Below, piece after piece: positions 1 through 64,000 of a stretch of 64,000 nt of DNA. Under the pieces are notes generated by a model that made no database searches, was not told the DNA's origin, and worked only from the letters and a program-made list of their open reading frames with translations. The translations under genes and the position numbers were made by a program. The stretch's first letter is position 1. Every line of letters begins with the position of its first letter. Source of the stretch: Prochlorococcus sp. MIT 1300 (GTDB lineage: Bacteria; Cyanobacteriota; Cyanobacteriia; PCC-6307; Cyanobiaceae); contig NZ_CP139302.1 of assembly GCF_034092375.1 (NCBI RefSeq), positions 434,001 through 498,000 on the forward strand, given 5' to 3'.

Positions 1-1
1 A

Positions 2-862
2 GCGGGTTCAAGTCTTTCTTTCTCCGATCAAGTAGTCGGGCTGGCCAATTTATTTCGCGGACGGCTCACATCACTTGTTGCCAACTGGATGCGTGTTGGC
101 TACTGCCAAGGAAATTTCAACAGTGACAACTGTGCCGCGGGTGGTTTCACTCTCGATTACGGTCCCTTCGGATTCTGCGAACTATTCGTACCCCGATTTC
201 AGCCCTGGACAGGAGGTGGAGATCATTTCTCATTCTTCAACCAAACCGTTGCTGCCGAAGCCAACTATGACATGTTCTGGGCAGCCATACGCCCTCTACT
301 TGCCGACAACATCGAGGCATTAAAAAAGCTAGATCAAACCCGAGAAGGCTTCGCAGAAGCAATGGCTATTGAAATGGAAGCTATGTGGGCAAAGAAGCTT
401 GGCCTAACCAGTTTTGACTCAACTCTAGTGGAAGAACTGCTAGAGCTTATGGTTGAATCCAGAGTGGATTACACGATTTTTTTTCGGAAGCTCTCAAATA
501 TTCCAGAGGACATCTCATTCTTAAAAGAAAGTTTCTACTTTCCCTGCTCAGAACAGATTCATTCGAAATGGGAGAGGTGGTTGAGACACTGGCGGAATCA
601 CAGTAAGAGCGCTGGTGACCTCAAAAAGAGATCCGCCACAATGAAAAGCATCAACCCCAAATACACATGGCGAGAGTGGCTGATTGCACCTGCCTATAAG
701 AAAGCTGAGCAAGGTGATTACAGTCTCATCAAGGAGCTTCAGGCTCTTTTCAGCAATCCCTACGAAAAACAAGCTTCGGAAATGGAGAGCAAGTACGACC
801 GCCTAAAACCCAAGGAATTCTTTAACGCCGGAGGTATATCTCACTACAGTTGTTCATCTTGA
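2..862 (+). CDS. selO: SelO protein adenylyltransferase (YdiU/UPF0061), C-terminal part, cut by window start
   Basis: The frame is open from base 2, so the true start lies outside the window. SelO is a pseudokinase-fold enzyme that transfers AMP from ATP to Ser, Thr or Tyr of target proteins. The stretch NWMRVGYCQGNFNSDN followed by LDYGPFGF is the family's characteristic core block; family members normally read MRVGFVHGVMNTDN and IDYGPYGW. The last residues are SCSS: bacterial SelO ends in Cys-Ser-Ser where animal SELENOO has selenocysteine. The remaining 286 codons cover the C-terminal lobe, which in the family carries the activation-loop region. It is the left, apparently core, border of the accessory island. 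Identification is secure; activity is inferred from the family. Confidence 0.9.
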   Translation, partial: AGSSLSFSDQVVGLANLFRGRLTSLVANWMRVGYCQGNFNSDNCAAGGFTLDYGPFGFCELFVPRFQPWTGGGDHFSFFNQTVAAEANYDMFWAAIRPLLADNIEALKKLDQTREGFAEAMAIEMEAMWAKKLGLTSFDSTLVEELLELMVESRVDYTIFFRKLSNIPEDISFLKESFYFPCSEQIHSKWERWLRHWRNHSKSAGDLKKRSATMKSINPKYTWREWLIAPAYKKAEQGDYSLIKELQALFSNPYEKQASEMESKYDRLKPKEFFNAGGISHYSCSS

Positions 863-1008
863 GATCACAAAACCCTGCCTATTAAAGATATGGAAAGGCA
901 GAAGCAATACCCTAGAAATATAGAGTAACGTAATAACAACTATTTAATGACTGATAAAGGTATCGCGAGAGTCTAGGAGCGATACTCAAATCAATGTCCT
1001 TGGAATAA

Positions 1009-1164
1009 ATGAAAAACAAAAATGAGCCGGCAGAACTGCCAACTAGTGAAGAAACGATGAAAACGAAAAAGAAAGAGCCTATTCCTAATAAAGAACAATA
1101 TCTAGATTCTCTATTAAACTATGAATACGATGAAGAGGATGATGGTGTTGACTGGGAGGCCTGA
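1009..1164 (+). CDS. small acidic protein, 51 aa, unknown
   Basis: This short reading frame starts at ATG 1009 and ends with TGA. It has a Lys/Glu-rich first half and a strongly acidic tail (EYDEEDDGVDWEA). It has no membrane segment or signal peptide. It lies directly upstream of a decayed trigger-factor N-domain copy, the same order seen at 9508-10098, where an acidic 43-aa protein precedes the intact trigger-factor N-domain gene. The two acidic proteins are not clearly homologous, so the parallel is positional only. No function can be assigned. Picocyanobacterial islands carry many such ORFs, but chance is possible at this length. Confidence 0.45.
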   Translation: MKNKNEPAELPTSEETMKTKKKEPIPNKEQYLDSLLNYEYDEEDDGVDWEA

Positions 1165-1193
1165 CTAGGACTCCCTCACTAAGGGGAATTAAA

Positions 1194-1414
1194 ATGAAGA
1201 AACAAATAACAAAAGCTGAGCACAAATTCAACATCACCGAGCCACCTGATAACCGCATACGATTCGAAATAGCAATTCCGGCTGAATGTTTCAATCCAGT
1301 TATGAAGATGCTTTATCTCGTTTAAGCTGTCAATTGCCTGCTTTCACTAGCAAGAGACGTTTAGTTTGTTTTCATCTCTTAGCTGATTATGCAGAAGATA
1401 CCAGCCTAAAATAG
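1194..1414 (+). pseudogene. frameshifted copy of the stand-alone trigger-factor N-domain gene
   Basis: The ATG at 1194 opens a frame reading MKKQITKAEHKFNITEPPDN and then IRFEIAIPAE, which parallels the intact protein at 9682 (MKKTELKIKVTELPENRISV). One base is missing after TTC AA. In the next frame the sequence continues SSYEDALSRLSCQLPAF, matching SSYDEALSRLGRSIQLPGF of the intact copy. The ribosome-docking signature GFRPGK is destroyed (TSKRR), probably by a second indel, and the shifted frame ends at TAG 1414. The reading frame as it stands codes for only 43 aa. This is a decaying paralogue. Confidence 0.75.
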
Positions 1415-1613
1415 AAACAAACTTTTTGAAATAGTATTATTTAAGACCAATTAGGTTAGTGCCCAAGTATTTTAACTACCTTTATTTATTGGAGTATTTT
1501 TCAGAGGTTGAGATCAATTCTACTTACAAATTTCGAATTAATGTCTTTTTACTAGTGCACACCTTGTACATAAAGATACAATCCTCAAGAAACATTCCTT
1601 CCCATAGAAACCT

Positions 1614-2003
1614 TCAAAGGGTGTTCTTTTCTAATTGCTTCAATAAATAGTTAATTCTGCCTCGATTAACCCCAAGATCACTCGCACCAATTCTGGAAGC
1701 AGACTTGATTTGGATAATCTCTTGATTGACTTTTAATATCTCAAGGTCATCTGGAAATCTGAAAATTAAACTTCGACAAACACCTTTCCAATAATTATTG
1801 CTGTCCTCTAGGACTGTTGTTCTAGGAATGTTGCCAGCAATTTTCTTAAGTTCACTAAAGGCTTTATCCACGTCATTAAAGTCTTTCTGAACAAAAACGC
1901 AATTCAAAGGACTCATGCAAGCAGTTAGACCAGATCGTTGAGCTGTCATATCAAGTGAGTTGGTTATCCTTCCCTTTTTAGCTCTAACAAACCGTGCCAA
2001 CAT
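1614..2003 (-). CDS. hypothetical protein with C-terminal helix-turn-helix-like segment
   Basis: A 129-aa frame can be read from the ATG at 2003. A longer version to 2066 exists, but it would overlap the start region of the opposing gene at 2026, so the shorter start is preferred. The last 35 residues (SASRIGASDLGVNRGRINYL) have the spacing of a helix-turn-helix: a short helix, a turn at GASDLG, and a recognition-like helix. The middle contains two Cys residues (SGLTACMSPLNCVF) without a metal-site pattern. No family is recognised. A DNA-binding role is inference from the C-terminus only. It is convergent with nothing and stands alone in a low-GC patch. Confidence 0.4.
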   Translation of the reverse strand: MLARFVRAKKGRITNSLDMTAQRSGLTACMSPLNCVFVQKDFNDVDKAFSELKKIAGNIPRTTVLEDSNNYWKGVCRSLIFRFPDDLEILKVNQEIIQIKSASRIGASDLGVNRGRINYLLKQLEKNTL

Positions 2004-2025
2004 CACCGATGCAAGGGAGTGATCA

Positions 2026-2166
2026 ATGACAGAAGAGAAGAGCCCCAGTCCCATGAAAGACTTCACTGACAGGCTTTTTGATCTATGTAGGGAATATCAG
2101 CAAGAAATACCACCCCACAAAATTGCTGAAGTTTTGAGAGATTACGCAGATAGGTTGGATGGTTGA
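2026..2166 (+). CDS. small helical protein, 46 aa, unknown
   Basis: ATG 2026 has a good ribosome binding site (GGGAG seven bases upstream). The product is a soluble, amphipathic peptide: an N-terminal Ser/Pro segment, then RLFDLCREYQQEIPPHKIAE and a second helix VLRDYADRLDG. The look is that of a conserved regulatory-type small protein, but I cannot name it. The stop codon overlaps the next ATG by one base (TGATG), as does the gene pair at 13,260-13,262. This suggests translational coupling to what is now a truncated reading frame. Confidence 0.6.
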   Translation: MTEEKSPSPMKDFTDRLFDLCREYQQEIPPHKIAEVLRDYADRLDG

Positions 2167-2231
2167 TGCGTTTCTTCTGGCCTATCGGTCGTGTCGTTTT
2201 CTGTCAGCCGATCATCGGGTTCCTTGCCTAA
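2166..2231 (+). pseudogene. truncated paralogue of the 13,262 small membrane peptide
   Basis: Twenty-one codons read MRFFWPIGRVVFCQPIIGFL before a stop. The paralogue at 13,262-13,381 reads MRYFWPIAPIVFCPLTLLF and continues to 39 aa. Both start with the same one-base overlap with an upstream stop. It is the first element of a duplicated block (2,166-2,750 versus 13,262-13,819) that is decaying here. Confidence 0.6.
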
Positions 2232-2332
2232 CAGAGATTGAGCCGGAGATATGCAATGGTAAAGCATGCGTTTTCAAGAAGAAGTCAATCTGCAAATAGA
2301 GAAAGTTGGCCTAAAGGCGGGATAATTCAAAA

Positions 2333-2531
2333 ATGCAAAAAATACTAATTACCCTTGGACTTGATATTGCTGAGATCGGAGTCCTCTATGTCTATCTAAA
2401 GAGTTTGGGATTAGAACAACTCCCAGAGGGCTAATGTTGAAGAGTGAAAACTCAACTTTTTACTTTCCAATCGTAAATTGAATTGTTGTGAGCTTAGTAT
2501 TTTCGATCACGTTTAATTGCTCAGCAAATAG
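2333..2531 (+). pseudogene. decayed DUF2905 membrane protein gene
   Basis: The start MQKILITLGLDIAEIGVLY matches MQKLLITFGLGIAAIGVLY of the intact DUF2905 gene at 13,433. A one-base deletion just after the codons for QLPEG introduces a stop, and a further TGA lies in what was the VSCILVSL segment. The nucleotide match nevertheless continues to the original TAG at 2,529-2,531, directly before the next gene. DUF2905 proteins are two-helix membrane proteins with an LPGDI loop and an STFYFP segment. Here only the first helix could still be made. Confidence 0.8.
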
Positions 2532-2750
2532 GTGACTGGATCTTCTATTACTGGAATTGGGTTGACTCTTCTATGGCTACTAGGTCATGCGGGTTTTACT
2601 TTTTGGGCAGGAGGATTTGAACCAGGTAGTCCAACTGCAAACGTGTTCGTAGCTGTTGATTCAATAGTGACACTAACCATGGCTTTTTTCTTATACAAAA
2701 GAGCTAGAGCAATGGCTAGCGAATTTTTAAATTTTAAAGTTGCGCGCTAA
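2532..2750 (+). CDS. small two-helix membrane protein, paralogue of 13,634
   Basis: It starts at GTG 2532, one base after the stop of the decayed DUF2905 gene, exactly as in the intact block at 13,633/13,634. The product has 72 aa with two hydrophobic helices (about residues 5-22 and 35-52) joined by the loop WAGGFEPGSPTANVFVA, which is nearly identical in the paralogue WAGGFEPGSPAANVFVA. The tail is basic. It is the only member of this block copy that has kept an open frame. Function unknown; a PsbY/Ycf-like accessory membrane role cannot be tested from sequence. Confidence 0.75.
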   Translation: MTGSSITGIGLTLLWLLGHAGFTFWAGGFEPGSPTANVFVAVDSIVTLTMAFFLYKRARAMASEFLNFKVAR

Positions 2751-2776
2751 AACGAATCTTCAGATCCTAAACAAAA

Positions 2777-2791
2777 TGATTATCGTTTTCA
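2777..2791 (+). promoter_or_regulatory. candidate Zur (zinc uptake regulator) box
   Basis: The 15-mer TGATTATCGTTTTCA is an imperfect 7-1-7 inverted repeat. It agrees at about 11 of 15 positions with the cyanobacterial Zur-box form TGAGAATCATTCTCA as I remember it. It lies 20 bases upstream of the GTG start of a COG0523-type gene, a family often under Zur control. Sequence pattern and position are seen; regulation by Zur is inference. Confidence 0.5.
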
Positions 2792-2811
2792 TTTGCTGGT
2801 AGTCTCTCCCT

Positions 2812-3615
2812 GTGGCTTTCATTGTCCAAGATATGGGTCAGACATGGCTAATCTCAGGCCCGCCAGGATGCGGTAAAACGACCTGGATACTCAACATGAT
2901 GAACAACTACCAAGGTGCTTGTGGATATTTGAGACTCACTGGCTACTCCGATAACAACTTAGAGCAGGTACCTAACTCGGAGATTGATTTGACGTTTCTC
3001 AAAGATCAATCCCCTGAGATGCGAGCTCTATCAGGCAAACAAACTTCCATCGCAGAACAAGAAGACATCCTGATATTGATTGAACTTCCACAGTTCCACA
3101 CTCCTAAAGAAGTGGGGATGTCTTCTATCGATCCTCGTGCAAAGAATCAGCTAGAAACATTGCAACTTCGCCCTGATCGGTATCTCCACTTTGGCCGAGA
3201 TCCTGAATTACCTAATAAGGACACATTAGAGTTAACCAAATTGGAATCCTGGAGCCTCGGCCTACAAAACAGTGTCTGGGACCCAGCCTCTCTCAATACC
3301 TTTTGGTTCGAGTTAGTAAATGGAGCCTATGGCGACGTATATCGAGCTAAAGCCTTAATGAATTTGCCAGATGGGCGATCTATCTTTTGCAATTGGATCG
3401 TGACTCAAGAAGGTTCACAATTCATTCCTCTAAAAGCAATTGCGCCTCCAGATGGTAGACCTGAAAACTTTTCTGAACTTGTGGTGCAAGGCAAAGCACT
3501 TGATTGCAAACGAATTCAATCAACAATCGACCTCTGCCTACTCAGCGATGCCGTGCTCGACATGCATCAAATGTCTCTGAGAGATCGACAACAAGAAGCT
3601 ACTTACTCACATTAA
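2812..3615 (+). CDS. divergent COG0523/CobW-type P-loop protein
   Basis: The product has 267 aa from GTG 2812 (an alternative ATG lies at 2833). A clean Walker A, GPPGCGKT, spans residues 16-23. The last third (FWFELVNGAYGDVYRAKALM and PDGRSIFCNW) resembles the CobW C-terminal domain, in which an RAKG-like strand follows. Canonical G3E metallochaperone GTPases are 300-400 aa and carry a CxCC metal motif and an NKxD base-recognition motif. I see neither, so the family link rests on the P-loop and the C-terminal domain. It heads a three-gene cluster with two phosphoesterase-fold genes (5 bases to the next start) behind a Zur-like box. I infer a role in zinc handling; nucleotide hydrolysis is uncertain. 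Confidence 0.7.
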   Translation: MAFIVQDMGQTWLISGPPGCGKTTWILNMMNNYQGACGYLRLTGYSDNNLEQVPNSEIDLTFLKDQSPEMRALSGKQTSIAEQEDILILIELPQFHTPKEVGMSSIDPRAKNQLETLQLRPDRYLHFGRDPELPNKDTLELTKLESWSLGLQNSVWDPASLNTFWFELVNGAYGDVYRAKALMNLPDGRSIFCNWIVTQEGSQFIPLKAIAPPDGRPENFSELVVQGKALDCKRIQSTIDLCLLSDAVLDMHQMSLRDRQQEATYSH

Positions 3616-3620
3616 TCGCC

Positions 3621-4436
3621 ATGAAACATGCAATTATCTCCTGTTTACACGCCAATCTCCCTGCAACGGAAGCTGTGCTGAATGACATTGACCGACAGGG
3701 CATTAACACCATTACCTGTCTTGGTGACTTAGTAGGTTATGGTCCCCACCCCAATGAAGTAGTTGAGCTAGTGCAACAGCGTGGCATCGCTACCTGCCAG
3801 GGGTGCTGGGACGAAGATATCATCGATGGTCTTAATGCCTGTGAGTGCAGTTACCCTTCACAGCTAGCAGAAAGGCGTGGGCACCTGGCCCACCAATGGA
3901 CAGCCGATCAGCTAACAAATGAAAACAAACTCTTTTTAGCTGGCCTCCCAACATCCTTACGTCGAAATCAACTTCTATTCGTGCATGGCAGTCCCAACAG
4001 CCAGCATGAGTACCTACTACCAGATATGGATGCATTTGCAGCGCTCGAGCGTGTAGAAACAGCGGGAGCAGATACTCTGTTTTGCGGACATACCCACCAG
4101 CCTTATGTACGTGAATTAATGGATGGATCAATCCGTGTGCGTTTACAAAACGGCAGTAACGATAAAGCTGAGGAAAAGGAACTTGCCTTGCCGATGCGCA
4201 GAATCGTCAATGCTGGATCAGTTGGCGAACCACGTCATGGGAGCACAAATGCGACCTATGTAATTCACGACGATGCTAATGATGAAGTTGAGATCAAAGA
4301 GGTGGCCTATGAGGTCGAGCGAACGTGTCAAGCGATTATTGAAGTAGGGCTACCGAAAGTGTTCGCATGGCGCCTAAGTCATGGCTTTGAATTCGCAGAA
4401 CAGGCTGAAGATGCTAGTCACGTCTGTGAACGATGA
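3621..4436 (+). CDS. calcineurin-like metallophosphoesterase (YfcE-type) with altered metal ligands
   Basis: The start is ATG 3621; an upstream in-frame extension to 3504 overlaps the previous gene and is rejected. The 271-aa product has the fold's signatures in order. Residues 7-12 are SCLHAN where the family has SDxHGN. CLGDLVGYGP is at 33-42 (the GD motif), and GCWD at 61-64 stands where GNHD is usual. VHGS is at 121-124, CGHTHQP at 155-161, and NAGSVGEPR follows. The final GHTH histidines and the GD aspartate are intact. The first Asp and the Asn are each replaced by Cys, which would change the dinuclear metal site. It overlaps the next gene by four bases (ATGA), so the two are co-translated. 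Substrate unknown. Confidence 0.8.
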   Translation: MKHAIISCLHANLPATEAVLNDIDRQGINTITCLGDLVGYGPHPNEVVELVQQRGIATCQGCWDEDIIDGLNACECSYPSQLAERRGHLAHQWTADQLTNENKLFLAGLPTSLRRNQLLFVHGSPNSQHEYLLPDMDAFAALERVETAGADTLFCGHTHQPYVRELMDGSIRVRLQNGSNDKAEEKELALPMRRIVNAGSVGEPRHGSTNATYVIHDDANDEVEIKEVAYEVERTCQAIIEVGLPKVFAWRLSHGFEFAEQAEDASHVCER

Positions 4437-5146
4437 TTGAAAGATGGGCACTAATAAGTGGTCTACGCGGAGATCTGGAGGTCTACGAGCAGATTCAGCG
4501 CGATTTAAAGAAAACTAGCGGTGTTAAGTCATTATTTGTCCTTGGAGATCTGATCGGACCCGAGCGGAACTGTGACGTCCTATTAAACCGCCTTCAAAAT
4601 CCTCAACGCGGAGACTTAAAGCCAGCTTGCATCTATGGCTGGTGGGAAGAGCAACTGCTTGCAGAGCGGGGGTTTCGTGGTGATCGAAAAGCCGACGATC
4701 TGCGGGACAGCCAAGGAGAAGACGCAGTTGCTGCATTACTGAATACTGTTGATCCTTCTCACATGAACTGGCTCGCATCACTTCAATTTGGCTTTATTGA
4801 ACTTGACTGCGCACTCATCCATGGAAGCTCTTCAAACGTAGGAGACAACCTGACTCCTAAGACCTCTCCACTTATCCTTCTTGATCGACTAACCCGCCTT
4901 AGCGTGAACAGACTTTTCACAGCGCGTAGCACTCAACAGTTTCATCTTGAACTAACTGGAGGAGGGATCGACTCGCAAGTAAAGGACCTGAGCGGTAAAC
5001 GTCAATATCAACAGACAGTTCCCAAGCGAAAAGTGATAGGCATTGGGGCAGGGCTGAATTACACCATTTATGACGTTGGTAGTGATAAAACACACTTTCT
5101 TACCGCCAGCAATCAAACCAAGACAACAGGGCTGGGATTCGCTTAA
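4433..5146 (+). CDS. degenerate metallophosphoesterase-fold protein, partner of the preceding gene
   Basis: The product has 237 aa and the same fold outline as its upstream neighbour. ISGLRGD is at 8-14 in place of SDxHGN, VLGDLIGP at 36-43 (GD kept), YGWWEE in place of GNHD, LIHGSS kept, and LFTARSTQQF where the family has CGHTH. Most catalytic ligands are lost, so it is probably a pseudo-enzyme that acts as a structural or regulatory partner, perhaps in a heterodimer with the 3621 product. The four-base overlap supports equimolar synthesis. This is inference; the loss of ligands is visible. Confidence 0.75.
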   Translation: MIERWALISGLRGDLEVYEQIQRDLKKTSGVKSLFVLGDLIGPERNCDVLLNRLQNPQRGDLKPACIYGWWEEQLLAERGFRGDRKADDLRDSQGEDAVAALLNTVDPSHMNWLASLQFGFIELDCALIHGSSSNVGDNLTPKTSPLILLDRLTRLSVNRLFTARSTQQFHLELTGGGIDSQVKDLSGKRQYQQTVPKRKVIGIGAGLNYTIYDVGSDKTHFLTASNQTKTTGLGFA

Positions 5147-5198
5147 GAAGCTTCAGCATTCTATAAACGAACCCAATCCCTGAGATCTATAAGCATCT

Positions 5199-5480
5199 TC
5201 AAGGCATCTCTTGTTCAAGAGTCTCCTTAATCATTTCGATGGTGATGCCATCTTTCAATGTGCTTTGAATCTCATTTTCCACTTCTTCAGAAGATGCATT
5301 GCAATACCAGTCAACTACCTGCTCTTTAGCCTTATCTACATCCTTTAACTCAACTGAGAGTTGCATCGCCTTCCAAATCAACATTCCAGCAAAGACGTAG
5401 GGCTTAGCTATTTCAGGAGGATGTCCCATAGCTGTAGCTTGGATTCTTTTACCCTGTGCTCTAGTAAAAAAATTTTCCAT
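5199..5480 (-). CDS. hypothetical soluble protein, 93 aa
   Basis: The product is mostly helical, with no membrane segment. It begins MENFFTRAQGKRIQATAMGH and has a regular helix pair AMQLSVELKDVDKAKEQVVDWYCNA-like in the middle (residues about 38-65). Composition and codon use are like those of its neighbours. I do not recognise a family. It stands convergent to the phosphoesterase cluster, with about 50 bases between the stops. Confidence 0.6.
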   Translation of the reverse strand: MENFFTRAQGKRIQATAMGHPPEIAKPYVFAGMLIWKAMQLSVELKDVDKAKEQVVDWYCNASSEEVENEIQSTLKDGITIEMIKETLEQEMP

Positions 5481-5670
5481 GACAATCAGCTGTTTTTTCT
5501 ATTGAATTGCTTGATCAAATAGTTGACAACTGCACCACACCCCTGCTAGTACATAAGTACTGCTACTGAAAGAGGAGTAAGAGCATGGCCCCATCTGCAT
5601 CTCCATATGCGCTCTGGCGTGCTGAAGGCTGGAGAGCTGTAGCAACACCATTTCCTAAGCGAAAAGAAAC

Positions 5671-5919
5671 ATGCAAAAACAAGGTTGGTTGCAAGATCCA
5701 AAAACGAAAAACACCAAGCGTTTTCATCGAGATGAAAAAAGCTGGTTGCGTTACCCAAAAGTGTTTATTGATTCAGGAAGACCACTACCAAATGAGCATA
5801 CTCTTTTAAAAAGTCGTAGCTATGTTGCTTTACATGAAGCCGAAGAAGAGTGGATGAAGCTCCAACAAGAGGGCTGGAGAAAAGTCAGTCCTCAATGGGG
5901 CTCTGACGTTGACGTTTAG
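5671..5919 (+). CDS. DUF1651 family protein
   Basis: This 82-aa protein has the family's recurring elements: an N-terminal GWL, a positively charged middle ending KSRSYVALHEAEEEW, and the C-terminal MKLQQEGWRKVSPQWG, in which the W...GW.KV...WG spacing is diagnostic. DUF1651 is expanded in Prochlorococcus and marine Synechococcus and has no known function. An in-frame start further upstream is not available. An overlapping frame from 5585 is judged non-coding, although it contains ALWRAEGWRAV, which looks like the tail of another DUF1651 copy. Confidence 0.75.
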   Translation: MQKQGWLQDPKTKNTKRFHRDEKSWLRYPKVFIDSGRPLPNEHTLLKSRSYVALHEAEEEWMKLQQEGWRKVSPQWGSDVDV

Positions 5920-5931
5920 CCAGGAATGATC

Positions 5932-6111
5932 ATGACTAAAGAAGAACTAGCTCAACAAATAACTAGAGCTATGCACAAACGAAAGGACGACTACGCAAGC
6001 TTCAATGCCTATAAGTGCATCAAAGGCTATTTCCTAGACCTTGAGATAGAAGACTTGATTGGTATTGCAGGTCAGTACGGAGTCAAAGTCGTGGAAAACG
6101 AGCTGATATAG
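5932..6111 (+). CDS. hypothetical protein, 59 aa
   Basis: ATG 5932 is chosen over ATG 5926 because AGGA lies at the right distance before it. The product is helical and soluble (EELAQQITRAMHKRKDDYAS and DLEIEDLIGIAGQYGVKVVE). It follows the DUF1651 gene by 12 bases and may share its transcript. No family recognised. Confidence 0.55.
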   Translation: MTKEELAQQITRAMHKRKDDYASFNAYKCIKGYFLDLEIEDLIGIAGQYGVKVVENELI

Positions 6112-6183
6112 CTCGTTAGATTAGGGATAGGGAACAGTTATGTGCTAGATATATAAATTGCCTATTTAGTAAATAGCCATTAA

Positions 6184-6657
6184 ATGTCTAGCCTAACCAT
6201 AAAAGTGAGCGCCAAGGCAGATGCCATGATCGCTCAGCTTCAGAAAGAAGTCTTCAACCGAAGGCGTAAGAAGATTACGGCTGAAGGTGTTGTTGAGTCT
6301 TTAGTCGAAAGTGGGGCGAAATCCCAGTCTGACAAGCGTTATGCAGCTTCTTGGAAAAACCTAATCAAGGATATTGAAAAAGCTGCAAAGGTCTCTGAAG
6401 AACATGGCAACAAACCGCCAAGCATCTCTGCAGAAGAGTGGGCCCTCATCTTGTCTCACCGAACTCGTAAAGGGACAACGACCAAAAAAGCAGCTAAATC
6501 CCCAAAATTAGCTCTTAAAAAGACAACGGTTAAAAAGCCCGCTTCCAAAAAAGCTATTGCAAAGCGCATGACTAAAGCAACCCCTACTAAAGCGGTTGGA
6601 AGACCAGCTAAAAGCGCAAGAAAAACTACAAAAGCTGTAGCAGTAGCAGCAAAGTAA
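6184..6657 (+). CDS. histone H1-like basic protein with Lys/Ala-rich tail
   Basis: The product has 157 aa. Residues 1-95 form a globular part with a possible ribbon-helix-helix start (SSLTIKVSAKADAMIAQLQ). Residues 96-157 are a low-complexity tail rich in Lys, Ala, Thr and Pro (TTKKAAKSPKL, KKTTVKKPASKK, AKSARKTTKA), resembling the C-terminal domain of histone H1 and bacterial H1-like nucleoid proteins. A role in binding DNA or RNA is inferred from charge and composition. A strong terminator 24 bases after the stop shows that it ends a transcript. Confidence 0.65.
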   Translation: MSSLTIKVSAKADAMIAQLQKEVFNRRRKKITAEGVVESLVESGAKSQSDKRYAASWKNLIKDIEKAAKVSEEHGNKPPSISAEEWALILSHRTRKGTTTKKAAKSPKLALKKTTVKKPASKKAIAKRMTKATPTKAVGRPAKSARKTTKAVAVAAK

Positions 6658-6680
6658 AGCTTCCGCAGATTGTTAGGAAA

Positions 6681-6712
6681 GGCTGGGCAAGTATTTGCCC
6701 AGCCTTTTTTTT
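6681..6712 (+). terminator. Rho-independent terminator after the H1-like gene
   Basis: GGCTGGGC and GCCCAGCC form a perfect 8-bp stem with an 8-base loop, followed by eight T residues. Confidence 0.95.
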
Positions 6713-6785
6713 GTGTGGAATTCTCAAAAACCACTGGTGATTTGGATCAAATCTCAGAGTTCCGCTTCACTACAAATTGCGCCTT

Positions 6786-6900
6786 TTACTCCGCTGCCTT
6801 CCTCTCATCCTTGAGCTTTCATGTTTTGTCTATCAAGGCTTTCCTATTGGCACTAGACATCACCTTAAAGCGTTCTTTTCTTTCCTCTCGGAGTTTCGTG
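6786..6900 (-). pseudogene. remnant of a small charged coiled-coil protein
   Basis: On the minus strand the frame reads TKLREERKERFKVMSSANRK and ALIDKT, stop, then KLKDERKAAE, stop. The regular charged heptad-like pattern on both sides of the TGA at 6819-6821 suggests one short gene interrupted by a nonsense mutation. There is no start codon upstream in frame. This is weak evidence based on composition. Confidence 0.3.
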
Positions 6901-6905
6901 ATTGG

Positions 6906-7163
6906 TCAAGGTTTTGAACGAGTTTTATCAGTTTTCAATTTAGGTTCATAGACAGCACCATTACATACACCAACCGCAAGAGCCTGTTTGGCTTTGTCAC
7001 CCCAGCCATGTAAATCAGAAGCTTCATTGATCCAACCGAGTGTGCTATCTAGGCAACGGTTCCAGTAAGCAGCATGCCTCGCAACAGGTACCAGCTCTAT
7101 AGCGATGCAAGACAGGCCCAAAGCAATAATACCCAAGAAAGCTTTCTGAAGTGAATCACCCAT
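6906..7163 (-). CDS. conserved picocyanobacterial hypothetical, one N-terminal membrane helix, 85 aa
   Basis: The N-terminus (residues 6-26, LQKAFLGIIALGLSCIAIEL) is a membrane helix or uncleaved signal anchor. It is followed by VARHAAYWNRCLDSTLGWIN and a Cys-containing C-terminal piece VGVCNGAVYEPKLKT. The pair of Cys residues could form a disulfide in the thylakoid lumen or periplasm. It lies immediately downstream of the 44-aa membrane gene at 7166-7300 (3-base gap), so the two probably share a transcript and the leader at 7301-7372. Confidence 0.7.
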   Translation of the reverse strand: MGDSLQKAFLGIIALGLSCIAIELVPVARHAAYWNRCLDSTLGWINEASDLHGWGDKAKQALAVGVCNGAVYEPKLKTDKTRSKP

Positions 7164-7165
7164 AA

Positions 7166-7300
7166 CTAATTAGTTAGACCTGAGAAGAAAAAGAACCACA
7201 TAAATACTGATGCATTAAGAACAACCGTCAAAGAGATGACAAAGATTTTGAAGGTATTCCCAACCTCATCTAGATCTGGATTTAATTTGACTCTGCTCAT
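7166..7300 (-). CDS. small single-pass membrane protein, 44 aa
   Basis: The product starts MSRVKLNPDLDEVGNTFKIF and continues into a hydrophobic helix (VISLTVVLNASVFMWFFFF). The soluble, charged N-terminus faces one side of the membrane. The start is fixed by a leader of 60 bases conserved in length with that of the gene at 8720-8920. It is the first gene of a two-gene unit with 6906-7163. Function unknown; the size and shape resemble photosystem accessory subunits, but nothing proves that. Confidence 0.7.
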   Translation of the reverse strand: MSRVKLNPDLDEVGNTFKIFVISLTVVLNASVFMWFFFFSGLTN

Positions 7301-7372
7301 CAGCAATCTAGGTAGATCAAATCATCACTGAAGGAATCCTAGTAGAACTTCTTCAGTGCAATACCTCGTTGA
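7301..7372 (-). promoter_or_regulatory. conserved leader/upstream element A
   Basis: On the minus strand TCAACGAGGTAT is followed by exactly 60 bases to the ATG at 7300. The last 30 bases contain GATTTGATCTACCTAGATTG. The same arrangement with the same spacing precedes the unrelated gene at 8920, where the motif reads GATTTCATCTATCCAGATTG. It is a shared promoter or 5' untranslated element. Confidence 0.55.
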
Positions 7373-7696
7373 TAAGCAAAAAAATGCAAGTGCTAAGAAT
7401 GTCGCATGATTAGGGCTCAGGGAAGGCTCGTCTAATACCCAATAACCAAGTCATAGTTTCAGTAATATACACTTGAAGAGGGCATCTTCTTCTCAAGGAT
7501 TCCAAAGAAATAAAAAGTGCAGCTAGACAACTTATGTTTTCTTGCCCAAACTCTATTGGGTTTCTATACTAATTTTTAATCTTATTCATTGATCATTATA
7601 GGATTGATAGCAAGATATTCTAATAAACCTAATAGCAGATATATCACATAAAAGAATTGGGTTCAAAACCAAATATTCATGGCCCCCGTTTAATCT
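7373..7696. other. intergenic stretch without a recognisable gene
   Basis: This AT-rich stretch has no convincing reading frame on either strand. It should contain the promoter region of the minus-strand pair at 6906-7300. I see no strong hairpin, RNA gene or repeat in it. Confidence 0.5.
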
Positions 7697-8086
7697 TTAT
7701 AGCCTGCTATATCCACACTTGCTCTCAAATATTTTGACAGGAAGGCCTGTTTCCTCTAAAGCAGTCTTACACTTATCTCCAACTGTTCCATAAACCTCAA
7801 CGGTAAATCCGTCTCCTAATTGCGCATGTCCTTGCAAATATGCTCCAACTGGTGGATTCGCCAGATGGGAAAGGAAAGCTTCATCATCTTTGTAGACCTC
7901 TGACCATGTAAAACAAAGAGGGTTTTCTGGATCTTGATCAAAGGTGTGATGCAACATGCCTGGCTCAGAAGCTTGAACAGCAGCATCAGTGTTAGTTGCA
8001 AGTTCTAAATATTCTGAAACTTTATCAGGCTTAATTTGAATACGAGCAATAAGGATGAAAGGAGTTGAACTGTCAAATTTGACCAT
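7697..8086 (-). CDS. antibiotic-biosynthesis-monooxygenase (ABM)-like dimeric barrel protein
   Basis: The ATG at 8086 is preferred; the TTG just upstream adds one residue. The 129-aa product carries the ABM pattern: FILIARIQIKPDKVSEYLEL, then SEPGMLHHTFDQDPENPLCF and TWSEVYKDDEAFLSHLANP. These are the strand, the xEpG turn, the catalytic-type His region and the F.e.y.d..A...H motif of COG1359 proteins. A C-terminal extension (about residues 95-129) has two Cys. Family members act as small oxygenases or stress-related ligand binders. The substrate cannot be told from sequence. Confidence 0.8.
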   Translation of the reverse strand: MVKFDSSTPFILIARIQIKPDKVSEYLELATNTDAAVQASEPGMLHHTFDQDPENPLCFTWSEVYKDDEAFLSHLANPPVGAYLQGHAQLGDGFTVEVYGTVGDKCKTALEETGLPVKIFESKCGYSRL

Positions 8087-8179
8087 CAAAAGAACTCACA
8101 AGTCGATAAAGCATTAAATATATTTCTAGGATTTTCGATGTCAAGAGGCATCTCTTCACGGTCTACTGACAAAAGCCAG

Positions 8180-8443
8180 TCATAACTCCGTTCCTATTAG
8201 AGCTTTTACGACTTGTATGCTTCTTTGGGGTTGAGGTCTCTTCCAGTCTTGGATAAAAGAAAAAGCCGTAATTAGCAAAGGAGAAATGAAGGCAATTGCT
8301 GCTATGAATGAAAATATCTGAGTTAACTTTATAGTAGGCTCTTTCACTAAAGGGTCTCCGCAATAACCACAAACCATGACGCCATCAGAACGTTCTTCAT
8401 GAATCTGATAATGAGGTGAGCAATACGGGCAGAAGTAGCGCAT
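8180..8443 (-). CDS. zinc-ribbon membrane protein, 87 aa
   Basis: Residues 5-8 (CPYC) and 25-28 (CGYC) form a two-knuckle zinc ribbon separated by a Ser/Asp/Gly loop. Residues 40-62 (IFSFIAAIAFISPLLITAFS) form a membrane helix. The tail is short and basic. The layout suggests a membrane-anchored metal-binding adaptor facing the cytoplasm. The family is a conserved picocyanobacterial hypothetical. It is separate from neighbouring units, with about 90 bases on one side and 160 on the other. Confidence 0.7.
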   Translation of the reverse strand: MRYFCPYCSPHYQIHEERSDGVMVCGYCGDPLVKEPTIKLTQIFSFIAAIAFISPLLITAFSFIQDWKRPQPQRSIQVVKALIGTEL

Positions 8444-8604
8444 TAACCCTGTCTAGGTATTCCCACAATTCTGTTCTTATTTATTTCCTCTTGGACCTTG
8501 TTGAAGTCAGCGATCTCTTGAGAATCATTAGAACCAGAGCTATAGCCTATCTTTGATACGAGGTAAATCTCGTGTTGTCTATTGGGATTAAGAGCCACCG
8601 ATCT

Positions 8605-8727
8605 TTATGGCTTTCCAAAAAACCTTTTGAACTGCCAAACCAAGTAGGCAGTACTTGCAGCAAATAAAAGAAACCCGACAATACCAACCGCTCGATTAGC
8701 GGCTTCAACAGTTGGCCAATTATCCAT
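8605..8727 (-). CDS. small single-pass membrane protein, 40 aa
   Basis: The start is ATG 8727, overlapping the stop of the upstream gene by eight bases (ATGGATAA). The product begins MDNWPTVEAANRAVGIVGFL, has one helix (about 15-33), and ends in a basic WQFKRFFGKP tail. The overlap implies translational coupling with the 8720-8920 product, so the two probably act together in a membrane. A longer frame upstream is out of register with the coupling and is rejected. Confidence 0.65.
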   Translation of the reverse strand: MDNWPTVEAANRAVGIVGFLLFAASTAYLVWQFKRFFGKP

Positions 8728-8920
8728 CCTTTTTACCTTTGCCAAATAAAGGGCCAGTGAACAAAAGATAGCCAATAGCCGCAAAAAACAAACCAAAGCC
8801 AATCAGGTTTGGAAGTATGCCTCCAACAATTTCAGCCTTGGCAAAACTAGTATTCGCTGCATCAAGACCTAAGACACTCATCACAACAAATAATCGGGCG
8901 TAATTGTCAGCAAGGTTCAT
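8720..8920 (-). CDS. small two-helix membrane protein, paralogue of 19,591
   Basis: The start at ATG 8920 (MNLADNYARLFVVMSVLGLD) is chosen because it gives the same 60-base leader as the gene at 7300; an ATG two codons upstream exists. The central and C-terminal part (AEIVGGILPNLIGFGLFFAA and IGYLLFTG) matches the 19,591 protein (AQIIGGIVPNLIAFGLFVAA and IGYFALTG). Both therefore belong to one family of about 62-67 aa with two hydrophobic segments. Function unknown. It is coupled to the 40-aa gene downstream. Confidence 0.7.
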   Translation of the reverse strand: MNLADNYARLFVVMSVLGLDAANTSFAKAEIVGGILPNLIGFGLFFAAIGYLLFTGPLFGKGKKDG

Positions 8921-8992
8921 TGCCAATCTGGATAGATGAAATCTTCATCGATCGGTTACTCATAAAACTGGCCTACTGCTATACCTCGTTGA
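8921..8992 (-). promoter_or_regulatory. conserved leader/upstream element B
   Basis: TCAACGAGGTAT lies exactly 60 bases before ATG 8920, and the proximal part shares GATTT.ATCTA.C.AGATTG with element A at 7301-7372. The two genes served are not homologous, so the similarity lies in the control region. Confidence 0.55.
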
Positions 8993-9026
8993 GGAGCTTG
9001 GAGAAATAAAAGTAGTAAGCGCTGCA

Positions 9027-9200
9027 TTAGTTTTCATCTTTCTTTCTAAGTCCCTTCCATACCAGAGGGTTTTGACCTTTGGTCATCACAGTGATGGCAC
9101 GACCAAGGAACCAAGAACCCACAAGGAACCCAACAACAGCAACCCCATAAAGAAGGTTTACCCGCCCAGCATTCCCAAGAAGAAAGAAGGTGTTATGCAT
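9027..9200 (-). CDS. small membrane protein, 57 aa
   Basis: The product starts MHNTFFLLGNAGRVNLLYGV, with hydrophobic helices at about 2-10 and 17-36 (LLYGVAVVGFLVGSWFLGRA). The tail is polar and basic (TKGQNPLVWKGLRKKDEN). It is divergent from the 9268 block. Unknown function; it is typical of the island's membrane microproteins. Confidence 0.6.
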   Translation of the reverse strand: MHNTFFLLGNAGRVNLLYGVAVVGFLVGSWFLGRAITVMTKGQNPLVWKGLRKKDEN

Positions 9201-9267
9201 CGTTCTCTTAGAAGTCTAGAACTTCTCTTAATCATGCTTTGATTTTTAGGAAAGGCTAAAACAAAGC

Positions 9268-9399
9268 ATGAACCACCTCACTGCCACCTAGATGGATTTT
9301 ATTCAGACCATTGGCGTCTTGGTGATCTTTGGTGTTGCGCCTATGCTCCTAAACAAATGCTGCTTGAAGCTGAGCAGCAGTAATAGCCAGTCAATCTGA
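9268..9399 (+). pseudogene. interrupted copy of the 20,832 membrane peptide gene
   Basis: It begins MNHLTAT, then TAG, then MDFIQTIGVLVIFGVA. The intact copy at 20,832-20,978 reads MNHLTATYIDFIQTIGVLVI, so codon 8 has become a stop. A later one-base deletion changes the tail (PMLLNK instead of AYAVKQ). The copy at 12,304-12,408 has the same stop and the same deletion. A 35-aa peptide from ATG 9292 could still be made and would keep the membrane helix, so a shortened functional protein is possible. Confidence 0.7.
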
Positions 9400-9409
9400 G
9401 AGTTGAACA

Positions 9410-9508
9410 ATGAACATGATTAATATCTATCTATTGGTTGATGGCATCTTGATGCTTTTGGGTTTGCCACTGCTACTGATATGGAAAGGCAAAAAGGAAA
9501 ACAAGTAA
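9410..9508 (+). CDS. tiny single-pass membrane protein, 32 aa
   Basis: The product starts MNMINIYLLVDGILMLLGLP and ends LLLIWKGKKENK: one helix with a basic end. A paralogue of 33 aa lies at 20,734-20,835 (NTYLLIDGSLMLVGLPLLLI). Its stop overlaps the ATG of the next gene by one base (TAATG). Both copies keep the order: membrane peptide, then acidic peptide. That conservation supports a real gene pair despite the small size. Confidence 0.7.
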   Translation: MNMINIYLLVDGILMLLGLPLLLIWKGKKENK

Positions 9509-9639
9509 TGACTGAACACAAAAGGAACTTTGATGACGACTCATATGACGAAGTAGAAGAAAGCTTCAGAGATCATGCTCCAGGCCAAGAAGATCTTGCT
9601 TACTTCCCTCTTGAGGAGTCAAAACCTCCCCATTATTGA
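9508..9639 (+). CDS. acidic small protein, 43 aa, paralogue of 20,606
   Basis: The core motif is NFDDDSYDEVEE, and the C-terminus is AYFPLEESKPPHY. The paralogue at 20,606-20,737 reads NFDDDSYDEVEE and AYFPVEESKPPNY. A third copy at 12,022-12,106 is broken by a stop. The strong conservation of the acidic core and of the YFP.EESKPP tail means the peptide is or was under selection. It is translationally coupled to the membrane peptide upstream and followed by the trigger-factor N-domain gene after 42 bases. No known function. Confidence 0.75.
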   Translation: MTEHKRNFDDDSYDEVEESFRDHAPGQEDLAYFPLEESKPPHY

Positions 9640-9681
9640 ACTGCTGCTGGGGAGGACTAGAAAAGGATTCAGAAACTACCA

Positions 9682-10098
9682 ATGAAAAAAACCGAACTCA
9701 AAATCAAAGTCACGGAGCTTCCTGAAAATCGCATATCAGTGGAAATCGAAGTCCCAGCAGCACGTTGTAAGTCCAGTTATGACGAAGCTTTATCGCGTTT
9801 AGGTCGTTCCATCCAACTTCCAGGGTTCCGTCCGGGCAAGGTCCCTAAGCCAGTCATTCTTCAGCAAATCGGTGTGGCACGAATTAAAGCTGCAGCCCTA
9901 GAGAAACTGATTGATCGAGCCTGGAAGGAAGCCTTGGTTCAAGAGTCACTCGAACCCAGCTCTGAAGCCGAGATGAAAGAAGAACTTCAAACTCTGGTAG
10001 ATCGCTTCAGACCTGATCAGAATGTTACTTTCAGCCTTCAAGCCGAGGTGGTTTCCAAGGAAAAGCAGAGAGGAATCCAACTAGGAATTACTACTTAA
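9682..10098 (+). CDS. stand-alone trigger-factor N-terminal (ribosome-binding) domain protein
   Basis: The product has 138 aa. The start MKKTELKIKVTELPENRISV is the first strand of trigger factor. GFRPGKVPKPVI at about residues 48-59 is the ribosome-docking loop signature (GFRxGKxP). It covers only the N-domain; the PPIase and chaperone domains of full trigger factor (about 430-480 aa) are absent. It could dock at ribosomal protein L23 near the exit tunnel without chaperone arms, and so act as a competitor or a small chaperone. That is inference. The true tig gene should be elsewhere. A frameshifted copy is at 1194. Confidence 0.85.
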   Translation: MKKTELKIKVTELPENRISVEIEVPAARCKSSYDEALSRLGRSIQLPGFRPGKVPKPVILQQIGVARIKAAALEKLIDRAWKEALVQESLEPSSEAEMKEELQTLVDRFRPDQNVTFSLQAEVVSKEKQRGIQLGITT

Positions 10099-10267
10099 TA
10101 AGAAGAATGGAGATTACTATCACGTGATCGAAGTAAAGCTATTGATTAGTAAAACCCTCTCTTAAAAAGTCTTAATTTCCATCAAATCTAGTCCTTTGGT
10201 TTTGGTGGTCCAGATACAAATAAAGACCTACTTTTTTACACCTGGGATTTATTTAGCATTTAACTTT

Positions 10268-11083
10268 CTACTTTTCCCTCTTTCTAGCGCTTAGCAGTGA
10301 AGCTAAATTAGGATATTTTTCCAGCTCTAAACTGCAAAATTTCCTTAATTCTAATTCTTGATGTAGAGTAACTGGGATGTCATTACCTTTAATATATGAA
10401 GTTTGAGACTTTTTGGGTAATGTTATTTCATTAAAGCATTCAAGTGATAATGATGAATAAAGTTGTTTCATAGTAAGTGAATGTCTTTCTAATAAGTCTT
10501 CGTAGAAAATAATCCAAATATTGGGGTTATTCTCTGCCATTATTAAAGCAGATGATACATGATAAGCCCAGCGCTCAAAATAATTAGCGTGAGTTTTAAG
10601 TTGATATCTTTGAGATCTGCCCTCGGGAATATGTTTCGCTAGTTCTAATGGAGAAGCAGTGGATGGCGCCTCAAACCAGTCTAATGAACAAACAAACCGC
10701 CAATAGGATAAGATTACCTCGTAAGGGTCCCTATAGATATAAGCAATTTTCATTCCTTGATCTACTGCTTCTTTAACAAATTCTATTGGGAAGTGTGATT
10801 TTATTATGCTATTCATATAAAACGGCTTACCACCTTCCTTAAAGGATTTAATTTTTACTAAGAAATCTGCAATTTGACTGGAATCAAAGAAATTAATAGC
10901 ATTACCTAAATTGTGGTAGTCGAAATCAAGGAAAGGGTTACAAGTATATTCAGAAGAATTATTAATTGAATTCATCAAGAAGTGAGTACCACTTCTTTCA
11001 TGAGAACAAACCATTAGGGGTGCATTTACTTTTTCCGATGCCGAAAGAGTGCAATCATTAAATTTGATTTTAATTATTGTCAC
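10268..11083 (-). CDS. sulfotransferase-family protein
   Basis: The product has 271 aa. SHERSGTHFLMNS (about residues 27-39) is the 5'-phosphosulfate-binding loop, and IYRDPYEVILSYWRF (about 115-129) is the 3'-phosphate-binding motif of PAPS-dependent sulfotransferases. WIIFYEDLL follows as the conserved YEDL element. It would transfer sulfate from PAPS to a sugar, lipid or small molecule, perhaps a cell-surface glycan. The sequence is noticeably more AT-rich than its surroundings and stands alone, which suggests recent acquisition. Substrate unknown. Confidence 0.85.
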   Translation of the reverse strand: MTIIKIKFNDCTLSASEKVNAPLMVCSHERSGTHFLMNSINNSSEYTCNPFLDFDYHNLGNAINFFDSSQIADFLVKIKSFKEGGKPFYMNSIIKSHFPIEFVKEAVDQGMKIAYIYRDPYEVILSYWRFVCSLDWFEAPSTASPLELAKHIPEGRSQRYQLKTHANYFERWAYHVSSALIMAENNPNIWIIFYEDLLERHSLTMKQLYSSLSLECFNEITLPKKSQTSYIKGNDIPVTLHQELELRKFCSLELEKYPNLASLLSARKREK

Positions 11084-11511
11084 AACATTCGCATTAGTTG
11101 TGGATCATGCCTTCTGTTCAAAATCATATTACATGTTCTTTAATATTTACGAGCATAAGCTATAGGCTCCGACTTGCTGAACAAATTAAAGATAAGCGAA
11201 ACCACCAAAATCAAAACAAATTTCTAACTAATTTTAAAAATAAGGCCAATACAGTTTTGACAGTCGTGTTTCAGGAGATGGTATTTGAGGTTTTGAAAAG
11301 TTGTTATTAGCAATCTCTATATGAATACCCGCCTCCTTTACTGAAGAATTTTCAGCGAGTATGAAGACAAGCTTCGGGTCTCCGAAAAGGCTCTAAAGAC
11401 CATCAAAACGCCATTTTTAAAGTTCGAGAGATCCCTTCTGAAAAATCCAATCACTAAAAAACCAGGCAAGGCGACAGGAATAGTTCAGTTTTCAAGATGC
11501 GGTAGACCACC
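11084..11511. other. intergenic stretch with no supported gene
   Basis: Frames on either strand are short and poor in composition. A plus-strand stretch near 11,360-11,500 reads like degraded coding sequence (YEDKLRVSEKALKTIKTPFL), but it has no start and no recognisable relative. I see nothing else here. Confidence 0.4.
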
Positions 11512-11844
11512 TCCTAGCAGTGATAACTGAAACCTTGTCCTTATCTGCGAGATATGTGGCAAGTTCTGCAGCCAATAAAAAAGGTCCTAGCGAAACGCTA
11601 CGGACCTGGGTGATGGGGACCTTATTTCTAAGGCTGATTCAGCTCAAAATCAACCCCCATTTGTAGGGTTTTTTCTTATCAAAGATATTAAGAAACCCCA
11701 TAAATAGCGTGTATCTACCGATGACAAATCGCTTGACAGTGTGTAGGTTCCATTCAACGGCCGGGTGATGGGGATCAAACGGTCTTAATACAAGAGCCTC
11801 TTTTCTGCATGGGGGCTTTTTTTGTGGGTGGAATGCTCGGGGAT
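11512..11844 (+). repeat. 333-bp direct repeat, copy 1
   Basis: It matches 13,851-14,183, and I can see only one difference (A versus G near the left end). Internal features: a 10-bp hairpin, GGTCCTAGCG / CGCTACGGACC, preceded by A6, which makes it a leftward terminator; GGGTGATGGGGA occurring twice; a TTGACA; and at the right end AGCCTC / GGGGGCT followed by T7, a rightward terminator. There is no transposase or reading frame of length. The two terminators facing outward suggest an embedded short transcript, possibly a small RNA. Conservation to the base implies recent duplication or gene conversion. Confidence 0.85.
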
Positions 11845-11852
11845 GGAGTGAT

Positions 11853-12020
11853 ATGACGATCAGAGTTTTGGAGCTTGCCGAGAAGCTCCAAGTTGGCACG
11901 GATGACTTACTTGCAGTTTGCACGCTTCTAAAAATACCAGCGACTTCAAGGATTAGTTGCCTTAGCCCTGATCACATCAAAAAGCTGACGACCTATTACA
12001 AAAAAAAGCCTGATAAATAA
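11853..12020 (+). CDS. free-standing IF2-N-like small protein, copy 1
   Basis: This 55-aa product, MTIRVLELAEKLQVGTDDLL, then AVCTLLKIPATSRISCLSPD, matches the pattern of the IF2 N-terminal subdomain: IRVxELAkxLxv, DLLxxcxxLxIxa, then a S.LSpe.. helix. In initiation factor 2 this roughly 50-aa module precedes the GTPase core. Here it is alone. A copy with a few substitutions is at 20,052. It starts nine bases after the 333-bp repeat. A role on the ribosome or in tRNA binding is inference from the domain only. Confidence 0.7.
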   Translation: MTIRVLELAEKLQVGTDDLLAVCTLLKIPATSRISCLSPDHIKKLTTYYKKKPDK

Positions 12021-12021
12021 G

Positions 12022-12106
12022 ACCTTTCTGCTGAATCTTGCTCCCTGAGGCGTTCTTCTACCTCCTCATATAAGTCGTCATGAAAGTTTCATTCGCGATT
12101 AGTCAT
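12022..12106 (-). pseudogene. broken copy of the acidic small protein (9508/20,606 family)
   Basis: From ATG 12,106 the frame reads MTNRE, then TGA, then NFHDDLYEEVEERLREQ, matching NFDDDSYDEVEERLREQ of the 20,606 copy. The Arg codon CGA has become TGA, and the YFPVEESKPP tail is lost. The start overlaps the stop of the upstream 56-aa gene (ATGA). Confidence 0.7.
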
Positions 12107-12273
12107 TGGTCGTCTTTATCCTTTCCTTGAAACCAACCCTGCTCTTTCCTCCCTCTCATTAGGGAGGTAATCAACGCACCAGAAAAAAACGCTCCAATAC
12201 ATCCCATGATCAGAAGCAGCGAGGAAGGAGCATTAGCTCCAGCAACTTGGCTTAGCGGGTCAAGAGTATCCAC
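12103..12273 (-). CDS. small single-pass membrane protein, 56 aa
   Basis: It starts at GTG 12,273 and reads VDTLDPLSQVAGANAPSSLL, then a helix (LLIMGCIGAFFSGALITSLM) and a polar tail GRKEQGWFQGKDKDDQ. It occupies the place in the 12-kb block that the 32/33-aa membrane peptide takes in the other two blocks, but it is not homologous. Its stop overlaps the ATG of the broken acidic peptide by four bases. Confidence 0.55.
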   Translation of the reverse strand: MDTLDPLSQVAGANAPSSLLLIMGCIGAFFSGALITSLMRGRKEQGWFQGKDKDDQ

Positions 12274-12303
12274 TTAAGTCTTCTACTTTGATTTGTACTT
12301 TCT

Positions 12304-12408
12304 CTAAAGAAGGCAGCATCTGTTTAACCGCATAGGCGCAACACCAAAGATCACCAAGACGCCAATGGTCTGAATAAAATCCATCTAGGTGGCAGTGAGG
12401 TGGTTCAT
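12304..12408 (-). pseudogene. interrupted copy of the 20,832 membrane peptide gene
   Basis: It reads MNHLTAT, stop, then MDFIQTIGVLVIFGVAPMRL and a short tail, with the same stop and one-base deletion as the copy at 9268. The two form an inverted repeat of at least 78 identical bases. A later frameshift truncates the end at CCTTCTTTAG. Remaining translation from the internal ATG would give about 26 aa. Confidence 0.7.
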
Positions 12409-12542
12409 GCTTCCTTTCTAGCCATTGCCAACTTGATCCGCATTGCTGGTCTTAAGCGTTGACTTGCTGGCATGACAGACCTTTAGGCGAAAAGAAACGC
12501 TGCCCAAAAGCTGCGTAGATTATTCACAGTGTTTTGTTTTCA

Positions 12543-12791
12543 ATGATCCTCGTAAAGATCACCAATTCGACAGAAGTAGTGGCTTCTAAAACCCATAAGC
12601 TTTTTGCGAAGGTAACTCCTGAAAAGGTTGACGAGAATCTGGTGGAGGCGGAAGTTATCAAACAAATGGGCTCAGATCTTGCTTCCTTTGGCCTTAAAGG
12701 CGAAATTTCAATCGTCAAAGGGATTGATGTTGTAGAAGAGGCCCTTATTACTAAGAAAGGTTTTGTAGTCAAAAAGAGTCAGAGCTTTTGA
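12543..12791 (+). CDS. hypothetical protein, 82 aa
   Basis: The start ATG 12,543 is preferred over 12,534 because the protein then begins MILVKITNSTEVVASKTHKL with a first strand. The rest reads like a small alpha/beta domain (VDENLVEAEVIKQMGSDLAS, GLKGEISIVKGIDVVEEALI). It is soluble, with no metal or nucleotide motifs. The SemiSWEET gene starts 7 bases downstream, so the two share a transcript. Not recognised. Confidence 0.6.
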   Translation: MILVKITNSTEVVASKTHKLFAKVTPEKVDENLVEAEVIKQMGSDLASFGLKGEISIVKGIDVVEEALITKKGFVVKKSQSF

Positions 12792-12798
12792 TTTCTAA

Positions 12799-13098
12799 AT
12801 GGGAATTGATCCACTAATAAAGCCTGACACCTTCGGCTTTATAGCAGCTGCATTAACGACCATTGCTTTCTTACCTCAGGTCATAAAGACATGGAGAACT
12901 AAAAAGGCTGAGGATGTGTCGGTCGTGATGCTCTTGATGTTCATCACTGGTCTCTTATTTTGGATCGTCTATGCAATACAAACAAATGCTCTCCCTGTTC
13001 TTATCGCAAACATAATTACCTTCATCCTTAACGTGACAATCCTTACTCTTAAGTTGATCTACGGAAAGCAACCTAGTAGTACTCAAACAAGTGAGTAA
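12799..13098 (+). CDS. SemiSWEET/PQ-loop transporter
   Basis: The product has 99 aa. The three helices of a SemiSWEET half-transporter are visible: about residues 10-28 (FGFIAAALTTIAFLPQVIKT), 41-60 and 66-88. The PQ motif FLPQVIKTWRTKKAEDVS sits at the end of helix 1, as the family requires. Such proteins dimerise in the inner membrane and move small sugars. A second member is at 25,660. The stop overlaps the next ATG by one base (TAATG), placing it in a chain of coupled genes up to 13,819. Confidence 0.85.
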   Translation: MGIDPLIKPDTFGFIAAALTTIAFLPQVIKTWRTKKAEDVSVVMLLMFITGLLFWIVYAIQTNALPVLIANIITFILNVTILTLKLIYGKQPSSTQTSE

Positions 13099-13262
13099 TG
13101 ACTCTTAGCCCGCATAGACAACACAAGATTTACCTCGCAGCAACGATGGGATATGGACTTGGTTCAAATGATCCTGAAGAGATCACTTACTACAACAAGG
13201 TCAAGGAGGAGATCAATAAGGACAAGGAGAACAGAAATTTGGGAATACCCAGGGAGGAATAA
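13098..13262 (+). CDS. hypothetical small soluble protein, 54 aa
   Basis: The product begins MTLSPHRQHKIYLAATMGYG and has a charged helix (EEITYYNKVKEEINKDKENR). Both its start and its stop overlap neighbours by one base (TAATG on each side), strong evidence that it is translated. No family recognised. Confidence 0.65.
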   Translation: MTLSPHRQHKIYLAATMGYGLGSNDPEEITYYNKVKEEINKDKENRNLGIPREE

Positions 13263-13381
13263 TGCGCTACTTCTGGCCTATCGCTCCTATCGTTTTCTGT
13301 CCGCTCACACTTCTGTTTATTTATCTCAGCTTCACTGAGCCATCAGGAGATAAGCAAGAGCAAAACATCCACATGCAGTAG
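13262..13381 (+). CDS. small membrane peptide, 39 aa
   Basis: MRYFWPIAPIVFCPLTLLFI forms one helix, followed by a short acidic/polar tail ending KQEQNIHMQ. A truncated paralogue is at 2166. It is coupled to the 54-aa gene by a one-base overlap, and the DUF2905 gene follows after 51 bases. Confidence 0.6.
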   Translation: MRYFWPIAPIVFCPLTLLFIYLSFTEPSGDKQEQNIHMQ

Positions 13382-13432
13382 GAAGTCATTCTGCAAATAG
13401 AAACGTTGGTTTAAACGCTGCATAATTAGGGA

Positions 13433-13633
13433 ATGCAAAAACTGCTAATTACTTTTGGGCTTGGTATTGCTGCTATCGGAGTTCTTTATCCTTATCTGAA
13501 GAATTTGGGTTTAGGTCAACTACCAGGCGACATTGTTTTGAGGAGTGAGAACTCAACCTTTTACTTTCCAATCGTGAGTTGCATTCTTGTGAGTTTGGTG
13601 GTTTCAGTCATTTTTAATTTGCTCAGCAAATAG
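13433..13633 (+). CDS. DUF2905 membrane protein
   Basis: The product has 66 aa with the family layout: helix 1 (LLITFGLGIAAIGVLYPYL), the LGQLPGDIVLR loop, NSTFYFP, then helix 2 (VSCILVSLVVSVIFNLL). The DUF2905 signature is LPGDI..........FYFP. The function of the family is unknown. The stop is directly followed by the GTG of the next gene. The intact block (13,262-13,819) is the parent-like version of the decayed 2,166-2,750 block. Confidence 0.9.
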   Translation: MQKLLITFGLGIAAIGVLYPYLKNLGLGQLPGDIVLRSENSTFYFPIVSCILVSLVVSVIFNLLSK

Positions 13634-13819
13634 GTGACTGCATCTTCAATTATTCAAATTGGGTTGTCCATTCTATGGCTATTAGGCCATGCAGGTTTTA
13701 CCCTTTGGGCTGGAGGGTTTGAACCAGGGAGCCCAGCCGCAAATGTTTTCGTAGCTTTAGATTCCCTGCTGTCACTAGCCTTAGCTTTTTTCATCTACAA
13801 GAAGACTATTAATACCTAG
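13634..13819 (+). CDS. small two-helix membrane protein, paralogue of 2532
   Basis: The 61-aa product starts at GTG 13,634, immediately after the DUF2905 stop. It carries the same WAGGFEPGSPAANVFVALDS loop as the 2532 copy and two flanking helices. Constant adjacency to DUF2905 in both copies suggests that the two proteins form one membrane unit. Confidence 0.75.
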   Translation: MTASSIIQIGLSILWLLGHAGFTLWAGGFEPGSPAANVFVALDSLLSLALAFFIYKKTINT

Positions 13820-13850
13820 TGATTCAATTCTCAAGGTTCTACCGCCCATC

Positions 13851-14183
13851 TCCTAGCAGTGGTAACTGAAACCTTGTCCTTATCTGCGAGATATGTGGCA
13901 AGTTCTGCAGCCAATAAAAAAGGTCCTAGCGAAACGCTACGGACCTGGGTGATGGGGACCTTATTTCTAAGGCTGATTCAGCTCAAAATCAACCCCCATT
14001 TGTAGGGTTTTTTCTTATCAAAGATATTAAGAAACCCCATAAATAGCGTGTATCTACCGATGACAAATCGCTTGACAGTGTGTAGGTTCCATTCAACGGC
14101 CGGGTGATGGGGATCAAACGGTCTTAATACAAGAGCCTCTTTTCTGCATGGGGGCTTTTTTTGTGGGTGGAATGCTCGGGGAT
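13851..14183 (+). repeat. 333-bp direct repeat, copy 2
   Basis: Near-identical to 11,512-11,844 (see there). The same two terminator-like hairpins are present. The similarity extends weakly to the left (TTCA.TT.TCAAG), but the right flank is unrelated, so the right boundary at CTCGGGGAT is sharp. The two copies bracket 2.0 kb containing the IF2-N-like, SemiSWEET and DUF2905 genes. Confidence 0.85.
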
Positions 14184-14382
14184 CGATAGTGGCATTAAGT
14201 TTGAGGTCACAGCTTTGGTATCAGATGCAGAATTTGCAGCAAGCTTGGAGCATTTGCTTTTAGTCCGGAGTTCAGTTATAGCCATCGCTTTTCGTCCTTG
14301 TGAATCCGTATTTTTTAAAGACCCAGTCCGATCTCTTGTCTATGTAACCGGTATTGAAGAGGAAGGCTCGAAGTCTTACTAG
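14161..14382 (+). CDS. hypothetical protein, probably 5'-truncated by the repeat
   Basis: The only available starts (TTG/GTG at 14,161-14,167) lie inside the 333-bp repeat. The downstream sequence reads like genuine protein (KFEVTALVSDAEFAASLEHL, AIAFRPCESVFFKDPV). I infer that the repeat duplication cut off the original start. No family recognised. Confidence 0.4.
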   Translation: MWVECSGIDSGIKFEVTALVSDAEFAASLEHLLLVRSSVIAIAFRPCESVFFKDPVRSLVYVTGIEEEGSKSY

Positions 14383-14415
14383 GCTCGACTCTTAACAAGT
14401 GTGGACAGTTAACAC

Positions 14416-14624
14416 TTAACTAAGGGCATTGCCTCTAGCAGTTAGCACGGTATTGGCGACCATAGATTCACTCAAACCTTCTTGTTTTAAATACCTACGA
14501 CCTTTTGCATCTTGATATAAAAGTCATCTAGGCAACCCTTATCGATCCATGAATAAAGAGTTGATCTACTTTTAAATCCTAAAATTCTTGCCGTTCTACT
14601 AATTGTTGCAAATGTCTTACGCAT
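14416..14624 (-). pseudogene. frameshifted helix-turn-helix DNA-binding protein
   Basis: From ATG 14,624 the frame reads MRKTFATISRTARILGFKSR and STLYSWIDKGCLDD. After one frameshift it continues LLYQDAKGRRYLKQEGLSES to TAA 14,416. Together this is a MerR/excisionase-type winged HTH: helix, turn at GFKSRSTL, recognition helix, then the GRRYL wing. It is about 66 aa when repaired. It may be the remains of an excisionase or phage-type regulator. No second copy in the window. Confidence 0.5.
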
Positions 14625-14731
14625 TAATTAGTTATCTTTAGCTAAAAATTCTATCGCTAGAGAATTTACGAGCATCGAATACCCCTCTTGAACAAAGCTC
14701 TACAAAGGACCCATAACCAGCTCTACTGTGT

Positions 14732-15349
14732 CTATCGCCTCTGAAAAATGACAGACAGGTTATTGGCAGGCATTTCAAAAATATCAGGGTTTTCAAATCC
14801 GTTCTTTATTCCTACTTCACTGACCCCATCTAAATCCCGAACACCCCAAGTTGGGTTTTGTACCTTTAGTGACTGGTCAAATCGCGCATTGCTTTCACTA
14901 GTGTGTTCACCATTCCTTTTGAAAGGTCCGTATAACATCAACCATTGATCCTTCTCTAGGAGTTTCCCAGATTCTTCAAACAACGCCTGTGAACAACCCC
15001 ATGGAGATATGTGAATCATGTTGATACAGACGATGGCTTTAAGAGACGATCGAAATTCTTTAGTTAGAGGCCAAGGTCTTTTTTGAGCATCCAGGTCTAA
15101 TGGTTGAGGCATCTTGGCCATTAATCCTTGATGCTTAATCCAAGCGCTAATACTTTTTCTATAGGAGGGATCCGGATCACTTGTTTGCCAATGAATATTG
15201 GGAAAGCGTTCTTGAAATGTCACTCCATGCTCTCCGCTACCGCTAGCTATTTCTAGAACAAATCCATTTGAAGGAAGAATTTTAGAAAGGACCTCTCCTA
15301 TGGCGCCTCTGTTTCGTTCAGTTGCCGGGAAAAAGAGTCTTTGGTCCAT
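14732..15349 (-). CDS. DUF938 SAM-dependent methyltransferase-like protein
   Basis: The product has 205 aa. FPATERNRGAIGEVLSKILP is the family's N-terminal block. VLEIASGSGEHG (about residues 31-42) is the SAM-binding motif I. TSDPDPSYR, VCINMIHISPWG and LYGPFKRNGEHTSESN follow in the family order. The length is normal. Family members are class I methyltransferases of unknown substrate, common in proteobacteria and cyanobacteria. It appears complete and unbroken amid island debris. Confidence 0.9.
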   Translation of the reverse strand: MDQRLFFPATERNRGAIGEVLSKILPSNGFVLEIASGSGEHGVTFQERFPNIHWQTSDPDPSYRKSISAWIKHQGLMAKMPQPLDLDAQKRPWPLTKEFRSSLKAIVCINMIHISPWGCSQALFEESGKLLEKDQWLMLYGPFKRNGEHTSESNARFDQSLKVQNPTWGVRDLDGVSEVGIKNGFENPDIFEMPANNLSVIFQRR

Positions 15350-15387
15350 TAGTGCATGGTATGAACCATTTAAGTCTTATCTCCTAA

Positions 15388-15504
15388 CTAAGCATTCAGC
15401 TTCTTCAAAAGTAAACCCCAACCAACCGTGATATCAGGGTGCATGACGCGACCTACCCCAAAGGTTTCCCAAGATTTAATTAGGGTCCTTCCTGGAGCTT
15501 TCAT
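15388..15504 (-). pseudogene. C-terminal fragment of an unidentified protein, 38 codons
   Basis: MKAPGRTLIKSWETFGVGRV and MHPDITVGWGLLLKKLNA make a plausible protein end, but it is too short for a domain and lacks an upstream open frame. Its position just before the DUF938 start suggests the remains of a former neighbour. Not recognised. Confidence 0.3.
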
Positions 15505-15631
15505 CGTGAGTCGTCCGAAGGCTCAGGCTTTACCTAGCCCTTAACTGCTCGATTTAGAGACATCACTGTTTCTAAACCTCTATCCGACTCACTAGTGATG
15601 ATGACTTAGTTGCTAATTAGAACTAAAGCCT

Positions 15632-15988
15632 TTACTGGGATGACCAATTCGTTGTTCGGGTAGTTTTCATAATGTGACCACCTGCCTCAATCATTTTTTT
15701 GTTTTCAAAAAGGATCTTCTCAACGAACCCTGGTCTTGATTGATGAATTACAACAACCTTAGTTGGATCATCGATATTGACACCTCTGAATAAGGGCTTA
15801 ATCGCATTGGCTTTATGCATCTGATCAGCTTCTTTGCTATCAAAGCCTGCAGCCCATTGGTCAAATGGAACTTTAATTTTGAAAGTAGTTATAGAAACCG
15901 GAGCAGAAACGACCTCCCGTGGAAGTTGACTACCAATCAAAACTCCAACAGCAGCAGCAGCTAGTCCAACAATTGCAGAGGTTCTCAT
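15632..15988 (-). CDS. DUF3764 family protein with N-terminal membrane anchor
   Basis: The product has 118 aa. Residues 5-25 form a signal-like helix (AIVGLAAAAVGVLIGSQLP). The remainder has the family pattern TTFKIKVPFDQWAAGFDSKE, then KPLFRGVNIDDPTKVVVIHQ and the KILFENKKMIEAGGH helix. DUF3764 is confined to picocyanobacteria and looks like a ferredoxin-like dimeric barrel, similar in outline to ABM and DUF1330 proteins, also found in this island. Function unknown. Confidence 0.8.
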   Translation of the reverse strand: MRTSAIVGLAAAAVGVLIGSQLPREVVSAPVSITTFKIKVPFDQWAAGFDSKEADQMHKANAIKPLFRGVNIDDPTKVVVIHQSRPGFVEKILFENKKMIEAGGHIMKTTRTTNWSSQ

Positions 15989-16091
15989 GAGAAAATCAAT
16001 CCTCTATAAAGATCAACCAAAACCTTATGTTGTCAAGGTTCAGAACAGGATGTGAATAATAAAAAAACGGTAAGTAAACAAGTGAGTGTGA

Positions 16092-16418
16092 TTCGTCATG
16101 CATTTCTATGCCTACTTGCTTTAAGGCATTGGTTTTCCGGTCCATCCGACGGCTCACCACCTTGTCTGTAATGCCAAACGAGACGATGAATCCTTCGAAA
16201 AGATGATGAACTTTCACGAGTACCAAATTCCTTACAACTGGAATAGCGATCGAATCGAAGGTGAGGTCGATGCAATGGTTGCGCTGATGAACCAGCACGA
16301 GATTCCAGAACCGAATGAATGCTGCAAGAACTTTGCTTATTCAGAGCAGTATGCAAGGCCTATACATCAAAAAAGCATCAATCAAGAACAAGACCTCCAA
16401 AGATCATTATTCGGGTAA
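16092..16418 (+). pseudogene. remnant of a PD-(D/E)XK nuclease with C-terminal Fe-S-type cysteines
   Basis: The frame reads MHFYAYLL, TAA (16,122), then GIGFPVHPTAHHLVCNAKRD and on to MNFHEYQIPYNWNSDRIEGE and PEPNECCKNFAYSEQYA. This matches the C-terminal half of Cas4/RecB-like PD-(D/E)XK exonucleases: the QFYAYLL helix, the strand HxxxxLVCNA, the L.PY.W..D.IE block, and the PEPN..C..C.Y cysteine cluster. The catalytic half is missing and a nonsense codon splits the rest. It lies on the outer side of the att-like site at 17,012. Confidence 0.6.
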
Positions 16419-16465
16419 CTAATTTCTGAATTGGTCGCCGTTGATTATTTACCTATGATTGATTT

Positions 16466-16789
16466 ATGACCTATCTCGTCTTATACGTTGCCGGTATCGT
16501 TTCAATTTGGTGGATCTATCGAGTCGGTTGGTTGGAAGCCCTTAAAACAATCCTGGCCGTATTGATCCCTTCCATATTGATCATCCTTTTTAATGTGAAA
16601 GCTGGTCGATTACTTTTTAGGAGCCCAGTGGTTGGAATTATTAGTGTTCTTCCCACTGCTGTTTTTATCTTTCGAGGTTCTCAACCTCTTGTAAGTGGAA
16701 TCAACAATTGGATAGACAAAAAAAACAATGACTTTAGTGAAATGCAAGATGTAGTTGATGCAGAAGTGGTTTCAGCAGAGGAGGTTTGA
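16466..16789 (+). CDS. hypothetical membrane protein, 107 aa
   Basis: Three hydrophobic stretches (about residues 3-17, 24-43 and 53-71) are followed by a polar, acidic tail ending DVVDAEVVSAEEV. That tail (IDVEV-like repeats) is typical of picocyanobacterial membrane adaptors, but I cannot name the family. It stands alone between the nuclease remnant and the att-like site. Confidence 0.65.
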   Translation: MTYLVLYVAGIVSIWWIYRVGWLEALKTILAVLIPSILIILFNVKAGRLLFRSPVVGIISVLPTAVFIFRGSQPLVSGINNWIDKKNNDFSEMQDVVDAEVVSAEEV

Positions 16790-17011
16790 TTAAGTTGCTT
16801 TGGTAGCACTCGAACAGGTATTGCCACTACTAGGTTTTGAGTCATCTCAATTACTTTGAGGATCTGTGAGGTGGCACGAGTGCTTATGAGGGGGGAGCTA
16901 GAGCAGCAGTAACCCTTGCGAATAGGGCTATTGAAATCTCTTAGCTACCCCTAGAGCTACCCTTTCTCAGTTGAGACCTTTCGAGCTTCCTCGAAAAGCA
17001 TTGCAATTACT

Positions 17012-17058
17012 AGTCGGGGCGACAGGATTCGAACCTGCAACCTAGTGCTCCAAAAGCA
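17012..17058 (-). repeat. 3'-half copy of tRNA-Pro (att-like site 1)
   Basis: It matches the 3' half of tRNA-Pro at 23,988-24,061, from the discriminator through the T arm to the anticodon loop, with a few changes (TGCAACC for TGCGACC, CCAAAAGC for CCCAAAGC). Sequence beyond the tRNA end also matches (TAGCTACCCCTAGAGCTACCC, CTCAGTTGAGA), so the copy includes flanking DNA. This is how a tRNA-targeting integrase leaves its remote attachment site. Confidence 0.85.
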
Positions 17059-17213
17059 ACCGGTCAAACTTAGTTAAATCAGGGGATCTCAGTCCTAAAC
17101 CTTTATAACAGCTAGATTCTTTGTTCGTCGTAGTTCGGAAAAAGCCGCTAAAGGTTGACGTTTTCCCACGCCTTTCCCACAGTATGACCTAGTGAATCCC
17201 AAGCACCCGGTCG

Positions 17214-18413
17214 ATGCCTAAGCAAGTTGAGAAAGACAGTTGGGTGATAGCAGTTAGGGAACTTCTCAAGGAATCTTTGGCCTCTACCGACCAATGGTTC
17301 ATCTCTCAAAGTCGCGGACAAATTCGATTAGAAATAAGAGACAACGGCAAGCAATCAAAAGTTTTACCTTTCGCATGGACTAAAAAAGGCGGCTCGCAGG
17401 CTCTACCAAGAATCCTGGAAATCTATAAGCGATATGTCCAAGGGAAAGGAAAACTAACTCTTGCCCAATGTTGTGAAGTAACGGAAGTATCTAGTTCAAA
17501 ACATGAAATTGCATGGAATGAATTAATCAAGGACTTCAAACCTTTTGTTCCTAATGCCAGTGAAAAAACTTGGCAGAAAAGTTATGTCCCTGTTTTGAAT
17601 CGAGCAGCCGTCTTAATGCAAAGGACAAAAGGCAAACCAAAGGACGGTGAAGAGCTGATGATGAAAGCGCTTGAGCAATGGGAACAAGGAAGCAGATCAA
17701 GACAGATTGCTCGTCGCAGTCTCAAGAACTTTCTTCAGTGGGGTGTCCTGCGTGGAAAGTTGATCGCTGCTTATGCTCCGCCAGCTCATATCCCGGAAAC
17801 AAGAAAACCTAAAAGGATCGGTTATGCCTTAACTGATTTGCAAATCCTTCGGCTTATTGAATTTGAGCCTGATGAGAAGTGGCGATTCGCTTTTCAACTT
17901 TGCTCGGTCTATGGACTAAGACCAGAAGAACTTCGCCACCTAGCCATCAAAGAAGGACCAAATGGCAAAGAACTCTGGTGTAAATATCAGAAATCAAAAG
18001 GTGGAAAGAGGGGAGATAAAACTGAGCCTCGAAGACTCCATTCTTTGTTTTTGAAAGATATGGACGGCAATCTTGTTGATTGGAATCTGCAAGTAAGGAT
18101 TGAAGCTGATGAATCTCTTCCCCCTTTAGGTGATGAAGGTGATGGGGGTGAAGCGTTAAGAACTCATCTAAGAAGACGACCTGTATGGAAAGCACTTAAA
18201 AAAGAAGCCGAGCATGTAGGCGAAGTATTGGTGCCATATACCTTCAGGCATAGATACGCCAAGGCTTCTCATGCTGCTGGATTCCCTGTTTCCAATATCG
18301 CCGCGGCTATGGGTCACACCCTTGAGGTTCATTTAGAGAGCTATGCCCGGTTCATTCCAGATGGGACAGCAGACCTATATGCCAAGAGAAACGCAAGGGA
18401 AAAAGCTGCTTAG
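17214..18413 (+). CDS. tyrosine recombinase / integrase
   Basis: The product has 399 aa. A SAM-like N-terminal core-binding domain lies at about residues 90-185, then the catalytic domain. The family's residues are present: Arg I in YGLRPEELRHL (R236), the box II arginine in PYTFRHRYAK (R345, with Y342 where His is usual and H346 behind it), GH at 367-368, and the nucleophile in LESYARF (Y377). All are placed correctly, so the enzyme looks active. It starts 156 bases from a partial tRNA-Pro copy and points toward the intact tRNA. It is the likely integrase of a tycheposon-type or similar element. Picocyanobacterial islands are known to use such enzymes. Confidence 0.93.
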   Translation: MPKQVEKDSWVIAVRELLKESLASTDQWFISQSRGQIRLEIRDNGKQSKVLPFAWTKKGGSQALPRILEIYKRYVQGKGKLTLAQCCEVTEVSSSKHEIAWNELIKDFKPFVPNASEKTWQKSYVPVLNRAAVLMQRTKGKPKDGEELMMKALEQWEQGSRSRQIARRSLKNFLQWGVLRGKLIAAYAPPAHIPETRKPKRIGYALTDLQILRLIEFEPDEKWRFAFQLCSVYGLRPEELRHLAIKEGPNGKELWCKYQKSKGGKRGDKTEPRRLHSLFLKDMDGNLVDWNLQVRIEADESLPPLGDEGDGGEALRTHLRRRPVWKALKKEAEHVGEVLVPYTFRHRYAKASHAAGFPVSNIAAAMGHTLEVHLESYARFIPDGTADLYAKRNAREKAA

Positions 18414-18424
18414 TTATTCAGTTT

Positions 18425-18619
18425 TCAAGGTGCGATGAGGTGAATGGTCGTGATGATGCTGAGCAATACAAAAAGAGTTTTCTGTTTGCCCTGGAGGTCT
18501 TTGATTACTGCGTCTTGCTGATCGACCAACTCGCAAGCAGCCGTAATCACCTCGTCCTTACGGGACGTTTCAGTGATGTTAATTAGGCAAAGAAATGCTT
18601 TGATGTCGATGGAGGGCAC
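18425..18619 (-). CDS. hypothetical tail-anchored protein, 64 aa
   Basis: The start is GTG 18,619. A soluble helical part (VITAACELVDQQDAVIKDLQ) with coiled-coil character precedes a C-terminal membrane helix (TLFVLLSIITTIHLI). It is convergent with the integrase, with 11 bases between the stops. Not recognised; the frame is open and the composition normal. Confidence 0.5.
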   Translation of the reverse strand: MPSIDIKAFLCLINITETSRKDEVITAACELVDQQDAVIKDLQGKQKTLFVLLSIITTIHLIAP

Positions 18620-18649
18620 ATGCCCTACGCTTTCGACTAACTTATTCTT

Positions 18650-18991
18650 ATGGACAAAAAAGGTGCAAAAGGCTATTGGATCTCAACCTCAACAGTTATT
18701 AATCAAGAACTCTTTGCTGAATACGTAGAAAAGGTAGGGCCTTGGCTAAAAGAAGTTGGGGGCAAAGTCTTCGCAAAAGATACTGAGCCGCTTGGGAAAG
18801 AACAAACAGAAGGTGCAAACTTAGCTGTTATTTGTGAGTTCCCTTCCATGCGTATAGCTGTTGAGGCTTATGAATCAGCGGAGTATCAAGAGCTAAGCAA
18901 AATCCGCAAAGCCGCTACAGAGAATGCAACCTTCACGATCATGGAAGGGATGGATGAAGCAACAAAACTAAGAAGAGCAATGGGCAAGTAA
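18650..18991 (+). CDS. DUF1330 dimeric alpha/beta-barrel protein
   Basis: The product has 113 aa. It begins KGYWISTSTVINQELFAEYV, continues GGKVFAKDTEPLGKEQTEG, then VICEFPSMRIAVEAYESAEY and QELSKIRKAA. This is the DUF1330 order: strand, Y..k., GGk...r, eFpS...a..wy.speYq.....R. Members are small cytosolic proteins of unknown function. The next gene starts right after the stop (TAA ATG), so the two form an operon. Confidence 0.9.
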   Translation: MDKKGAKGYWISTSTVINQELFAEYVEKVGPWLKEVGGKVFAKDTEPLGKEQTEGANLAVICEFPSMRIAVEAYESAEYQELSKIRKAATENATFTIMEGMDEATKLRRAMGK

Positions 18992-19213
18992 ATGTCTTTA
19001 CGTCACCCCCTTTTCCATAGAACCATCTTGGCTCTTTTATTAGATGTTCAAGAATCAGGGTACGAACCACCAACGCTTGAGAATAGAGAAGTATTTAAAG
19101 CTGAGCTTCTACAAGAATTAGAAGAAGGTATAGCTCCCATTATTGATCGATGTTGTTATCGGAATCCATCAGTGAAAAGAAGCGAAGAAGAGTCAAACCT
19201 TCCTAAGTGTTGA
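18992..19213 (+). CDS. hypothetical protein, 73 aa, downstream of DUF1330
   Basis: This soluble, acidic product (LENREVFKAELLQELEEGIA) has a C-terminal Cys pair (DRCCYR). Zero spacing to the DUF1330 stop implies co-translation. No family recognised. Confidence 0.6.
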   Translation: MSLRHPLFHRTILALLLDVQESGYEPPTLENREVFKAELLQELEEGIAPIIDRCCYRNPSVKRSEEESNLPKC

Positions 19214-19402
19214 ATGGGTCCCTCTTCGGACTTCTTTGTAGGTCGTCCGGAGGCTTGATTGTTCTTGTCTCAGATTTCCGAGGGCCTCTTCATATAGAAC
19301 AGGAATATCACCTCGCCACCCTGGGTATATAGCCGTATCCCTTAGAGCTAAAAGCATCAAACACAGCTAGAAAGAATCAATGATCTAACTCTTTTGAAAT
19401 CA

Positions 19403-19588
19403 ATGGCAGAGGTGAAAGAACAAAAAGGCTTTCTAAAAAAGTTTGGCAAATGGGCTCCAATCATTGGAGGAGCTTGGATCGTGTTGAACATTGTTCTTCC
19501 TTTAGCCCTATTACGTATTCCAGCCGTTCAGAAAGTCTTAGTAGCGGTAGGAGACAAGCTTCCTTTTGATATCCCAGGGATTGGATAA
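19403..19588 (+). CDS. small membrane protein, 61 aa
   Basis: ATG 19,403 is preferred over TTG 19,394. The order is a Lys-rich start (KEQKGFLKKFGK), one helix (IIGGAWIVLNIVLPLALLRI), then an amphipathic end DKLPFDIPGIG. It is followed two bases later by a second membrane gene. The LPFDIPG end looks conserved, but I cannot name the family. Confidence 0.65.
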   Translation: MAEVKEQKGFLKKFGKWAPIIGGAWIVLNIVLPLALLRIPAVQKVLVAVGDKLPFDIPGIG

Positions 19589-19590
19589 CA

Positions 19591-19779
19591 ATGATTTTTG
19601 CTGATACCTGGGCGAGAGTATTTGTTGTGATTACCTTTCTAGGTTTTGGGGAGGCACAGATTATTGGAGGGATTGTTCCCAATCTGATTGCTTTTGGATT
19701 GTTTGTTGCGGCTATTGGATACTTTGCTTTAACTGGCAAGATGGCAGAAATGTTCGGTCTAAAGAAACCATCCAAATGA
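19591..19779 (+). CDS. small two-helix membrane protein, paralogue of 8720
   Basis: The 62-aa product shares the IIGGIVPNLIAFGLFVAAIG block with the 8720-8920 protein. Two hydrophobic segments are visible. It lies in a three-gene chain, with a 2-base gap upstream and a four-base ATGA overlap downstream. Function unknown; the recurrence of the family with different partners suggests a common membrane-anchoring role. Confidence 0.7.
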   Translation: MIFADTWARVFVVITFLGFGEAQIIGGIVPNLIAFGLFVAAIGYFALTGKMAEMFGLKKPSK

Positions 19780-19994
19780 GTGAGAAGTGGAAGCCAACAG
19801 AGGAACAAAATACTGGGCCTATTTCTCGTGTTTCTGAGTTCTTCATTGATGAACTGAACGAATTACAAGAGGAACTTGATTGTCCCGATGAGTTTATTTA
19901 CGACTTTATGGAAGCAATAAGAAACCGCTGGTCCCCTGAAAGCTGCCATACAAAAGCAAGGCAACACAAACGAGATAATCCTGATGCCTTCTAG
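19776..19994 (+). CDS. hypothetical acidic protein, 72 aa
   Basis: This soluble product has a helical middle (FFIDELNELQEELDCPDEFI) and a basic, His-containing tail. The four-base overlap with the preceding membrane gene indicates translational coupling and probably a membrane-protein partner. Not recognised. Confidence 0.6.
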   Translation: MSEKWKPTEEQNTGPISRVSEFFIDELNELQEELDCPDEFIYDFMEAIRNRWSPESCHTKARQHKRDNPDAF

Positions 19995-20051
19995 AACAAA
20001 ACAACCGGAATGGGTCGAGGGCTTTCGATAAGGTCACTGCCTGAAAGTGAT

Positions 20052-20216
20052 ATGACGATCAGAGTTTTGGAGCTTGCCGAGAAGCTCAAAGTTGGCACGG
20101 ATGACTTACTTGCAGTTTGCACGCTTCTAGAAATACCAGCGACATCAAGGATTAGTTGCCTTAGCCCTGAGCACATCAAAAAGCTCACGGCCTACTACCA
20201 AGAGAAGTCGTCCTAA
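20052..20216 (+). CDS. free-standing IF2-N-like small protein, copy 2
   Basis: The 54-aa product MTIRVLELAEKLKVGTDDLL then AVCTLLEIPATSRISCLSPE is nearly identical to the 11,853 copy. The longer frame from 20,010 is rejected because similarity between the copies starts only at AGTGATATG, just before this ATG. The sequence suggests the IF2 N-terminal module. Differences between copies are few, so both are probably functional or recently duplicated. Confidence 0.7.
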   Translation: MTIRVLELAEKLKVGTDDLLAVCTLLEIPATSRISCLSPEHIKKLTAYYQEKSS

Positions 20217-20240
20217 GTTTGAGTAAAGGGGAATGGCTCC

Positions 20241-20549
20241 ATGGCAAAACCCACTCAAAAAAGAAAACTTCAAAACTATTGGAAGCTTGCCTCAGTTTGC
20301 AAAGAAACTGAAGACAAGATCAATTTCTTTGACCTCTATCAAGAGGCGTTTGAATTAATGCCTGAAACACAAGAAGAGCTTAAAAATGCAAGGATATACT
20401 TTCAACAGGAGTGGGGGATTGATCTTGAAGAATACGAAAAGAAAAACGCTGATTACCCTAATGAATTTAAGGTCATCGCTTTTAATTCTTGTATTTTGAA
20501 TGGCGTGGCGTATTCAGAGTTCAAAGATCTTTATGGCTTTTATTACTAA
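20241..20549 (+). CDS. hypothetical soluble protein, 102 aa
   Basis: The product is rich in aromatic and charged residues (KLQNYWKLASVCKETEDKIN, FFDLYQEAFELMPETQEELK, FNSCILNGVAYSEFKDLYGF). It is likely all-helical. It follows the IF2-N-like gene by 24 bases. No family recognised. Confidence 0.6.
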   Translation: MAKPTQKRKLQNYWKLASVCKETEDKINFFDLYQEAFELMPETQEELKNARIYFQQEWGIDLEEYEKKNADYPNEFKVIAFNSCILNGVAYSEFKDLYGFYY

Positions 20550-20605
20550 TAGATATTAGGGAATACCTTCCCTAAAGTACTTTCTAGTGCCTTTGCGGCA
20601 GCCTC

Positions 20606-20737
20606 TCAATAATTCGGAGGTTTTGACTCCTCAACAGGGAAGTAAGCACGATCTTCTTCGTCTGGATTTTGCTCCCTGAGGCGTTCTTCTACCTCGTCAT
20701 AAGAGTCGTCATCAAAGTTGCGTTCAGGCTTGGTCAT
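20606..20737 (-). CDS. acidic small protein, 43 aa, paralogue of 9508
   Basis: Core NFDDDSYDEVEERLREQNPD and tail AYFPVEESKPPNY match the 9508 protein closely. Its ATG overlaps the stop of the upstream 33-aa membrane peptide (TCATGA). The block of three coupled genes (20,606-20,978) is the only copy with every frame intact. Confidence 0.75.
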   Translation of the reverse strand: MTKPERNFDDDSYDEVEERLREQNPDEEDRAYFPVEESKPPNY

Positions 20738-20835
20738 GACTTGGCTTCTTTTCTGCCTTTCCAAATCAGGAGCAGTGGTAAGCCAACGAGCATCAAGCTG
20801 CCATCAATTAATAGGTAGGTGTTGAGCATGCTCAT
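20734..20835 (-). CDS. tiny single-pass membrane protein, 33 aa
   Basis: The product reads MSMLNTYLLIDGSLMLVGLP and ends LLLIWKGRKEAKS, a paralogue of the 9410 peptide. Starts and stops overlap both neighbours by three or four bases, giving a fully coupled three-gene unit. Confidence 0.7.
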   Translation of the reverse strand: MSMLNTYLLIDGSLMLVGLPLLLIWKGRKEAKS

Positions 20836-20978
20836 TCCTCAACCCTCACATCGACTCTCTCTATCCGCTGCTCATCTTTAAGCAGCATCTGTTTGACCGC
20901 ATAGGCAGCAACACCAAAGATCACCAAGACACCAATGGTCTGAATGAAATCGATGTAGGTGGCAGTGAGGTGGTTCAT
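20832..20978 (-). CDS. single-pass membrane protein, 48 aa (intact member of the MNHLTAT family)
   Basis: The product starts MNHLTATYIDFIQTIGVLVI, with a helix to about residue 30, then a charged tail (KDEQRIERVDVRVEE). It is the reference for the two interrupted copies at 9268 and 12,304. It is the first gene of the coupled triplet. Confidence 0.7.
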   Translation of the reverse strand: MNHLTATYIDFIQTIGVLVIFGVAAYAVKQMLLKDEQRIERVDVRVEE

Positions 20979-21149
20979 GTTCCCTTTCTAGCCCTTGCCA
21001 ACCATGTCAGCATTAGAGATGTGGAGGATTAACCAATGTTTTCCCCCTAATGACTGAGGGTTCCATCAACTTCTACGCCTTTAACCAAAGACAATTCAGG
21101 AATACAGGGATTCATTTCATGACGACGAACCACTCGCTTCTTAAACAAC

Positions 21150-21350
21150 ATGATTGAAAAGATCACTGGCTATTGGCAAGACCTAACTGATGACAACAGG
21201 CTGCTTATCAAGCAGATCGGTGTAGCTGCCATTGCTTTATATGTTGTCTTTCAACTCGTAGGCTTCTTACTTCCTATAGCTATTACGGGATACGCTTGCT
21301 ACTGGGTTTATAAGAACGTCTTAACTGAAAACCCTAAGGTAATGAAATGA
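21150..21350 (+). CDS. small membrane protein, 66 aa
   Basis: An amphipathic N-terminus (MIEKITGYWQDLTDDNRLLI) precedes a long hydrophobic region (IGVAAIALYVVFQLVGFLLP and IAITGYACYWVYKNV), giving one or two helices. The stop overlaps the next ATG by ATGA. Not recognised. Confidence 0.6.
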   Translation: MIEKITGYWQDLTDDNRLLIKQIGVAAIALYVVFQLVGFLLPIAITGYACYWVYKNVLTENPKVMK

Positions 21351-21523
21351 AGAAAATTATTGACTGGCATAGAAACCTGATAGAGCGTGGTCAAGAACAA
21401 TTGAAGTTGTCTAGTTACACCTTGTATTTGTTTGGAATTCTCGAAGGTGCTCTCTACATGTGGATAGTGCTGAAAGTCATACCTTGGTTATTTGGAAGCA
21501 GAGCTGAGTTCCCTGAGTTCTAG
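21347..21523 (+). CDS. small membrane protein, 58 aa, coupled to the preceding gene
   Basis: MKKIIDWHRNLIERGQEQLK is an amphipathic helix, then YTLYLFGILEGALYMWIVLK forms the membrane segment. The N-terminal layout resembles that of its upstream partner, and the ATGA overlap makes a heterodimer plausible. Confidence 0.55.
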   Translation: MKKIIDWHRNLIERGQEQLKLSSYTLYLFGILEGALYMWIVLKVIPWLFGSRAEFPEF

Positions 21524-21590
21524 TTATGAACCTGATCGAGTTAGATAAGAAAGCTGTCAAAGCAGTACAGAAACGCTTTGGACTAAGCAA

Positions 21591-21878
21591 CTAAAGCATT
21601 AGCTCCCTTTGCGTGATTGCTAAAGCACAGCCAAACTCCACTACCAACTCAGGTAAGAACTTGCTTAGAACACCTCTACCTTCAATAGATCTGAAGGTTG
21701 AAGTCAATACTTCAGCAAGGATTCCAAGGGAAGGATGAACCGCATTTATAGGTCGGTTAGTTGCTCCAAAACCTAGTGCTCCAGGCACTTCTGCCATACC
21801 AATGGATTTGGGCATTTGTTGGCTCAAAAGGGCCAACAAAATATTGGGCTGACTAGATAATAGCCAAAACCATTGCAA
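21591..21878 (-). CDS. possible 3' fragment of an unidentified gene
   Basis: The frame (PKSIGMAEVPGALGFGATNR, NAVHPSLGILAEVLTSTFRS, GRGVLSKFLPELVVEFGCAL) has protein-like composition but no convincing start or ribosome binding site. It ends against the partial tRNA-Pro copy at 21,894. It may be cargo debris from the integrated element. Could also be chance. Confidence 0.25.
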   Translation of the reverse strand: MQWFWLLSSQPNILLALLSQQMPKSIGMAEVPGALGFGATNRPINAVHPSLGILAEVLTSTFRSIEGRGVLSKFLPELVVEFGCALAITQRELML

Positions 21879-21893
21879 TTACAGCATTATTCC

Positions 21894-21941
21894 AGTCGGA
21901 GCGACAGGATTCGAACCTGCGACCTAGTGCTCCCAAAGGAC
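21894..21941 (-). repeat. 3'-half copy of tRNA-Pro (att-like site 2)
   Basis: It reproduces the tRNA-Pro 3' half from the discriminator to the anticodon loop with one change (GTCGGAGCG for GTCGGGGCG). The sequence to its left (CCATTGCAATTAC) also occurs beside site 1 (GCATTGCAATTAC). It lies 2.1 kb from the intact tRNA and 4.9 kb from site 1. Confidence 0.85.
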
Positions 21942-22063
21942 ATTGACTCAAAAGATGAGACTTGCTCAGAACGATTGCTGTTAAAGGGTTTTTAGAAGCG
22001 ATGCAAATCGATTTGAGACTCAATATTGCAAGAACTTAGAACGTATTTAAAGGGCTTTCAACT

Positions 22064-22100
22064 TGCTAGCGCCCCCTAGAGCGCCCCCCTGCGACCTAGT
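22064..22100 (-). repeat. fused remnant of tRNA-Pro downstream flank and tRNA core
   Basis: GCTAGCGCCCCCTAGAGCGC also flanks the intact tRNA (23,937-23,958). Here it runs directly into CCTGCGACCTAGT, a piece of the tRNA T-arm/variable region, with the intervening acceptor sequence missing. I read this as a third, internally deleted, attachment-site scar. Confidence 0.5.
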
Positions 22101-22360
22101 CCTTTGGGAAAACTAGTTTGTTCAAAACTCGATCCATGAACACCTCCTAACCAGATCTTTCTATGGAAGATTCTTGCTCTTAGGTGCTGATATTGATTGT
22201 CCTAATCTGAGTTAAGGAATGAGCAAGTTTTTACTAGTTATCTGTCTTTTCTAAAGTTTGAGATCCAATATGTGGCAAATATCACACTCTAAGGTGATTA
22301 ATTTGCAAATATTGCTAATAATGCCCAAGTGCATTTCTGCACTTTTCGTGTGAGGAACAA

Positions 22361-23773
22361 ATGAAACTTTTTCAGAAATTACTGGTAGCTCCAGCTGCGT
22401 TGGGCCTTTTAGCTCCTATGGCTGCCAATGCCGCTGAGTTAAATGTCAATGGTATTTCCGTCTACTCAGCTTCTAGTTCAGAAGTCAAGAGCATCTCAGA
22501 ATTCTCTGATGTTCATCCAAATGATTGGGCGCATCAGGCCTTAACTCAACTCGCTGAACGCCATGGATGTTTAGCAGCCAATCCTCAAGGCAGCATGACT
22601 CGCTATGAAGCAGCTGACCTTCTTAACACCTGCCTCGGCGAAGTTGCCCAGGTTAACCAAGAAGAGAGTCGCCTAATCACTGAGTTCGGATCTGATCTTT
22701 CTGTAATCAAAGGTCGTTCCTCAGAACTAGTAGCAGATGCAGGTGGTATGGATCACTCAGCTATGGGACATGGAGAACATGTTCCAAGAACCATGATTAT
22801 GGGAAAAACTAGTTTTGTAGTTGGTGGTGTTGATGGAGTCAGCGGTAAGGAAGCAGTCACTTTTAATTACGACACCAAGCTAATGGCTCATACAAGCTTT
22901 ACTGGTAAGGATTTGTTGAAAACGGTTATTCGAACTGGCAACTTCAACAACATGGATCCATTTGGAATGATGGGCAGTGCACGCTTGGAGACGGCTTTCA
23001 ACAGTAGTGATGGGTTAAATCTCCACCGTGCTTACTACAAATTCCCAGTAGGCGATAACTTCAACGCAACATTTGGTACAAAGCTTCGTCAAGATGATCT
23101 ACTTGGCGTATGGCCCAGTGCATATCCAAGTGATTCCATTTTGAATGTCTTGACCCATGCAGGAGCTAATGCTGCATATAGCAAAGCAATGGGTGCTGGA
23201 GCAGGTATCACCTACTCACAAAATCAATTGAGCGCATCACTTCTCTTTGTTTCTGATGAAGCAGATGATGCATCTCAAGGTGTTTTAACAGAACAAGGTT
23301 CTGATGATTTAAGTGCTCAGCTTTCTTGGAATGGAGATAACTTCACAGTTGCTGCTATTTACACCACTTCTGATGGAGGGAACGCAACAAACACTGCAAA
23401 TACCAATGACTATGACGCCTATGGAATTAGCGGCGTCTATCGACTAGAAAACAGCCTTGCATTCAGCGCAGGCATGGGATGGAAAACTCCTGAAAAGGAA
23501 GATGACACCAACAACATCGAAGATGAGACCACATGGTCTATTGGAGTTGTGTGGAGCGATTTCGGTGCTGAAGGTAATGATCTTGGAGTAGCAATCGGCA
23601 CTGCCGAAGGCCATAGAGATGACTCTGGCTATGACGATCCTCTGGCTTATGAGGTTTATTACTCAATGGCTGTTAGTGACAATGTCACCGTTACACCTGC
23701 TCTTTTCACAATTCAGAAAGATGGTGCTGATGACGTTACCGGTGGCTTAGTTAAAACAACTTTCCAGTTCTAA
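22361..23773 (+). CDS. SLH-OprB type outer-membrane porin (Som-like)
   Basis: The product has 470 aa. A signal peptide (residues 1-24, ending ANAAE) is followed by an SLH domain (SDVHPNDWAHQALTQLAERH, CLAANPQGSMTRYEAADLL), which binds peptidoglycan in cyanobacteria. A beta-barrel region with alternating strands then runs to the C-terminal aromatic VKTTFQF, typical of outer-membrane barrels. Family members are the major cyanobacterial porins and the iron-uptake porins. A strong terminator follows. It sits between a partial tRNA-Pro copy and the intact tRNA-Pro, so it may be cargo of an integrated element or old chromosomal sequence trapped there. Low GC and codon use do not stand out by eye. 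Confidence 0.92.
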   Translation: MKLFQKLLVAPAALGLLAPMAANAAELNVNGISVYSASSSEVKSISEFSDVHPNDWAHQALTQLAERHGCLAANPQGSMTRYEAADLLNTCLGEVAQVNQEESRLITEFGSDLSVIKGRSSELVADAGGMDHSAMGHGEHVPRTMIMGKTSFVVGGVDGVSGKEAVTFNYDTKLMAHTSFTGKDLLKTVIRTGNFNNMDPFGMMGSARLETAFNSSDGLNLHRAYYKFPVGDNFNATFGTKLRQDDLLGVWPSAYPSDSILNVLTHAGANAAYSKAMGAGAGITYSQNQLSASLLFVSDEADDASQGVLTEQGSDDLSAQLSWNGDNFTVAAIYTTSDGGNATNTANTNDYDAYGISGVYRLENSLAFSAGMGWKTPEKEDDTNNIEDETTWSIGVVWSDFGAEGNDLGVAIGTAEGHRDDSGYDDPLAYEVYYSMAVSDNVTVTPALFTIQKDGADDVTGGLVKTTFQF

Positions 23774-23795
23774 TAATTCCTTTAAATCAAATTTG

Positions 23796-23828
23796 AAGCA
23801 CCCATCGATTTGGTGGGTGCTTTTTTTT
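23796..23828 (+). terminator. Rho-independent terminator of the porin gene
   Basis: AAGCACCCA and TGGGTGCTT form a 9-bp stem around a short loop, followed by a T run. Confidence 0.9.
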
Positions 23829-23987
23829 GACAGAAAGTTGGCCCTATGACTTAGTTAGTCCATTTGATTCTCATAGTTCCACTTGGGGGCGCTTACAACG
23901 CACCAAAAGGCTGTAGGGACAAGCTATTGCAATAAGCTAGCGCCCCCTACAGCGCCCCTTTCTCAATTGAGATCCGTCAAAAGCCAG

Positions 23988-24061
23988 TCGGGGCGACAGG
24001 ATTCGAACCTGCGACCTAGTGCTCCCAAAGCACCCGCGCTACCAAACTGCGCCACGCCCCG
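23988..24061 (-). tRNA. tRNA-Pro (TGG anticodon)
   Basis: This is a complete 74-nt cloverleaf on the minus strand. The acceptor stem is CGGGGCG/CGCCCCG with discriminator A. The D arm contains GCGCAGTTTGGTAGCGC. The anticodon stem-loop GGTGC-TTTGGGA-GCACT has TGG at positions 34-36. The T arm is GCAGG-TTCGAAT-CCTGT, and CCA is not encoded. Its 3' end faces the partial copies at 21,894 and 17,012, as expected for an integration hotspot. Confidence 0.97.
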
Positions 24062-24400
24062 TTTTTTAATATTAGTGCTTGAAAGCAAGGAAGCCAATCT
24101 GTGTTTGGTTTCCCTGTAAGCTCTCTATAGAGCTAAATATTTAATTAATTTTTTGGGCTAGACATCCCTAGCCATGAATGGGACTGCTTGAGGACATAAT
24201 TAACAAATAGTGTTGTGGAGAAAAATTTTTAATGGTGCGAGCTGCTCTTTATTCGCTGCAAGAAAGGTCTAAAAACAGCTGTTGCAAGGAGTTATCTCCC
24301 ATAAACTAAATCCTTTAATTACTTAGCTGCTCAATTTATGTACATATATATTCACCTAAATACAACAATTTATAGATATTCAATTTTCAAGTCTCAAGCC
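24062..24400. other. intergenic stretch with no supported gene
   Basis: AT-rich DNA that should include the tRNA-Pro promoter. No reading frame, hairpin or repeat that I can support. Confidence 0.5.
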
Positions 24401-24511
24401 CTATAAATCAGCCTCTTCCTTCTCATCATCATCCTTAACAGGCATTGCCAATACGAAAAAGAAAACAACAAAGCCAACTGCCAAAAAGGCATCCCCCAAC
24501 CAATGAAACAC
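24401..24511 (-). CDS. tiny membrane protein, 36 aa
   Basis: The start is GTG 24,511 with a full GGAGG six bases upstream, the strongest ribosome binding site in this area. FHWLGDAFLAVGFVVFFFVL forms one helix, followed by an acidic tail (KDDDEKEEADL). The ribosome binding site and the helix-plus-acid-tail design support a real gene. The size range is that of photosystem and NDH small subunits, but I do not recognise it. Confidence 0.6.
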   Translation of the reverse strand: MFHWLGDAFLAVGFVVFFFVLAMPVKDDDEKEEADL

Positions 24512-25263
24512 GATTGACCTCCTATTAACTAGTTAATTTAACTGCTATCAGAGAGAGCTCGACAATAAGAAAGATGGTTGTCGATCAATCCGGATTAAGA
24601 ATGTTTATGGTAAAGCATAGACAAAAAGCTCCTTAGAACAGGAGACGCCTGTCATGCCAAGGGATCGCTGATAGAAGAGATCCAAAAACAAACTGGATGC
24701 ACTAAATGGCTAACACCTAATTCTTTCAGAACTTATTTCCAGCTTTAGCATGCGACTCTGAAAGATCCAAAAGATGATGAAATAAGAATCTTTAGACAAA
24801 AAGAGGTACTCGATTTTGCACAACCGATTTCCAAGATGAAAATGTCAAGGGCATGAATTCTTTACATACAAGGAGATGACCAGAAGTACATCTCTGCCTA
24901 AGCTAGTTCTAGAATTTCTTGAATCCAATGCCAGTAGCAACAGCAAAGGCTCCTAGTCTCAATAGACTTGGCAAATATGCCACTAGTAAATTAATTCAGA
25001 ATTTAGGGTCCAACCAACCTCAATTTAGTTTCACAGGCAATTTTAGAAGCGTTCATGGTAGAGACTAATTCTAAGATCAACCTATCAACTAACAAAAAAA
25101 TATTTATAGCAGCTGAAAATACTGTTCCAGTTCGTTTACTTTCCTTTTACATATCTACATCAAATGGCTTGAAACAATTAGAAGTCTCATTGAAATCACT
25201 TCTATTTCATCTTGATTTGTAATCTCTGAGATAATACCTAAAATAAGCAAACCGCATATTGAC
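24512..25263. other. gene-poor stretch with possible coding remnants
   Basis: A plus-strand remnant at about 24,663-24,855 reads GSLIEEIQKQTGCTKWLTPN, then a stop after FQL, then HATLKDPKDDEIRIFRQKEV, suggesting a broken soluble protein. A 46-codon frame at 24,928-25,068 (MPVATAKAPSLNRLGKYATS) is open but unremarkable. Neither is recognised and both may be chance. Confidence 0.35.
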
Positions 25264-25614
25264 ATGAACCCCAAAAACCTAACGGTCAATGAAAGGGTCA
25301 AGTTATTGGTTGAAGCTCTAGATGGGGCCGAAAAGACCAATGAGGCCTTGTCAAATGCCGAAGATGTGGAAGCAATGGTTGCAGTACTTCTCGAAGCCTC
25401 ACAAAAGTTGGGGTTAGCTCTAACGAGAGACGAATTAATGAAAACACCGCCAATACGAGATTGGATTTGGTACAAAAGTGGGGGTGCACTTGTAACAGTC
25501 GGTGATGGGATCCCTCGTTACCAGCAAGATAAATTTTCTGGAAACCTCCTTTACATTGGTGGCGGGCTTGTCATAGCCCTACTCTTTATATTCGGTATAC
25601 TTACAGGCTTCTGA
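25264..25614 (+). CDS. Nif11-like N-terminal domain with C-terminal membrane helix
   Basis: The product has 116 aa. Residues 8-55 (LVEALDGAEKTNEALSNAED, VEAMVAVLLEASQKLGLALT, RDELM) follow the Nif11 leader pattern: helix, aedVEavvalaneaGf.lt.eEl. A C-terminal membrane helix (NLLYIGGGLVIALLFIFGIL) replaces the core peptide of a precursor. There is no double-Gly cleavage site and no modification enzyme nearby, so it is not a lanthipeptide precursor in the usual sense. I infer a membrane-anchored member of the expanded cyanobacterial Nif11 family. Confidence 0.6.
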   Translation: MNPKNLTVNERVKLLVEALDGAEKTNEALSNAEDVEAMVAVLLEASQKLGLALTRDELMKTPPIRDWIWYKSGGALVTVGDGIPRYQQDKFSGNLLYIGGGLVIALLFIFGILTGF

Positions 25615-25659
25615 ATAGTAACTGCAATAGAATATTTATGAATTACAAAAATCAAGCTC

Positions 25660-25947
25660 ATGGAGAATCTTGAATCTATAGACATACTTGGGCTAGTAGC
25701 TGGAAGTCTTACCACAATTGCGTTCGTACCTCAATTAATAAAAGTTTGGACATCTAAGTCAGCAAAAGATATCTCGTACGTTATGTTTATCTTGTTTGTA
25801 ACGGGCATAGTTTTATGGGAAATATATGGATGGGGAATACACTCGCTGCCAGTAATTCTATTTAATATAATTACCTTCATCCTGGGGATCACTATTCTTA
25901 TCCTCAAGTTCATTTTTGACAGTTTGCCAAAAGAGTCAGAAGTATAA
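25660..25947 (+). CDS. SemiSWEET/PQ-loop transporter, second copy
   Basis: The 95-aa product has three helices and the PQ motif VPQLIKVWTSKSAKDISYVM at residues 27-46. It matches the 12,799 protein in the pattern LTTIAF.PQ.IK.W and in the end IITFIL..TIL.LK.I. The predicted function is a sugar facilitator in the cytoplasmic membrane as a homodimer. It follows the Nif11-like gene by 45 bases. Confidence 0.85.
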   Translation: MENLESIDILGLVAGSLTTIAFVPQLIKVWTSKSAKDISYVMFILFVTGIVLWEIYGWGIHSLPVILFNIITFILGITILILKFIFDSLPKESEV

Positions 25948-26024
25948 AATATTTAATCAGTAACTCAATACAGAGAAAACGAAAAATCTGTATGTAATAA
26001 AAATAACTCTAAAATCAACAGGAC

Positions 26025-26252
26025 TCAAGGGCCAGGGACCCTGCCATTACAGTAACTAACCTCATAGGCAACACCAACATTCCCTTTTTGACTTTCTACA
26101 CACTCATTTTGATGTTTTGCCCACTGAGATAACGGCAAGATTGAAATAGCTATTACCAAAAGGCTCGCCGCACTGCTAAGGGATAACAATAAAGAGGAAA
26201 GAGACCTTAACAAGTCCAAAGTCGAAGAGCTTGACTCCTGTTTATCAGTCAT
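26025..26252 (-). CDS. hypothetical single-pass membrane protein, 75 aa
   Basis: A Ser-rich start (MTDKQESSSSTLDLLRSLSS) precedes a helix (LLLSLSSAASLLVIAISILP), then LSQWAKHQNECVESQKG and a C-terminal SYCNGRVPGP. Two Cys outside the membrane could form a disulfide. The architecture (charged start, one helix, NEC and CNG motifs) is one I associate with a conserved picocyanobacterial family of unknown role. Confidence 0.65.
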   Translation of the reverse strand: MTDKQESSSSTLDLLRSLSSLLLSLSSAASLLVIAISILPLSQWAKHQNECVESQKGNVGVAYEVSYCNGRVPGP

Positions 26253-26442
26253 AGGAAACTCCTTCTAAGCTACGGACATCGAGGTATTAGCTAAATAAAC
26301 CTACTTCAAAGAAGCTACAAAGCATATAAAGAAGCCGCTTTTTTTCTAAAGGCAAATAGTTTAATCGGCAATGACATCCTGACTTAGTGAATATCAGTGC
26401 CGATATTTTTATCCTTATATAAAAAATTTCATATCTGCAGAG

Positions 26443-26616
26443 CTAACTATGGTCTCTCTGCCAATGACTGACTGTGGCAGGTGAAAACTTGTGGCCATAA
26501 CTCTTACCAACAGCAACTATGCAGCTGTTGTTAGGTCCGCAATCACTTATCTGGCCTTGAAGCCTCTTATCAGTCTTAGCCTTTGCAAAAAAGGCTTCAA
26601 GCTGCTTCTTAGACAT
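26443..26616 (-). CDS. small Nif11-domain protein, 57 aa
   Basis: A strong GGAGGT ribosome binding site lies ahead of ATG 26,616. MSKKQLEAFFAKAKTDKRLQ, then NSCIVAVGKSYGHKFSPATV follows the Nif11 motif l..Fl.k...D..Lq..l.......vv.iA...G..fs...l. It is too short to contain a core peptide and lacks a GG cleavage site. Nif11/prochlorosin leaders are common in this genus; this is an orphan. Regulatory or nitrogen-related roles are unproven. Confidence 0.7.
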   Translation of the reverse strand: MSKKQLEAFFAKAKTDKRLQGQISDCGPNNSCIVAVGKSYGHKFSPATVSHWQRDHS

Positions 26617-26761
26617 AATTACCTCCTAGCTGGGGGGTCAATACATCGCTAGCTACGGAGGGGCATGTTCGGCAAGTAATATACAAACAAAGTTTGTATA
26701 TAGAAAGATCTAAAAGGCGCTCACACAACGCAACAAAAAAGTTTTTATTAGGTATGAATGC

Positions 26762-26977
26762 CTATTCTTCCGCAGTGGATCGCTGAATATCAGGTTGGGT
26801 AAATCCAACCTCAATAATATTAAAATCAAAGCCAAGGTTTGTACTTTTTGTAAGGACTTCTTTTTTCCTAAAGCCCTTAAAGAAAGAAGAAATTAAAACA
26901 ACTAGGGATTCAACAAAAAGGATAAAACCTATTAAGGCAACGAAAATCGCCTGGTCAGTGATACTTTCTTCTTCCAC
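26762..26977 (-). CDS. hypothetical single-pass membrane protein, about 71 aa
   Basis: GTG 26,977 is preferred (VEEESITDQAIFVALIGFIL); the frame also opens further upstream at a TTG. One membrane helix (AIFVALIGFILFVESLVVLI), a basic loop (KGFRKKEV) and a polar C-terminal part. Not recognised. Confidence 0.5.
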   Translation of the reverse strand: MEEESITDQAIFVALIGFILFVESLVVLISSFFKGFRKKEVLTKSTNLGFDFNIIEVGFTQPDIQRSTAEE

Positions 26978-27108
26978 GGCTAGTCGTCTGTAAAGTAAAA
27001 AGCCTTGCCGAAAGGCTGTCAATAAATACTAGTATTTTTCCAATCGCAAGCATTCATTGAATCAATAGGCGATACAAGGGGCATCAAAGCTCTAAGCATT
27101 TACTCCTA

Positions 27109-27255
27109 ATGCGATTGAAGTTATTGAATGGGAAAGGGAATTCAGATGATCCTGCAATGCGAGACAAAATCAAGTATGAGCACTTCGAGCAGAAGAAGGA
27201 ATACCAAGACATTTGCAGCCGTATGATCACGAGAGATCAACTTCTTCATTATTAG
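27109..27255 (+). CDS. hypothetical charged small protein, 48 aa
   Basis: The product begins MRLKLLNGKGNSDDPAMRDK, then a charged helix (YEHFEQKKEYQDICSRMITR). It lies 12 bases upstream of the 80-aa gene and may be in its operon. There is no clear ribosome binding site, so this is a weak call. Confidence 0.4.
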   Translation: MRLKLLNGKGNSDDPAMRDKIKYEHFEQKKEYQDICSRMITRDQLLHY

Positions 27256-27267
27256 ACTCTATCAAAG

Positions 27268-27510
27268 ATGGAACAAACTAGTATTCACTACGAAATGTCA
27301 GACGAAGAGAAGGCCGAATACTTCGATGCTTTTACTTTAGACATATTCAATAGCAAGGAAAATATTTTAGTAGACTTCATAGTAGAATGTACTGATGAAA
27401 GTGGGCTAATAGATAGCCTGAAAAGTTGGCCAAAGGAAATTAAAGTAGCAGTAGTGAACAGATTCATAAAGAACCATATGAATAAGGCTGAAGGAAAAGC
27501 AAACAAATGA
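27268..27510 (+). CDS. hypothetical acidic protein, 80 aa
   Basis: The soluble helical product has an acidic first half (HYEMSDEEKAEYFDAFTLDI) and a basic end (NRFIKNHMNKAEGKANK). Not recognised. It precedes the TauE-like gene by 86 bases. Confidence 0.55.
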   Translation: MEQTSIHYEMSDEEKAEYFDAFTLDIFNSKENILVDFIVECTDESGLIDSLKSWPKEIKVAVVNRFIKNHMNKAEGKANK

Positions 27511-27596
27511 ATCAGTCGAACTACATTCAGATTGACCTAGTGTAAGACTTAGTCTCCAGCAATTAGTCCAAATAGTCTTGAAAGAGTAATCACAAA

Positions 27597-28370
27597 ATGA
27601 CCCAAGAAGACATATTATTTCAACTCATCCTCTGGTTAATTTCATTTATTGCAAATATGTTCTCTGCTTTTGCTGGTGGAGGAGCAGGATTAATTCAGCT
27701 GCCAGCACTTATCCTACTAGGATTGCCATTCACTATTGCATTAGGCACTCATAAGTTAGCCAGTGTGGCTTTAGGTGTTGGGGCTGGCTTGCGACATATG
27801 AGAGAGGGAGCGCTGGACACAAGACTAACTAGTATAATTCTGTTCTGTGGACTTCCAGGAGTATATTTTGGTTCGCAACTTGTCGTTTCTGTTCCAGAGA
27901 AACTTGCCACATATTTACTTGGTTTATTGACTATATGGCTGGCTCTTTTCTCGTTTAAAAAAAAGAATTTAGGGACAATAGATTCGAGATACAAACCAAA
28001 TATTAAAGAACTAATAAAAGGAGGATTAGTTCTATTTCTTATTGGCCTTCTAAATGGATCACTTTCGTCAGGTACTGGCCTATTCGTAACTATCTGGTTG
28101 GTTTATTGGTTTGGCCTGTCGTATACAAAAGCTATTGCCTATACATTGATTCTGGTAGGTCTGTTTTGGAATGGTACAGGCGCTATTGTTTTGGGTATGA
28201 ATAGTGATATCAAATTAAACTGGCTTCCCTCTCTAATTAGTGGTTCTCTTATAGGTGGATATTGCGGAGCCCATATAGGTATAACCAAAGGTAATTCTAT
28301 TGTTAAAAAAGCTTTTGAATCCATTTCTTTCCTAATGGGAGTATCACTAATAATTAGAAATTTCTTCTAA
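27597..28370 (+). CDS. TauE/SafE-family membrane exporter (COG0730)
   Basis: The product has 257 aa with seven or eight predicted helices. The family's repeated motif is present twice: FAGGGAGLIQLPALILLGLP near residue 25 and LNGSLSSGTGLFVTIWLVYW near residue 148. The GTHKLASVALG segment is also typical. Such proteins export sulfite or organosulfonates, or move other anions across the inner membrane. The gene is AT-rich and alone. Substrate unknown. Confidence 0.9.
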   Translation: MTQEDILFQLILWLISFIANMFSAFAGGGAGLIQLPALILLGLPFTIALGTHKLASVALGVGAGLRHMREGALDTRLTSIILFCGLPGVYFGSQLVVSVPEKLATYLLGLLTIWLALFSFKKKNLGTIDSRYKPNIKELIKGGLVLFLIGLLNGSLSSGTGLFVTIWLVYWFGLSYTKAIAYTLILVGLFWNGTGAIVLGMNSDIKLNWLPSLISGSLIGGYCGAHIGITKGNSIVKKAFESISFLMGVSLIIRNFF

Positions 28371-28395
28371 AGCCAATCAAAAGATCCCATTAGCA

Positions 28396-28635
28396 TTAAT
28401 ACCTGAAGCGCTTAACTACCTTTGCAGGGCCATCATTTGAACCCTTAAGATACAAAAGCCATTGACTTGTCTCAATGTCATGATCACAGCCATACTCAGA
28501 ATTGGAGCCATAATCCTTTATTTGAGCAAAATGACAAGCCTGGTCAGCCTCAAAGGCTGATCTATAGGTAGTTAGAAAAAACAACAAAACCAAGGATACG
28601 GCCAAAAGAAGTGTTGAAAAAATTGCTAGTCTCAT
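28396..28635 (-). CDS. hypothetical membrane-anchored protein, 79 aa
   Basis: The N-terminal helix (LAIFSTLLLAVSLVLLFFLT) is a signal anchor. The outside part holds two Cys (DQACHFAQ and EYGCDHDI) and aromatic residues. Its stop lies 26 bases from the TauE-like stop, convergent. Not recognised. Confidence 0.55.
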   Translation of the reverse strand: MRLAIFSTLLLAVSLVLLFFLTTYRSAFEADQACHFAQIKDYGSNSEYGCDHDIETSQWLLYLKGSNDGPAKVVKRFRY

Positions 28636-28706
28636 TAATGTAGAACAACTAACTTGGTTTTTCTATTAACTATTCTACTTTAAAAACCTAAATACCCAAA
28701 CCCAAC

Positions 28707-28859
28707 ATGAAAAACCCTATAGAGCAACTATACTTAAAGTTCTGGGTACCAGTTTTTGGACGAATATTAATGCTATTTTCTAAGTGGATAGAGGGAGAGC
28801 CTGTCAAGGAAACACCCACATATGATCTTGAAAATATAAATAAAATCGACAAGAAATAA
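28707..28859 (+). CDS. small amphipathic protein, 50 aa
   Basis: MKNPIEQLYLKFWVPVFGRI forms an amphipathic or membrane-peripheral helix, then EGEPVKETPTYDLENINKID. The stop is directly followed by the next ATG (TAA ATG). Not recognised. Confidence 0.5.
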   Translation: MKNPIEQLYLKFWVPVFGRILMLFSKWIEGEPVKETPTYDLENINKIDKK

Positions 28860-29015
28860 ATGTATTTTCATACGATACTTTTATCAGTTCTTTCACCTGA
28901 GATCTTAAGCTTCATAAAAGTTGTAGCTTTATTAGGTCCTTTCCTGATAGGGGCTCTTATTCTTACTTTAAAAAGAATCGAAAACACTCATCCAAAAAGG
29001 ATTAGATGGAAATGA
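28860..29015 (+). CDS. small single-pass membrane protein, 51 aa
   Basis: It starts immediately after the preceding stop. MYFHTILLSVLSPEILSFIK and VVALLGPFLIGALILTLKRI give a membrane helix with a basic C-terminal tail (NTHPKRIRWK). It forms a pair with the 50-aa protein. Not recognised. Confidence 0.5.
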   Translation: MYFHTILLSVLSPEILSFIKVVALLGPFLIGALILTLKRIENTHPKRIRWK

Positions 29016-29080
29016 TCAAACCTCTAGCAAGCTAAGCTTGGGTAGTGAATCTTTTATGAGATCTTTTTTGAAACACAATT

Positions 29081-29431
29081 ATGCTCAAGATTAATTTTGT
29101 AAAGTCCCATTGGTACGCAATCCTAATTTACTGTCTTTTATTTCCTACAAAAGCCTACTCTGGAGTCAATGAATTTACTCCCCTGGATCAAGTAGAGGAT
29201 TGGGTCATAGAGCGACGAGTTAATTCAACAACTAATAAAGTACTCTGCAGAGCATTTTTACCAAACAACTCGACATGGTTTAGTGGCAGAATTCGCCTAG
29301 ATATAAAAAACCAATTAATAATTCCTGAAGAGATGCTAAATACAAGACTGCCCGAACTATCGAGTATAAAAAAGGTTATTAATGCACTAAAGAATTGTCG
29401 TTCTAGTCTTATCTATCTAAAAGAGAGTTAA
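29081..29431 (+). CDS. hypothetical exported protein, 116 aa
   Basis: There is a clear signal peptide (KSHWYAILIYCLLFPTKAYS, cleavage near AYSG). The mature part has VNEFTPLDQVEDWVIERRVN and NNSTWFSGRIRLDIKNQLII, with two Cys placed for a disulfide. Location: periplasm or lumen. I associate the DQVEDWVIERR.... pattern with a picocyanobacterial family without a name. Confidence 0.65.
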   Translation: MLKINFVKSHWYAILIYCLLFPTKAYSGVNEFTPLDQVEDWVIERRVNSTTNKVLCRAFLPNNSTWFSGRIRLDIKNQLIIPEEMLNTRLPELSSIKKVINALKNCRSSLIYLKES

Positions 29432-29506
29432 TTGAAAACCCCTTGTTTCTGGGAAGCTCCTAACGATAGAAATTAGTAGCGTTTGCTCTAAAAGCCTAAT
29501 AATTTA

Positions 29507-29599
29507 CTAGTAATCAGTTTTAGGTCCTTGATCCTTTTGGTCTGAGGGACTCACCAAGTACCAAATTACAAACACAATCAAATAAATGGTTGTTTCCAC
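29507..29599 (-). CDS. possible tiny membrane protein, 30 aa
   Basis: GTG 29,599 opens VETTIYLIVFVIWYLVSPSD then a polar tail. One helix. No strong ribosome binding site; weak call, listed because similar peptides abound here. Confidence 0.3.
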   Translation of the reverse strand: METTIYLIVFVIWYLVSPSDQKDQGPKTDY

Positions 29600-29788
29600 A
29601 AGTAGTTGCTTCGCCTTTCTACGGCCTAGCAAGAGAATGGGCTATTCGGCAGCAGGTTCGTTACATATGAACTCACTGCTTCTTGACTGAAGAGCACTAT
29701 TTAGGTATTCGGAGAGGGACAAACCTTCTATAAAGAGAGGCTGGATACCTAGCGACTAGCATTGCCCTGAAAGAAAACCTAGGGGGAA

Positions 29789-30004
29789 TTAGCTATAAGC
29801 AGCAATAACTCTTAAAACCTCAAGGTAAAGAACACTACAAGTAGCCACCAAAACAGTAATCAAAACCCCACCCCACTTAATGATTTTCTGATCTGGATTG
29901 GTTCTGCAGGCCTCTATAGCTGCTGGTGTTGCACCAAGAGGGGTAAAGGTCAGTCCCACAATTAGAGCCGTGAGGCTTATCACTACTAATTGGGCGTTGC
30001 TCAT
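29789..30004 (-). CDS. small two-helix membrane protein, 71 aa
   Basis: Helix 1 is about residues 5-27 (LVVISLTALIVGLTFTPLGA), helix 2 about 44-66 (GGVLITVLVATCSVLYLEVL), with the polar loop EACRTNPDQKIIK between. TCAACGAGGT, also found in leader elements A and B, lies just upstream of the ATG and supplies its GAGG ribosome binding site. Not recognised. Confidence 0.65.
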   Translation of the reverse strand: MSNAQLVVISLTALIVGLTFTPLGATPAAIEACRTNPDQKIIKWGGVLITVLVATCSVLYLEVLRVIAAYS

Positions 30005-30167
30005 TACGAACCTCGTTGAACGCCAGGAGCTTAAGCCGATGAGACTTGATTAATGCGATCTAGATAACCTGCGTTACCTTCGAAAGCAATAATTCAGAGC
30101 CATAGCTCACATGAATTGGAATACATGCTTTGCAGGTTGAAATTTTTCGTCGCTATAGAAAACAAGC

Positions 30168-30437
30168 TCACTTGTCTCCCTTTACTTTTGGAGACTCCCT
30201 TCTGATTGCCTTGTACTCAGAACGGATCTGATCTAACAAAGCCTCGCGTCTTTTCAATGAAAGATCCATTTCCTTTTGTTCTAGGGAAAGTCTTTCATTA
30301 CGGCTCAATTGCATCCAACTATTTATATTGCTTTTCATCACAGTTTTACTTGGCTGAACCAAACGACGTCGCAAATAAGGCGAAAAGAATAAAATAAAAA
30401 GAGTAGCTCCTAATAAAAAAGCATAAAAATTACTCAT
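30168..30437 (-). CDS. membrane-anchored coiled-coil protein, 89 aa
   Basis: Helix at residues 4-20 (FYAFLLGATLFILFFSPYLR), then a long charged helix (LSLEQKEMDLSLKRREALLD, QIRSEYKAIRRE) with heptad-like spacing. A scaffold or assembly role is plausible but unsupported. Not recognised. Confidence 0.6.
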   Translation of the reverse strand: MSNFYAFLLGATLFILFFSPYLRRRLVQPSKTVMKSNINSWMQLSRNERLSLEQKEMDLSLKRREALLDQIRSEYKAIRRESPKVKGDK

Positions 30438-30633
30438 AGGCTCAAAGAGTTACTCAAGTTAAATACCTAATCCAGACCTTAACAGCTCGACTAGCAAAGT
30501 AGCTAATAAGGCCTAAAGGCCTCATGAAAAGCAGCTATTGTCTAAAAAATTTTAACCGGGCCTGAAGGACGCCTAGAAGGCCGATGAGAAACGAAGTCAA
30601 TTGTTGAATCTTTAGTTAGAGACATATTAATTA

Positions 30634-31008
30634 CTACATGAACCTGTCCAAAAGAGGATCTACTAAAAAGAGTATAACAATACAAGACAAAATTACCCAG
30701 GCCAATAAAAATAAAATGAAGGCTTTAAACCTTTTTGCCACAGGGCTAATAGAATTTGCACCTTCCTTTAGAAGGGTGGCTTTACAGTCGGATAGTTGGA
30801 AATTGTTTAACCTAAAGTATTCAGACAAAGGTAAGCGTACTTCGGAATATTGGCTCTGCAATCTTGCTGCAAATTTCTCGGGTTGCGCAGTTTGCAATGT
30901 CGCAACAATTTCGTCAGGGTTCAACTCGTTTAGTCGCTTCTCAAGATTCGTAGTCCATCCCAAATTAAACAGATTCCCATTACGGACAAGGTAAACATAG
31001 CCAATCAT
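30634..31008 (-). CDS. GIY-YIG/MUG113-type domain protein with C-terminal membrane helix
   Basis: The start at ATG 31,008 is chosen because the domain begins there (MIGYVYLVRNGNLFNLGWTT); a TTG start 19 codons upstream is possible. The first 70 residues follow the MUG113/T5orf172 branch of the GIY-YIG nuclease fold: GYVYL...NLGWT.NLEKRL..L, then SEVRLPLSEYFRL. The second motif (YIG) reads NLG. The C-terminal 25 residues form a membrane helix (FILFLLAWVILSCIVILFLV). A membrane-tethered GIY-YIG protein is unusual. Nuclease activity is doubtful without a visible catalytic Arg/Glu set. Confidence 0.7.
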   Translation of the reverse strand: MIGYVYLVRNGNLFNLGWTTNLEKRLNELNPDEIVATLQTAQPEKFAARLQSQYSEVRLPLSEYFRLNNFQLSDCKATLLKEGANSISPVAKRFKAFILFLLAWVILSCIVILFLVDPLLDRFM

Positions 31009-31096
31009 GGATAAAAAAGTCTTGGAGTTTGGCTGAAGGCTCTTGCCACTTAAAATCTTAGCCAAGAGGAAACTTTTTAAAAGTTATCAAATCATT

Positions 31097-31216
31097 TTAC
31101 TGAATTGTTATTAAAAATAAAACCAATAAAAGAACTAATAGGGTATTAAATGAAGCCAGAACAATTGCTGCGAGTCTTTTGCTTGATGCAGAAACTCCAT
31201 TCTGCTCATTTATCAT
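31097..31216 (-). CDS. tiny membrane protein, 39 aa
   Basis: A polar start (MINEQNGVSASSKRLAA) precedes one long helix (IVLASFNTLLVLLLVLFLIT). It is clean and free of charges in the membrane part. It lies upstream of the GIY-YIG gene on the same strand. Not recognised. Confidence 0.5.
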   Translation of the reverse strand: MINEQNGVSASSKRLAAIVLASFNTLLVLLLVLFLITIQ

Positions 31217-31265
31217 GCTAAGTATAAGAAGATACTAGAAAGCCCTGCCTGAATCTAAAGACAGG

Positions 31266-31487
31266 CTACCAAAAGTCTGAAGCAAAGCTGTTGGACACAT
31301 TATTTGGAGTAGCTGAACAGTCAGGGTAAAAATGTCCTGAAGTTGACCAAAGCTGCCTACTATTAGCAGCCCTCAAAATGGCCTTGTACTGCTTGTCAGA
31401 CCTTGAATGCGAAGAGACATCTCGCTGAGGGATTGGTCTAGCACGACGCAAAATTTGCAACATCATGCTTTCTCGGAAACTACGCAA
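31266..31487 (-). CDS. uncertain basic small protein, up to 73 aa
   Basis: An Arg/Ser-rich frame (LRRARPIPQRDVSSHSRSDK and YKAILRAANSRQLWSTSGHF) with two possible starts. No membrane part or family. It may be spurious. Confidence 0.3.
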   Translation of the reverse strand: MRSFRESMMLQILRRARPIPQRDVSSHSRSDKQYKAILRAANSRQLWSTSGHFYPDCSATPNNVSNSFASDFW

Positions 31488-31652
31488 ATGAAACCGCGAA
31501 ATAACCCAACAAGCGATAGTGAGTATTACCTAACAACCTGTGATCTACCAAAAGACCAATTCATACAGCCATCTGCTGGGCCAGAAGACTAAGCCTCACC
31601 AAAAATATTCAGTTGTAATGCGTAATGCGCTATAAAGGCCCCCACGTAAGCC

Positions 31653-31952
31653 ATGGCTATGGATTCAGCTAGTAGTTCGTCAAAACCTTCTATAAAAGAA
31701 CAACTAAAACAGCTTCTTGATGAAAAGTGGGAAAGCTTAAACCAATCTCAAAAGAAGTTCGCCAAAAAGGTTTGGGGGATAATTACATACAAATGGCGTT
31801 GGCAAATCGCAATGAACATTCCATATCTCGCGATTTTTATCTTGGACAAAACAATCCCTTCAGTTCATAAATTTGACGTAGAGCTTTTAAGCTATATCAC
31901 CGCAAAGTTACCTATTCCAGCATTTATATCTTCCTGGATAGGTCTAAATTAA
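31653..31952 (+). CDS. conserved picocyanobacterial protein with membrane-facing C-terminus, 99 aa
   Basis: A Ser-rich start, then a charged helix (IKEQLKQLLDEKWESLNQSQ), then FAKKVWGIITYKWRWQIAMN, IPYLAIFILDKTIP, and a C-terminal hydrophobic stretch (LPIPAFISSWIGLN). The aromatic TYKWRWQ segment and PYLAIF.LDK are familiar from a picocyanobacterial family without a name. It is the last sizeable gene of the island. Confidence 0.65.
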   Translation: MAMDSASSSSKPSIKEQLKQLLDEKWESLNQSQKKFAKKVWGIITYKWRWQIAMNIPYLAIFILDKTIPSVHKFDVELLSYITAKLPIPAFISSWIGLN

Positions 31953-32021
31953 AAAGAAGTCAAGAATACCATTTCAAATTTAGGTTATTCACCTGATTAG
32001 TTTTATTTCAACAAAGTTAAT

Positions 32022-32147
32022 TTAGGCTAAGGGCCAAGGGAACTGGATCCCAAGCCTATCAATCAACCACAAGCCAAAAGCGACCTTAAATCCTGTAGCC
32101 AATAAGCCCCACCCAAGAAGCTGCTTCTTCGACAATCCAAAAAACAT
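32022..32147 (-). CDS. tiny membrane protein, 41 aa
   Basis: The product MFFGLSKKQLLGWGLLATGF then KVAFGLWLIDRLGIQFPWPL has one helix flanked by basic and aromatic residues. Convergent with 31,653-31,952. Not recognised. Confidence 0.5.
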   Translation of the reverse strand: MFFGLSKKQLLGWGLLATGFKVAFGLWLIDRLGIQFPWPLA

Positions 32148-32262
32148 CTAAAAAATTCAAAGGGCCTTTAAAGACAGCTTAATAAATAAATCTTTTTAGA
32201 TGGGGTCAAAAGAACAAACCTCAAAGAAATTAAAGGTTAAGAAGTTTGCCTCTAGTTTTAAA

Positions 32263-32334
32263 TGGGTCGCCTGAGATTCGAACTCAGGACCAGCCGGTTA
32301 AAAGCCGGATGCTCTACCGCTGAGCTAGCGACCC
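32263..32334 (-). tRNA. tRNA-Lys (TTT anticodon)
   Basis: A complete 72-nt cloverleaf on the minus strand: acceptor GGGTCGC/GCGACCC with discriminator A, D arm GCTCAGCGGTAGAGC, anticodon stem-loop TCCGG-CTTTTAA-CCGGC with TTT at 34-36, T arm CTGAG-TTCGAAT-CTCAG. It marks the right edge of the island. I found no partial copy of it in the window. Confidence 0.97.
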
Positions 32335-32525
32335 TTCAAATGAGTGCCCTTAAAGCACCGATGGAAATTATCACGCTGAGTGTCCCCGCGTATCGATGTG
32401 TGTTGCCGCTTGCATCCCCGTCCAGCCTGAATCTTGGGGCAAATTGAACCTCATCTAAATAGTGACAATTAGAACACCTAGAAACCAGAGTCACATTTAG
32501 ACCCGATTAAAGCGTAAAATCCGCG

Positions 32526-32666
32526 GTGAAATTCACGTCCCTGACCATGATCGTCTTTGTAGCTCTGCCAATCGTTGCTGCTTTGGCCTGGGTCGTCTTC
32601 AATATTCAACAGCCTGCCAGAGAGCAATGGTCAAGGCAATTCGGAGACGACAACAAGCCTTTCTAA
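32526..32666 (+). CDS. psbY: PsbY-like photosystem II small subunit candidate
   Basis: The 46-aa product starts at GTG 32,526. The segment [20 protein letters not shown] then PAREQ aligns by eye with the cyanobacterial PsbY pattern VxxxPxxxAxxWxxxNIxxxAxxQ: one helix with the central Pro, the Trp and the NI. PsbY is a peripheral single-helix subunit near cytochrome b559 in the thylakoid membrane. The polar tail FGDDNKPF is longer than in freshwater forms. It is the first core gene right of the island, 46 bases before trmFO. Confidence 0.6.
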
Positions 32667-32712
32667 GAGTTTGACCTCTTAGAAAAGTGCATTCAGGTGA
32701 CACCCTGAAACC

Positions 32713-34086
32713 TTGAATCCTTCAAAATCAGTAGTCGTAATTGGTGCCGGCCTAGCCGGTACTGAGGCCGCTTGGCAAATTGCAATGGCGGGGGTAAAGG
32801 TAACTCTGATTGAGATGAGGCCAAACCATAGAACCCCTGCACACCACACAAATGAATTCGCTGAGCTTGTATGCAGTAATAGCTTTGGAGCCATTAATAG
32901 CGATAGGGCTTCAGGGCTTTTAAAACAAGAATTACGTGAACTTGATTCACTCGTAATCAAAACAGCAGGGATTCATTCCGTTCCTGCAGGTGGGGCTTTA
33001 GCTGTAGACAGATCGAACTTTAGTTCTAAGTTGACAGAAATAGTTAGTTCCCACCCATTAATTTCTGTTGAAAGGAAAGAGCAAAAGGAGTTGCCAAATC
33101 CCCAACAGATCACAGTTCTGGCAACAGGACCTTTAACAAGTGAATTACTTGCTAATGATCTTCGGAAATTTACAGGTCTTGAGGAATGTCATTTTTTTGA
33201 TGCAGCAAGTCCAATCATAGAAGGCGAAAGTATAGATTTCTCGAAGGCCTTCTCTGGTAGTCGTTATGACAAGGGGACACCAGATTACTTAAATTGTCCG
33301 TTAAATAAGTTGCAATATCAAGCATTTCGAAATGCACTTCTAAATTCTGATCAAGCTGAATTAAAAGACTTTGACAAAAAAAATGCAAACTTCTTCGAAG
33401 GCTGTTTACCAATAGAAGAGTTGGCAAGGCGTGGAGAAGATACTATGAGATTTGGCCCCTTAAAACCCATAGGTCTTTGGGACCCAAGGTGGGGCGATTT
33501 AAATGACCGAAATGTTCGTAAGGAAAAACGTGCTTATGCAGTTGTTCAATTACGAAAAGAAGATATCTCAGGAAGGCTTTGGAATCTTGTTGGGTTTCAA
33601 ACAAATCTGAAGTGGAGCGAGCAAAAACGAATCTTTAGAATGATTCCAGGGCTTCAGAACGCAGAGTTTGTACGTCTAGGAGTAATGCATCGCAATACCT
33701 TTTTGGAGTCTCCACAATTATTAAAACCCACCTTGCAATTCAAAAGAAGGCCCTACCTTCTTAGTGCTGGACAAATTACTGGAACGGAAGGATATGCAGC
33801 AGCAGTCGCTGGTGGATGGCTAGCTGGGACAAATGCGGCCAGACTTGCAAAAGGCGAAAATCCAATTGACCTCCCCCCAACAACAATGATCGGTGCATTA
33901 ACCCATTTCATTAGTGGTATGAACACCACCTCCAAAAGGTCAGGGGAGTTCCAGCCAATGCCAGCCAACTTTGGCCTATTACCTGCCCTCAGTAAGCAAA
34001 TCAAAGATAAAAAAACCCGCTACGAAGCTTACAGAGATCGAGCGCTCAAAGACCTTGAAAAAATATCCCAAAACCTATCATCTTAG
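32713..34086 (+). CDS. trmFO: methylenetetrahydrofolate-tRNA (uracil-5-)-methyltransferase
   Basis: The 457-aa product starts at TTG 32,713. [14 protein letters not shown] (residues 12-25) is the FAD-binding GxGxxG-type motif. [28 protein letters not shown] and the C-terminal [16 protein letters not shown] and [13 protein letters not shown] blocks are the family's hallmarks. It makes ribothymidine at position 54 of tRNAs using methylene-THF. Full length, single gene with its own unit. Confidence 0.96.
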
Positions 34087-34222
34087 TAATGAGACCAATA
34101 ACTCAGAAAGAATAAATTCAAGATGCAGACTATTAAAACAATCCGGGTTCAACCCTGTTAACAATCACCTATAAAGTATAGAGCTCAAACAATCTTCTAA
34201 ATCTTAACTAGAATCGTTCAAC

Positions 34223-35785
34223 ATGAATGCAATCAAGAATCAACAGGCAGATTCAAACACATGGGATGCAATTGTAATTGGATCTGGAATAGGCGGACTG
34301 GTTACAGCTTCTCAACTTGCCTCAAAAGGGGCAAAGGTACTTGTTCTGGAGAAATACACAATCCCTGGAGGAAGCGGAGGAGCATTTCAAAGGAAGGGAT
34401 ATACCTTTGATGTTGGCGCATCAATGATTTTCGGTTTTGGGGAAAAGGGATATACCAACCTTCTCACTAGAGCTCTAGCTGATGTCAATGAAAATTGTGA
34501 GACATTTCCTGACTCAGCCCAACTCGCATACCACCTACCTAACAATTTGGAGATTGTTGTTGATCGTGATTACAACAGTTTTATTGAATCATTGATAAGA
34601 CGTTTCCCTCATGAATCTTCTGGGATTAAAAAGTTTTACGGAGTTTGCTGGCAAGTTTTCAACTGCTTAGATTCAATGCCATTACTTTCAATAGAAGAGC
34701 CTTTATATCTAGCAAAGGTTTTCTTCAAATCTCCCTTAGCTTGTCTCGGATTGGCCAGATGGCTGCCAGTAAATGCTGGTAAAGTCGCTAGACAATATAT
34801 AAAAGATCCAGAGCTCCTTAAGTTCATTGATATTGAGTGTTTTTGTTGGTCTGTAATGCCTGCTAATGAAACACCAATGATTAATGCAGGCATGGTTTTC
34901 TCAGATAGACATGCTGGTGGAATAAATTATCCCAAAGGAGGTGTAGGAGTAATTGCCCAAAAACTAGTTACTGGCCTAGAAAATCATGGTGGACAAATTA
35001 GATATAAATCAAGAGTCAAAAATATTCTTTTAAAAGGTAAATGTGCAATCGGGATTGAACTTGCGAACGGTGAAAAAATTTATTCAAAGAAAGTAATTTC
35101 AAATGCCACACGTTGGGACACATTTGGAGGGGAAGGGGCTAAACATGCTCTTGTAGATATAAAAGATACGCCATCATCCGAGCACAAATGGAGGCGAAGG
35201 TATAAGCCTTCACCATCGTTCCTTTCACTTCATTTAGGAGTTGAAAATTCAATCATTCCCAAAGGATCCCACTGTCATCATTTAATATTGGACAGTTGGG
35301 ATAAAATGAATGCAGAACAAGGAGTTACTTTTATATCAATTCCGACAATCCTAGACTCAGGCCTAGCTCCTGAAGGAAAAGGAATAGTACATGCTTTTAC
35401 CCCTTCTTCAATAAAAGATTGGGAGAATCTAAGTCCTAAAGAGTATTCCGATAAAAAGACAAGAGACGCTGATCGTCTTATAAAAAAAATTGAAAACATC
35501 TTCCCAGGTCTAAAAAGCTCTATCTGTCATAAAGAAATAGGAACCCCTCGGACTCATAGGCGTTTCTTAGGCCGTTTTCAGGGCAGTTATGGTCCAATAC
35601 CCTCTTTACCCCTCCCGGGATTGCTCCCTATGCCTTTTAACTCAACTGGTATTCAAAATCTCTTTTGCGTTGGTGACTCATGCTTCCCTGGGCAGGGACT
35701 TAACGCAGTTGCGTTCAGTGGATTTGCTTGTGCCCATCTAATTGGTGCTGACCTTGGGATTAATCCTTGGGAGCTCCCTAGCTAA
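34223..35785 (+). CDS. crtH: carotenoid isomerase (CrtH-like FAD oxidoreductase)
   Basis: The product has 520 aa. AIVIGSGIGGLVTASQLASK (about residues 16-35) is the dinucleotide-binding motif. GGSGGAFQRKGYTFDVGASM is the phytoene-desaturase/isomerase signature. The C-terminal GDSCFPGQGLNAVAFSGFAC closes the FAD site. The length and the DVGASMIFGFG segment favour CRTISO/CrtH, which isomerises poly-cis lycopene precursors to all-trans. A related bacterial phytoene-dehydrogenase family member is the alternative. Confidence 0.85.
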   Translation: MNAIKNQQADSNTWDAIVIGSGIGGLVTASQLASKGAKVLVLEKYTIPGGSGGAFQRKGYTFDVGASMIFGFGEKGYTNLLTRALADVNENCETFPDSAQLAYHLPNNLEIVVDRDYNSFIESLIRRFPHESSGIKKFYGVCWQVFNCLDSMPLLSIEEPLYLAKVFFKSPLACLGLARWLPVNAGKVARQYIKDPELLKFIDIECFCWSVMPANETPMINAGMVFSDRHAGGINYPKGGVGVIAQKLVTGLENHGGQIRYKSRVKNILLKGKCAIGIELANGEKIYSKKVISNATRWDTFGGEGAKHALVDIKDTPSSEHKWRRRYKPSPSFLSLHLGVENSIIPKGSHCHHLILDSWDKMNAEQGVTFISIPTILDSGLAPEGKGIVHAFTPSSIKDWENLSPKEYSDKKTRDADRLIKKIENIFPGLKSSICHKEIGTPRTHRRFLGRFQGSYGPIPSLPLPGLLPMPFNSTGIQNLFCVGDSCFPGQGLNAVAFSGFACAHLIGADLGINPWELPS

Positions 35786-35827
35786 ACCTATCGATAACAG
35801 AAAACTTATTTTTAAGGAGAGATTTTT

Positions 35828-36592
35828 CTATTCAGGCAATGTGTCCAGGCTAAACCTATAACCTTGCTGCCGAACAGTTGTAATACCTCCACCTTCTCCA
35901 AGTCCAGCCTGCTCAAGCTTCCTCCTGAGAGTTAGTACTTGAGTGTCAACAGAACGAGGTCCCCCGCTAAATGGGGGCCATGCCATCCGGAGAAGTTCTT
36001 GACGACTACGAACCATGCCTGGTGGCATCAAAAGGGCACAAAGGAGAGCAAATTCCCTCGGGCTCAATTCAACTGGTTTCTCTCTTAGGGTCACCTGTCT
36101 AAGAAGGAGATGTACCTCCAAGGGACCAACTGCAACTCTCTCTTGCAAACCACTGCGCCCTCTCTTTAAAAGAGTTCTACAACGTGCGGCCAATTCCTCT
36201 AATCCGAAAGGTTTTCGCAACACATCATCAGCACCCTCATCAAAAAGCCCAACCACTGGCTCAACACCAGCACGGGCAGTAAGGACTATCACAGGGCACC
36301 CCAAATGTTGGGCCAGACGAAGAGCAGAGCTCTTTTCAAGCAGTTCTGAACTAACTAGCAGATCTGGGGTTTGTTCTCTACAAAGATCTATTGCTGCTGC
36401 TGCTGAATCGACTGCAGCAGTTAGATGCCCATCCTGTCTCAACCGTTGAACTAAAACGGTCCTAAGTGTCGGATGTGGCTCTACTACGAGGACCTTTGCA
36501 AGATTCTGAGTAGAAGCTTGCATAGTAGAAGAACCAGAAGATGGCACCGAATTATGGGCTGACGAAAGAACGTCTTGAGGAATAGAGGTCAC
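35828..36592 (-). CDS. OmpR-family response regulator with atypical receiver
   Basis: The product has 254 aa. The receiver (about residues 32-142) starts KVLVVEPHPTLRTVLVQRLR, where DD usually stands before the P. The phospho-acceptor site normally reads DLVxLD, but here is PDLLVSSELLEKS, so the Asp is absent. The conserved KPFGLEELAAR is present. The C-terminal winged helix (LSPREFALLCALLM, GGPRSVDTQVLTLRRKLEQA, TTVRQQGYRF) is a normal DNA-binding domain. I infer phosphorylation-independent action or a different signal. A Ser/Gln-rich N-terminal extension of about 30 aa precedes the receiver. Confidence 0.85.
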   Translation of the reverse strand: MTSIPQDVLSSAHNSVPSSGSSTMQASTQNLAKVLVVEPHPTLRTVLVQRLRQDGHLTAAVDSAAAAIDLCREQTPDLLVSSELLEKSSALRLAQHLGCPVIVLTARAGVEPVVGLFDEGADDVLRKPFGLEELAARCRTLLKRGRSGLQERVAVGPLEVHLLLRQVTLREKPVELSPREFALLCALLMPPGMVRSRQELLRMAWPPFSGGPRSVDTQVLTLRRKLEQAGLGEGGGITTVRQQGYRFSLDTLPE

Positions 36593-36669
36593 TTTCTAGA
36601 ACAGAACCCCGGGTACGCTAAGACAATTCAATGCCAGACTGGTGAAAGAAGTCGGCTTACGGGGAGACC

Positions 36670-36942
36670 ATGACATCACTTGAAAGCCCTCAAACTATTC
36701 GACACTTCCAATCTCTTTGCGATTCTTGCCAAGAGCTTACTAGCCGATATCACAACCCATCAGAATTAAGACTCTATGCAGATGGTTATTTACATGCCCT
36801 TCGATGTTGTGGGCAGTTAGATCAAAAAGAACTTCTAAAGCTCGAAAGGCTTATGGAAAGATGGATATTGGATCCATCTAGTTTTATAGGACCTGATGGG
36901 GACTTAAGCAGCCTGTTTATAAAAAAAGAAATTGGGTTATAA
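36670..36942 (+). CDS. conserved cyanobacterial protein (DUF6761-like), 90 aa
   Basis: Helical protein: FQSLCDSCQELTSRYHNPSE, LRLYADGYLHALRCC, LDQKELLKLERLMERWILDP, SSFIGPDGD. Found throughout cyanobacteria; the assignment to DUF6761 is from memory. Divergent from the response regulator, with a 77-base shared promoter region. Function unknown. Confidence 0.65.
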   Translation: MTSLESPQTIRHFQSLCDSCQELTSRYHNPSELRLYADGYLHALRCCGQLDQKELLKLERLMERWILDPSSFIGPDGDLSSLFIKKEIGL

Positions 36943-36978
36943 ACTTAATCAAGAGATGGATTAAATGAACTTTTAAAT

Positions 36979-37302
36979 CTAAGAAGCAAGTGCTATTTCC
37001 AATTTCTCTCGAAGCTCTCCTGAATTGTACATTTCTATAAGTATATCTGATCCACCGATAAACTCTCCTTTAACATAGACCTGAGGAATCGTTGGCCAAT
37101 TTGAATATTCCTTTATTCCTTCACGAATTTCCATATCAGCAAGAACATCAAATGTTTCAAAAGTAATCCCTAGCGAATTTAAAATCTGAACAACATTATT
37201 AGAGAATCCACATTGAGGCATTATCTTTGTTCCCTTCATAAAAACCACAATTGGACTAGCCTGAATAAGGCTCTCAATTCGCTTCTTGGTGTTTGAGTCC
37301 AT
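36979..37302 (-). CDS. grxD: monothiol glutaredoxin (Grx4 family)
   Basis: The 107-aa product has MKGTKIMPQCGFSNNVVQIL with the CGFS active site near residue 31, then NWPTIPQVYVKGEFIGGSDI with the cis-Pro and the GG-D glutathione site. CGFS glutaredoxins carry [2Fe-2S] clusters and work with BolA in iron-sulfur and iron regulation. The bolA gene is immediately upstream (20 bases), so the pair is an operon. Confidence 0.96.
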   Translation of the reverse strand: MDSNTKKRIESLIQASPIVVFMKGTKIMPQCGFSNNVVQILNSLGITFETFDVLADMEIREGIKEYSNWPTIPQVYVKGEFIGGSDILIEMYNSGELREKLEIALAS

Positions 37303-37321
37303 AATTAAAATAGCAATTGGT

Positions 37322-37555
37322 TTAATTAGGGGTTGAGGTGTTTAAAGCTAAAGCATGAATTGCCTCACTGGCCAACTCATCACGCAAAGCGCTATAAACT
37401 AATTGATGTTGACGTACAAGAGAAAGTCCAGCAAATGACTCAGAAATAACATTTACCTGTAAGTGGTCACCTCCTCCATTTAGATCTTCAACTGAAACTT
37501 TTGCATCTGGTAAAACACGCCGGATAGCTGTGCTTACTTCGTTTGCTTGAACCAT
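37322..37555 (-). CDS. bolA: BolA family protein
   Basis: The 77-aa product shows the family order: [51 protein letters not shown], then the IHALALNT end. It is a co-ligand with CGFS glutaredoxin of a [2Fe-2S] cluster; grxD lies directly downstream. Length normal. Confidence 0.95.
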
Positions 37556-37618
37556 GAGTGACTAAAAAAAGATGGAAAACCTAGTCATTGCTATAAAGCA
37601 ATTTTAATCAAAGGATAC

Positions 37619-38140
37619 TCAATTAGCCGCGGAATATGGAGTCTCTACAAAACCTAATTCCAAAAGCCTCTGATATGCCTTTTGCCCCTCTGGCTTAACA
37701 GGAGTCATTAATCGGACAACCTCCACTAGTACAGGTACAGCAATTTCCGGCTGATCCATTCGACGGAAAAGTGCAGCGAGGCGAAGGTTTGTATTTGCTA
37801 ACAATCTCATGGCTTCTCGTCCTTTCTGATCCATTTCTCGAGGGATCCGCGCATCTAAACCACGAAAAGATCCACTGATGTCTCTGTAAAACGAAAGCAA
37901 TTGCTTGGAAGCATTTCTAGATTTGTCGTAATACCGACGAGCTTCTTCCAAATCTCCTCTTGCAGATGCAGCATCACCTTTCTTAAGGAGACTATTAACT
38001 GCAGAAACATTGAAGCCATTGACTTCCTCTGCCAAGACCCTCGTAGCAGTTGTCGAAGATTTCTCCTCTGGTGAACAACCTGAGAAAAGAGCCAAGCCTG
38101 CCAAAAGTGCCAAGGCCGTCATCGGTAGGCGACAACGCAT
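37619..38140 (-). CDS. lipoprotein with TPR-like helices
   Basis: The 173-aa product has a signal peptide with lipobox LFSGCS (Cys near residue 22). Residues 45-100 look like tetratricopeptide helices (LLKKGDAASARGDLEEARRY, YDKSRNASKQLLSF). It is therefore anchored to a membrane and exposed to the periplasm or lumen. I do not recognise a specific name. It lies between bolA and plsC on the same strand. Confidence 0.75.
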   Translation of the reverse strand: MRCRLPMTALALLAGLALFSGCSPEEKSSTTATRVLAEEVNGFNVSAVNSLLKKGDAASARGDLEEARRYYDKSRNASKQLLSFYRDISGSFRGLDARIPREMDQKGREAMRLLANTNLRLAALFRRMDQPEIAVPVLVEVVRLMTPVKPEGQKAYQRLLELGFVETPYSAAN

Positions 38141-38168
38141 CGATTTGATTTGTATTTACAAAACAACT

Positions 38169-38867
38169 TTAGAGTGAATTAGAAAGTCGACCAACTGCGC
38201 TAAGGGCAGCTTGTTCAGCTGCATGCATACTCAAAGCCAACTTGTCATTAAAGTTGTTTGCAGCATTTCTACCGGTGCTAGAAACCATTAATGGCTCTTC
38301 GAAACAAATTGCGGCACGTCCAAAAGGCTTAGGAACTGCTTCGCTATATCCAATCCCAACTGGCACTACTTGAACATCAACACCCTTTCCATGAGCCAAC
38401 TGTGCTAAACGAGCAAGCCCCTGTTTAAGCCGAATAGCCTTACCAGTTCGATTAATTTTGCCTTCAGGGAAAACCACAAGTTGCTGACCATCAACCATTA
38501 AATCAATGGCATATCTCAATGTGGCTAAGGAAGGCCGAGCCTGATCTACAGGGAAGCATCCAAGCCTATGAAGGAACCAACCTTGAATACCTTTCATCTC
38601 AGTTCTAGTGACCATGAACCTACAGTCCCTTCCTGTGACCCTTCTTCCAGCAGCCATTGGCAACATAAGTCCATCCCATCTAGCTCGATGAGTTGGAGCA
38701 AGCAGAACAGGCCCTGCAGATGGCAAATGTTCCTTTCCTAGAACAAGTCTTTGCCTAAAGAAATTACGCAAAACCAAATCCTGCGTAGTCACCATGGCAA
38801 GTGGGCTCCAAAAGGGATCCACCCCAAGACATAAATTTGTTTCTCGGGTCTTTAAATCCCGGGACAC
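38169..38867 (-). CDS. plsC: 1-acyl-sn-glycerol-3-phosphate acyltransferase-like (PlsC)
   Basis: The 232-aa product contains APTHRARWDGLML (the HxxxxD acyltransferase motif varies as HRARWD) and FPEGKINRTGKAIRLKQGLA (the FPEG motif that binds glycerol-3-phosphate). RLGCFPVDQARPS lies between. The true start may be the internal ATG giving MVTTQDLVLRN. It makes phosphatidic acid in the membrane lipid pathway. Confidence 0.9.
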   Translation of the reverse strand: MSRDLKTRETNLCLGVDPFWSPLAMVTTQDLVLRNFFRQRLVLGKEHLPSAGPVLLAPTHRARWDGLMLPMAAGRRVTGRDCRFMVTRTEMKGIQGWFLHRLGCFPVDQARPSLATLRYAIDLMVDGQQLVVFPEGKINRTGKAIRLKQGLARLAQLAHGKGVDVQVVPVGIGYSEAVPKPFGRAAICFEEPLMVSSTGRNAANNFNDKLALSMHAAEQAALSAVGRLSNSL

Positions 38868-39014
38868 ATTTTAAAAGCGATCCAATCCAACAAACTTAAC
38901 GTCGATATATAGGCTTCACTCCACTTGAAAGGGCAGTTGAGTTAGCGGCCAAGTACAAAAAAACACTTACCAAGCGAAAGTTCTCAATAGAATCCAGATC
39001 AGAGACAAAACCTT

Positions 39015-39782
39015 ATGGCAAAACTCGGGGTAAATATCGACCATATCGCGAGTGTGCGCCAAGCAAGGCGTACCGTTGAGCCTGATCCTGTCAATTTGGC
39101 GTTTATTGCCGAACTTGGAGGGGCTGACAGCATCACTGTTCACCTCAGAGAAGATCGACGACATATACAAGACCGTGATGTGCGACTACTTAGGAAAACA
39201 ATTCGAACGCAATTAAACCTAGAGATGGCCCCTACAGACGAAATGGTGAATATTGCTCTTAATGTTTGCCCTGATATGGTAACTCTAGTGCCAGAAAGAA
39301 GAGAAGAAATAACAACCGAAGGGGGATTAGATATTATTGTAAACCAAATTTATATCAAGGAAGTGATTTCTAAGTTGCAAGATGAATCAATACCAGTAAG
39401 TTTATTTGTAGATCCTAGTTATGATCAAATTCAAGCTTCAGCAGATACTGGAGCTGATTTTGTTGAGTTGCATACAGGTTGTTATGCAGAAGCTTCCACC
39501 AAAGAAAGAGTCAAACAACTCTCCTTGATAAAAGAAGCAACGGCAATATCTCAATCATTAGGTTTAGGAGTAAACGCAGGGCATGGTCTTACATACCAAA
39601 ATGTTTCCGCAATAGCAGAAATCAGAGGTATACAGGAATTAAATATTGGCCACACAATTATTGCAAGGTCCTTAGCCGTCGGCCTTAAAGAAGCAGTGCA
39701 AGAAATGAAAGCCTTAATAAGTGGTAAAGGGAGCAACTACATCAGGAATCATCGAAACAATCATTCAAAAGAACCTTGTTAA
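39015..39782 (+). CDS. pdxJ: pyridoxine 5'-phosphate synthase
   Basis: The 255-aa product begins [20 protein letters not shown], then [72 protein letters not shown] and [17 protein letters not shown]. All active-site blocks of PdxJ are present. It joins deoxyxylulose phosphate with aminoacetone phosphate. The tail ([18 protein letters not shown]) is unusual and overlaps the recC start. Confidence 0.97.
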
Positions 39783-42700
39783 AGGTTTATCGCAGCAACC
39801 GAGCAGAATGGTTGGCTCAATTACTTTCTGAAAAACTACGTCTAGAACCTCCTGGGATTTTTGAGAAAGTAGAAATAGTCGTGAATACTTGGCCTACAAG
39901 TCGTTGGTTAGGGGAACAGATCTCAATTACAAATGGGATAAATGCATTAGTAAGATTTCCCTTTCCAGGTACATATTTAAAACAACTAGTCAAAATAATC
40001 CTTAATGAAGATCTAGATATTGAAGACCCGTGGAAAGGCAACCGATTGGTTTGGGAAGTTATAGATCTTCTACCAAACCTACTAGAAACTGATCAAGGTA
40101 GATCCCTTCGCGAATGGTCTAAGCAACAGACTTATAAAGAGGGTTTATTGAATAGATCTAAATGGCAATTAGCAAATAGTATTGCAAATCTTTTTGATGA
40201 CTATGTTCTATATCGTCCTGAACTATTAATGAACTGGTCTAGACATAATAAAAATCCAAAACCAAGAAATCTTACATCGAGTTTCCTTTGGCAGCCGGTT
40301 CTCTATCAAATGCTTGAAGAGAAAATAGAAACTGATCCATTCGGAGTAAAAGTCAAAAAGGCAATTCAAAAACTTAAAGAAGGCAAAGTTCCACACGCAA
40401 AGCTTCCAAAGAATATACGACTATTTGGGATTAGCAGCCTTGCTCCGATTCAAATAGAACTTATTCAAGCAATTTCTGGCTACACAAATGTCGAGATATA
40501 TCTACTCACACCTTGCCCCAACCTGTGGCAAAGACATCCAATTGGAAGCCGGGAATTCAGTCAAAAACTAGGAGTTATTAACGACTTGCGTCCAGAAGGT
40601 CTCGAAAAGAAATTCGGACGGATGGCATCAGAGTTTCAACAGTTATTAGAAGGTAGTGGAGAAAACCAGCTAGGGGCTTATGAAGAGAAGGATCTATTCG
40701 CCGCTCCTATTAGTATGGCAACAGAAAAAGGAAGGCTGCCAACGTTATTAGAGCAACAACAGCAGCAATTAGTCATCGAAAATGAAGTCCAAGAAATTAA
40801 AACTAATTCCAAGGATAGTTCCTTGTTATTCATGTCTTGCCCAGGAGATATTAGACAAATTCAATTAATAAGGGATCAAATCCTGCAATGGTTTGCAGGA
40901 GACGCAACATTACAGCCTAAAGATGTATTAATAATGACACCTAAGATCAATAATTATGCACCACTAATATCCTCAGTATTTAATGACACATCAGCAACGG
41001 GTATAAAAATTCCATGGCGCATTACTGACCGTAGTCAACAAGAGTCTCCTGGAGTCATCAAAGGATTCATAGAGATACTTGAATTAGCTGAAGGACGACT
41101 TACTGCCACATCGCTAAAATCACTTATAAGCAATCCGTCAATATTAGAAAAATATAGACTAACGAGGATAGATGTAAACGAATTAAACAACTGTCTACAA
41201 AAAACAGGTTTTCGCTGGGGACTCGATAGAAAAGAGAGGAAGGGAGATGAAACACATAGTCTTAAATGGTGTTTAGATAGATGGCTTCTTGGCTTAGTAC
41301 TACCACCAACCCTAGGAGCATCAGCTGATGAAACAGCTCCATTCTCAGAAGGGGTCACAATTAATCAACTAGCCAAATGGTGGAATCTCATATCAAACAT
41401 TACCAAGACTATCGAGCTACTAAGAATCAACAGGTACGCCAATGAATGGATCGAAGTTCTACAAAATCTTATTGAAGACTTATTTGATGATTCGGATTCC
41501 TGGGCTTGGGAGAAACAATGTCTTCTTACTGAAATTGAAAACTGGAGAGAAGTATCAACAAATTGTAAGTTAAAGATTGGAGCATCAACAGTAGCAGATA
41601 TTTTAAGTAGAGAAATCTCCTTACAGACAGGAAGGTTTGGTCACAGAAGTGGTGCTTTAACTATTAGTGAGTTAGAGCCAATGAGAGCAATCCCTCATAG
41701 AGTTATCGTTTTAATGGGACTAGATGCAGGGTTATTCCCAAGGTACAGAGAGCGACCTGGCTTTGACTTATTAAATCAAAAATGGGAATTAGGGGATCCA
41801 AGGAGTAATGACCAAGATCGCTATATTCTCTTAGAAGCACTCATTTCAGCCAGACAACACCTACTTATAACCTGGAATAGTAGAAATGAAAAAACAGGTG
41901 AGGTCAAACCCTTATCGACACCAATTCAACAATGGCTGAAAAAGTTGGAGAATGAACTTGAGCCAGAATCTTTTGAAAATATATACAAGCGGCCTGACCC
42001 TAATCCACTAAGTCGAAAGAATTTTCTTTCTCAAAATGGGTGTTTTCCAATTAGTTGTGATCGAAGAAATCTGGAAGCACGAAAGTTGATTGATAAAGGA
42101 ATTAGCACAAAACCAATTGCAATTGCGATACCTTTAAAATGGGACTCAAATTTTAGAATCAAAAGTAATCAAAAGATTTCATATGAACAATTAAAAAATT
42201 GGCTAATAGCTCCACAACGAATTTGGCTAGATACGATGCAATTAAGACCCAGAGAATGGGTGGACAGGGTAGAAGACTTAGAGGCTCTAGAATTAAATGA
42301 ATTACAAAGACAAAGTCTATTAAGAGAGAAGTTAGACCAACTGACAAAGAACCAATCATCGATTGATGAGTCAATAGAAATCAATGAATTTAATAATGAC
42401 TGGGAGTACCTCTATCAAGGCCGGGGAATACTACCGCCAAAATCTGCTGCGAAACTAGAGTCGGAAAGATTAAATGAACGTTGGTATGGCTTATTCAAAT
42501 CAATTAAAGAGATAGGTTCATTTAATGTTAAGGAGCTTCTAGTCGAAAATGATATGAGGAAATTCATTTTTGCAGGAGATCACATGATAATAGTTCAACT
42601 AGGGAAATATAATGCGAAGGGGATAATGCAAGGATGGTTAAATCATCTCTATCTTTGCAGAAATGAAGAACATACAAAAACTACAATCTTATTATCAAGA

Positions 42701-43072
42701 AGTTTATCTAAAAACAAATCTAATGATTATACAAGATCTGCCACTTGGAAACCGGTAGACTCTAATGAAGCTGCAAAGCAGATTGAAAGCTTGAAATCTC
42801 TAACATATCAAGGAACAACAACTTGTTGGCCAATACCGCCTGAAAGTGGATGGGCACTTTGCAGAGGTAAAATAGATTCAACAGAGAAAGGTGAAAAGCT
42901 CTTTCGTCAAACATGGGAAGGCAACTTTAAGCTAAAGGGTGAAAAGGCCAAGCCAGAAATGGAACTTTGCTTCGGAACCAACTACGATGCTTCAGAAATC
43001 TTAAGTAATCAATATTTCAATGAGGCATATTGCTCTCTTTACGAACCTTTGTCAAAAGCATTGCTTAGATAA
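39776..43072 (+). CDS. recC: RecBCD enzyme subunit RecC
   Basis: The 1098-aa product starts at TTG 39,776 inside the end of pdx[21 protein letters not shown] at the start, [40 protein letters not shown], then [20 protein letters not shown] and [20 protein letters not shown] (Chi-recognition scaffold region, an inactivated helicase) are family features. RecC scans for Chi and splits the strands. Partner genes recB and recD follow after one small gene. Confidence 0.95.
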
Positions 43073-43219
43073 ATATCGATCTTACTGAACACTAAAATAA
43101 AACATGTATCAGGTACATCACTTTTATTTAAAAATTAGTAAAGATAGTCTTTTATTGATTGGCTTGCTCCAAAGTAATAGTTAAATTTAGTAGGAAGGGC
43201 AAATTCTTGTAATCTAAAA

Positions 43220-43762
43220 GTGAACCATAACGAACTCAAGAATGCACTCTCTGGCTGGGGTTTTAGCTGGAGTGGATTAATTTACAACAAGCAGGGTGAA
43301 TGGTGGTTAATTTGTCAATTATTGCTAATTGGAGCACATCTAATCCCACTTTTAATGCATCAACACATTCCGATAAGAAATTGGCCCATTTATTTAAGCC
43401 TTGTAGGATCAATAATTTTTTTTCTTGGCATCTTATTAGCTATAAGAGCCTTATCAAGCCTAGGTGAAAGCCTCTCACCACTCCCAGATCCAAAACAAAA
43501 TGCCAAGCTTGTTACCAACAGAGCATATAGGCTGTGTCGGCATCCTTTATATCAGTCGATATTAATAAGCTCAATAGGTGTTTCTCTAGGAACTGGAAGT
43601 CCTATCCATCTAGTACTTTTTTGTCTTCTCTGCATAGTGCTTAAAGGCAAAGCAAAAAGAGAGGAAGAGAAGCTAAGTAAACTACATGGTCATTATGAAG
43701 ATTACAAAAAAGATACACCCGCAATAATTCCACTAGTTCCTTTTTTGGACTGGCGTCATTAA
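43220..43762 (+). CDS. isoprenylcysteine carboxyl methyltransferase-like membrane protein
   Basis: The 180-aa product starts at GTG 43,220. Hydrophobic helices lie at about 32-48, 57-75 and 110-137. LVTNRAYRLCRHPLYQSILI is the phospholipid/ICMT signature NxxxYxxxRHPxY, and REEEKLSKLHGHYEDYKKDT is the eE..L...fg.eY..Y motif. Such enzymes methylate with SAM at the membrane; the substrate in cyanobacteria is unclear. It interrupts the recC-recB-recD order. Confidence 0.85.
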   Translation: MNHNELKNALSGWGFSWSGLIYNKQGEWWLICQLLLIGAHLIPLLMHQHIPIRNWPIYLSLVGSIIFFLGILLAIRALSSLGESLSPLPDPKQNAKLVTNRAYRLCRHPLYQSILISSIGVSLGTGSPIHLVLFCLLCIVLKGKAKREEEKLSKLHGHYEDYKKDTPAIIPLVPFLDWRH

Positions 43763-43798
43763 TCCTTAGCCTCGCCAAACAAAAACAACCACTGATTC

Positions 43799-46700
43799 AT
43801 GGATAAAACTTTTAACAATCCAGTAAATTTGTTTAAGCCTAACGAATATCCTCTTACACCTGGTGTTCGACTAATTGAAGCTAGTGCAGGAACTGGAAAA
43901 ACATTTGCACTGGCTCATTTAATTCTTCGTTTGATTACAGAAGGCCAACATGCAATTGACCAGATTTTAGTAGTAACTTTTACGGATGCAGCAGCAGAAG
44001 AACTACGATCAAGAGTTTCATGCCGCATAGAAGAGGCAATCGAGGCTATAAGAAAACTGAAAAATGAAAAACAGATCAGCATCGCTGATGAAGTCCTCTC
44101 TTGTTGGCTTAAAAAGCATCAAATAATAAATCCAGGTAATAACAAATGGGAGGAGCTGCTGATAAAAGCACAAGAAGGCCTTGACCGAGCTGACATAACA
44201 ACAATTCATGGATTCTGTCGTCGGGCCTTAAGGCGTGAAGCAATAGAAGCAGGTACGGCAATTGAACCTCGACTTGAAGGAGAAGACAAACAACTAGTAA
44301 CTGAAGTTGTGCACGAATACTGGAAGGAACAAGTCTTGTCGCTAGAAGCTGAGGATGTCAAAGGACTGATTCAAGCAGGGCTTAATATTGAAAATCTAAT
44401 AAAGCAACTAATAAGAATTGATAGTGATCCAAGCATTACTTTAGATAGCGAATCTAAAAACCTTGACAAGGACCAAACACTACATAAACAATTCAAGGAC
44501 TATCTAAAAGATAAATGGATAAAATTTAAATCCTTGTGGCTTGAAGAAGGTTATCAACTTGATCTAGACCTTCGACATTTCGCCGAAGGGCTACGTTCAA
44601 TAGGAGTTAAAGATACTAAACCATTTAGTCCGAACCCTACTAAGGATAGATATGGGGCTATTCAAGATTGGATCGATTTAAACACTCCAAATATAGAAAT
44701 TAATAAAGATGTTTCTATACCATTATACGGAAGAATTCGAGATCAAGATATTCTAAGCAACTATTATCACCCTTCTATCTTCTGGAAAAGCTGGAGAAAA
44801 TTTTACAGCAATACACCAAAACTTCCTAAACAAGAACTACAAGTTGCTATAGCAAACTTATTAGATGGCCCAGCGGAACTTGTATGGAACCATGCCCTAC
44901 TTTGGGGAATAATAGAGCTTAAAAATAGAAGAAATGAAAGCGGAACTCTTAGTTATAGTGATTTACTATCATCACTAGACCCTAAGAAAGGTGAGAACGA
45001 AGAAAATGAGGTGCTAAATAATTGGCAAATGCCTTTAGTAAAGCAAATAAGAAATTATTATGAAGTTGTATTAGTGGACGAATTCCAGGATACAGACCCT
45101 GTGCAATGGAGAATCCTTAAACACACTTTTGGCACAAGTCAAAAGCACCTTCTTTTGATGGTAGGAGATCCAAAGCAGGCAATTTATGGTTTCCGAGGTG
45201 GAGATCTTGATACATACCTTGAAGCAAGGGACTTTGTCGAACAAGTTGATGAATTAAGAAACAACTATAGAACAACTAATGAGCTAATGATTGGTTTAAA
45301 TCAATTTATGGAAGCAGGATTAATACGCTCTGGTTTGCCTGTACCATCATTAAAGTCATCGTCAAAAAGAAAGGCTTATTCACTAGATAAGAACAAACAC
45401 CCATTACAGGTAATTATAAGTAATCCAATGGATAAATCCAAGGATGATGTAAATTTAGTAGAGGAATCTAAGACTACAGTAGAACAAAGAATCCCATTAG
45501 TTGTCGCCCACTTAGTCCTTAAACTTCTTAGAACTAATAATCAATTAATTCAGCCGAAGGACATATGTATACTTGTAAGCCGTCATGACCAGGCTGCAAG
45601 TATCCAGAACGGCCTAGACATATCAGGAATTCCCACACAACTAATTAGCAGAGGAGATGTTTTAACAAGTGAAGCCTCACAACTCTTACAAAGACTATTA
45701 GATTGCCTTGCACGGCCAGGTGACTCTTTCTCTCTAAGGCTTTTAGCCTGTTCTTCATTACTACAATGGAGTCCGACTAAACTTATTGAGGCCGAAATAA
45801 ATGGAGAACTTGATCAATTAGCACTTAAGTGTAGATATTGGTCCAAGAATCTTTCTTCTATAGGACTTTTTGGATGTTTAGGTGAACTCCTAGAAGGCGA
45901 ACAAATGGCCGATTTATCACAGCGCGGTCGCCTTCTTAGTGACTTGCATCAATGTGCACAACTAACTCAAACTGAAATTCATACTCAAGACTTAGATGCG
46001 GAAAGTGCCTCACAGTGGTTAAGGTTTCAAAGACTGCAAGCTCTTGAAGTCATACCCGAAAGCAGACGACCACATAGCGATGTTGTTGAAAGTGCTGTGA
46101 GTGTGTTGACAATTCATAGAAGTAAAGGCCTGGAATACCCAATAGTTATTTGTCCATACTTATGGCAAGCACCTCCAACCCCTGAGGGACCACTATGGAA
46201 ACATAAAAAAAACAATTCCTGGCAAATTGCCCTAAACACTCACTGGGGGATGGGAGAGCAAGTTGCTCAAGATGCAAAAGCATCCTCACTCCAAGAAGCA
46301 GAAAGACTTGCTTATGTAGCACTAACTCGAGCTTCTGACCAGGTTTTAGTGTTGTGGGCAAAAGCTAATAAACAGGAAACTAATCCACTAATGAACTTCT
46401 TATTCGGGGGCAAGGTAATAAAAGAACCTTTCGAAAATATTTCATTAAAGATGATGGAGGAGCATCTCAGGGGATTAAACATATCAGTCAGTATTGACTC
46501 AAGCCATATAGATAAAGATGAAAAACCATGGGAGCAAGCAAACCCAATAGGTGAACTTAATATAGGTCCAGTACCAGACAAATTAGACACATCATGGGGT
46601 CGTAGTAGTTATTCGTCCTGGATATCTAGCAAAGGCAATGAAAATACAATAAAAGATATTAACCCTAGAGAAGCAGAAGAAGGGAGGGATATTGATCAAC

Positions 46701-47620
46701 AAAACCAATTAAATGATTCAAATAATGAGTTACCACTAAAATCATTACCAATAAAGGAAGATTTTACAAATATAAACTGGTCAAAACAAGGTCCACTTGA
46801 TGAATTCCCTCGAGGTAGCTCAGCAGGAGAATGTTTGCATAAAATACTTGAACAGATAAATTTCACTATCTCAATTAATAAACAAGATGCCAATCAGATC
46901 ATTGAAAAAGAACTCAGGAATACAGGAATAGATTTATGTCATGTAAAAGCAATTAAGGAAACATTAGATAGATTACTTTCACTGCCAATAGGTGGGGCTC
47001 TACAAAATTTAAAATTTAACGAGCTTAATGAGAGAAGACGGATTCATGAACTGAAATTTGATCTTCCAATTAGGCAGAAGGGGAAATCGATTAATTCAGA
47101 GGATATAGCAAATGCCTTTAAGTTAAACAGCTCCTCAAGGTTTGGTAATAGCTATATAGATGAAATTAAAAAATTAAATATTAATAGCAAAGGTTTCTTA
47201 GTAGGAGCCATTGACTTAGTTTTTTGTGACGAAGAAGATGTCCAAAACGGACGTTGGTGGGTTGTTGACTGGAAAAGTAACTGGATAGGCGAAAGTTCAA
47301 CAGAAGAAAAGGATGCAAATTGTGGTCCATTTTTTTATGATAACGAATCTATGGAAAGACAAATGATTTATCACCATTATCCCTTACAAGCCCATCTATA
47401 CCTTGTTGCCCTACATCGTTTTCTTAAATGGAGACTGCCTAGCTACATACCCAAAAAACATCTAGGAGGGTATGTCTACGTTTTTCTAAGAGGATTACCT
47501 AAGAGATCCGAAATAGATGAAAATAACCTTAAGAATAAATTACCAGGACTTATAGTCGAACCTTGCCCAACTGAAAGGATATTAAGAATAGATGAAGTAA
47601 TAAATGGACACGACAAATGA
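43799..47620 (+). CDS. recB: RecBCD enzyme subunit RecB (helicase and nuclease)
   Basis: The 1273-aa product has Walker A EASAGTGKTFALAHLILRLI near residue 30, DEFQDTDPVQWRILKHTF (motif II), LMVGDPKQAIYGFRGGDLDT (motif III/Q), LTIHRSKGLEYPIVICPYLW (motif V) and LAYVALTRASDQVLVLWA (motif VI). The C-terminal nuclease has LVGAIDLVFCDEED, then WWVVDWKSNWIGESS (the D...DwKSn catalytic site). It is the 3'-5' helicase and the only nuclease of the complex. It overlaps recD by four bases. Confidence 0.97.
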   Translation: MDKTFNNPVNLFKPNEYPLTPGVRLIEASAGTGKTFALAHLILRLITEGQHAIDQILVVTFTDAAAEELRSRVSCRIEEAIEAIRKLKNEKQISIADEVLSCWLKKHQIINPGNNKWEELLIKAQEGLDRADITTIHGFCRRALRREAIEAGTAIEPRLEGEDKQLVTEVVHEYWKEQVLSLEAEDVKGLIQAGLNIENLIKQLIRIDSDPSITLDSESKNLDKDQTLHKQFKDYLKDKWIKFKSLWLEEGYQLDLDLRHFAEGLRSIGVKDTKPFSPNPTKDRYGAIQDWIDLNTPNIEINKDVSIPLYGRIRDQDILSNYYHPSIFWKSWRKFYSNTPKLPKQELQVAIANLLDGPAELVWNHALLWGIIELKNRRNESGTLSYSDLLSSLDPKKGENEENEVLNNWQMPLVKQIRNYYEVVLVDEFQDTDPVQWRILKHTFGTSQKHLLLMVGDPKQAIYGFRGGDLDTYLEARDFVEQVDELRNNYRTTNELMIGLNQFMEAGLIRSGLPVPSLKSSSKRKAYSLDKNKHPLQVIISNPMDKSKDDVNLVEESKTTVEQRIPLVVAHLVLKLLRTNNQLIQPKDICILVSRHDQAASIQNGLDISGIPTQLISRGDVLTSEASQLLQRLLDCLARPGDSFSLRLLACSSLLQWSPTKLIEAEINGELDQLALKCRYWSKNLSSIGLFGCLGELLEGEQMADLSQRGRLLSDLHQCAQLTQTEIHTQDLDAESASQWLRFQRLQALEVIPESRRPHSDVVESAVSVLTIHRSKGLEYPIVICPYLWQAPPTPEGPLWKHKKNNSWQIALNTHWGMGEQVAQDAKASSLQEAERLAYVALTRASDQVLVLWAKANKQETNPLMNFLFGGKVIKEPFENISLKMMEEHLRGLNISVSIDSSHIDKDEKPWEQANPIGELNIGPVPDKLDTSWGRSSYSSWISSKGNENTIKDINPREAEEGRDIDQQNQLNDSNNELPLKSLPIKEDFTNINWSKQGPLDEFPRGSSAGECLHKILEQINFTISINKQDANQIIEKELRNTGIDLCHVKAIKETLDRLLSLPIGGALQNLKFNELNERRRIHELKFDLPIRQKGKSINSEDIANAFKLNSSSRFGNSYIDEIKKLNINSKGFLVGAIDLVFCDEEDVQNGRWWVVDWKSNWIGESSTEEKDANCGPFFYDNESMERQMIYHHYPLQAHLYLVALHRFLKWRLPSYIPKKHLGGYVYVFLRGLPKRSEIDENNLKNKLPGLIVEPCPTERILRIDEVINGHDK

Positions 47621-49332
47621 AAAATAATGAAGGAGAGAGCTTATCCGATAATTTAAAAGGTGAAGTGTATAAGGTTTTAATAAGGAAAATACCTCCAAAG
47701 CATCATTCTGAACATCTTGAAGACTTAGTAAATGCTCTTATGAATGCAGTTTCTAGAGGTGAGCTTGGTATAAGTTTTAACGGGGAAATACCCTTAATTG
47801 AACCAAAAGCTACTGGTTGGCCAGAAGCACATATAGAGGCACTTAGAAAGAGTGGTTGGCTTAATGGAAATAATCCACCTATGGTCATAACAAATCAAAC
47901 GTTAAGATGGCATAGGTGGCATATAGAAATTAGCAATATTATTAATTGTCTTAAAGCGAAAGTGGAATTAAAAGAATCTACTTTAGATAATATCTCATTA
48001 GAAAACTGTCCCGCAGAAAATTCAAGACTTAACCGAGAACAGAGAAAAGCTATTCTTGCAATCTCCAATGAAAAATTAATCCTACTGAGTGGAGGCCCTG
48101 GAACTGGTAAAACTACTACTATTGTCGGAATGCTAGAAAGAGCATTCTTCTCTAAAAAACAACTTAGAGTTGCTCTTGCTGCTCCAACAGGCAAGGCAGC
48201 TAGACGGTTACAAGATGCGCTGCAAAAAGGGATTAATGAATTACCAATTGAAATGCAAGAAAACTTATTTGGTCTTAAATGTAATACTTTGCACAGATTG
48301 TTAGAAGCTAAAAAAAATAGTTTTGGAAAAAATAATCTTGACCAGCTGCCTATCGACCTTCTAGTAGTTGACGAGATGTCAATGGTGGATATCTCTCTTC
48401 TTCAAGCCTTGCTAGCCGCTTTGCCGATTAAAGCCAGATTAGTTTTAGTAGGTGATCCAAATCAATTACCCCCAGTATCAGGTGGTTCGATATGGGATGA
48501 GCTTTTAGAAAGTGAGCTAAGGCAAAACTTTCCTACTTGCGTTATACACCTTAAAGAGGTTCATAGAAATAGAGGTGCCATAGCAAAATGCAGCAAAGTT
48601 CTCATAGAAAAGGGTTTGAAGGATTTTACTAGAGAACTATGCAGAACGACTAAGTCTGAAAATATAGAATTACATACTGCCAAGCCAGGTTATATTCCTT
48701 CTCTAATAACCAAACACCTTAAAAGTCACTGCAAGAAACTTTCAGATTTAGCCTTGAATTTAGATTTTCAACCAGATATCCACGAATATAAATCCCATTC
48801 CAATGTTAATGCAGAGTTACTTATTAACACATTGAATCAACTAATGATCTTGTCTCCAAAAAGAAAGGGGCTATGGGGAGTAAATGAAATCCACCAATCT
48901 ATTCTAGGTCCAACATGGAATGAAGGACCAGCCCAATGGCCAGTAGGTACTCCTGTAATTTGTGGAGAGAATCAACCCGAGTTAGATCTTGCTAATGGTG
49001 ATATAGGAGTTATAATAAAAACAGGTATGGGAAAACGTCTTCTATTCAAAGTAATAAACAATGAAGGCGACTCCTTCATAAAGCTTTTTCATCCAGCAAG
49101 ATTAAAATCCGTCGAACCCTCTCTTTCAATTACGATTCACAAGTCACAAGGAAGTGAGGCTTCACAAGTAATAATACTTTTACCAGAATATCTTATTAAT
49201 AATGATTCGGCCTATAACACAAAGAAAGTTCCTAATTACCAAGAAAAATTATTATATACTGCAATAACTAGGGCTACACAAAAGGTAGACCTTTTCCTTC
49301 CTGATACAATCTCTTTGGATAAGTTCAAGTAG
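47617..49332 (+). CDS. recD: RecBCD enzyme subunit RecD (5'-3' helicase)
   Basis: The 571-aa product has LLSGGPGTGKTTTIVGMLER (Walker A), LAAPTGKAARRLQDAL (motif Ia), LLVVDEMSMVDISLLQALLA (motif II), LVLVGDPNQLPPVSGGSIWD (motif III), SITIHKSQGSEASQVIILLP (motif V) and KLLYTAITRATQKVDLFL (motif VI). The N-terminal part is shorter than in E. coli RecD (608 aa). The ATGA overlap with recB means coupled translation. Confidence 0.96.
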   Translation: MKNNEGESLSDNLKGEVYKVLIRKIPPKHHSEHLEDLVNALMNAVSRGELGISFNGEIPLIEPKATGWPEAHIEALRKSGWLNGNNPPMVITNQTLRWHRWHIEISNIINCLKAKVELKESTLDNISLENCPAENSRLNREQRKAILAISNEKLILLSGGPGTGKTTTIVGMLERAFFSKKQLRVALAAPTGKAARRLQDALQKGINELPIEMQENLFGLKCNTLHRLLEAKKNSFGKNNLDQLPIDLLVVDEMSMVDISLLQALLAALPIKARLVLVGDPNQLPPVSGGSIWDELLESELRQNFPTCVIHLKEVHRNRGAIAKCSKVLIEKGLKDFTRELCRTTKSENIELHTAKPGYIPSLITKHLKSHCKKLSDLALNLDFQPDIHEYKSHSNVNAELLINTLNQLMILSPKRKGLWGVNEIHQSILGPTWNEGPAQWPVGTPVICGENQPELDLANGDIGVIIKTGMGKRLLFKVINNEGDSFIKLFHPARLKSVEPSLSITIHKSQGSEASQVIILLPEYLINNDSAYNTKKVPNYQEKLLYTAITRATQKVDLFLPDTISLDKFK

Positions 49333-49636
49333 AATGAATAAATATTAGTCCAAAATCATATATAAAAGACCCATTAATATAAATATCCAATTTGATTAAA
49401 ATAATTATTTATTAAACAGTCCTATCAAAGAAATGAAAACTTACCCTGCTAGAGCTTACAAACAAAATCAGTCTTAGAACAATCCATATTAATTTGAATA
49501 ATGATTAGGACTTGCAGGATGATAAGATTGGGTTTCAACCTTTGAAGTAAAGGCAAAGCAACTAGAGAACGGCCATTTGCCGATAGGAAGTTGCCAGCCT
49601 GATTTGAAGGATCAATCAGGCTCATTCCTTCTAGAA

Positions 49637-51490
49637 ATGACTAATACAACAACACACGAGGAAGTCTCGTGCTCAGTAGTTGAGAGTTTTGAATCTACCC
49701 CCAGCGATCAAGGTAAAACGCAACCGCAGCCAAGCAAAAGCAAAAGCATCGAAAAGGTTGACGGGCAAAACACAGATTCAATTCCTGGAGAAGCTACAGA
49801 AGATGATTCCGTTGAATCCAACTCATCAGGGTTCGAAGGTTTTGGATTCAGTCCACAATTATTAAAGACACTAGAAAAAAAAGGGTATAAAGAGCCTTCT
49901 CCTATTCAGGCAGCAGCATTTCCTGAGTTGATGCTCGGAAGAGACTTGGTTGGCCAAGCACAAACAGGAACTGGCAAGACAGCTGCTTTCGCCTTGCCTC
50001 TTCTTGAACGGCTACAAGAAAGTGGGAAGTTTCCTCAAATTTTAGTTTTAGCTCCTACTCGGGAGCTAGCGATGCAAGTTGCAGACTCATTCAAGGCATA
50101 CGCAGCCGGCCATCCGCATCTAAAAGTACTCGCTGTCTATGGAGGAGCTGATTTCCGCAATCAAATAAACACCTTAAAAAGAGGAGTCAATGTAGTTGTA
50201 GGAACACCTGGAAGAGTTATGGATCATATGCGGCAAGGAACATTGAATACATCTGAATTAAAGACACTCGTCCTAGATGAAGCAGATGAAATGTTGCGAA
50301 TGGGTTTCATCGACGATGTCGAGTGGATTTTGGAACAGCTGCCGGAAGATAGGCAGATGGTTCTTTTTTCGGCAACAATGCCGAATGAAATTCGCAGGCT
50401 ATCCAAAAAATACCTAAATGATCCAGCAGAGATCACAATCAAAGCCAAAACCAATGAGCCAAGGCTTATAAGACAGAGATATATAACACTTCAAAATAGC
50501 TATAAGCTAGAAATTTTAAATAGAGTTCTAGAAGCAGTAACTGGTGAAGGGGTAATCATATTTGCGCGCACAAAACTAATCACAATAACTGTTGCAGAAT
50601 CCCTAGAGGCAGCAGGACATGATGTTGCCGTTCTAAACGGAGATGTCCCACAAAATCAACGCGAAAGAACGGTAGAACGATTAAGGAAGGGAACGGTCAA
50701 TGTATTAGTTGCGACAGATGTTGCAGCCCGAGGATTAGACGTTGATCGTATCGGTCTGGTTATTAACTACGATATCCCCTTTGATAGTGAAGCCTATATT
50801 CACCGTATTGGTCGTACTGGAAGAGCAGGCAGAAGTGGTGAGGCGATTTTATTCGTAAACTATAGAGAAAAACGTTTTATAGGAACACTCGAAAGAGCTG
50901 TGGGAACTTCTATCGAGCCAATGGAGATCCCAGACAACGCAGCTATAAACAAAAACCGACTTGAGAGACTCCAGAAACGTCTTCACACCTGGGCAACTGA
51001 AGGTAGAGAGCAGAAAGAAGAAACAGCCTTGCTCAAGCAGCTTCTTAAACAAACATCAGAAGAATTAGAGTTAAGTTATGAAGATCTATCCTTAGCAGCT
51101 TTAAACCTAGCTATTGGTTCAGAGCCTCTGTTAGTTCAGTCAGATGAACGCTGGTTAAAAGAATCAACCCAACGATTGAGAAGAAAGGAAGGGAGTCTTG
51201 GGCGAAGGAACGAACGGACGTTAAGGGGCCCCGATGAGAATATGGAACGGTTCAGAGTGGAGGTGGGTCATCGTGATCGTGTTAAACCAGGCAACCTTGT
51301 AGGGGCTATAGCAAATGAATCAGGGCTCCACGGGCGAATGATTGGAAGGATTCAAATCTTTGATACCTTCAGCTTGGTAGACCTGCCGAAAGGAATGCCA
51401 GAAGATATTTTTGATTGCCTTAAACGTTTAAAAGTTATGAACCGTGAGTTACGCATCCAAAGAGATTCTCATGAGAATAGGCAAGGATAG
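49637..51490 (+). CDS. deaD: DEAD-box RNA helicase with C-terminal DbpA-type RNA-binding domain
   Basis: ATG 49,637 is preferred; a TTG 20 codons upstream is also in frame. After an acidic Ser/Gln-rich leader of about 75 aa come the Q motif (YKEPSPIQAAAF), AQTGTGKTAAFALPL, APTRELAMQ, TPGRVMDHM, LDEADEMLRMGF, FSATMPNEIRR, ATDVAARGLDVDRIGLVINY and HRIGRTGRAGRSG. The C-terminal KPGNLVGAIANESGLHGRMI, GRIQIFDTFSLVDLP is the DbpA RNA-binding domain. It unwinds RNA in ribosome assembly and cold response. An RRM gene follows, a common cold-shock pairing. Confidence 0.96.
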   Translation: MTNTTTHEEVSCSVVESFESTPSDQGKTQPQPSKSKSIEKVDGQNTDSIPGEATEDDSVESNSSGFEGFGFSPQLLKTLEKKGYKEPSPIQAAAFPELMLGRDLVGQAQTGTGKTAAFALPLLERLQESGKFPQILVLAPTRELAMQVADSFKAYAAGHPHLKVLAVYGGADFRNQINTLKRGVNVVVGTPGRVMDHMRQGTLNTSELKTLVLDEADEMLRMGFIDDVEWILEQLPEDRQMVLFSATMPNEIRRLSKKYLNDPAEITIKAKTNEPRLIRQRYITLQNSYKLEILNRVLEAVTGEGVIIFARTKLITITVAESLEAAGHDVAVLNGDVPQNQRERTVERLRKGTVNVLVATDVAARGLDVDRIGLVINYDIPFDSEAYIHRIGRTGRAGRSGEAILFVNYREKRFIGTLERAVGTSIEPMEIPDNAAINKNRLERLQKRLHTWATEGREQKEETALLKQLLKQTSEELELSYEDLSLAALNLAIGSEPLLVQSDERWLKESTQRLRRKEGSLGRRNERTLRGPDENMERFRVEVGHRDRVKPGNLVGAIANESGLHGRMIGRIQIFDTFSLVDLPKGMPEDIFDCLKRLKVMNRELRIQRDSHENRQG

Positions 51491-51898
51491 CGCTAGATAT
51501 TTTTTCATAAAGAGATTAACCAAAGCACTAATTCCCTTTCAAAGCAATTTTTTTAAGAAAATCTTGTACCTATGATCTAATTTTAATATTGATGCCTCAA
51601 CCTTAAGGAAGGAAATCAGAATCATAAAAACCCTAAAAAAGCTCTGGAAGTATTGCCAACAAAGAGTTCGGAAGGTTTCGCTTAATTAAAATTGTCTCTT
51701 TGAAGCAGCTTGAATACTCTCATTCCTGAAAGTTTTCATGACTCACCAACCGCCCACCCTGTAGTTTGGTGTTATATCAGCTTCAGCTAACCGGCCCAAA
51801 CGGCTCGGTCCCCAAGCTTCAGCTTTGCAGCTCCAGCATCCAGGACTTTCCTTTTCGGACCCAGGCTTCACTGATCAAATCCCATCAGTCCCATAGGA
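51491..51898 (+). promoter_or_regulatory. long leader/promoter region before the RRM gene
   Basis: It carries no gene. From about 51,770 the DNA is richer in GC and contains AGCTTCAGCT twice (51,779 and 51,818) and a hairpin CCGGCC-CAAAC-GGCTCGG between them. The clearly structured stretch just before the start may be a 5' untranslated region that regulates translation, as cyanobacterial rbp genes are often cold-regulated. An alternative short frame here (51,766-52,005) is a shadow. Confidence 0.4.
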
Positions 51899-52207
51899 AT
51901 GACCATTTACATAGGAAACTTGTCTTTCCAAGCAGAACAAGAAGATCTTCTCGATCTCTTCAGTCAGTACGGAGAAGTCAAACAATGCAGCCTCCCTCTA
52001 GATAGGGAAACAGGCAGAAAGCGAGGTTTTGCCTTTGTAGAAATGACTAATGAGGCTGATGAACAAAAGGCAATCGATGATCTTCAGGATGTTGAATGGA
52101 TGGGGCGGATGATAAGGGTTAACAAAGCAACCCCACGGGAACGCTCTGGTGGTAATCGTGGGGGATACCAGGGTGGCGGCGGCGGCGGCGGCGGCGGTCG
52201 ATGGTGA
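51899..52207 (+). CDS. RRM-type RNA-binding protein with Gly-rich tail (Rbp)
   Basis: The 102-aa product has a single RRM (residues 1-80) with RNP2 IYIGNLSF near the start and RNP1 RGFAFVEM at about 42-49. The tail from residue 84 is Gly-rich and ends in nine consecutive Gly residues before RW. Seven of them are encoded by an exact GGC repeat, a possible slippage site. Cyanobacterial Rbp proteins bind mRNAs, including those targeted to thylakoids, and increase in the cold. Terminator downstream. Confidence 0.95.
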   Translation: MTIYIGNLSFQAEQEDLLDLFSQYGEVKQCSLPLDRETGRKRGFAFVEMTNEADEQKAIDDLQDVEWMGRMIRVNKATPRERSGGNRGGYQGGGGGGGGGRW

Positions 52208-52229
52208 AATCTCCTCAGGAATTAATTAT

Positions 52230-52262
52230 TCCAAGGCCATCCCTAAAAGGATGGCCTTTTTA
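52230..52262 (+). terminator. Rho-independent terminator of the RRM gene
   Basis: AAGGCCATCC and GGATGGCCTT form a 10-bp stem with a 6-base loop and a T-rich tail. Confidence 0.92.
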
Positions 52263-52266
52263 TTTT

Positions 52267-52467
52267 TCACCCTATCTCTAAGGGCTCAGAAAAATCTAAA
52301 ACAAGGGCTCTTTCCCAAGCTCGCCGACGAAGCTTCTCACTATTATCAATCGAACTTGCTGCCTTGCCATATTCAGTCTCTTGAATAGGTAACGCAGCTC
52401 GCAAAGCCTTCCTGCGCCTCTTCGCAGTGAACCTATGAAAGCGATTAAATGCCCTAGAACGTGTCAT
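52267..52467 (-). CDS. conserved basic small protein, 66 aa
   Basis: ATG 52,467 gives MTRSRAFNRFHRFTAKRRRK then ALRAALPIQETEYGKAASSI. The strongly basic N-terminus suggests contact with RNA or the ribosome; the rest is helical. It is convergent with the RRM gene and shares its terminator region. Unknown function. Confidence 0.65.
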   Translation of the reverse strand: MTRSRAFNRFHRFTAKRRRKALRAALPIQETEYGKAASSIDNSEKLRRRAWERALVLDFSEPLEIG

Positions 52468-52591
52468 CAAATCTCCTCAAGGGATAGTCACGTTCTACCT
52501 ACAGAAGTCTAGGCAAACCACTGAAAACCAAAATCAGGTCAAGATTTTCAACAAATCACTAAATAAAACAATCAAATCTGAGCTGAAGAGT

Positions 52592-54403
52592 ATGTCAAAT
52601 CAAATTCCCAAACCCAGGGGAGCAAAACAGAGCTCACTCAGAAGACTTATAAGAAGCCTTAAGTCTCAAAAAAGATTAATCATTGCAGCGATTAGCTGCT
52701 CAACTCTAAATAAGTTCTTCGACTTGGCACCTCCAGTCTTAATTGGCCTAGCCGTAGATGTAGTAGCAAGAGAAAATAATTCCTGGTTGGCTGGACTAGG
52801 TTTTTCCACTGTTCCGACCCAGCTTACTTTACTTGCCTTAGTATCATTTTTTATATGGAGTGCAGAATCATTATTTGAATATTTATATGGTCTCTTATGG
52901 CGTAATTTAGCACAATCAACTCAACACAATCTTCGTTTAAGAGCTTATGAGCATATACAGAAGCTAGAGATGGAATTTTTCGAATCTGACAGTACAGGAC
53001 GCCTATTAACAATATTAAATGATGATATAAACCAGCTCGAAAGGTTCCTAGATCATGGCGCGAATCAAATTCTCCAACTAATTGTCACTGTATTTCTAGT
53101 AGGAGGAGCAATGGCAGCTCTCGCTCCCAAAGTTGCTTTTCTTGCTTTTATACCAATACCTATAATCCTATGGGGTTCAATCAATTTTCAAAAATTACTT
53201 GCTCCTCGCTATAAAGAGGTACGAGAAAAAGCTGGAGATCTTGCTGCACTGATTAGTAATAACCTTGGCGGGATGTTAACGATTAAGAGTTTCACAACTG
53301 AATCCTGGGAATTACAACGCCTAAGCAAAGAAAGTGAGGACTATAAAACTAGCAACAAACAAGCAATAAGGTTATCAGCAGCTTTTATACCGCTCATTCG
53401 CTTTGCGATTCTTTTTGCTTTTCTTGCGATTCTAGTAATTGGCGGATTGCAAACCTGGAAAGGAGAAATGGCCATTGGAACATATAGTTTTTTAGTGTTT
53501 ATAACCCAGCGATTACTTTGGCCTCTGACAACACTAGGAAACACTCTTGACGAATATCAACGATCTATGGCTTCAGCCAACAGAGTTTTAAGCCTCATAG
53601 ACAGGCCAATAAGAATTTATAGTGGTAAGAGAAGATTAAATCAAGAAAATGTAGATGGGTCTATCGAATTTCAAAATGTTAGCTTTAAATATATCGATAG
53701 AGAAATACTATTTGAAAACTTTAATCTTTGCATACCTAAAGGACAGACCTTAGGGGTAGTTGGCTCTACAGGTTGTGGGAAAAGCACACTAGTCAAGTTA
53801 TTACTAAGACTCTATCCAATAAGTTCAGGCAAGATACTTGTTGATGGAATACCAATAGATACAATTAATTTGACGGACCTTCGCAGGTCAATCGCTTTAG
53901 TCAGTCAAGAAGTGTTTCTCTTCCATGGCACTATTGCAGAGAATATTGCCTATGGAAACAATAACGCATCATTAACTGATATCAAAAAAGCTGCTGAGCT
54001 CGCAGAGGCCAGTGAATTTATAAACATTCTTCCGAAAAAATACCACACATTAGTTGGAGAGAGGGGTCAACGTCTCTCTGGTGGACAAAGACAGAGAATT
54101 GCTCTAGCCAGAGCAATTCTAAAAGACTCTCCAATACTTATTCTAGATGAAGCAACTGCTTCGGTTGACAATGAAACCGAAGCAGCTATTCAACGTTCGA
54201 TTGCAAAAATAACCGCTAATAGAACAACAATTGTAATTGCACATCGCCTTAGCACCGTTAGACATGCAGACCACATCATAGTGCTTGAAAATGGGAAACT
54301 ACTTGAGCAAGGTAGTCATGATTTACTCTTAAAAGAAAAGAATGCATATTTTGATCTATGGCGAGTCCAAGCCGGATTGGCAAGTAAAAAATCTAATGAC
54401 TAA
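52592..54403 (+). CDS. ABC exporter, MsbA/MDR-like half transporter
   Basis: The 603-aa product has six membrane helices in residues 25-300 and EFFESDSTGRLLTILNDDIN, the ABC transmembrane family's EAA-like signature. The nucleotide-binding domain has VVGSTGCGKSTLVKLLLRLY (Walker A), LSGGQRQRIALARAIL (signature), PILILDEATASVDNETE (Walker B) and the H-loop IVIAHRLSTVRHAD. It works as a dimer, exporting lipid or hydrophobic compounds. Substrate unknown. Confidence 0.95.
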   Translation: MSNQIPKPRGAKQSSLRRLIRSLKSQKRLIIAAISCSTLNKFFDLAPPVLIGLAVDVVARENNSWLAGLGFSTVPTQLTLLALVSFFIWSAESLFEYLYGLLWRNLAQSTQHNLRLRAYEHIQKLEMEFFESDSTGRLLTILNDDINQLERFLDHGANQILQLIVTVFLVGGAMAALAPKVAFLAFIPIPIILWGSINFQKLLAPRYKEVREKAGDLAALISNNLGGMLTIKSFTTESWELQRLSKESEDYKTSNKQAIRLSAAFIPLIRFAILFAFLAILVIGGLQTWKGEMAIGTYSFLVFITQRLLWPLTTLGNTLDEYQRSMASANRVLSLIDRPIRIYSGKRRLNQENVDGSIEFQNVSFKYIDREILFENFNLCIPKGQTLGVVGSTGCGKSTLVKLLLRLYPISSGKILVDGIPIDTINLTDLRRSIALVSQEVFLFHGTIAENIAYGNNNASLTDIKKAAELAEASEFINILPKKYHTLVGERGQRLSGGQRQRIALARAILKDSPILILDEATASVDNETEAAIQRSIAKITANRTTIVIAHRLSTVRHADHIIVLENGKLLEQGSHDLLLKEKNAYFDLWRVQAGLASKKSND

Positions 54404-54412
54404 ATATTTGTA

Positions 54413-54979
54413 TTAAATCTGAAAAGTAAAAGAGGTAATTACCTTCTTAAAAAGACCCTTAACCTTTGGCCACCTTGATTCATTCGTACTAGTTGCAAGG
54501 GTGTACAAATAGCCACGATCTAAAACCACAGTTGCAAGCTCATGTCTATCCCTCTCGCCTAGATGAACTACATATTCAAGATCATAAAAGGTATGCCCTG
54601 ATGTCTCACGCTCATCAGCCTCTAATAAAGAAACGGTTCTTCCTGTGCCATCAGGTGCTACTACATTGCTTAACAACCTTTTTCCCACATCACTAGGGCT
54701 CCCAAGCCCTTCAAGTTCAATATCAGAATCAACTTTAGAAACAACCAAACTCAAAGTTTCATCACTATTGATCAGGTCATGAAAAACGACTTGAGGCCCT
54801 CCATTAACTGAGACTCTGCTCCAACCAGTGGGGTACAAAAATGCATAACGACCGTCTGGACTCTGAAAAGAGTTCAGACCTGCAGCTGCACTGCTACATG
54901 CCGTTAAAAGAAGAACCAGAGCGCCTACCAAGAGCAAGCGAGGAGTGGACCGAAAAAATCCAATCATGCAATCAGCCAT
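54413..54979 (-). CDS. PsbP-like lipoprotein (CyanoP)
   Basis: The 188-aa product has a signal peptide with lipobox LLLTACSS (Cys near residue 28). The PsbP domain follows: FQSPDGRYAFLYPTGWSRVS, PQVVFHDLINSDETLSLVVS, GSPSDVGKRLLSNVVAPDGT and TFYDLEYVVHLGERDRHELA. CyanoP is a lumenal lipoprotein that helps photosystem II assembly. Length is usual. Convergent with the ABC gene (9 bases between stops). Confidence 0.92.
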   Translation of the reverse strand: MADCMIGFFRSTPRLLLVGALVLLLTACSSAAAGLNSFQSPDGRYAFLYPTGWSRVSVNGGPQVVFHDLINSDETLSLVVSKVDSDIELEGLGSPSDVGKRLLSNVVAPDGTGRTVSLLEADERETSGHTFYDLEYVVHLGERDRHELATVVLDRGYLYTLATSTNESRWPKVKGLFKKVITSFTFQI

Positions 54980-55067
54980 TTACCTATTTCCATTCTGCAG
55001 GAGATTTGTAATTACTGTCTCGTATTGATGTCTACTTCCTTAGATTCCTATTAGATGCATTGGACTC

Positions 55068-55667
55068 CTGAAAGGCTTTACAAGACCACTTTCAAGGCTT
55101 ATAGACCAATTTGAACAACTCCCTGGTATTGGGCCCAGAACAGCTCAAAGGCTTGCCTTATACCTTCTCAGACAGCCTGAAGAAAGAACAAAAACGTTTG
55201 CTGATGCCTTAATAAATGCCAGGACTCAAGTGGGTCAATGCCAAAAATGCTTCCACCTAAGCGCAGAAAGCCTTTGCGAAATCTGCCAAAATGAATCACG
55301 AAACAAACAAATTATTTGTGCAGTTGCTGATTCAAGAGATCTATTAGCTCTTGAGCGCACACGAGAATATAAGGGGCAATATCACGTTTTAGGTGGGCTA
55401 ATTTCCCCTATGGATGGTGTTGGACCAGAAGGCTTAGAGATTTCCAGCTTAGTAAATCGTGTACACCAAGACCATATTGAAGAAGTAATACTAGCCCTCA
55501 CACCAAGTGTTGAAGGAGACACGACCAGCCTTTATTTAGGAAGATTGTTAACCCCATTTACCAAAGTAACTCGCATAGCATATGGTCTACCTATGGGTAG
55601 CGAGCTTGAATATGCAGACGAAGTAACGCTATCAAGAGCCCTAGAAGGTAGACAATTAATTAAATAG
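55068..55667 (+). CDS. recR: recombination mediator RecR, non-canonical start
   Basis: The family N-terminus [20 protein letters not shown] (helix-hairpin-helix) is encoded upstream of the first ATG (55,230). No ATG, GTG or TTG lies between the in-frame TAG at about 55,040 and this block. CTG 55,068, giving (M)KGFTRPLS, makes 199 aa, the normal length. [17 protein letters not shown] is the C4 zinc finger, and [20 protein letters not shown] the Toprim start. RecR with RecF/RecO loads RecA at gaps. An ATT start slightly upstream is the alternative. Confidence 0.92.
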
Positions 55668-55678
55668 GAGAAATTCTG

Positions 55679-56599
55679 ATGACAACAAAAATTAATCGGA
55701 CACACTACAAAAAAGTTTTGCCCAAAGAACATTTACCAGAATGGATAAAACCAAAATTAGGCAGAGCTTCGGAAATCGAGAGAGTACAAAAATTAGTAAA
55801 AAGTTCTCAGTTGCATACAATTTGCGAAGAAGGTCGATGCCCTAATAGAGGAGAATGTTATGCCTCAGGAACAGCTACATTCTTGTTGGGAGGGTCTATT
55901 TGCACTAGAAGCTGTGCCTTCTGCCAAGTAGATAAAGGCAAAAGCCCAGAAGAAATTAATCCGAATGAACCAGAAAGGGTTGCTGAAGCTATTGCACAAT
56001 TAGGACTTCGTTATGTTGTCATAACGTCAGTGGCAAGAGATGATCTTTATGATCATGGAGCCAGCTTATTTATTAATACCATTAAAGCAATACGCTCTTT
56101 AAATCCCTTAACAGGGATAGAAGTTCTAACTCCTGACTTCTGGGGAGGTTTTAAAAATCCAACCGAAGCCAAACAAGCACAAAGAGATAGGTTGTCTGCC
56201 GTCCTTTCTGAAAAACCCATATGCTTCAACCACAACCTTGAAACAGTAAAGCGCCTTCAAGGAGAGGTTCGAAGAGGCGCTACTTACCAACGTTCACTAA
56301 GCCTTCTAAAGGCCGCAAGAGAACTAGACCCAAATATACCTACAAAATCAGGTTTAATGGTTGGCCTTGGTGAAACATATACTGAGATAATTCAAACGCT
56401 TAAAGACTTAAGATCTGTAGATTGTCAAAGGATAACTATTGGACAATATTTAAGGCCCTCGTTAGAACATATACCGGTCGCTAATTACTGGCACCCTGAC
56501 GATTTCGACAAGCTTGGGGAGGCTGCCAAAGAATTAGGCTTTAAGAAAGTAAACAGTGGTCCACTGGTTAGAAGTAGTTACCATGCAGAAGAAACCTAA
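55679..56599 (+). CDS. lipA: lipoyl synthase
   Basis: The 306-aa product has [12 protein letters not shown] (the auxiliary [4Fe-4S] CX4CX5C) near residue 60 and [10 protein letters not shown] (the radical-SAM CX3CX2C). [14 protein letters not shown] and the C-terminal VRSSYHAEE are lipoyl-synthase hallmarks. It inserts two sulfur atoms into octanoyl groups of lipoyl domains. It follows recR by 11 bases. Confidence 0.97.
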
Positions 56600-56602
56600 G
56601 AT

Positions 56603-57136
56603 TTATTTTGGAATAGCAAGTAAACGCAAATAGCTATAATTAAAGACCTCACTACATCTACCAACCATTAAGTTACCTGAGCCACCCCAGACCATCCTAA
56701 TAGGTAAATCTAATAAAGAACTTCCCACTTCCTTCACGCTAATGAAACCCCTTCTTCGGAAATACCTGGTCAAAGCATAATGTTTCTTTTCCGAGTCACA
56801 AATAGCAAGTAGTCGTGCCTTCCTACATGGAGTTTCCTCTAAAGCCCATGCCATAGTTGCACACCAAATAAAGTCTCCTATTCCATATGGTGCATCTGGA
56901 TGAACCCTCATGGTATCTAACTGAAGGCCATTATATCCACGGTAAGCCCAGGCCTTCATTTCACCCCATATTTGTATTTTACCAAGAACAGTTTTCTCTG
57001 CAATAACAACCTTAACTGCCCAAATTCCAAGAGGCTTTCTAACTTTTATTCGTAATAAGAATCCAGAGTCTGAGGCTAATTTCTCAAGTTGGTTTAATTC
57101 TATTATTTCATTCTCTGAAAGTTTTTCCAAAGGCAC
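56603..57136 (-). CDS. conserved cyanobacterial protein, GNAT-like outline
   Basis: The 177-aa product LQLDTMRVHPDAPYGIGDFI, WCATMAWALEETPCRKARLL and YALTRYFRRRGFISVKEVGS has the order of an acetyltransferase fold (strand, V hpd..G.G...l...A..wA...g...). The acetyl-CoA loop is not clear. Found in cyanobacteria; no proven function. It lies between lipA and trhO on the opposite strand from lipA. Confidence 0.7.
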   Translation of the reverse strand: MPLEKLSENEIIELNQLEKLASDSGFLLRIKVRKPLGIWAVKVVIAEKTVLGKIQIWGEMKAWAYRGYNGLQLDTMRVHPDAPYGIGDFIWCATMAWALEETPCRKARLLAICDSEKKHYALTRYFRRRGFISVKEVGSSLLDLPIRMVWGGSGNLMVGRCSEVFNYSYLRLLAIPK

Positions 57137-57139
57137 TAT

Positions 57140-58063
57140 CTATTTCTCCATCTGACGTTGTCTTTCTGCAAATCTAATCCTATCTTTATCACTAAATTTA
57201 TCAAGACATTGATAACACTGAACCCCTGGCACATAACTAGGTTTCTTTAGATCCTCAGGGTTAAGTGGCAAGCCACAGGCATGGCAAAGGCTATGGGTTC
57301 CTTGACGCAAATAATGGTCAAGAGCAACTCTCTGATCAAAAACATAACACTCACCACTCCATCTACTTTGATGTTTCGGGATTTCTTCTAAATAACGGAG
57401 TATTCCACCTTCTAGGTGGTAAACATCCTGGAAACCCTTTCTATTGAGATATGACGTTGCCTTCTCACATCGAATCCCACCTGTGCAAAACATTCCAATA
57501 CGAGCAGGCTTAACTTTTTCAATTAAAGGGGCCAGGTAGCTATCAGCCCAAGCAGGAAAGTCCCTAAATCGTTGCGTGTGAGGATTGATAGCCCCTTCAA
57601 AACTACCTATAGAAATTTCATATTCGTTTCTTGTATCTATAACAATCGTACTTGGATCATCAACAAAATCATTCCAATCGCTTGGCTTGACATATTTGCC
57701 TACTGTTTTAAGAGGGTTAACTTCCTTAACTCCCATTGTTACTATTTCAGCTTTTCGCCGAAGCCTAAAACGACGAAAAGCTTGTTTATTAGACCAACTA
57801 ATCTTTACTTCTAATGAGTCTGCAGAAAGAAGAGTATTGAGAATGCCAAGAAATGCAGAGACGCCATCATTAGACCCACAGATAGTTCCATTAAAGCCTT
57901 CAAAGGCAATAAGGACGGTGCCCTTGAGATTATAATCATCAGCAACAGATCTTAAATCATCAATCAAAGATAAAATCAGTTCCTCTGTAAAAGGAATAAA
58001 GCAATAGAAAGCTGCAATTTTATATTTATCCTGCGAAGAAAAACCCTCACCTAATTCCATCAT
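57140..58063 (-). CDS. trhO: tRNA uridine 5-hydroxylase TrhO (rhodanese family)
   Basis: ATG 58,063 is preferred (overlapping the bioB stop as TAATG); the longer frame starts at TTG. A ferredoxin-like N-terminal domain (KIAAFYCFIPFTEELILSLI) is followed by a rhodanese domain with VIDTRNEYEISIGSFEGAIN and the loop MFCTGGIRCEKATSYL holding the catalytic Cys. The C-terminal zinc-type CHACGLPL and CYQCLD are family features. It makes 5-hydroxyuridine at U34 of tRNAs. Confidence 0.93.
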   Translation of the reverse strand: MMELGEGFSSQDKYKIAAFYCFIPFTEELILSLIDDLRSVADDYNLKGTVLIAFEGFNGTICGSNDGVSAFLGILNTLLSADSLEVKISWSNKQAFRRFRLRRKAEIVTMGVKEVNPLKTVGKYVKPSDWNDFVDDPSTIVIDTRNEYEISIGSFEGAINPHTQRFRDFPAWADSYLAPLIEKVKPARIGMFCTGGIRCEKATSYLNRKGFQDVYHLEGGILRYLEEIPKHQSRWSGECYVFDQRVALDHYLRQGTHSLCHACGLPLNPEDLKKPSYVPGVQCYQCLDKFSDKDRIRFAERQRQMEK

Positions 58064-59067
58064 TATTCCAACATCTCCCAATTTGCCTGAACACCAGCTT
58101 GGGCTAAGAGTTCTCGATCAGCTTGAACATCAGGGTTGCTTGTAGTCAATAAAGTGTCTCCATAAAAAATTGAATCAGCACCTGCCTGAAGACATAAAAT
58201 TTGAGCTTCTCTTCCAAGCTGTTCTCTTCCAGCACTTAATCTCACACGACTCTTTGGCATAAGAATTCTGGCAGTTGCAACCATACGAACCATCTCCAAT
58301 GGGTCCACTGATCTTTGTCCCTCCAAAGGAGTACCTTCTACAGCTACCAATGAATTAATTGGAACACTCTCAGGGTGAGGGTCCAAATTGGCCAAAACCT
58401 TTAATAAGGAGGCTCGATCTCCAAGAGATTCGCCCATACCTATTATTCCCCCACAACAAAGGCTGATTCCAGCCAATCGAACTCGATTCAGTGTTTCCAA
58501 TCTTTCCTCATAAGTCCTTGTAGAAATGATCTCCCCATAATGCTCAGGACTTGTGTCAAGGTTGTGGTTATAAGAGGTTAACCCTGCCTCTGCAAGCAAA
58601 GATGCTTGAGTATCAGTCAGCATTCCAGCAGTTACACAAGCCTCTAAACCAATATCTCGAACACCTCTAACCATCTCCAGCATTGCTTGAAAAGGAGCTC
58701 CATCACGAATTTCTCTCCAAGCCCATCCCATACAAAATCGATCAGCGCCGGCAGCCTTGGCAGCTTTAGCTCTTTCTAAGACAGACTCAACATCAAGTTC
58801 TGGTTGACCCGTTACGTCACTGCTGTTGTAAATCGACTGAGGACAATATGCACAATCCTCTTCACACCCCCCTGTCTTAACGCTCAAAAGAGAAGCAAGC
58901 TGAACCTTATAGCCCGGGTTCGCATTCCGATGAACTAGTTGTGCCTCCCATAGCAAGTCAACCAAAGGTTTTTCCAAAAGGCATTGAATCTCCTCCTTTG
59001 TCCAATCGTGACGAAGAAGTACTTGATGGTCTTTAGGCTTGAGATCGAGCAAATTCATAAAATCCAA
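58063..59067 (-). CDS. bioB: biotin synthase
   Basis: The 334-aa product has [14 protein letters not shown] (radical-SAM CX3CX2C) near residue 71, [53 protein letters not shown] and the C-terminal NSIFYGD-like [18 protein letters not shown]. It inserts sulfur into dethiobiotin. It overlaps trhO by one base and follows uppS. Confidence 0.97.
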
Positions 59068-59077
59068 AAGTCTCTAT

Positions 59078-59875
59078 TCAAGGCATCAGCTGATCAGCCG
59101 AAATAGGAGTCAAACCACCGAAACGACGGCAACGTGACTGGAAATCAACTAAGGCTATTTTTAAAGCCTCCGCATCAAAGTCCGGCCATAAAACATCAGT
59201 TACATAAATCTCGGCATAAGCTAATTGCCAAAGCAAAAAGTTACTAATACGACGTTCACCACTAGTCCGAATAAGTAAATCAGGATCAGCTTCACCAGCT
59301 GTTAATAATTCAGCGGCAAAGGACCCCTCATCAATATGGGACGGATCAAGAATCCCTTTAGCAGATAGTTCAGCAAGTCTTTGAGCAGCCAAAACCAACT
59401 CCCGTCTTCCTCCATAGTTCGTGCAGACATTGAAATGTATTCCACCGTTTAAAACCGTTCGTTGCTCTGCCTCGGCAATTAAATCTTGCAAACTAGTTGG
59501 GAGTGCATCTAAATCTCCTAGAAATTTAATTTTTACTTGCTCTCTCTCAAGAGACTCCAATTCCTTTTGTAAGACACTTTGAAAGAGAGTCATTAGGAAA
59601 TTAACTTCATCAATTGGTCTTGACCAATTTTCAGTAGAAAAGGCATATGCAGTTAATGCTCCTATTCGCAAATCACTGCAAAGTCTCAAAGTATTTTTTA
59701 GAGCTTCAACACCTGCACGATGTCCCATCATTCTTGGCAAGCCACGTGCCTTGGCCCACCGACCATTACCATCCATGATGACAGCAATATGCTCAGGCAT
59801 CCTTTTAGGATCCAATCCATTAATGGACGCACAGACTGATGAATGCTCTGCACTACTGGCCAAACGGCTGGTCAC
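59078..59875 (-). CDS. uppS: undecaprenyl diphosphate synthase (cis-prenyltransferase)
   Basis: The 265-aa product has [33 protein letters not shown] (substrate loop), [14 protein letters not shown], and the C-terminal [20 protein letters not shown] and [15 protein letters not shown]. All catalytic blocks are in place. It makes C55-PP for cell-wall lipid carriers. It overlaps dacA by four bases. Confidence 0.97.
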
Positions 59876-60771
59876 TTAAATGATTCTTGGTTTGTACTAC
59901 TGATACCACCTTTAGGAGGAGGTGTAGCAGACTCTAGAGAACTAGTTGAATTTAGCTGGAGATTTGGAGAATTCTTGTTAGACGAAGATCCTGATGTGGT
60001 CTCAATCAACTCTTTCAAAAGATCCAACAACCTACTACTAGTAATAGGCCGTTCAAGTTTTCCCTGATTGGCTAAAGACAAGGTCCCCGTCTCCTCAGAA
60101 ACAACAACACAAATACACCTATCAAACCTTTCGGTTATTCCTAGAGCTGCCAAATGCCTAGTGCCATATCGACTGATGCCTTGCCTAGACAAAGGCAAAA
60201 TCACTCCTGCTGAAATAATGCGATTACCTTTGACCAGAACTGCTCCATCATGAAGTGGTGTATCTGATGCAAAAAGATTGAGCAACAACTCACTGCTTAA
60301 CTGAGCATCAATATCAACACCCGGATAAAGAAAGTCCTCAGGACGCAAATCACTACCCATATCAACAACTACCAATGCTCCTCTTCGACTTTGAGAAAGG
60401 CGTCCTGCGGCCTCAGTCAACTGAGAAACAGTGCTTTCCGAGGCAATAAATTCATTTTGAGGCTTACCAAAAAGAACAGCTAAGCGACCAGTACCTAACA
60501 ATTCCATCAGTCGTCTTAACTCCCCCTGCCATAGAATTGCCAAAGACAATGAACAGGCAAGAACAAGAGCATCTATGAGCTTTGAGGTCAGAGGCAGGCT
60601 TTGAGATTTCTGAACAAACCAAGCAAGTGAAACAAGAAATAAATATCCCCTTAGAAGCCAAAGTGTTCGTTGTTCCTTGACCCTTGAAAAAAGAAGAACA
60701 CCAAGGCCCGATGCCAGTAAAACGTCAATTAAAAGGCGAGGATCTAAGAGCTCCCTCAAATTCACTCGCAA
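59872..60771 (-). CDS. dacA: diadenylate cyclase (CdaA/DacA type)
   Basis: The 299-aa product has an N-terminal part with three hydrophobic helices ([20 protein letters not shown] and on). The DAC domain carries [20 protein letters not shown] (DGA motif) and [20 protein letters not shown] (RHR-type motif). It makes c-di-AMP at the membrane, which controls osmotic and potassium balance. A Ser/Thr-rich tail ([22 protein letters not shown]) follows. Operon with uppS and lysA. Confidence 0.94.
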
Positions 60772-60784
60772 GCCCCGGCCTGAC

Positions 60785-62146
60785 TTACTTTACAGCTCCG
60801 AAGCGCGAAGGTAAAACATCAAGCCTAATTAAGTCCTCTGGAACCTCTCTGCGTTGGACTAAATCCGATTGTCCATTTTGAACCATGACAGTTGCTGGCC
60901 GAGGAATCCTGTTGTAATTAGAACTCATTGAAGAGTTATATGCACCCGTTGAAAAAACCACCAAAACATCTCCACTTTTAGAAGGAGGCAACTCAAGTCT
61001 CTTGATCACAACATCTCCAGACTCACAATGCTTCCCAGCAATCGTAACCGTTTCAACTCCAGAAGCTAATGGTGCTTCTGCTAAGCAAGCGGTATAAAGA
61101 GATTGATAAGTAATCGGTCTGGGGTTATCACTCATCCCACCGTCAACAGAAAGGTAAGTACGAATACCAGGAATAACTTTTCGAGATCCCAACCTATACA
61201 GTGTTACGCCTGCAGTTGCTACAAGAGATCTTCCTGGCTCACAAATTAGACGGGGCAATTCAAGTTTTCTCTCCATACATGCTTCCTCAAGTGATCGAGA
61301 GATAACAGCAACCCATTCATCAATTGAAGGTGGATCATCTTCCTTTATATATCTAATACCAAGGCCACCTCCAACATTAAGGTCATCTACAGGGTGCCCA
61401 AAGTCTCTGGCAAGCTTTAATGCATCAGCTAAAACTACAGCCAAGTCTCTATGAGGCTGAAGTTCGAAAATCTGAGAGCCAATATGAGCATGAAGCCCTG
61501 TTAGACGAGCCCATGGAGCATTCTTAAGTCTTAGAAGAACCTCTTCAAATTGATCAGGGTCAAATCCAAACTTACTATCCAGATGACCAGTCTTTATATA
61601 TTCATGAGTATGACATTCAATACCAGGTGTAAGTCTCAACATCAATCTCGCAGGCTTAGACGAAACTATTTCCTCTAAGCAATCAAGATCATGATTATTG
61701 TCCACGACAACAGTTACATCATTATCGTATGCAAGCGAGAGCTCTTCGATAGACTTATTATTTCCATGTAAAAAAATATCTTCGCCTTTCACTCCACTTT
61801 CTAAAGCTGTAATTAATTCCCCTTCAGAGACTACATCTAAACCAAATCCCTCTGAAGAAACAAGTTTTGAAAGAACCAATGAGCTATTAGCCTTAGACGC
61901 GTATAAAGGTAAAGAACTCCCTTTATAGTGGTTCTTCAATGCCTTTATATAACCTCTACAAGTTGCTCTAAGAGTTAATTCGTCGAGTATATAAAGAGGA
62001 GTGCCGTAACGAGAGGCAAGGGTAGGCAGATCACAACCTCCTATAACTAAGGCACCCTCATCATTAATCTCTGTTGTAATAGGTGCAATATTACGATTAG
62101 GACTCAAATGATCAGAATTAGACTCATAAGGGGTTTTGCTTTTCAT
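60785..62146 (-). CDS. lysA: diaminopimelate decarboxylase
   Basis: The 453-aa product has YASKANSSLVLSKLVSSEGF (PLP Lys), DVVSEGELITALESGVKGED, HAHIGSQIFELQPHRDLAVV, LNVGGGLGIRY, ICEPGRSLVATAGVTLYRLG, and the C-terminal GKHCESGDVVIKRLELP and FSTGAYNSSMSSNYNRIPRP. It is the last step of lysine synthesis, PLP-dependent. Normal length. First gene of the minus-strand unit. Confidence 0.97.
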   Translation of the reverse strand: MKSKTPYESNSDHLSPNRNIAPITTEINDEGALVIGGCDLPTLASRYGTPLYILDELTLRATCRGYIKALKNHYKGSSLPLYASKANSSLVLSKLVSSEGFGLDVVSEGELITALESGVKGEDIFLHGNNKSIEELSLAYDNDVTVVVDNNHDLDCLEEIVSSKPARLMLRLTPGIECHTHEYIKTGHLDSKFGFDPDQFEEVLLRLKNAPWARLTGLHAHIGSQIFELQPHRDLAVVLADALKLARDFGHPVDDLNVGGGLGIRYIKEDDPPSIDEWVAVISRSLEEACMERKLELPRLICEPGRSLVATAGVTLYRLGSRKVIPGIRTYLSVDGGMSDNPRPITYQSLYTACLAEAPLASGVETVTIAGKHCESGDVVIKRLELPPSKSGDVLVVFSTGAYNSSMSSNYNRIPRPATVMVQNGQSDLVQRREVPEDLIRLDVLPSRFGAVK

Positions 62147-62208
62147 GAAAATAAAAGATTAGGTGGAAAACTTTGAGGATCAGCAAACCTTCTTAGAAGG
62201 CTACTGTA

Positions 62209-62697
62209 ATGAATCAAACTATTTTCCCACCCGACAGTGACTTACATCACGTTATCGAACTCAATATCTCCCACTTAGATTCGTGCATAGCTCTTGACAA
62301 GCTCGTCTTGCAAGGCTTTTGGAGTAAAAGTCATTGGGAAAAGGAGCTTATCGATCCTCAACGTCTTTGCATTGGGATTATTCAATACTCCAAACTGATT
62401 GCTATTGCATCTGGTTGGCTTGTGCTAAACGAAGTTCAACTAACATTGATTGAAGTGCATCCCAAATATCGAAGGAAGGGCTTTGGTCAATTAGTGCTCT
62501 CAGAACTCCTTTGCAGAGCCTATGAATTGGGAATTCGTTCGGCGACATTAGAGGTAGCTATAGATAACGAATCTGCAAAAGCTCTCTACCGAAAGTGTGG
62601 CTTTGAAATAGTTGGTCTCCGCCGGGGTTTCTACAAAAATGGAAAAGATGCCCTCATGCAAACAAAAAAAATGCCCACAGAGCCAAATAGTCCTTAG
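62209..62697 (+). CDS. rimI: ribosomal-protein-alanine N-acetyltransferase-like (RimI)
   Basis: The 162-aa product has the GNAT fold, with LTLIEVHPKYRRKGFGQLVL as the acetyl-CoA loop (RrkGfG) and SATLEVAIDNESAKALYRKC, GFEIVGLRRGFYKNGKDALM as the family end. Divergent from lysA. It acetylates protein N-termini; the ribosomal substrate is inferred from the family. Confidence 0.93.
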   Translation: MNQTIFPPDSDLHHVIELNISHLDSCIALDKLVLQGFWSKSHWEKELIDPQRLCIGIIQYSKLIAIASGWLVLNEVQLTLIEVHPKYRRKGFGQLVLSELLCRAYELGIRSATLEVAIDNESAKALYRKCGFEIVGLRRGFYKNGKDALMQTKKMPTEPNSP

Positions 62698-62880
62698 GAA
62701 CTTTGTAGTGGTTCGGATTACCGTCCTCAGAGAAGAAACAGTTTGCTGAAATAAAGGAATTTATTGTTAATTAGGAAGGCCCTTAGTTCCTGACAATAAA
62801 GGGATCAGGTGGAAAGATGAAAGACTCCACATTCGCCTACTAATCCTGATAGGTTAGTAGAGGTGCACGTGGCATAGACC

Positions 62881-64000
62881 ATGTTCGAGCGGTTTACAGA
62901 AAAGGCAATCAAGGTGATCATGCTTGCCCAAGAGGAGGCTCGTCGCCTAGGGCATAATTTTGTAGGCACCGAGCAAATTCTCCTTGGGCTTATAGGTGAG
63001 GGGACTGGGGTTGCCGCAAAAGTTCTCAAGTCGATGGGTGTCAACCTCAAGGATGCTCGGGTTGAAGTCGAGAAGATCATTGGACGTGGATCTGGCTTCG
63101 TAGCAGTTGAAATCCCATTTACACCACGTGCAAAAAGAGTATTAGAACTTTCATTAGAAGAAGCTCGTCAGCTAGGCCACAACTACATCGGTACCGAGCA
63201 TCTGTTATTAGGCCTTATACGAGAAGGTGAAGGAGTAGCAGCAAGAGTTCTAGAAAATCTTGGTGTTGACCTTGCCAAAGTAAGAACTCAAGTCATACGA
63301 ATGCTTGGTGAAACTGCTGAAGTAGCTGCAGGCGGCGGCGGCGGTGGAAAAGGGTCTATGAAAACTGCCACCCTTGATGAATTCGGCACAAACCTCACAC
63401 TTTTGGCTAGCGAGTCGAAATTAGATCCTGTTGTTGGAAGGCAAAATGAAATTGATCGAGTAATTCAGATTCTCGGAAGACGTACAAAAAACAACCCTGT
63501 ACTCATAGGAGAGCCTGGTGTAGGCAAGACAGCTATCGCCGAAGGACTAGCTCAAAGGATCCATCAAGGAGATATTCCCGATATTCTTGAAGAGAAACGA
63601 GTGCTTACTTTAGATATTGGGCTTCTGGTTGCAGGTACAAAATATAGAGGTGAGTTTGAAGAGCGCTTAAAAAAAATAATGGAAGAGATAAAAACAGCCG
63701 GTAATGTAATTCTAGTAATAGATGAAGTGCATACTCTTATAGGTGCAGGTGCTGCAGAAGGAGCAATAGATGCTGCAAATATTCTCAAACCTGCTCTTGC
63801 CAGAGGGGAGCTTCAGTGCATAGGTGCCACAACACTTGATGAATATAGAAAACATATAGAGAGGGATGCTGCGCTTGAAAGAAGATTCCAACCTGTAATG
63901 GTAGGAGAACCATCAATCGCAGATACCATTGAAATACTTAGGGGATTGAGAGAAAGATATGAACAGCATCACAGACTAAGGATTACCGATGAAGCACTAG
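62881..64000 (+). CDS. clpC: ATP-dependent Clp protease ATP-binding subunit ClpC, cut by window end
   Basis: The first 373 codons are present. The duplicated N-domain begins [40 protein letters not shown], and the second repeat [20 protein letters not shown]. After a Gly-rich linker ([11 protein letters not shown]) the D1 AAA domain starts with [20 protein letters not shown] (Walker A) and [20 protein letters not shown] (Walker B). ClpC unfolds substrates for ClpP and is essential in cyanobacteria. GGC codons in the linker form a second short repeat. Confidence 0.98.

Follow-up and report, generated by a model that had tools for sequence, protein, structure and literature searches.

Described NrdR regulons centre on ribonucleotide reductase (RNR) genes, and NrdR is viewed as a repressor devoted to these genes. 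In the case of sRNA sponges, or target mimics, a small RNA imitates the start region of an mRNA and competes for the repressor RNA. In Prochlorococcus, the Yfr1/Yfr10-Yfr2 network comprises two short RNAs, each bounded by a terminator, whose conserved motifs are complementary to one another (ACUCCUCACAC / GUGUGUAGGAG), and it is multi-copy and often located in islands (PMC2518516, PMC6778093). Here, we analyzed a 64-kb stretch of the genome of Prochlorococcus sp. MIT 1300 (positions 434001-498000; hereafter the window), in which a 333-bp element occurs twice. Like the Yfr network, the element is multi-copy, often lies in islands and would give rise to a pair of short RNAs bounded by terminators, again with complementary motifs (UCCCCAUCACCC / GGGUGAUGGGGA), but these RNAs diverge around NrdR-type boxes. 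Membership of the Yfr2 family (Yfr2-5), prompted by GTGTGTAGG, was rejected, since most copies lack the 5′ motif GUGUGUAGGAG and carry GTGACTA instead; GTGTGTAGG itself was found only in the copies closest to the window element. The element also resembles the NrdR regulon in the type of its palindromes, their helical phasing and the presence of an nrdR gene, whereas its boxes adjoin non-coding RNAs rather than an RNR gene. As in sRNA sponges, an mRNA-start mimic is proposed to compete for a repressor RNA; unlike in sponges generally, mimic and antisense RNA stand back to back and share one operator. We propose, with a probability of about 0.6, that each copy is a cassette encoding an NrdR-controlled antisense repressor (L-RNA) and a target-mimic sponge (R-RNA) of the sigma factor gene rpoD4.

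Pairwise comparison of copy 1 (11512-11844) and copy 2 (13851-14183) confirmed the near-perfect direct repeat reported in the first-pass annotation, with a single mismatch over 333 bp (11523 A / 13862 G; 99.7% identity), which is far beyond chance. To the left of both copies, a weaker similarity runs on to ~11484/13823. The other landmarks of that annotation were likewise found in place, including a leftward terminator (hairpin GGTCCTAGCG-AAA-CGCTACGGACC at 11583-11606, with A6 at 11577-11582), a rightward terminator (stem AGAGCCTC..GGGGGCT, with T7 at 11817-11823), two GGGTGATGGGGA motifs at 11608-11619 and 11763-11774, and a TTGACA at 11733-11738. No ORF conserved across element copies was seen. 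The source genome, a single contig of 1.855 Mb, holds further, more diverged copies at ~415.1, 415.6 and 428.9 kb, none of them more than 33 kb from the pair.

The transcribed strand of each half was deduced from G-U wobbles and compensatory changes. In the right half, a hairpin GGCCG..CGGUC, its inner part UGAU[GGGG]AUCA and the terminator co-vary while tolerating G-U pairs on the plus strand; in the left terminator, the G-U pairs would be A-C on the plus strand, which indicates that the L-RNA is read from the minus strand. Thus, wobbles favour the plus strand for the R-RNA and the minus strand for the L-RNA terminator. In the R-RNA alignment, 93.6% of the cells are paired and six pairs show double changes, and in the L-RNA alignment 92.7% are paired with 18 double-change cells; in both cases the covariation score was reached by none of 500 shuffles. 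No variation was seen in GGUGAUGGGG among 37 R copies or in CCCCAUCACC among 38 L copies. A single plus-strand RNA was ruled out, as the G-U pairs of the left terminator occur only on the minus strand. A minus-strand leader peptide (GTG/ATG GGG GTT GAT TTT ... TAG, ~10 codons) was also dropped, because its start codon and G-run length vary by eye. These results suggest that each copy encodes two divergent RNAs, each stopping at an outward terminator; both have their own terminator and a conserved RNA structure, by which trans-acting antisense sRNAs are recognized.

The L-RNA module of copy 1 occupies 11577-11676 on the minus strand (covariance model R2, 93.8 bits at 11575-11669) and ends 3′ in a U-tract. 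Its intrinsic terminator at 11577-11606, backed by pair counts, consists of the stem at 11583-11606 and the U-tract given by the A6. Next to it lies the anti-motif UCCCCAUCACCC (11608-11619, minus strand), whose complement is found both at the rpoD4 start and in the R-RNA loop; CCCCATCACC is invariant here in all 38 aligned L modules. The promoter and 5′ end of the L-RNA were not located. The R-RNA of copy 1, ~65-67 nt long with its predicted 5′ end, lies at 11757-11823 on the plus strand (model R1, 86.8 bits at 11726-11822, and pair counts) and folds with a predicted MFE of -24.9 kcal/mol. It contains the hairpin GGCCG-GG-UGAU[GGGG]AUCA-AA-CGGUC at 11759-11784 (plus strand; wobbles, pair counts and fold), a mimic of the rpoD4 start-codon hairpin, followed by its intrinsic terminator at 11793-11823 (plus strand; pair counts). 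In copy 2, the L-RNA module lies at 13916-14015 on the minus strand (R2, 93.8 bits at 13914-14008) and the R-RNA at 14096-14162 on the plus strand (R1, 86.8 bits at 14065-14161). The apparent direct repeat of GGGTGATGGGGA on the plus strand is the R-RNA loop plus the complement of the L-RNA tail, so that the divergent transcripts would carry mutually complementary 12-mers.

Homologues of the element were identified across Prochlorococcus, Synechococcus and Cyanobium, with up to about nine per genome. DNA similarity gave matches in 33 of the 99 genomes searched, namely the source genome and 32 others that all belong to the same family (32 of ~60 family genomes). The covariance search suggested in the first-pass annotation was carried out across family genomes, and the model of the right half found matches in 106 of 300. 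A 19-base core was present in at least 120 stretches of named genomes, mostly of Prochlorococcus, Synechococcus and Cyanobium, and was not matched in viral contigs; phage records gave no element match, and Rfam gave none either at the gathering cut-off or at a relaxed E-value. MED4 has one full element (348.78-348.97 kb) and two stand-alone left modules (copies at 348.8, 772.4 and 936.7 kb), which are absent from the MED4 ncRNA table of 2008 (PMC2518516). Yfr8/Yfr9, Yfr11, Yfr13 and Yfr16 of MED4 were rejected as counterparts, as their published coordinates differ from those of the MED4 copies.

The first-pass annotation had left a choice between a functional small RNA and a very recent duplication, and had taken a lack of both a transcript and homologues elsewhere as the mark of the latter. 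The abundant homologues and the RNA-type covariation in both terminator-bounded halves support a functional small RNA locus, and recent duplication holds as well for the two copies themselves. That the content is nothing but non-functional island DNA, copied by a simple recent segmental duplication, is very improbable: such an event would account for the one difference in 333 bp and for the adjoining segments that are duplicated too, and it would suit a locus that has 3′ remnants of tRNA-Pro and, like them, a tyrosine recombinase at a distance of 3-10 kb, yet the conserved homologues, the covariation on the expected strands and the phasing of the boxes described below contradict it as an explanation of the content, real as the duplication is. 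The two copies of the window look like the outcome of recent duplication or conversion. Taken as a whole, the repeat is no orphan duplication; it has the appearance of a gene, widespread among picocyanobacteria, that specifies two small regulatory RNAs.

Regarding its surroundings, tRNA-Pro 3′ copies were found at 17013 and 21895 of the window and a full tRNA-Pro at 23987, with a tyrosine recombinase ORF at 17214-18413. The repeat is near but outside the segment bounded by these tRNA-Pro 3′ ends. Segments bounded by tRNA ends and equipped with a tyrosine recombinase are a feature of the mobile islands called tycheposons, according to a second-hand description (PMC10872708). Element copies cluster in such regions, and their mobility on islands is plausible. 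Elsewhere, one element copy was seen between tRNA-Ala pieces.

The 10-mer GTGATGGGGA occurs 11 times in the source genome, compared with once for the reversed control. Seven of these sites are in elements, and only one of the other four is at a translation start, the remaining three lying within or antisense to ORFs. The gene concerned encodes a sigma factor of the RpoD/SigA family (TIGR02997), and its start-codon site recurs in MED4 and MIT9301; its position near the end of the MED4 genome and the literature identify it as rpoD4 (PMM1697), a group 2 sigma factor gene. Transcript levels of rpoD4 are highest at the light-dark transition (PMC2663038, PMC2921402). In relatives, the start region AGGAGGCCAGGGTGATGGGGATCCCTCTGGAATCT shows base-by-base conservation that is not shared by the flanks on either side and that includes synonymous positions (ATC in 27, CCT in 28 and CTG in 27 of 30 genes); in nearly all of the 30 genes this region folds into a hairpin capped by a GGGG loop. 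The nrdJ leader was also considered as a target, and no motif was found near its start.

The near-invariant UCCCCAUCACCC of the L-RNA is the exact complement of the rpoD4 start-codon hairpin, and such conserved complementarity to the translation start of a target is a further attribute of antisense sRNAs. Read from the sequences, the consensus L-RNA is complementary to the rpoD4 start at 16 of 17 positions. The reverse complement of L shares 11-14 nt with the rpoD4 start in nearly all L copies, and R usually shares 14 nt. For the L-RNA of the window, the uninterrupted match to rpoD4 is 12 nt, longer than in any of ~2,850 random 80-nt windows (maximum 11), and the stand-alone L of MED4 at 936.7 kb, again as read from the sequences, is complementary along 18 bp, interrupted by a single bulge, to both the Shine-Dalgarno sequence and the start. 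With a simple duplex program, the total hybridization energy of L-RNA and rpoD4 was not clearly better than that of long-sequence controls; as these energies do not discriminate, the case for pairing rests on the contiguous conserved match. In the predicted fold of the L-RNA, the CCCCAU of the antisense motif is paired with the RNA's own G-run and the CACCC is free.

The R-RNA hairpin copies the rpoD4 start region in 18 of 19 nt and in its fold; its GGCCGGGUGAUGGGGAUC differs from the GGCCAGGGUGAUGGGGAUC of rpoD4 by the absence of one A, and the two fold alike. This likeness in both sequence and hairpin shape would also be expected if the hairpin with the GGGG loop, common to R-RNA and rpoD4, were the site of an RNA-binding protein, titrated in the manner of CsrA/CsrB, and not that of the L-RNA. 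We regard this as unlikely, because it leaves unexplained why the L-RNA has kept, without variation, the exact complement of the loop, and we favour pairing of the L-RNA with both hairpins.

Between the L-RNA and the R-RNA lie two palindromes that resemble NrdR boxes. To score them, a weight matrix was built solely from NrdR boxes in the nrdJ promoters of relatives (42 boxes, 21 promoters); in these relatives, box pairs 31-32 bp apart are found upstream of most nrdJ (class II RNR) genes. The four best sites of the whole window turned out to be the two boxes of each repeat copy, and the element box pair reached 33.2 bits compared with 10.7 for the next unrelated pair. In copy 1, box 1 (CCCCCATTTGTAGGGT) is at 11654-11669 (15.6 bits) and box 2 (ACCCCATAAATAGCGT), the best site of the window, is at 11695-11710 (17.6 bits), 41 bp from box 1; in copy 2, the same matrix placed them at 13993-14008 and 14034-14049. 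Of the 27 Synechococcus/Cyanobium elements, 26 have their boxes 31 bp apart, and of the 50 Prochlorococcus elements, 36 have them 40-41 bp apart. For NrdR to bind well, the centres of the paired boxes have to be three or four helix turns apart (PMC12051234), and the spacings of ~31 or ~41 bp correspond to integer helix turns, as this rule demands. About 85% of the elements exceed the 99% null for boxes, and ~15% have weak boxes. The source genome carries both nrdR (TIGR00244, 201.8 bits, above the cut-off) and nrdJ. Accordingly scored, the palindrome pair is a putative NrdR-type operator, to which NrdR would bind. An earlier reading of the palindromes as an integron attC or recombinase site was dropped after the match to the nrdJ matrix.

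A transcription factor other than NrdR might instead recognize the palindromes, considering that NrdR was assigned by sequence similarity only and that the Prochlorococcus boxes differ slightly from those of nrdJ; given that a matrix derived from nrdJ alone ranks them best in the window and that both of the spacings allowed for NrdR occur, this appears improbable. Another proposal accepts NrdR and dispenses with the RNAs: the extra box pairs on islands would act as a DNA decoy, titrating NrdR and raising nrdJ expression, with the RNAs as by-products. Box pairs are indeed multi-copy, with the high number of elements per genome noted above, but a decoy leaves the RNA covariation, the invariant complementary motifs and the identity to the rpoD4 start unaccounted for, and we rate it as decidedly improbable. 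An operator controlling functional RNAs is the reading retained here.

On the right side of the boxes, the TTGACA (11733-11738, plus strand) is conserved but is probably not the -35 element, because the conserved geometry comprises ATGACA at 11721-11726, a gap of 17 bp and TAnnnT at 11744, with the TTGACA inside the spacer. We propose ATGACA, which is conserved in the copies, as the -35 element and TAGGTT (11744-11749), whose A is invariant and whose T's are nearly so in A1, as the -10 element of the R-RNA, both on the plus strand. A mechanical promoter scan detected no consensus promoter at the element, so it is on conservation that the proposed R-RNA promoter rests.

In the proposed mechanism, the leftward L-RNA (~100 nt), with a single conserved antisense motif just ahead of its terminator, would pair with the rpoD4 start hairpin GGAGGCCAGG-GUGAUGGGGAUCC over the GUG/AUG that closely follows the Shine-Dalgarno sequence and thereby block translation. 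The rightward R-RNA (~66 nt), which mimics this hairpin in sequence and apical loop, would soak up the L-RNA and relieve rpoD4. Through the NrdR box pair, the transcription of one or both RNAs would depend on the dATP/ATP ratio, such that at high dATP NrdR would bind and the output of one or both RNAs would change. Elements of Synechococcus/Cyanobium stand next to a gene for a small membrane protein, with the left module ahead of its leader and the R hairpin inside that leader, which implies that the sponge role cannot be universal; there, the R hairpin may serve as an additional target or as a sponge carried on the mRNA. The protein gene behind the R hairpin in freshwater and marine Synechococcus looks Ycf20-like by eye and has no family match.

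At slightly less than even odds, we tentatively suggest that the element is an island-spread picocyanobacterial RNA switch that couples the dNTP state, via NrdR, to RpoD4, using an antisense RNA together with an inbuilt mimic of the rpoD4 start hairpin. If so, it would constitute a non-coding arm of the NrdR regulon that links DNA-precursor supply with global transcription, and it would explain the unusually conserved and hitherto unexplained start region of rpoD4. A repeat in a seemingly decaying island can thus be a widespread regulatory gene, and photosynthetic cells that rank among the most abundant on Earth would gain a direct route from DNA building blocks to transcription.

The motif CTTGACA (11733-11738 and its homologues) in the proposed R-RNA promoter was strongly conserved and lies between the proposed −35 and −10 elements, matching neither of them. 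Unusually high nucleotide conservation was also found at the start of rpoD4, the group-2 sigma factor gene (e.g., in the compared stretches L302 and L290), where it spans the SD, the start codon and the first five codons, and it holds among genomes with very different GC content. Beside element copies there is a small protein gene whose 3′ UTR in stretch L034 (~4050-4100) carries the hairpin GTGATGGGGATCAC directly before the gene's terminator, and similar sites occur in L012 and L039. This hairpin is possibly a further target or a sponge.

Near the repeat, a small ORF at 7697-8089(−) resembles a small one in MED4, at 348968-349357(+), with which it shares the motif GMLHHTFDQDP; the MED4 ORF directly adjoins the MED4 element. 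The window also contains further duplicated segments, 11847-12444 versus 20046-21014, about 8 kb apart, with identities of 94%, 89% and 83%, which include a 55-aa IF2_N-like ORF.

Three tRNA-Pro 3′ ends (17013-17062, 21895-21944, and a full gene at 23987-24061), together with a Phage_integrase-type recombinase ORF at 17214-18413(+), resemble a tycheposon-like island close to the repeat. At 1300-1985 of stretch L008 (= L142), an element copy is flanked by a partial and a complete tRNA-Ala, as if it were the cargo of a very small tRNA-flanked insertion.
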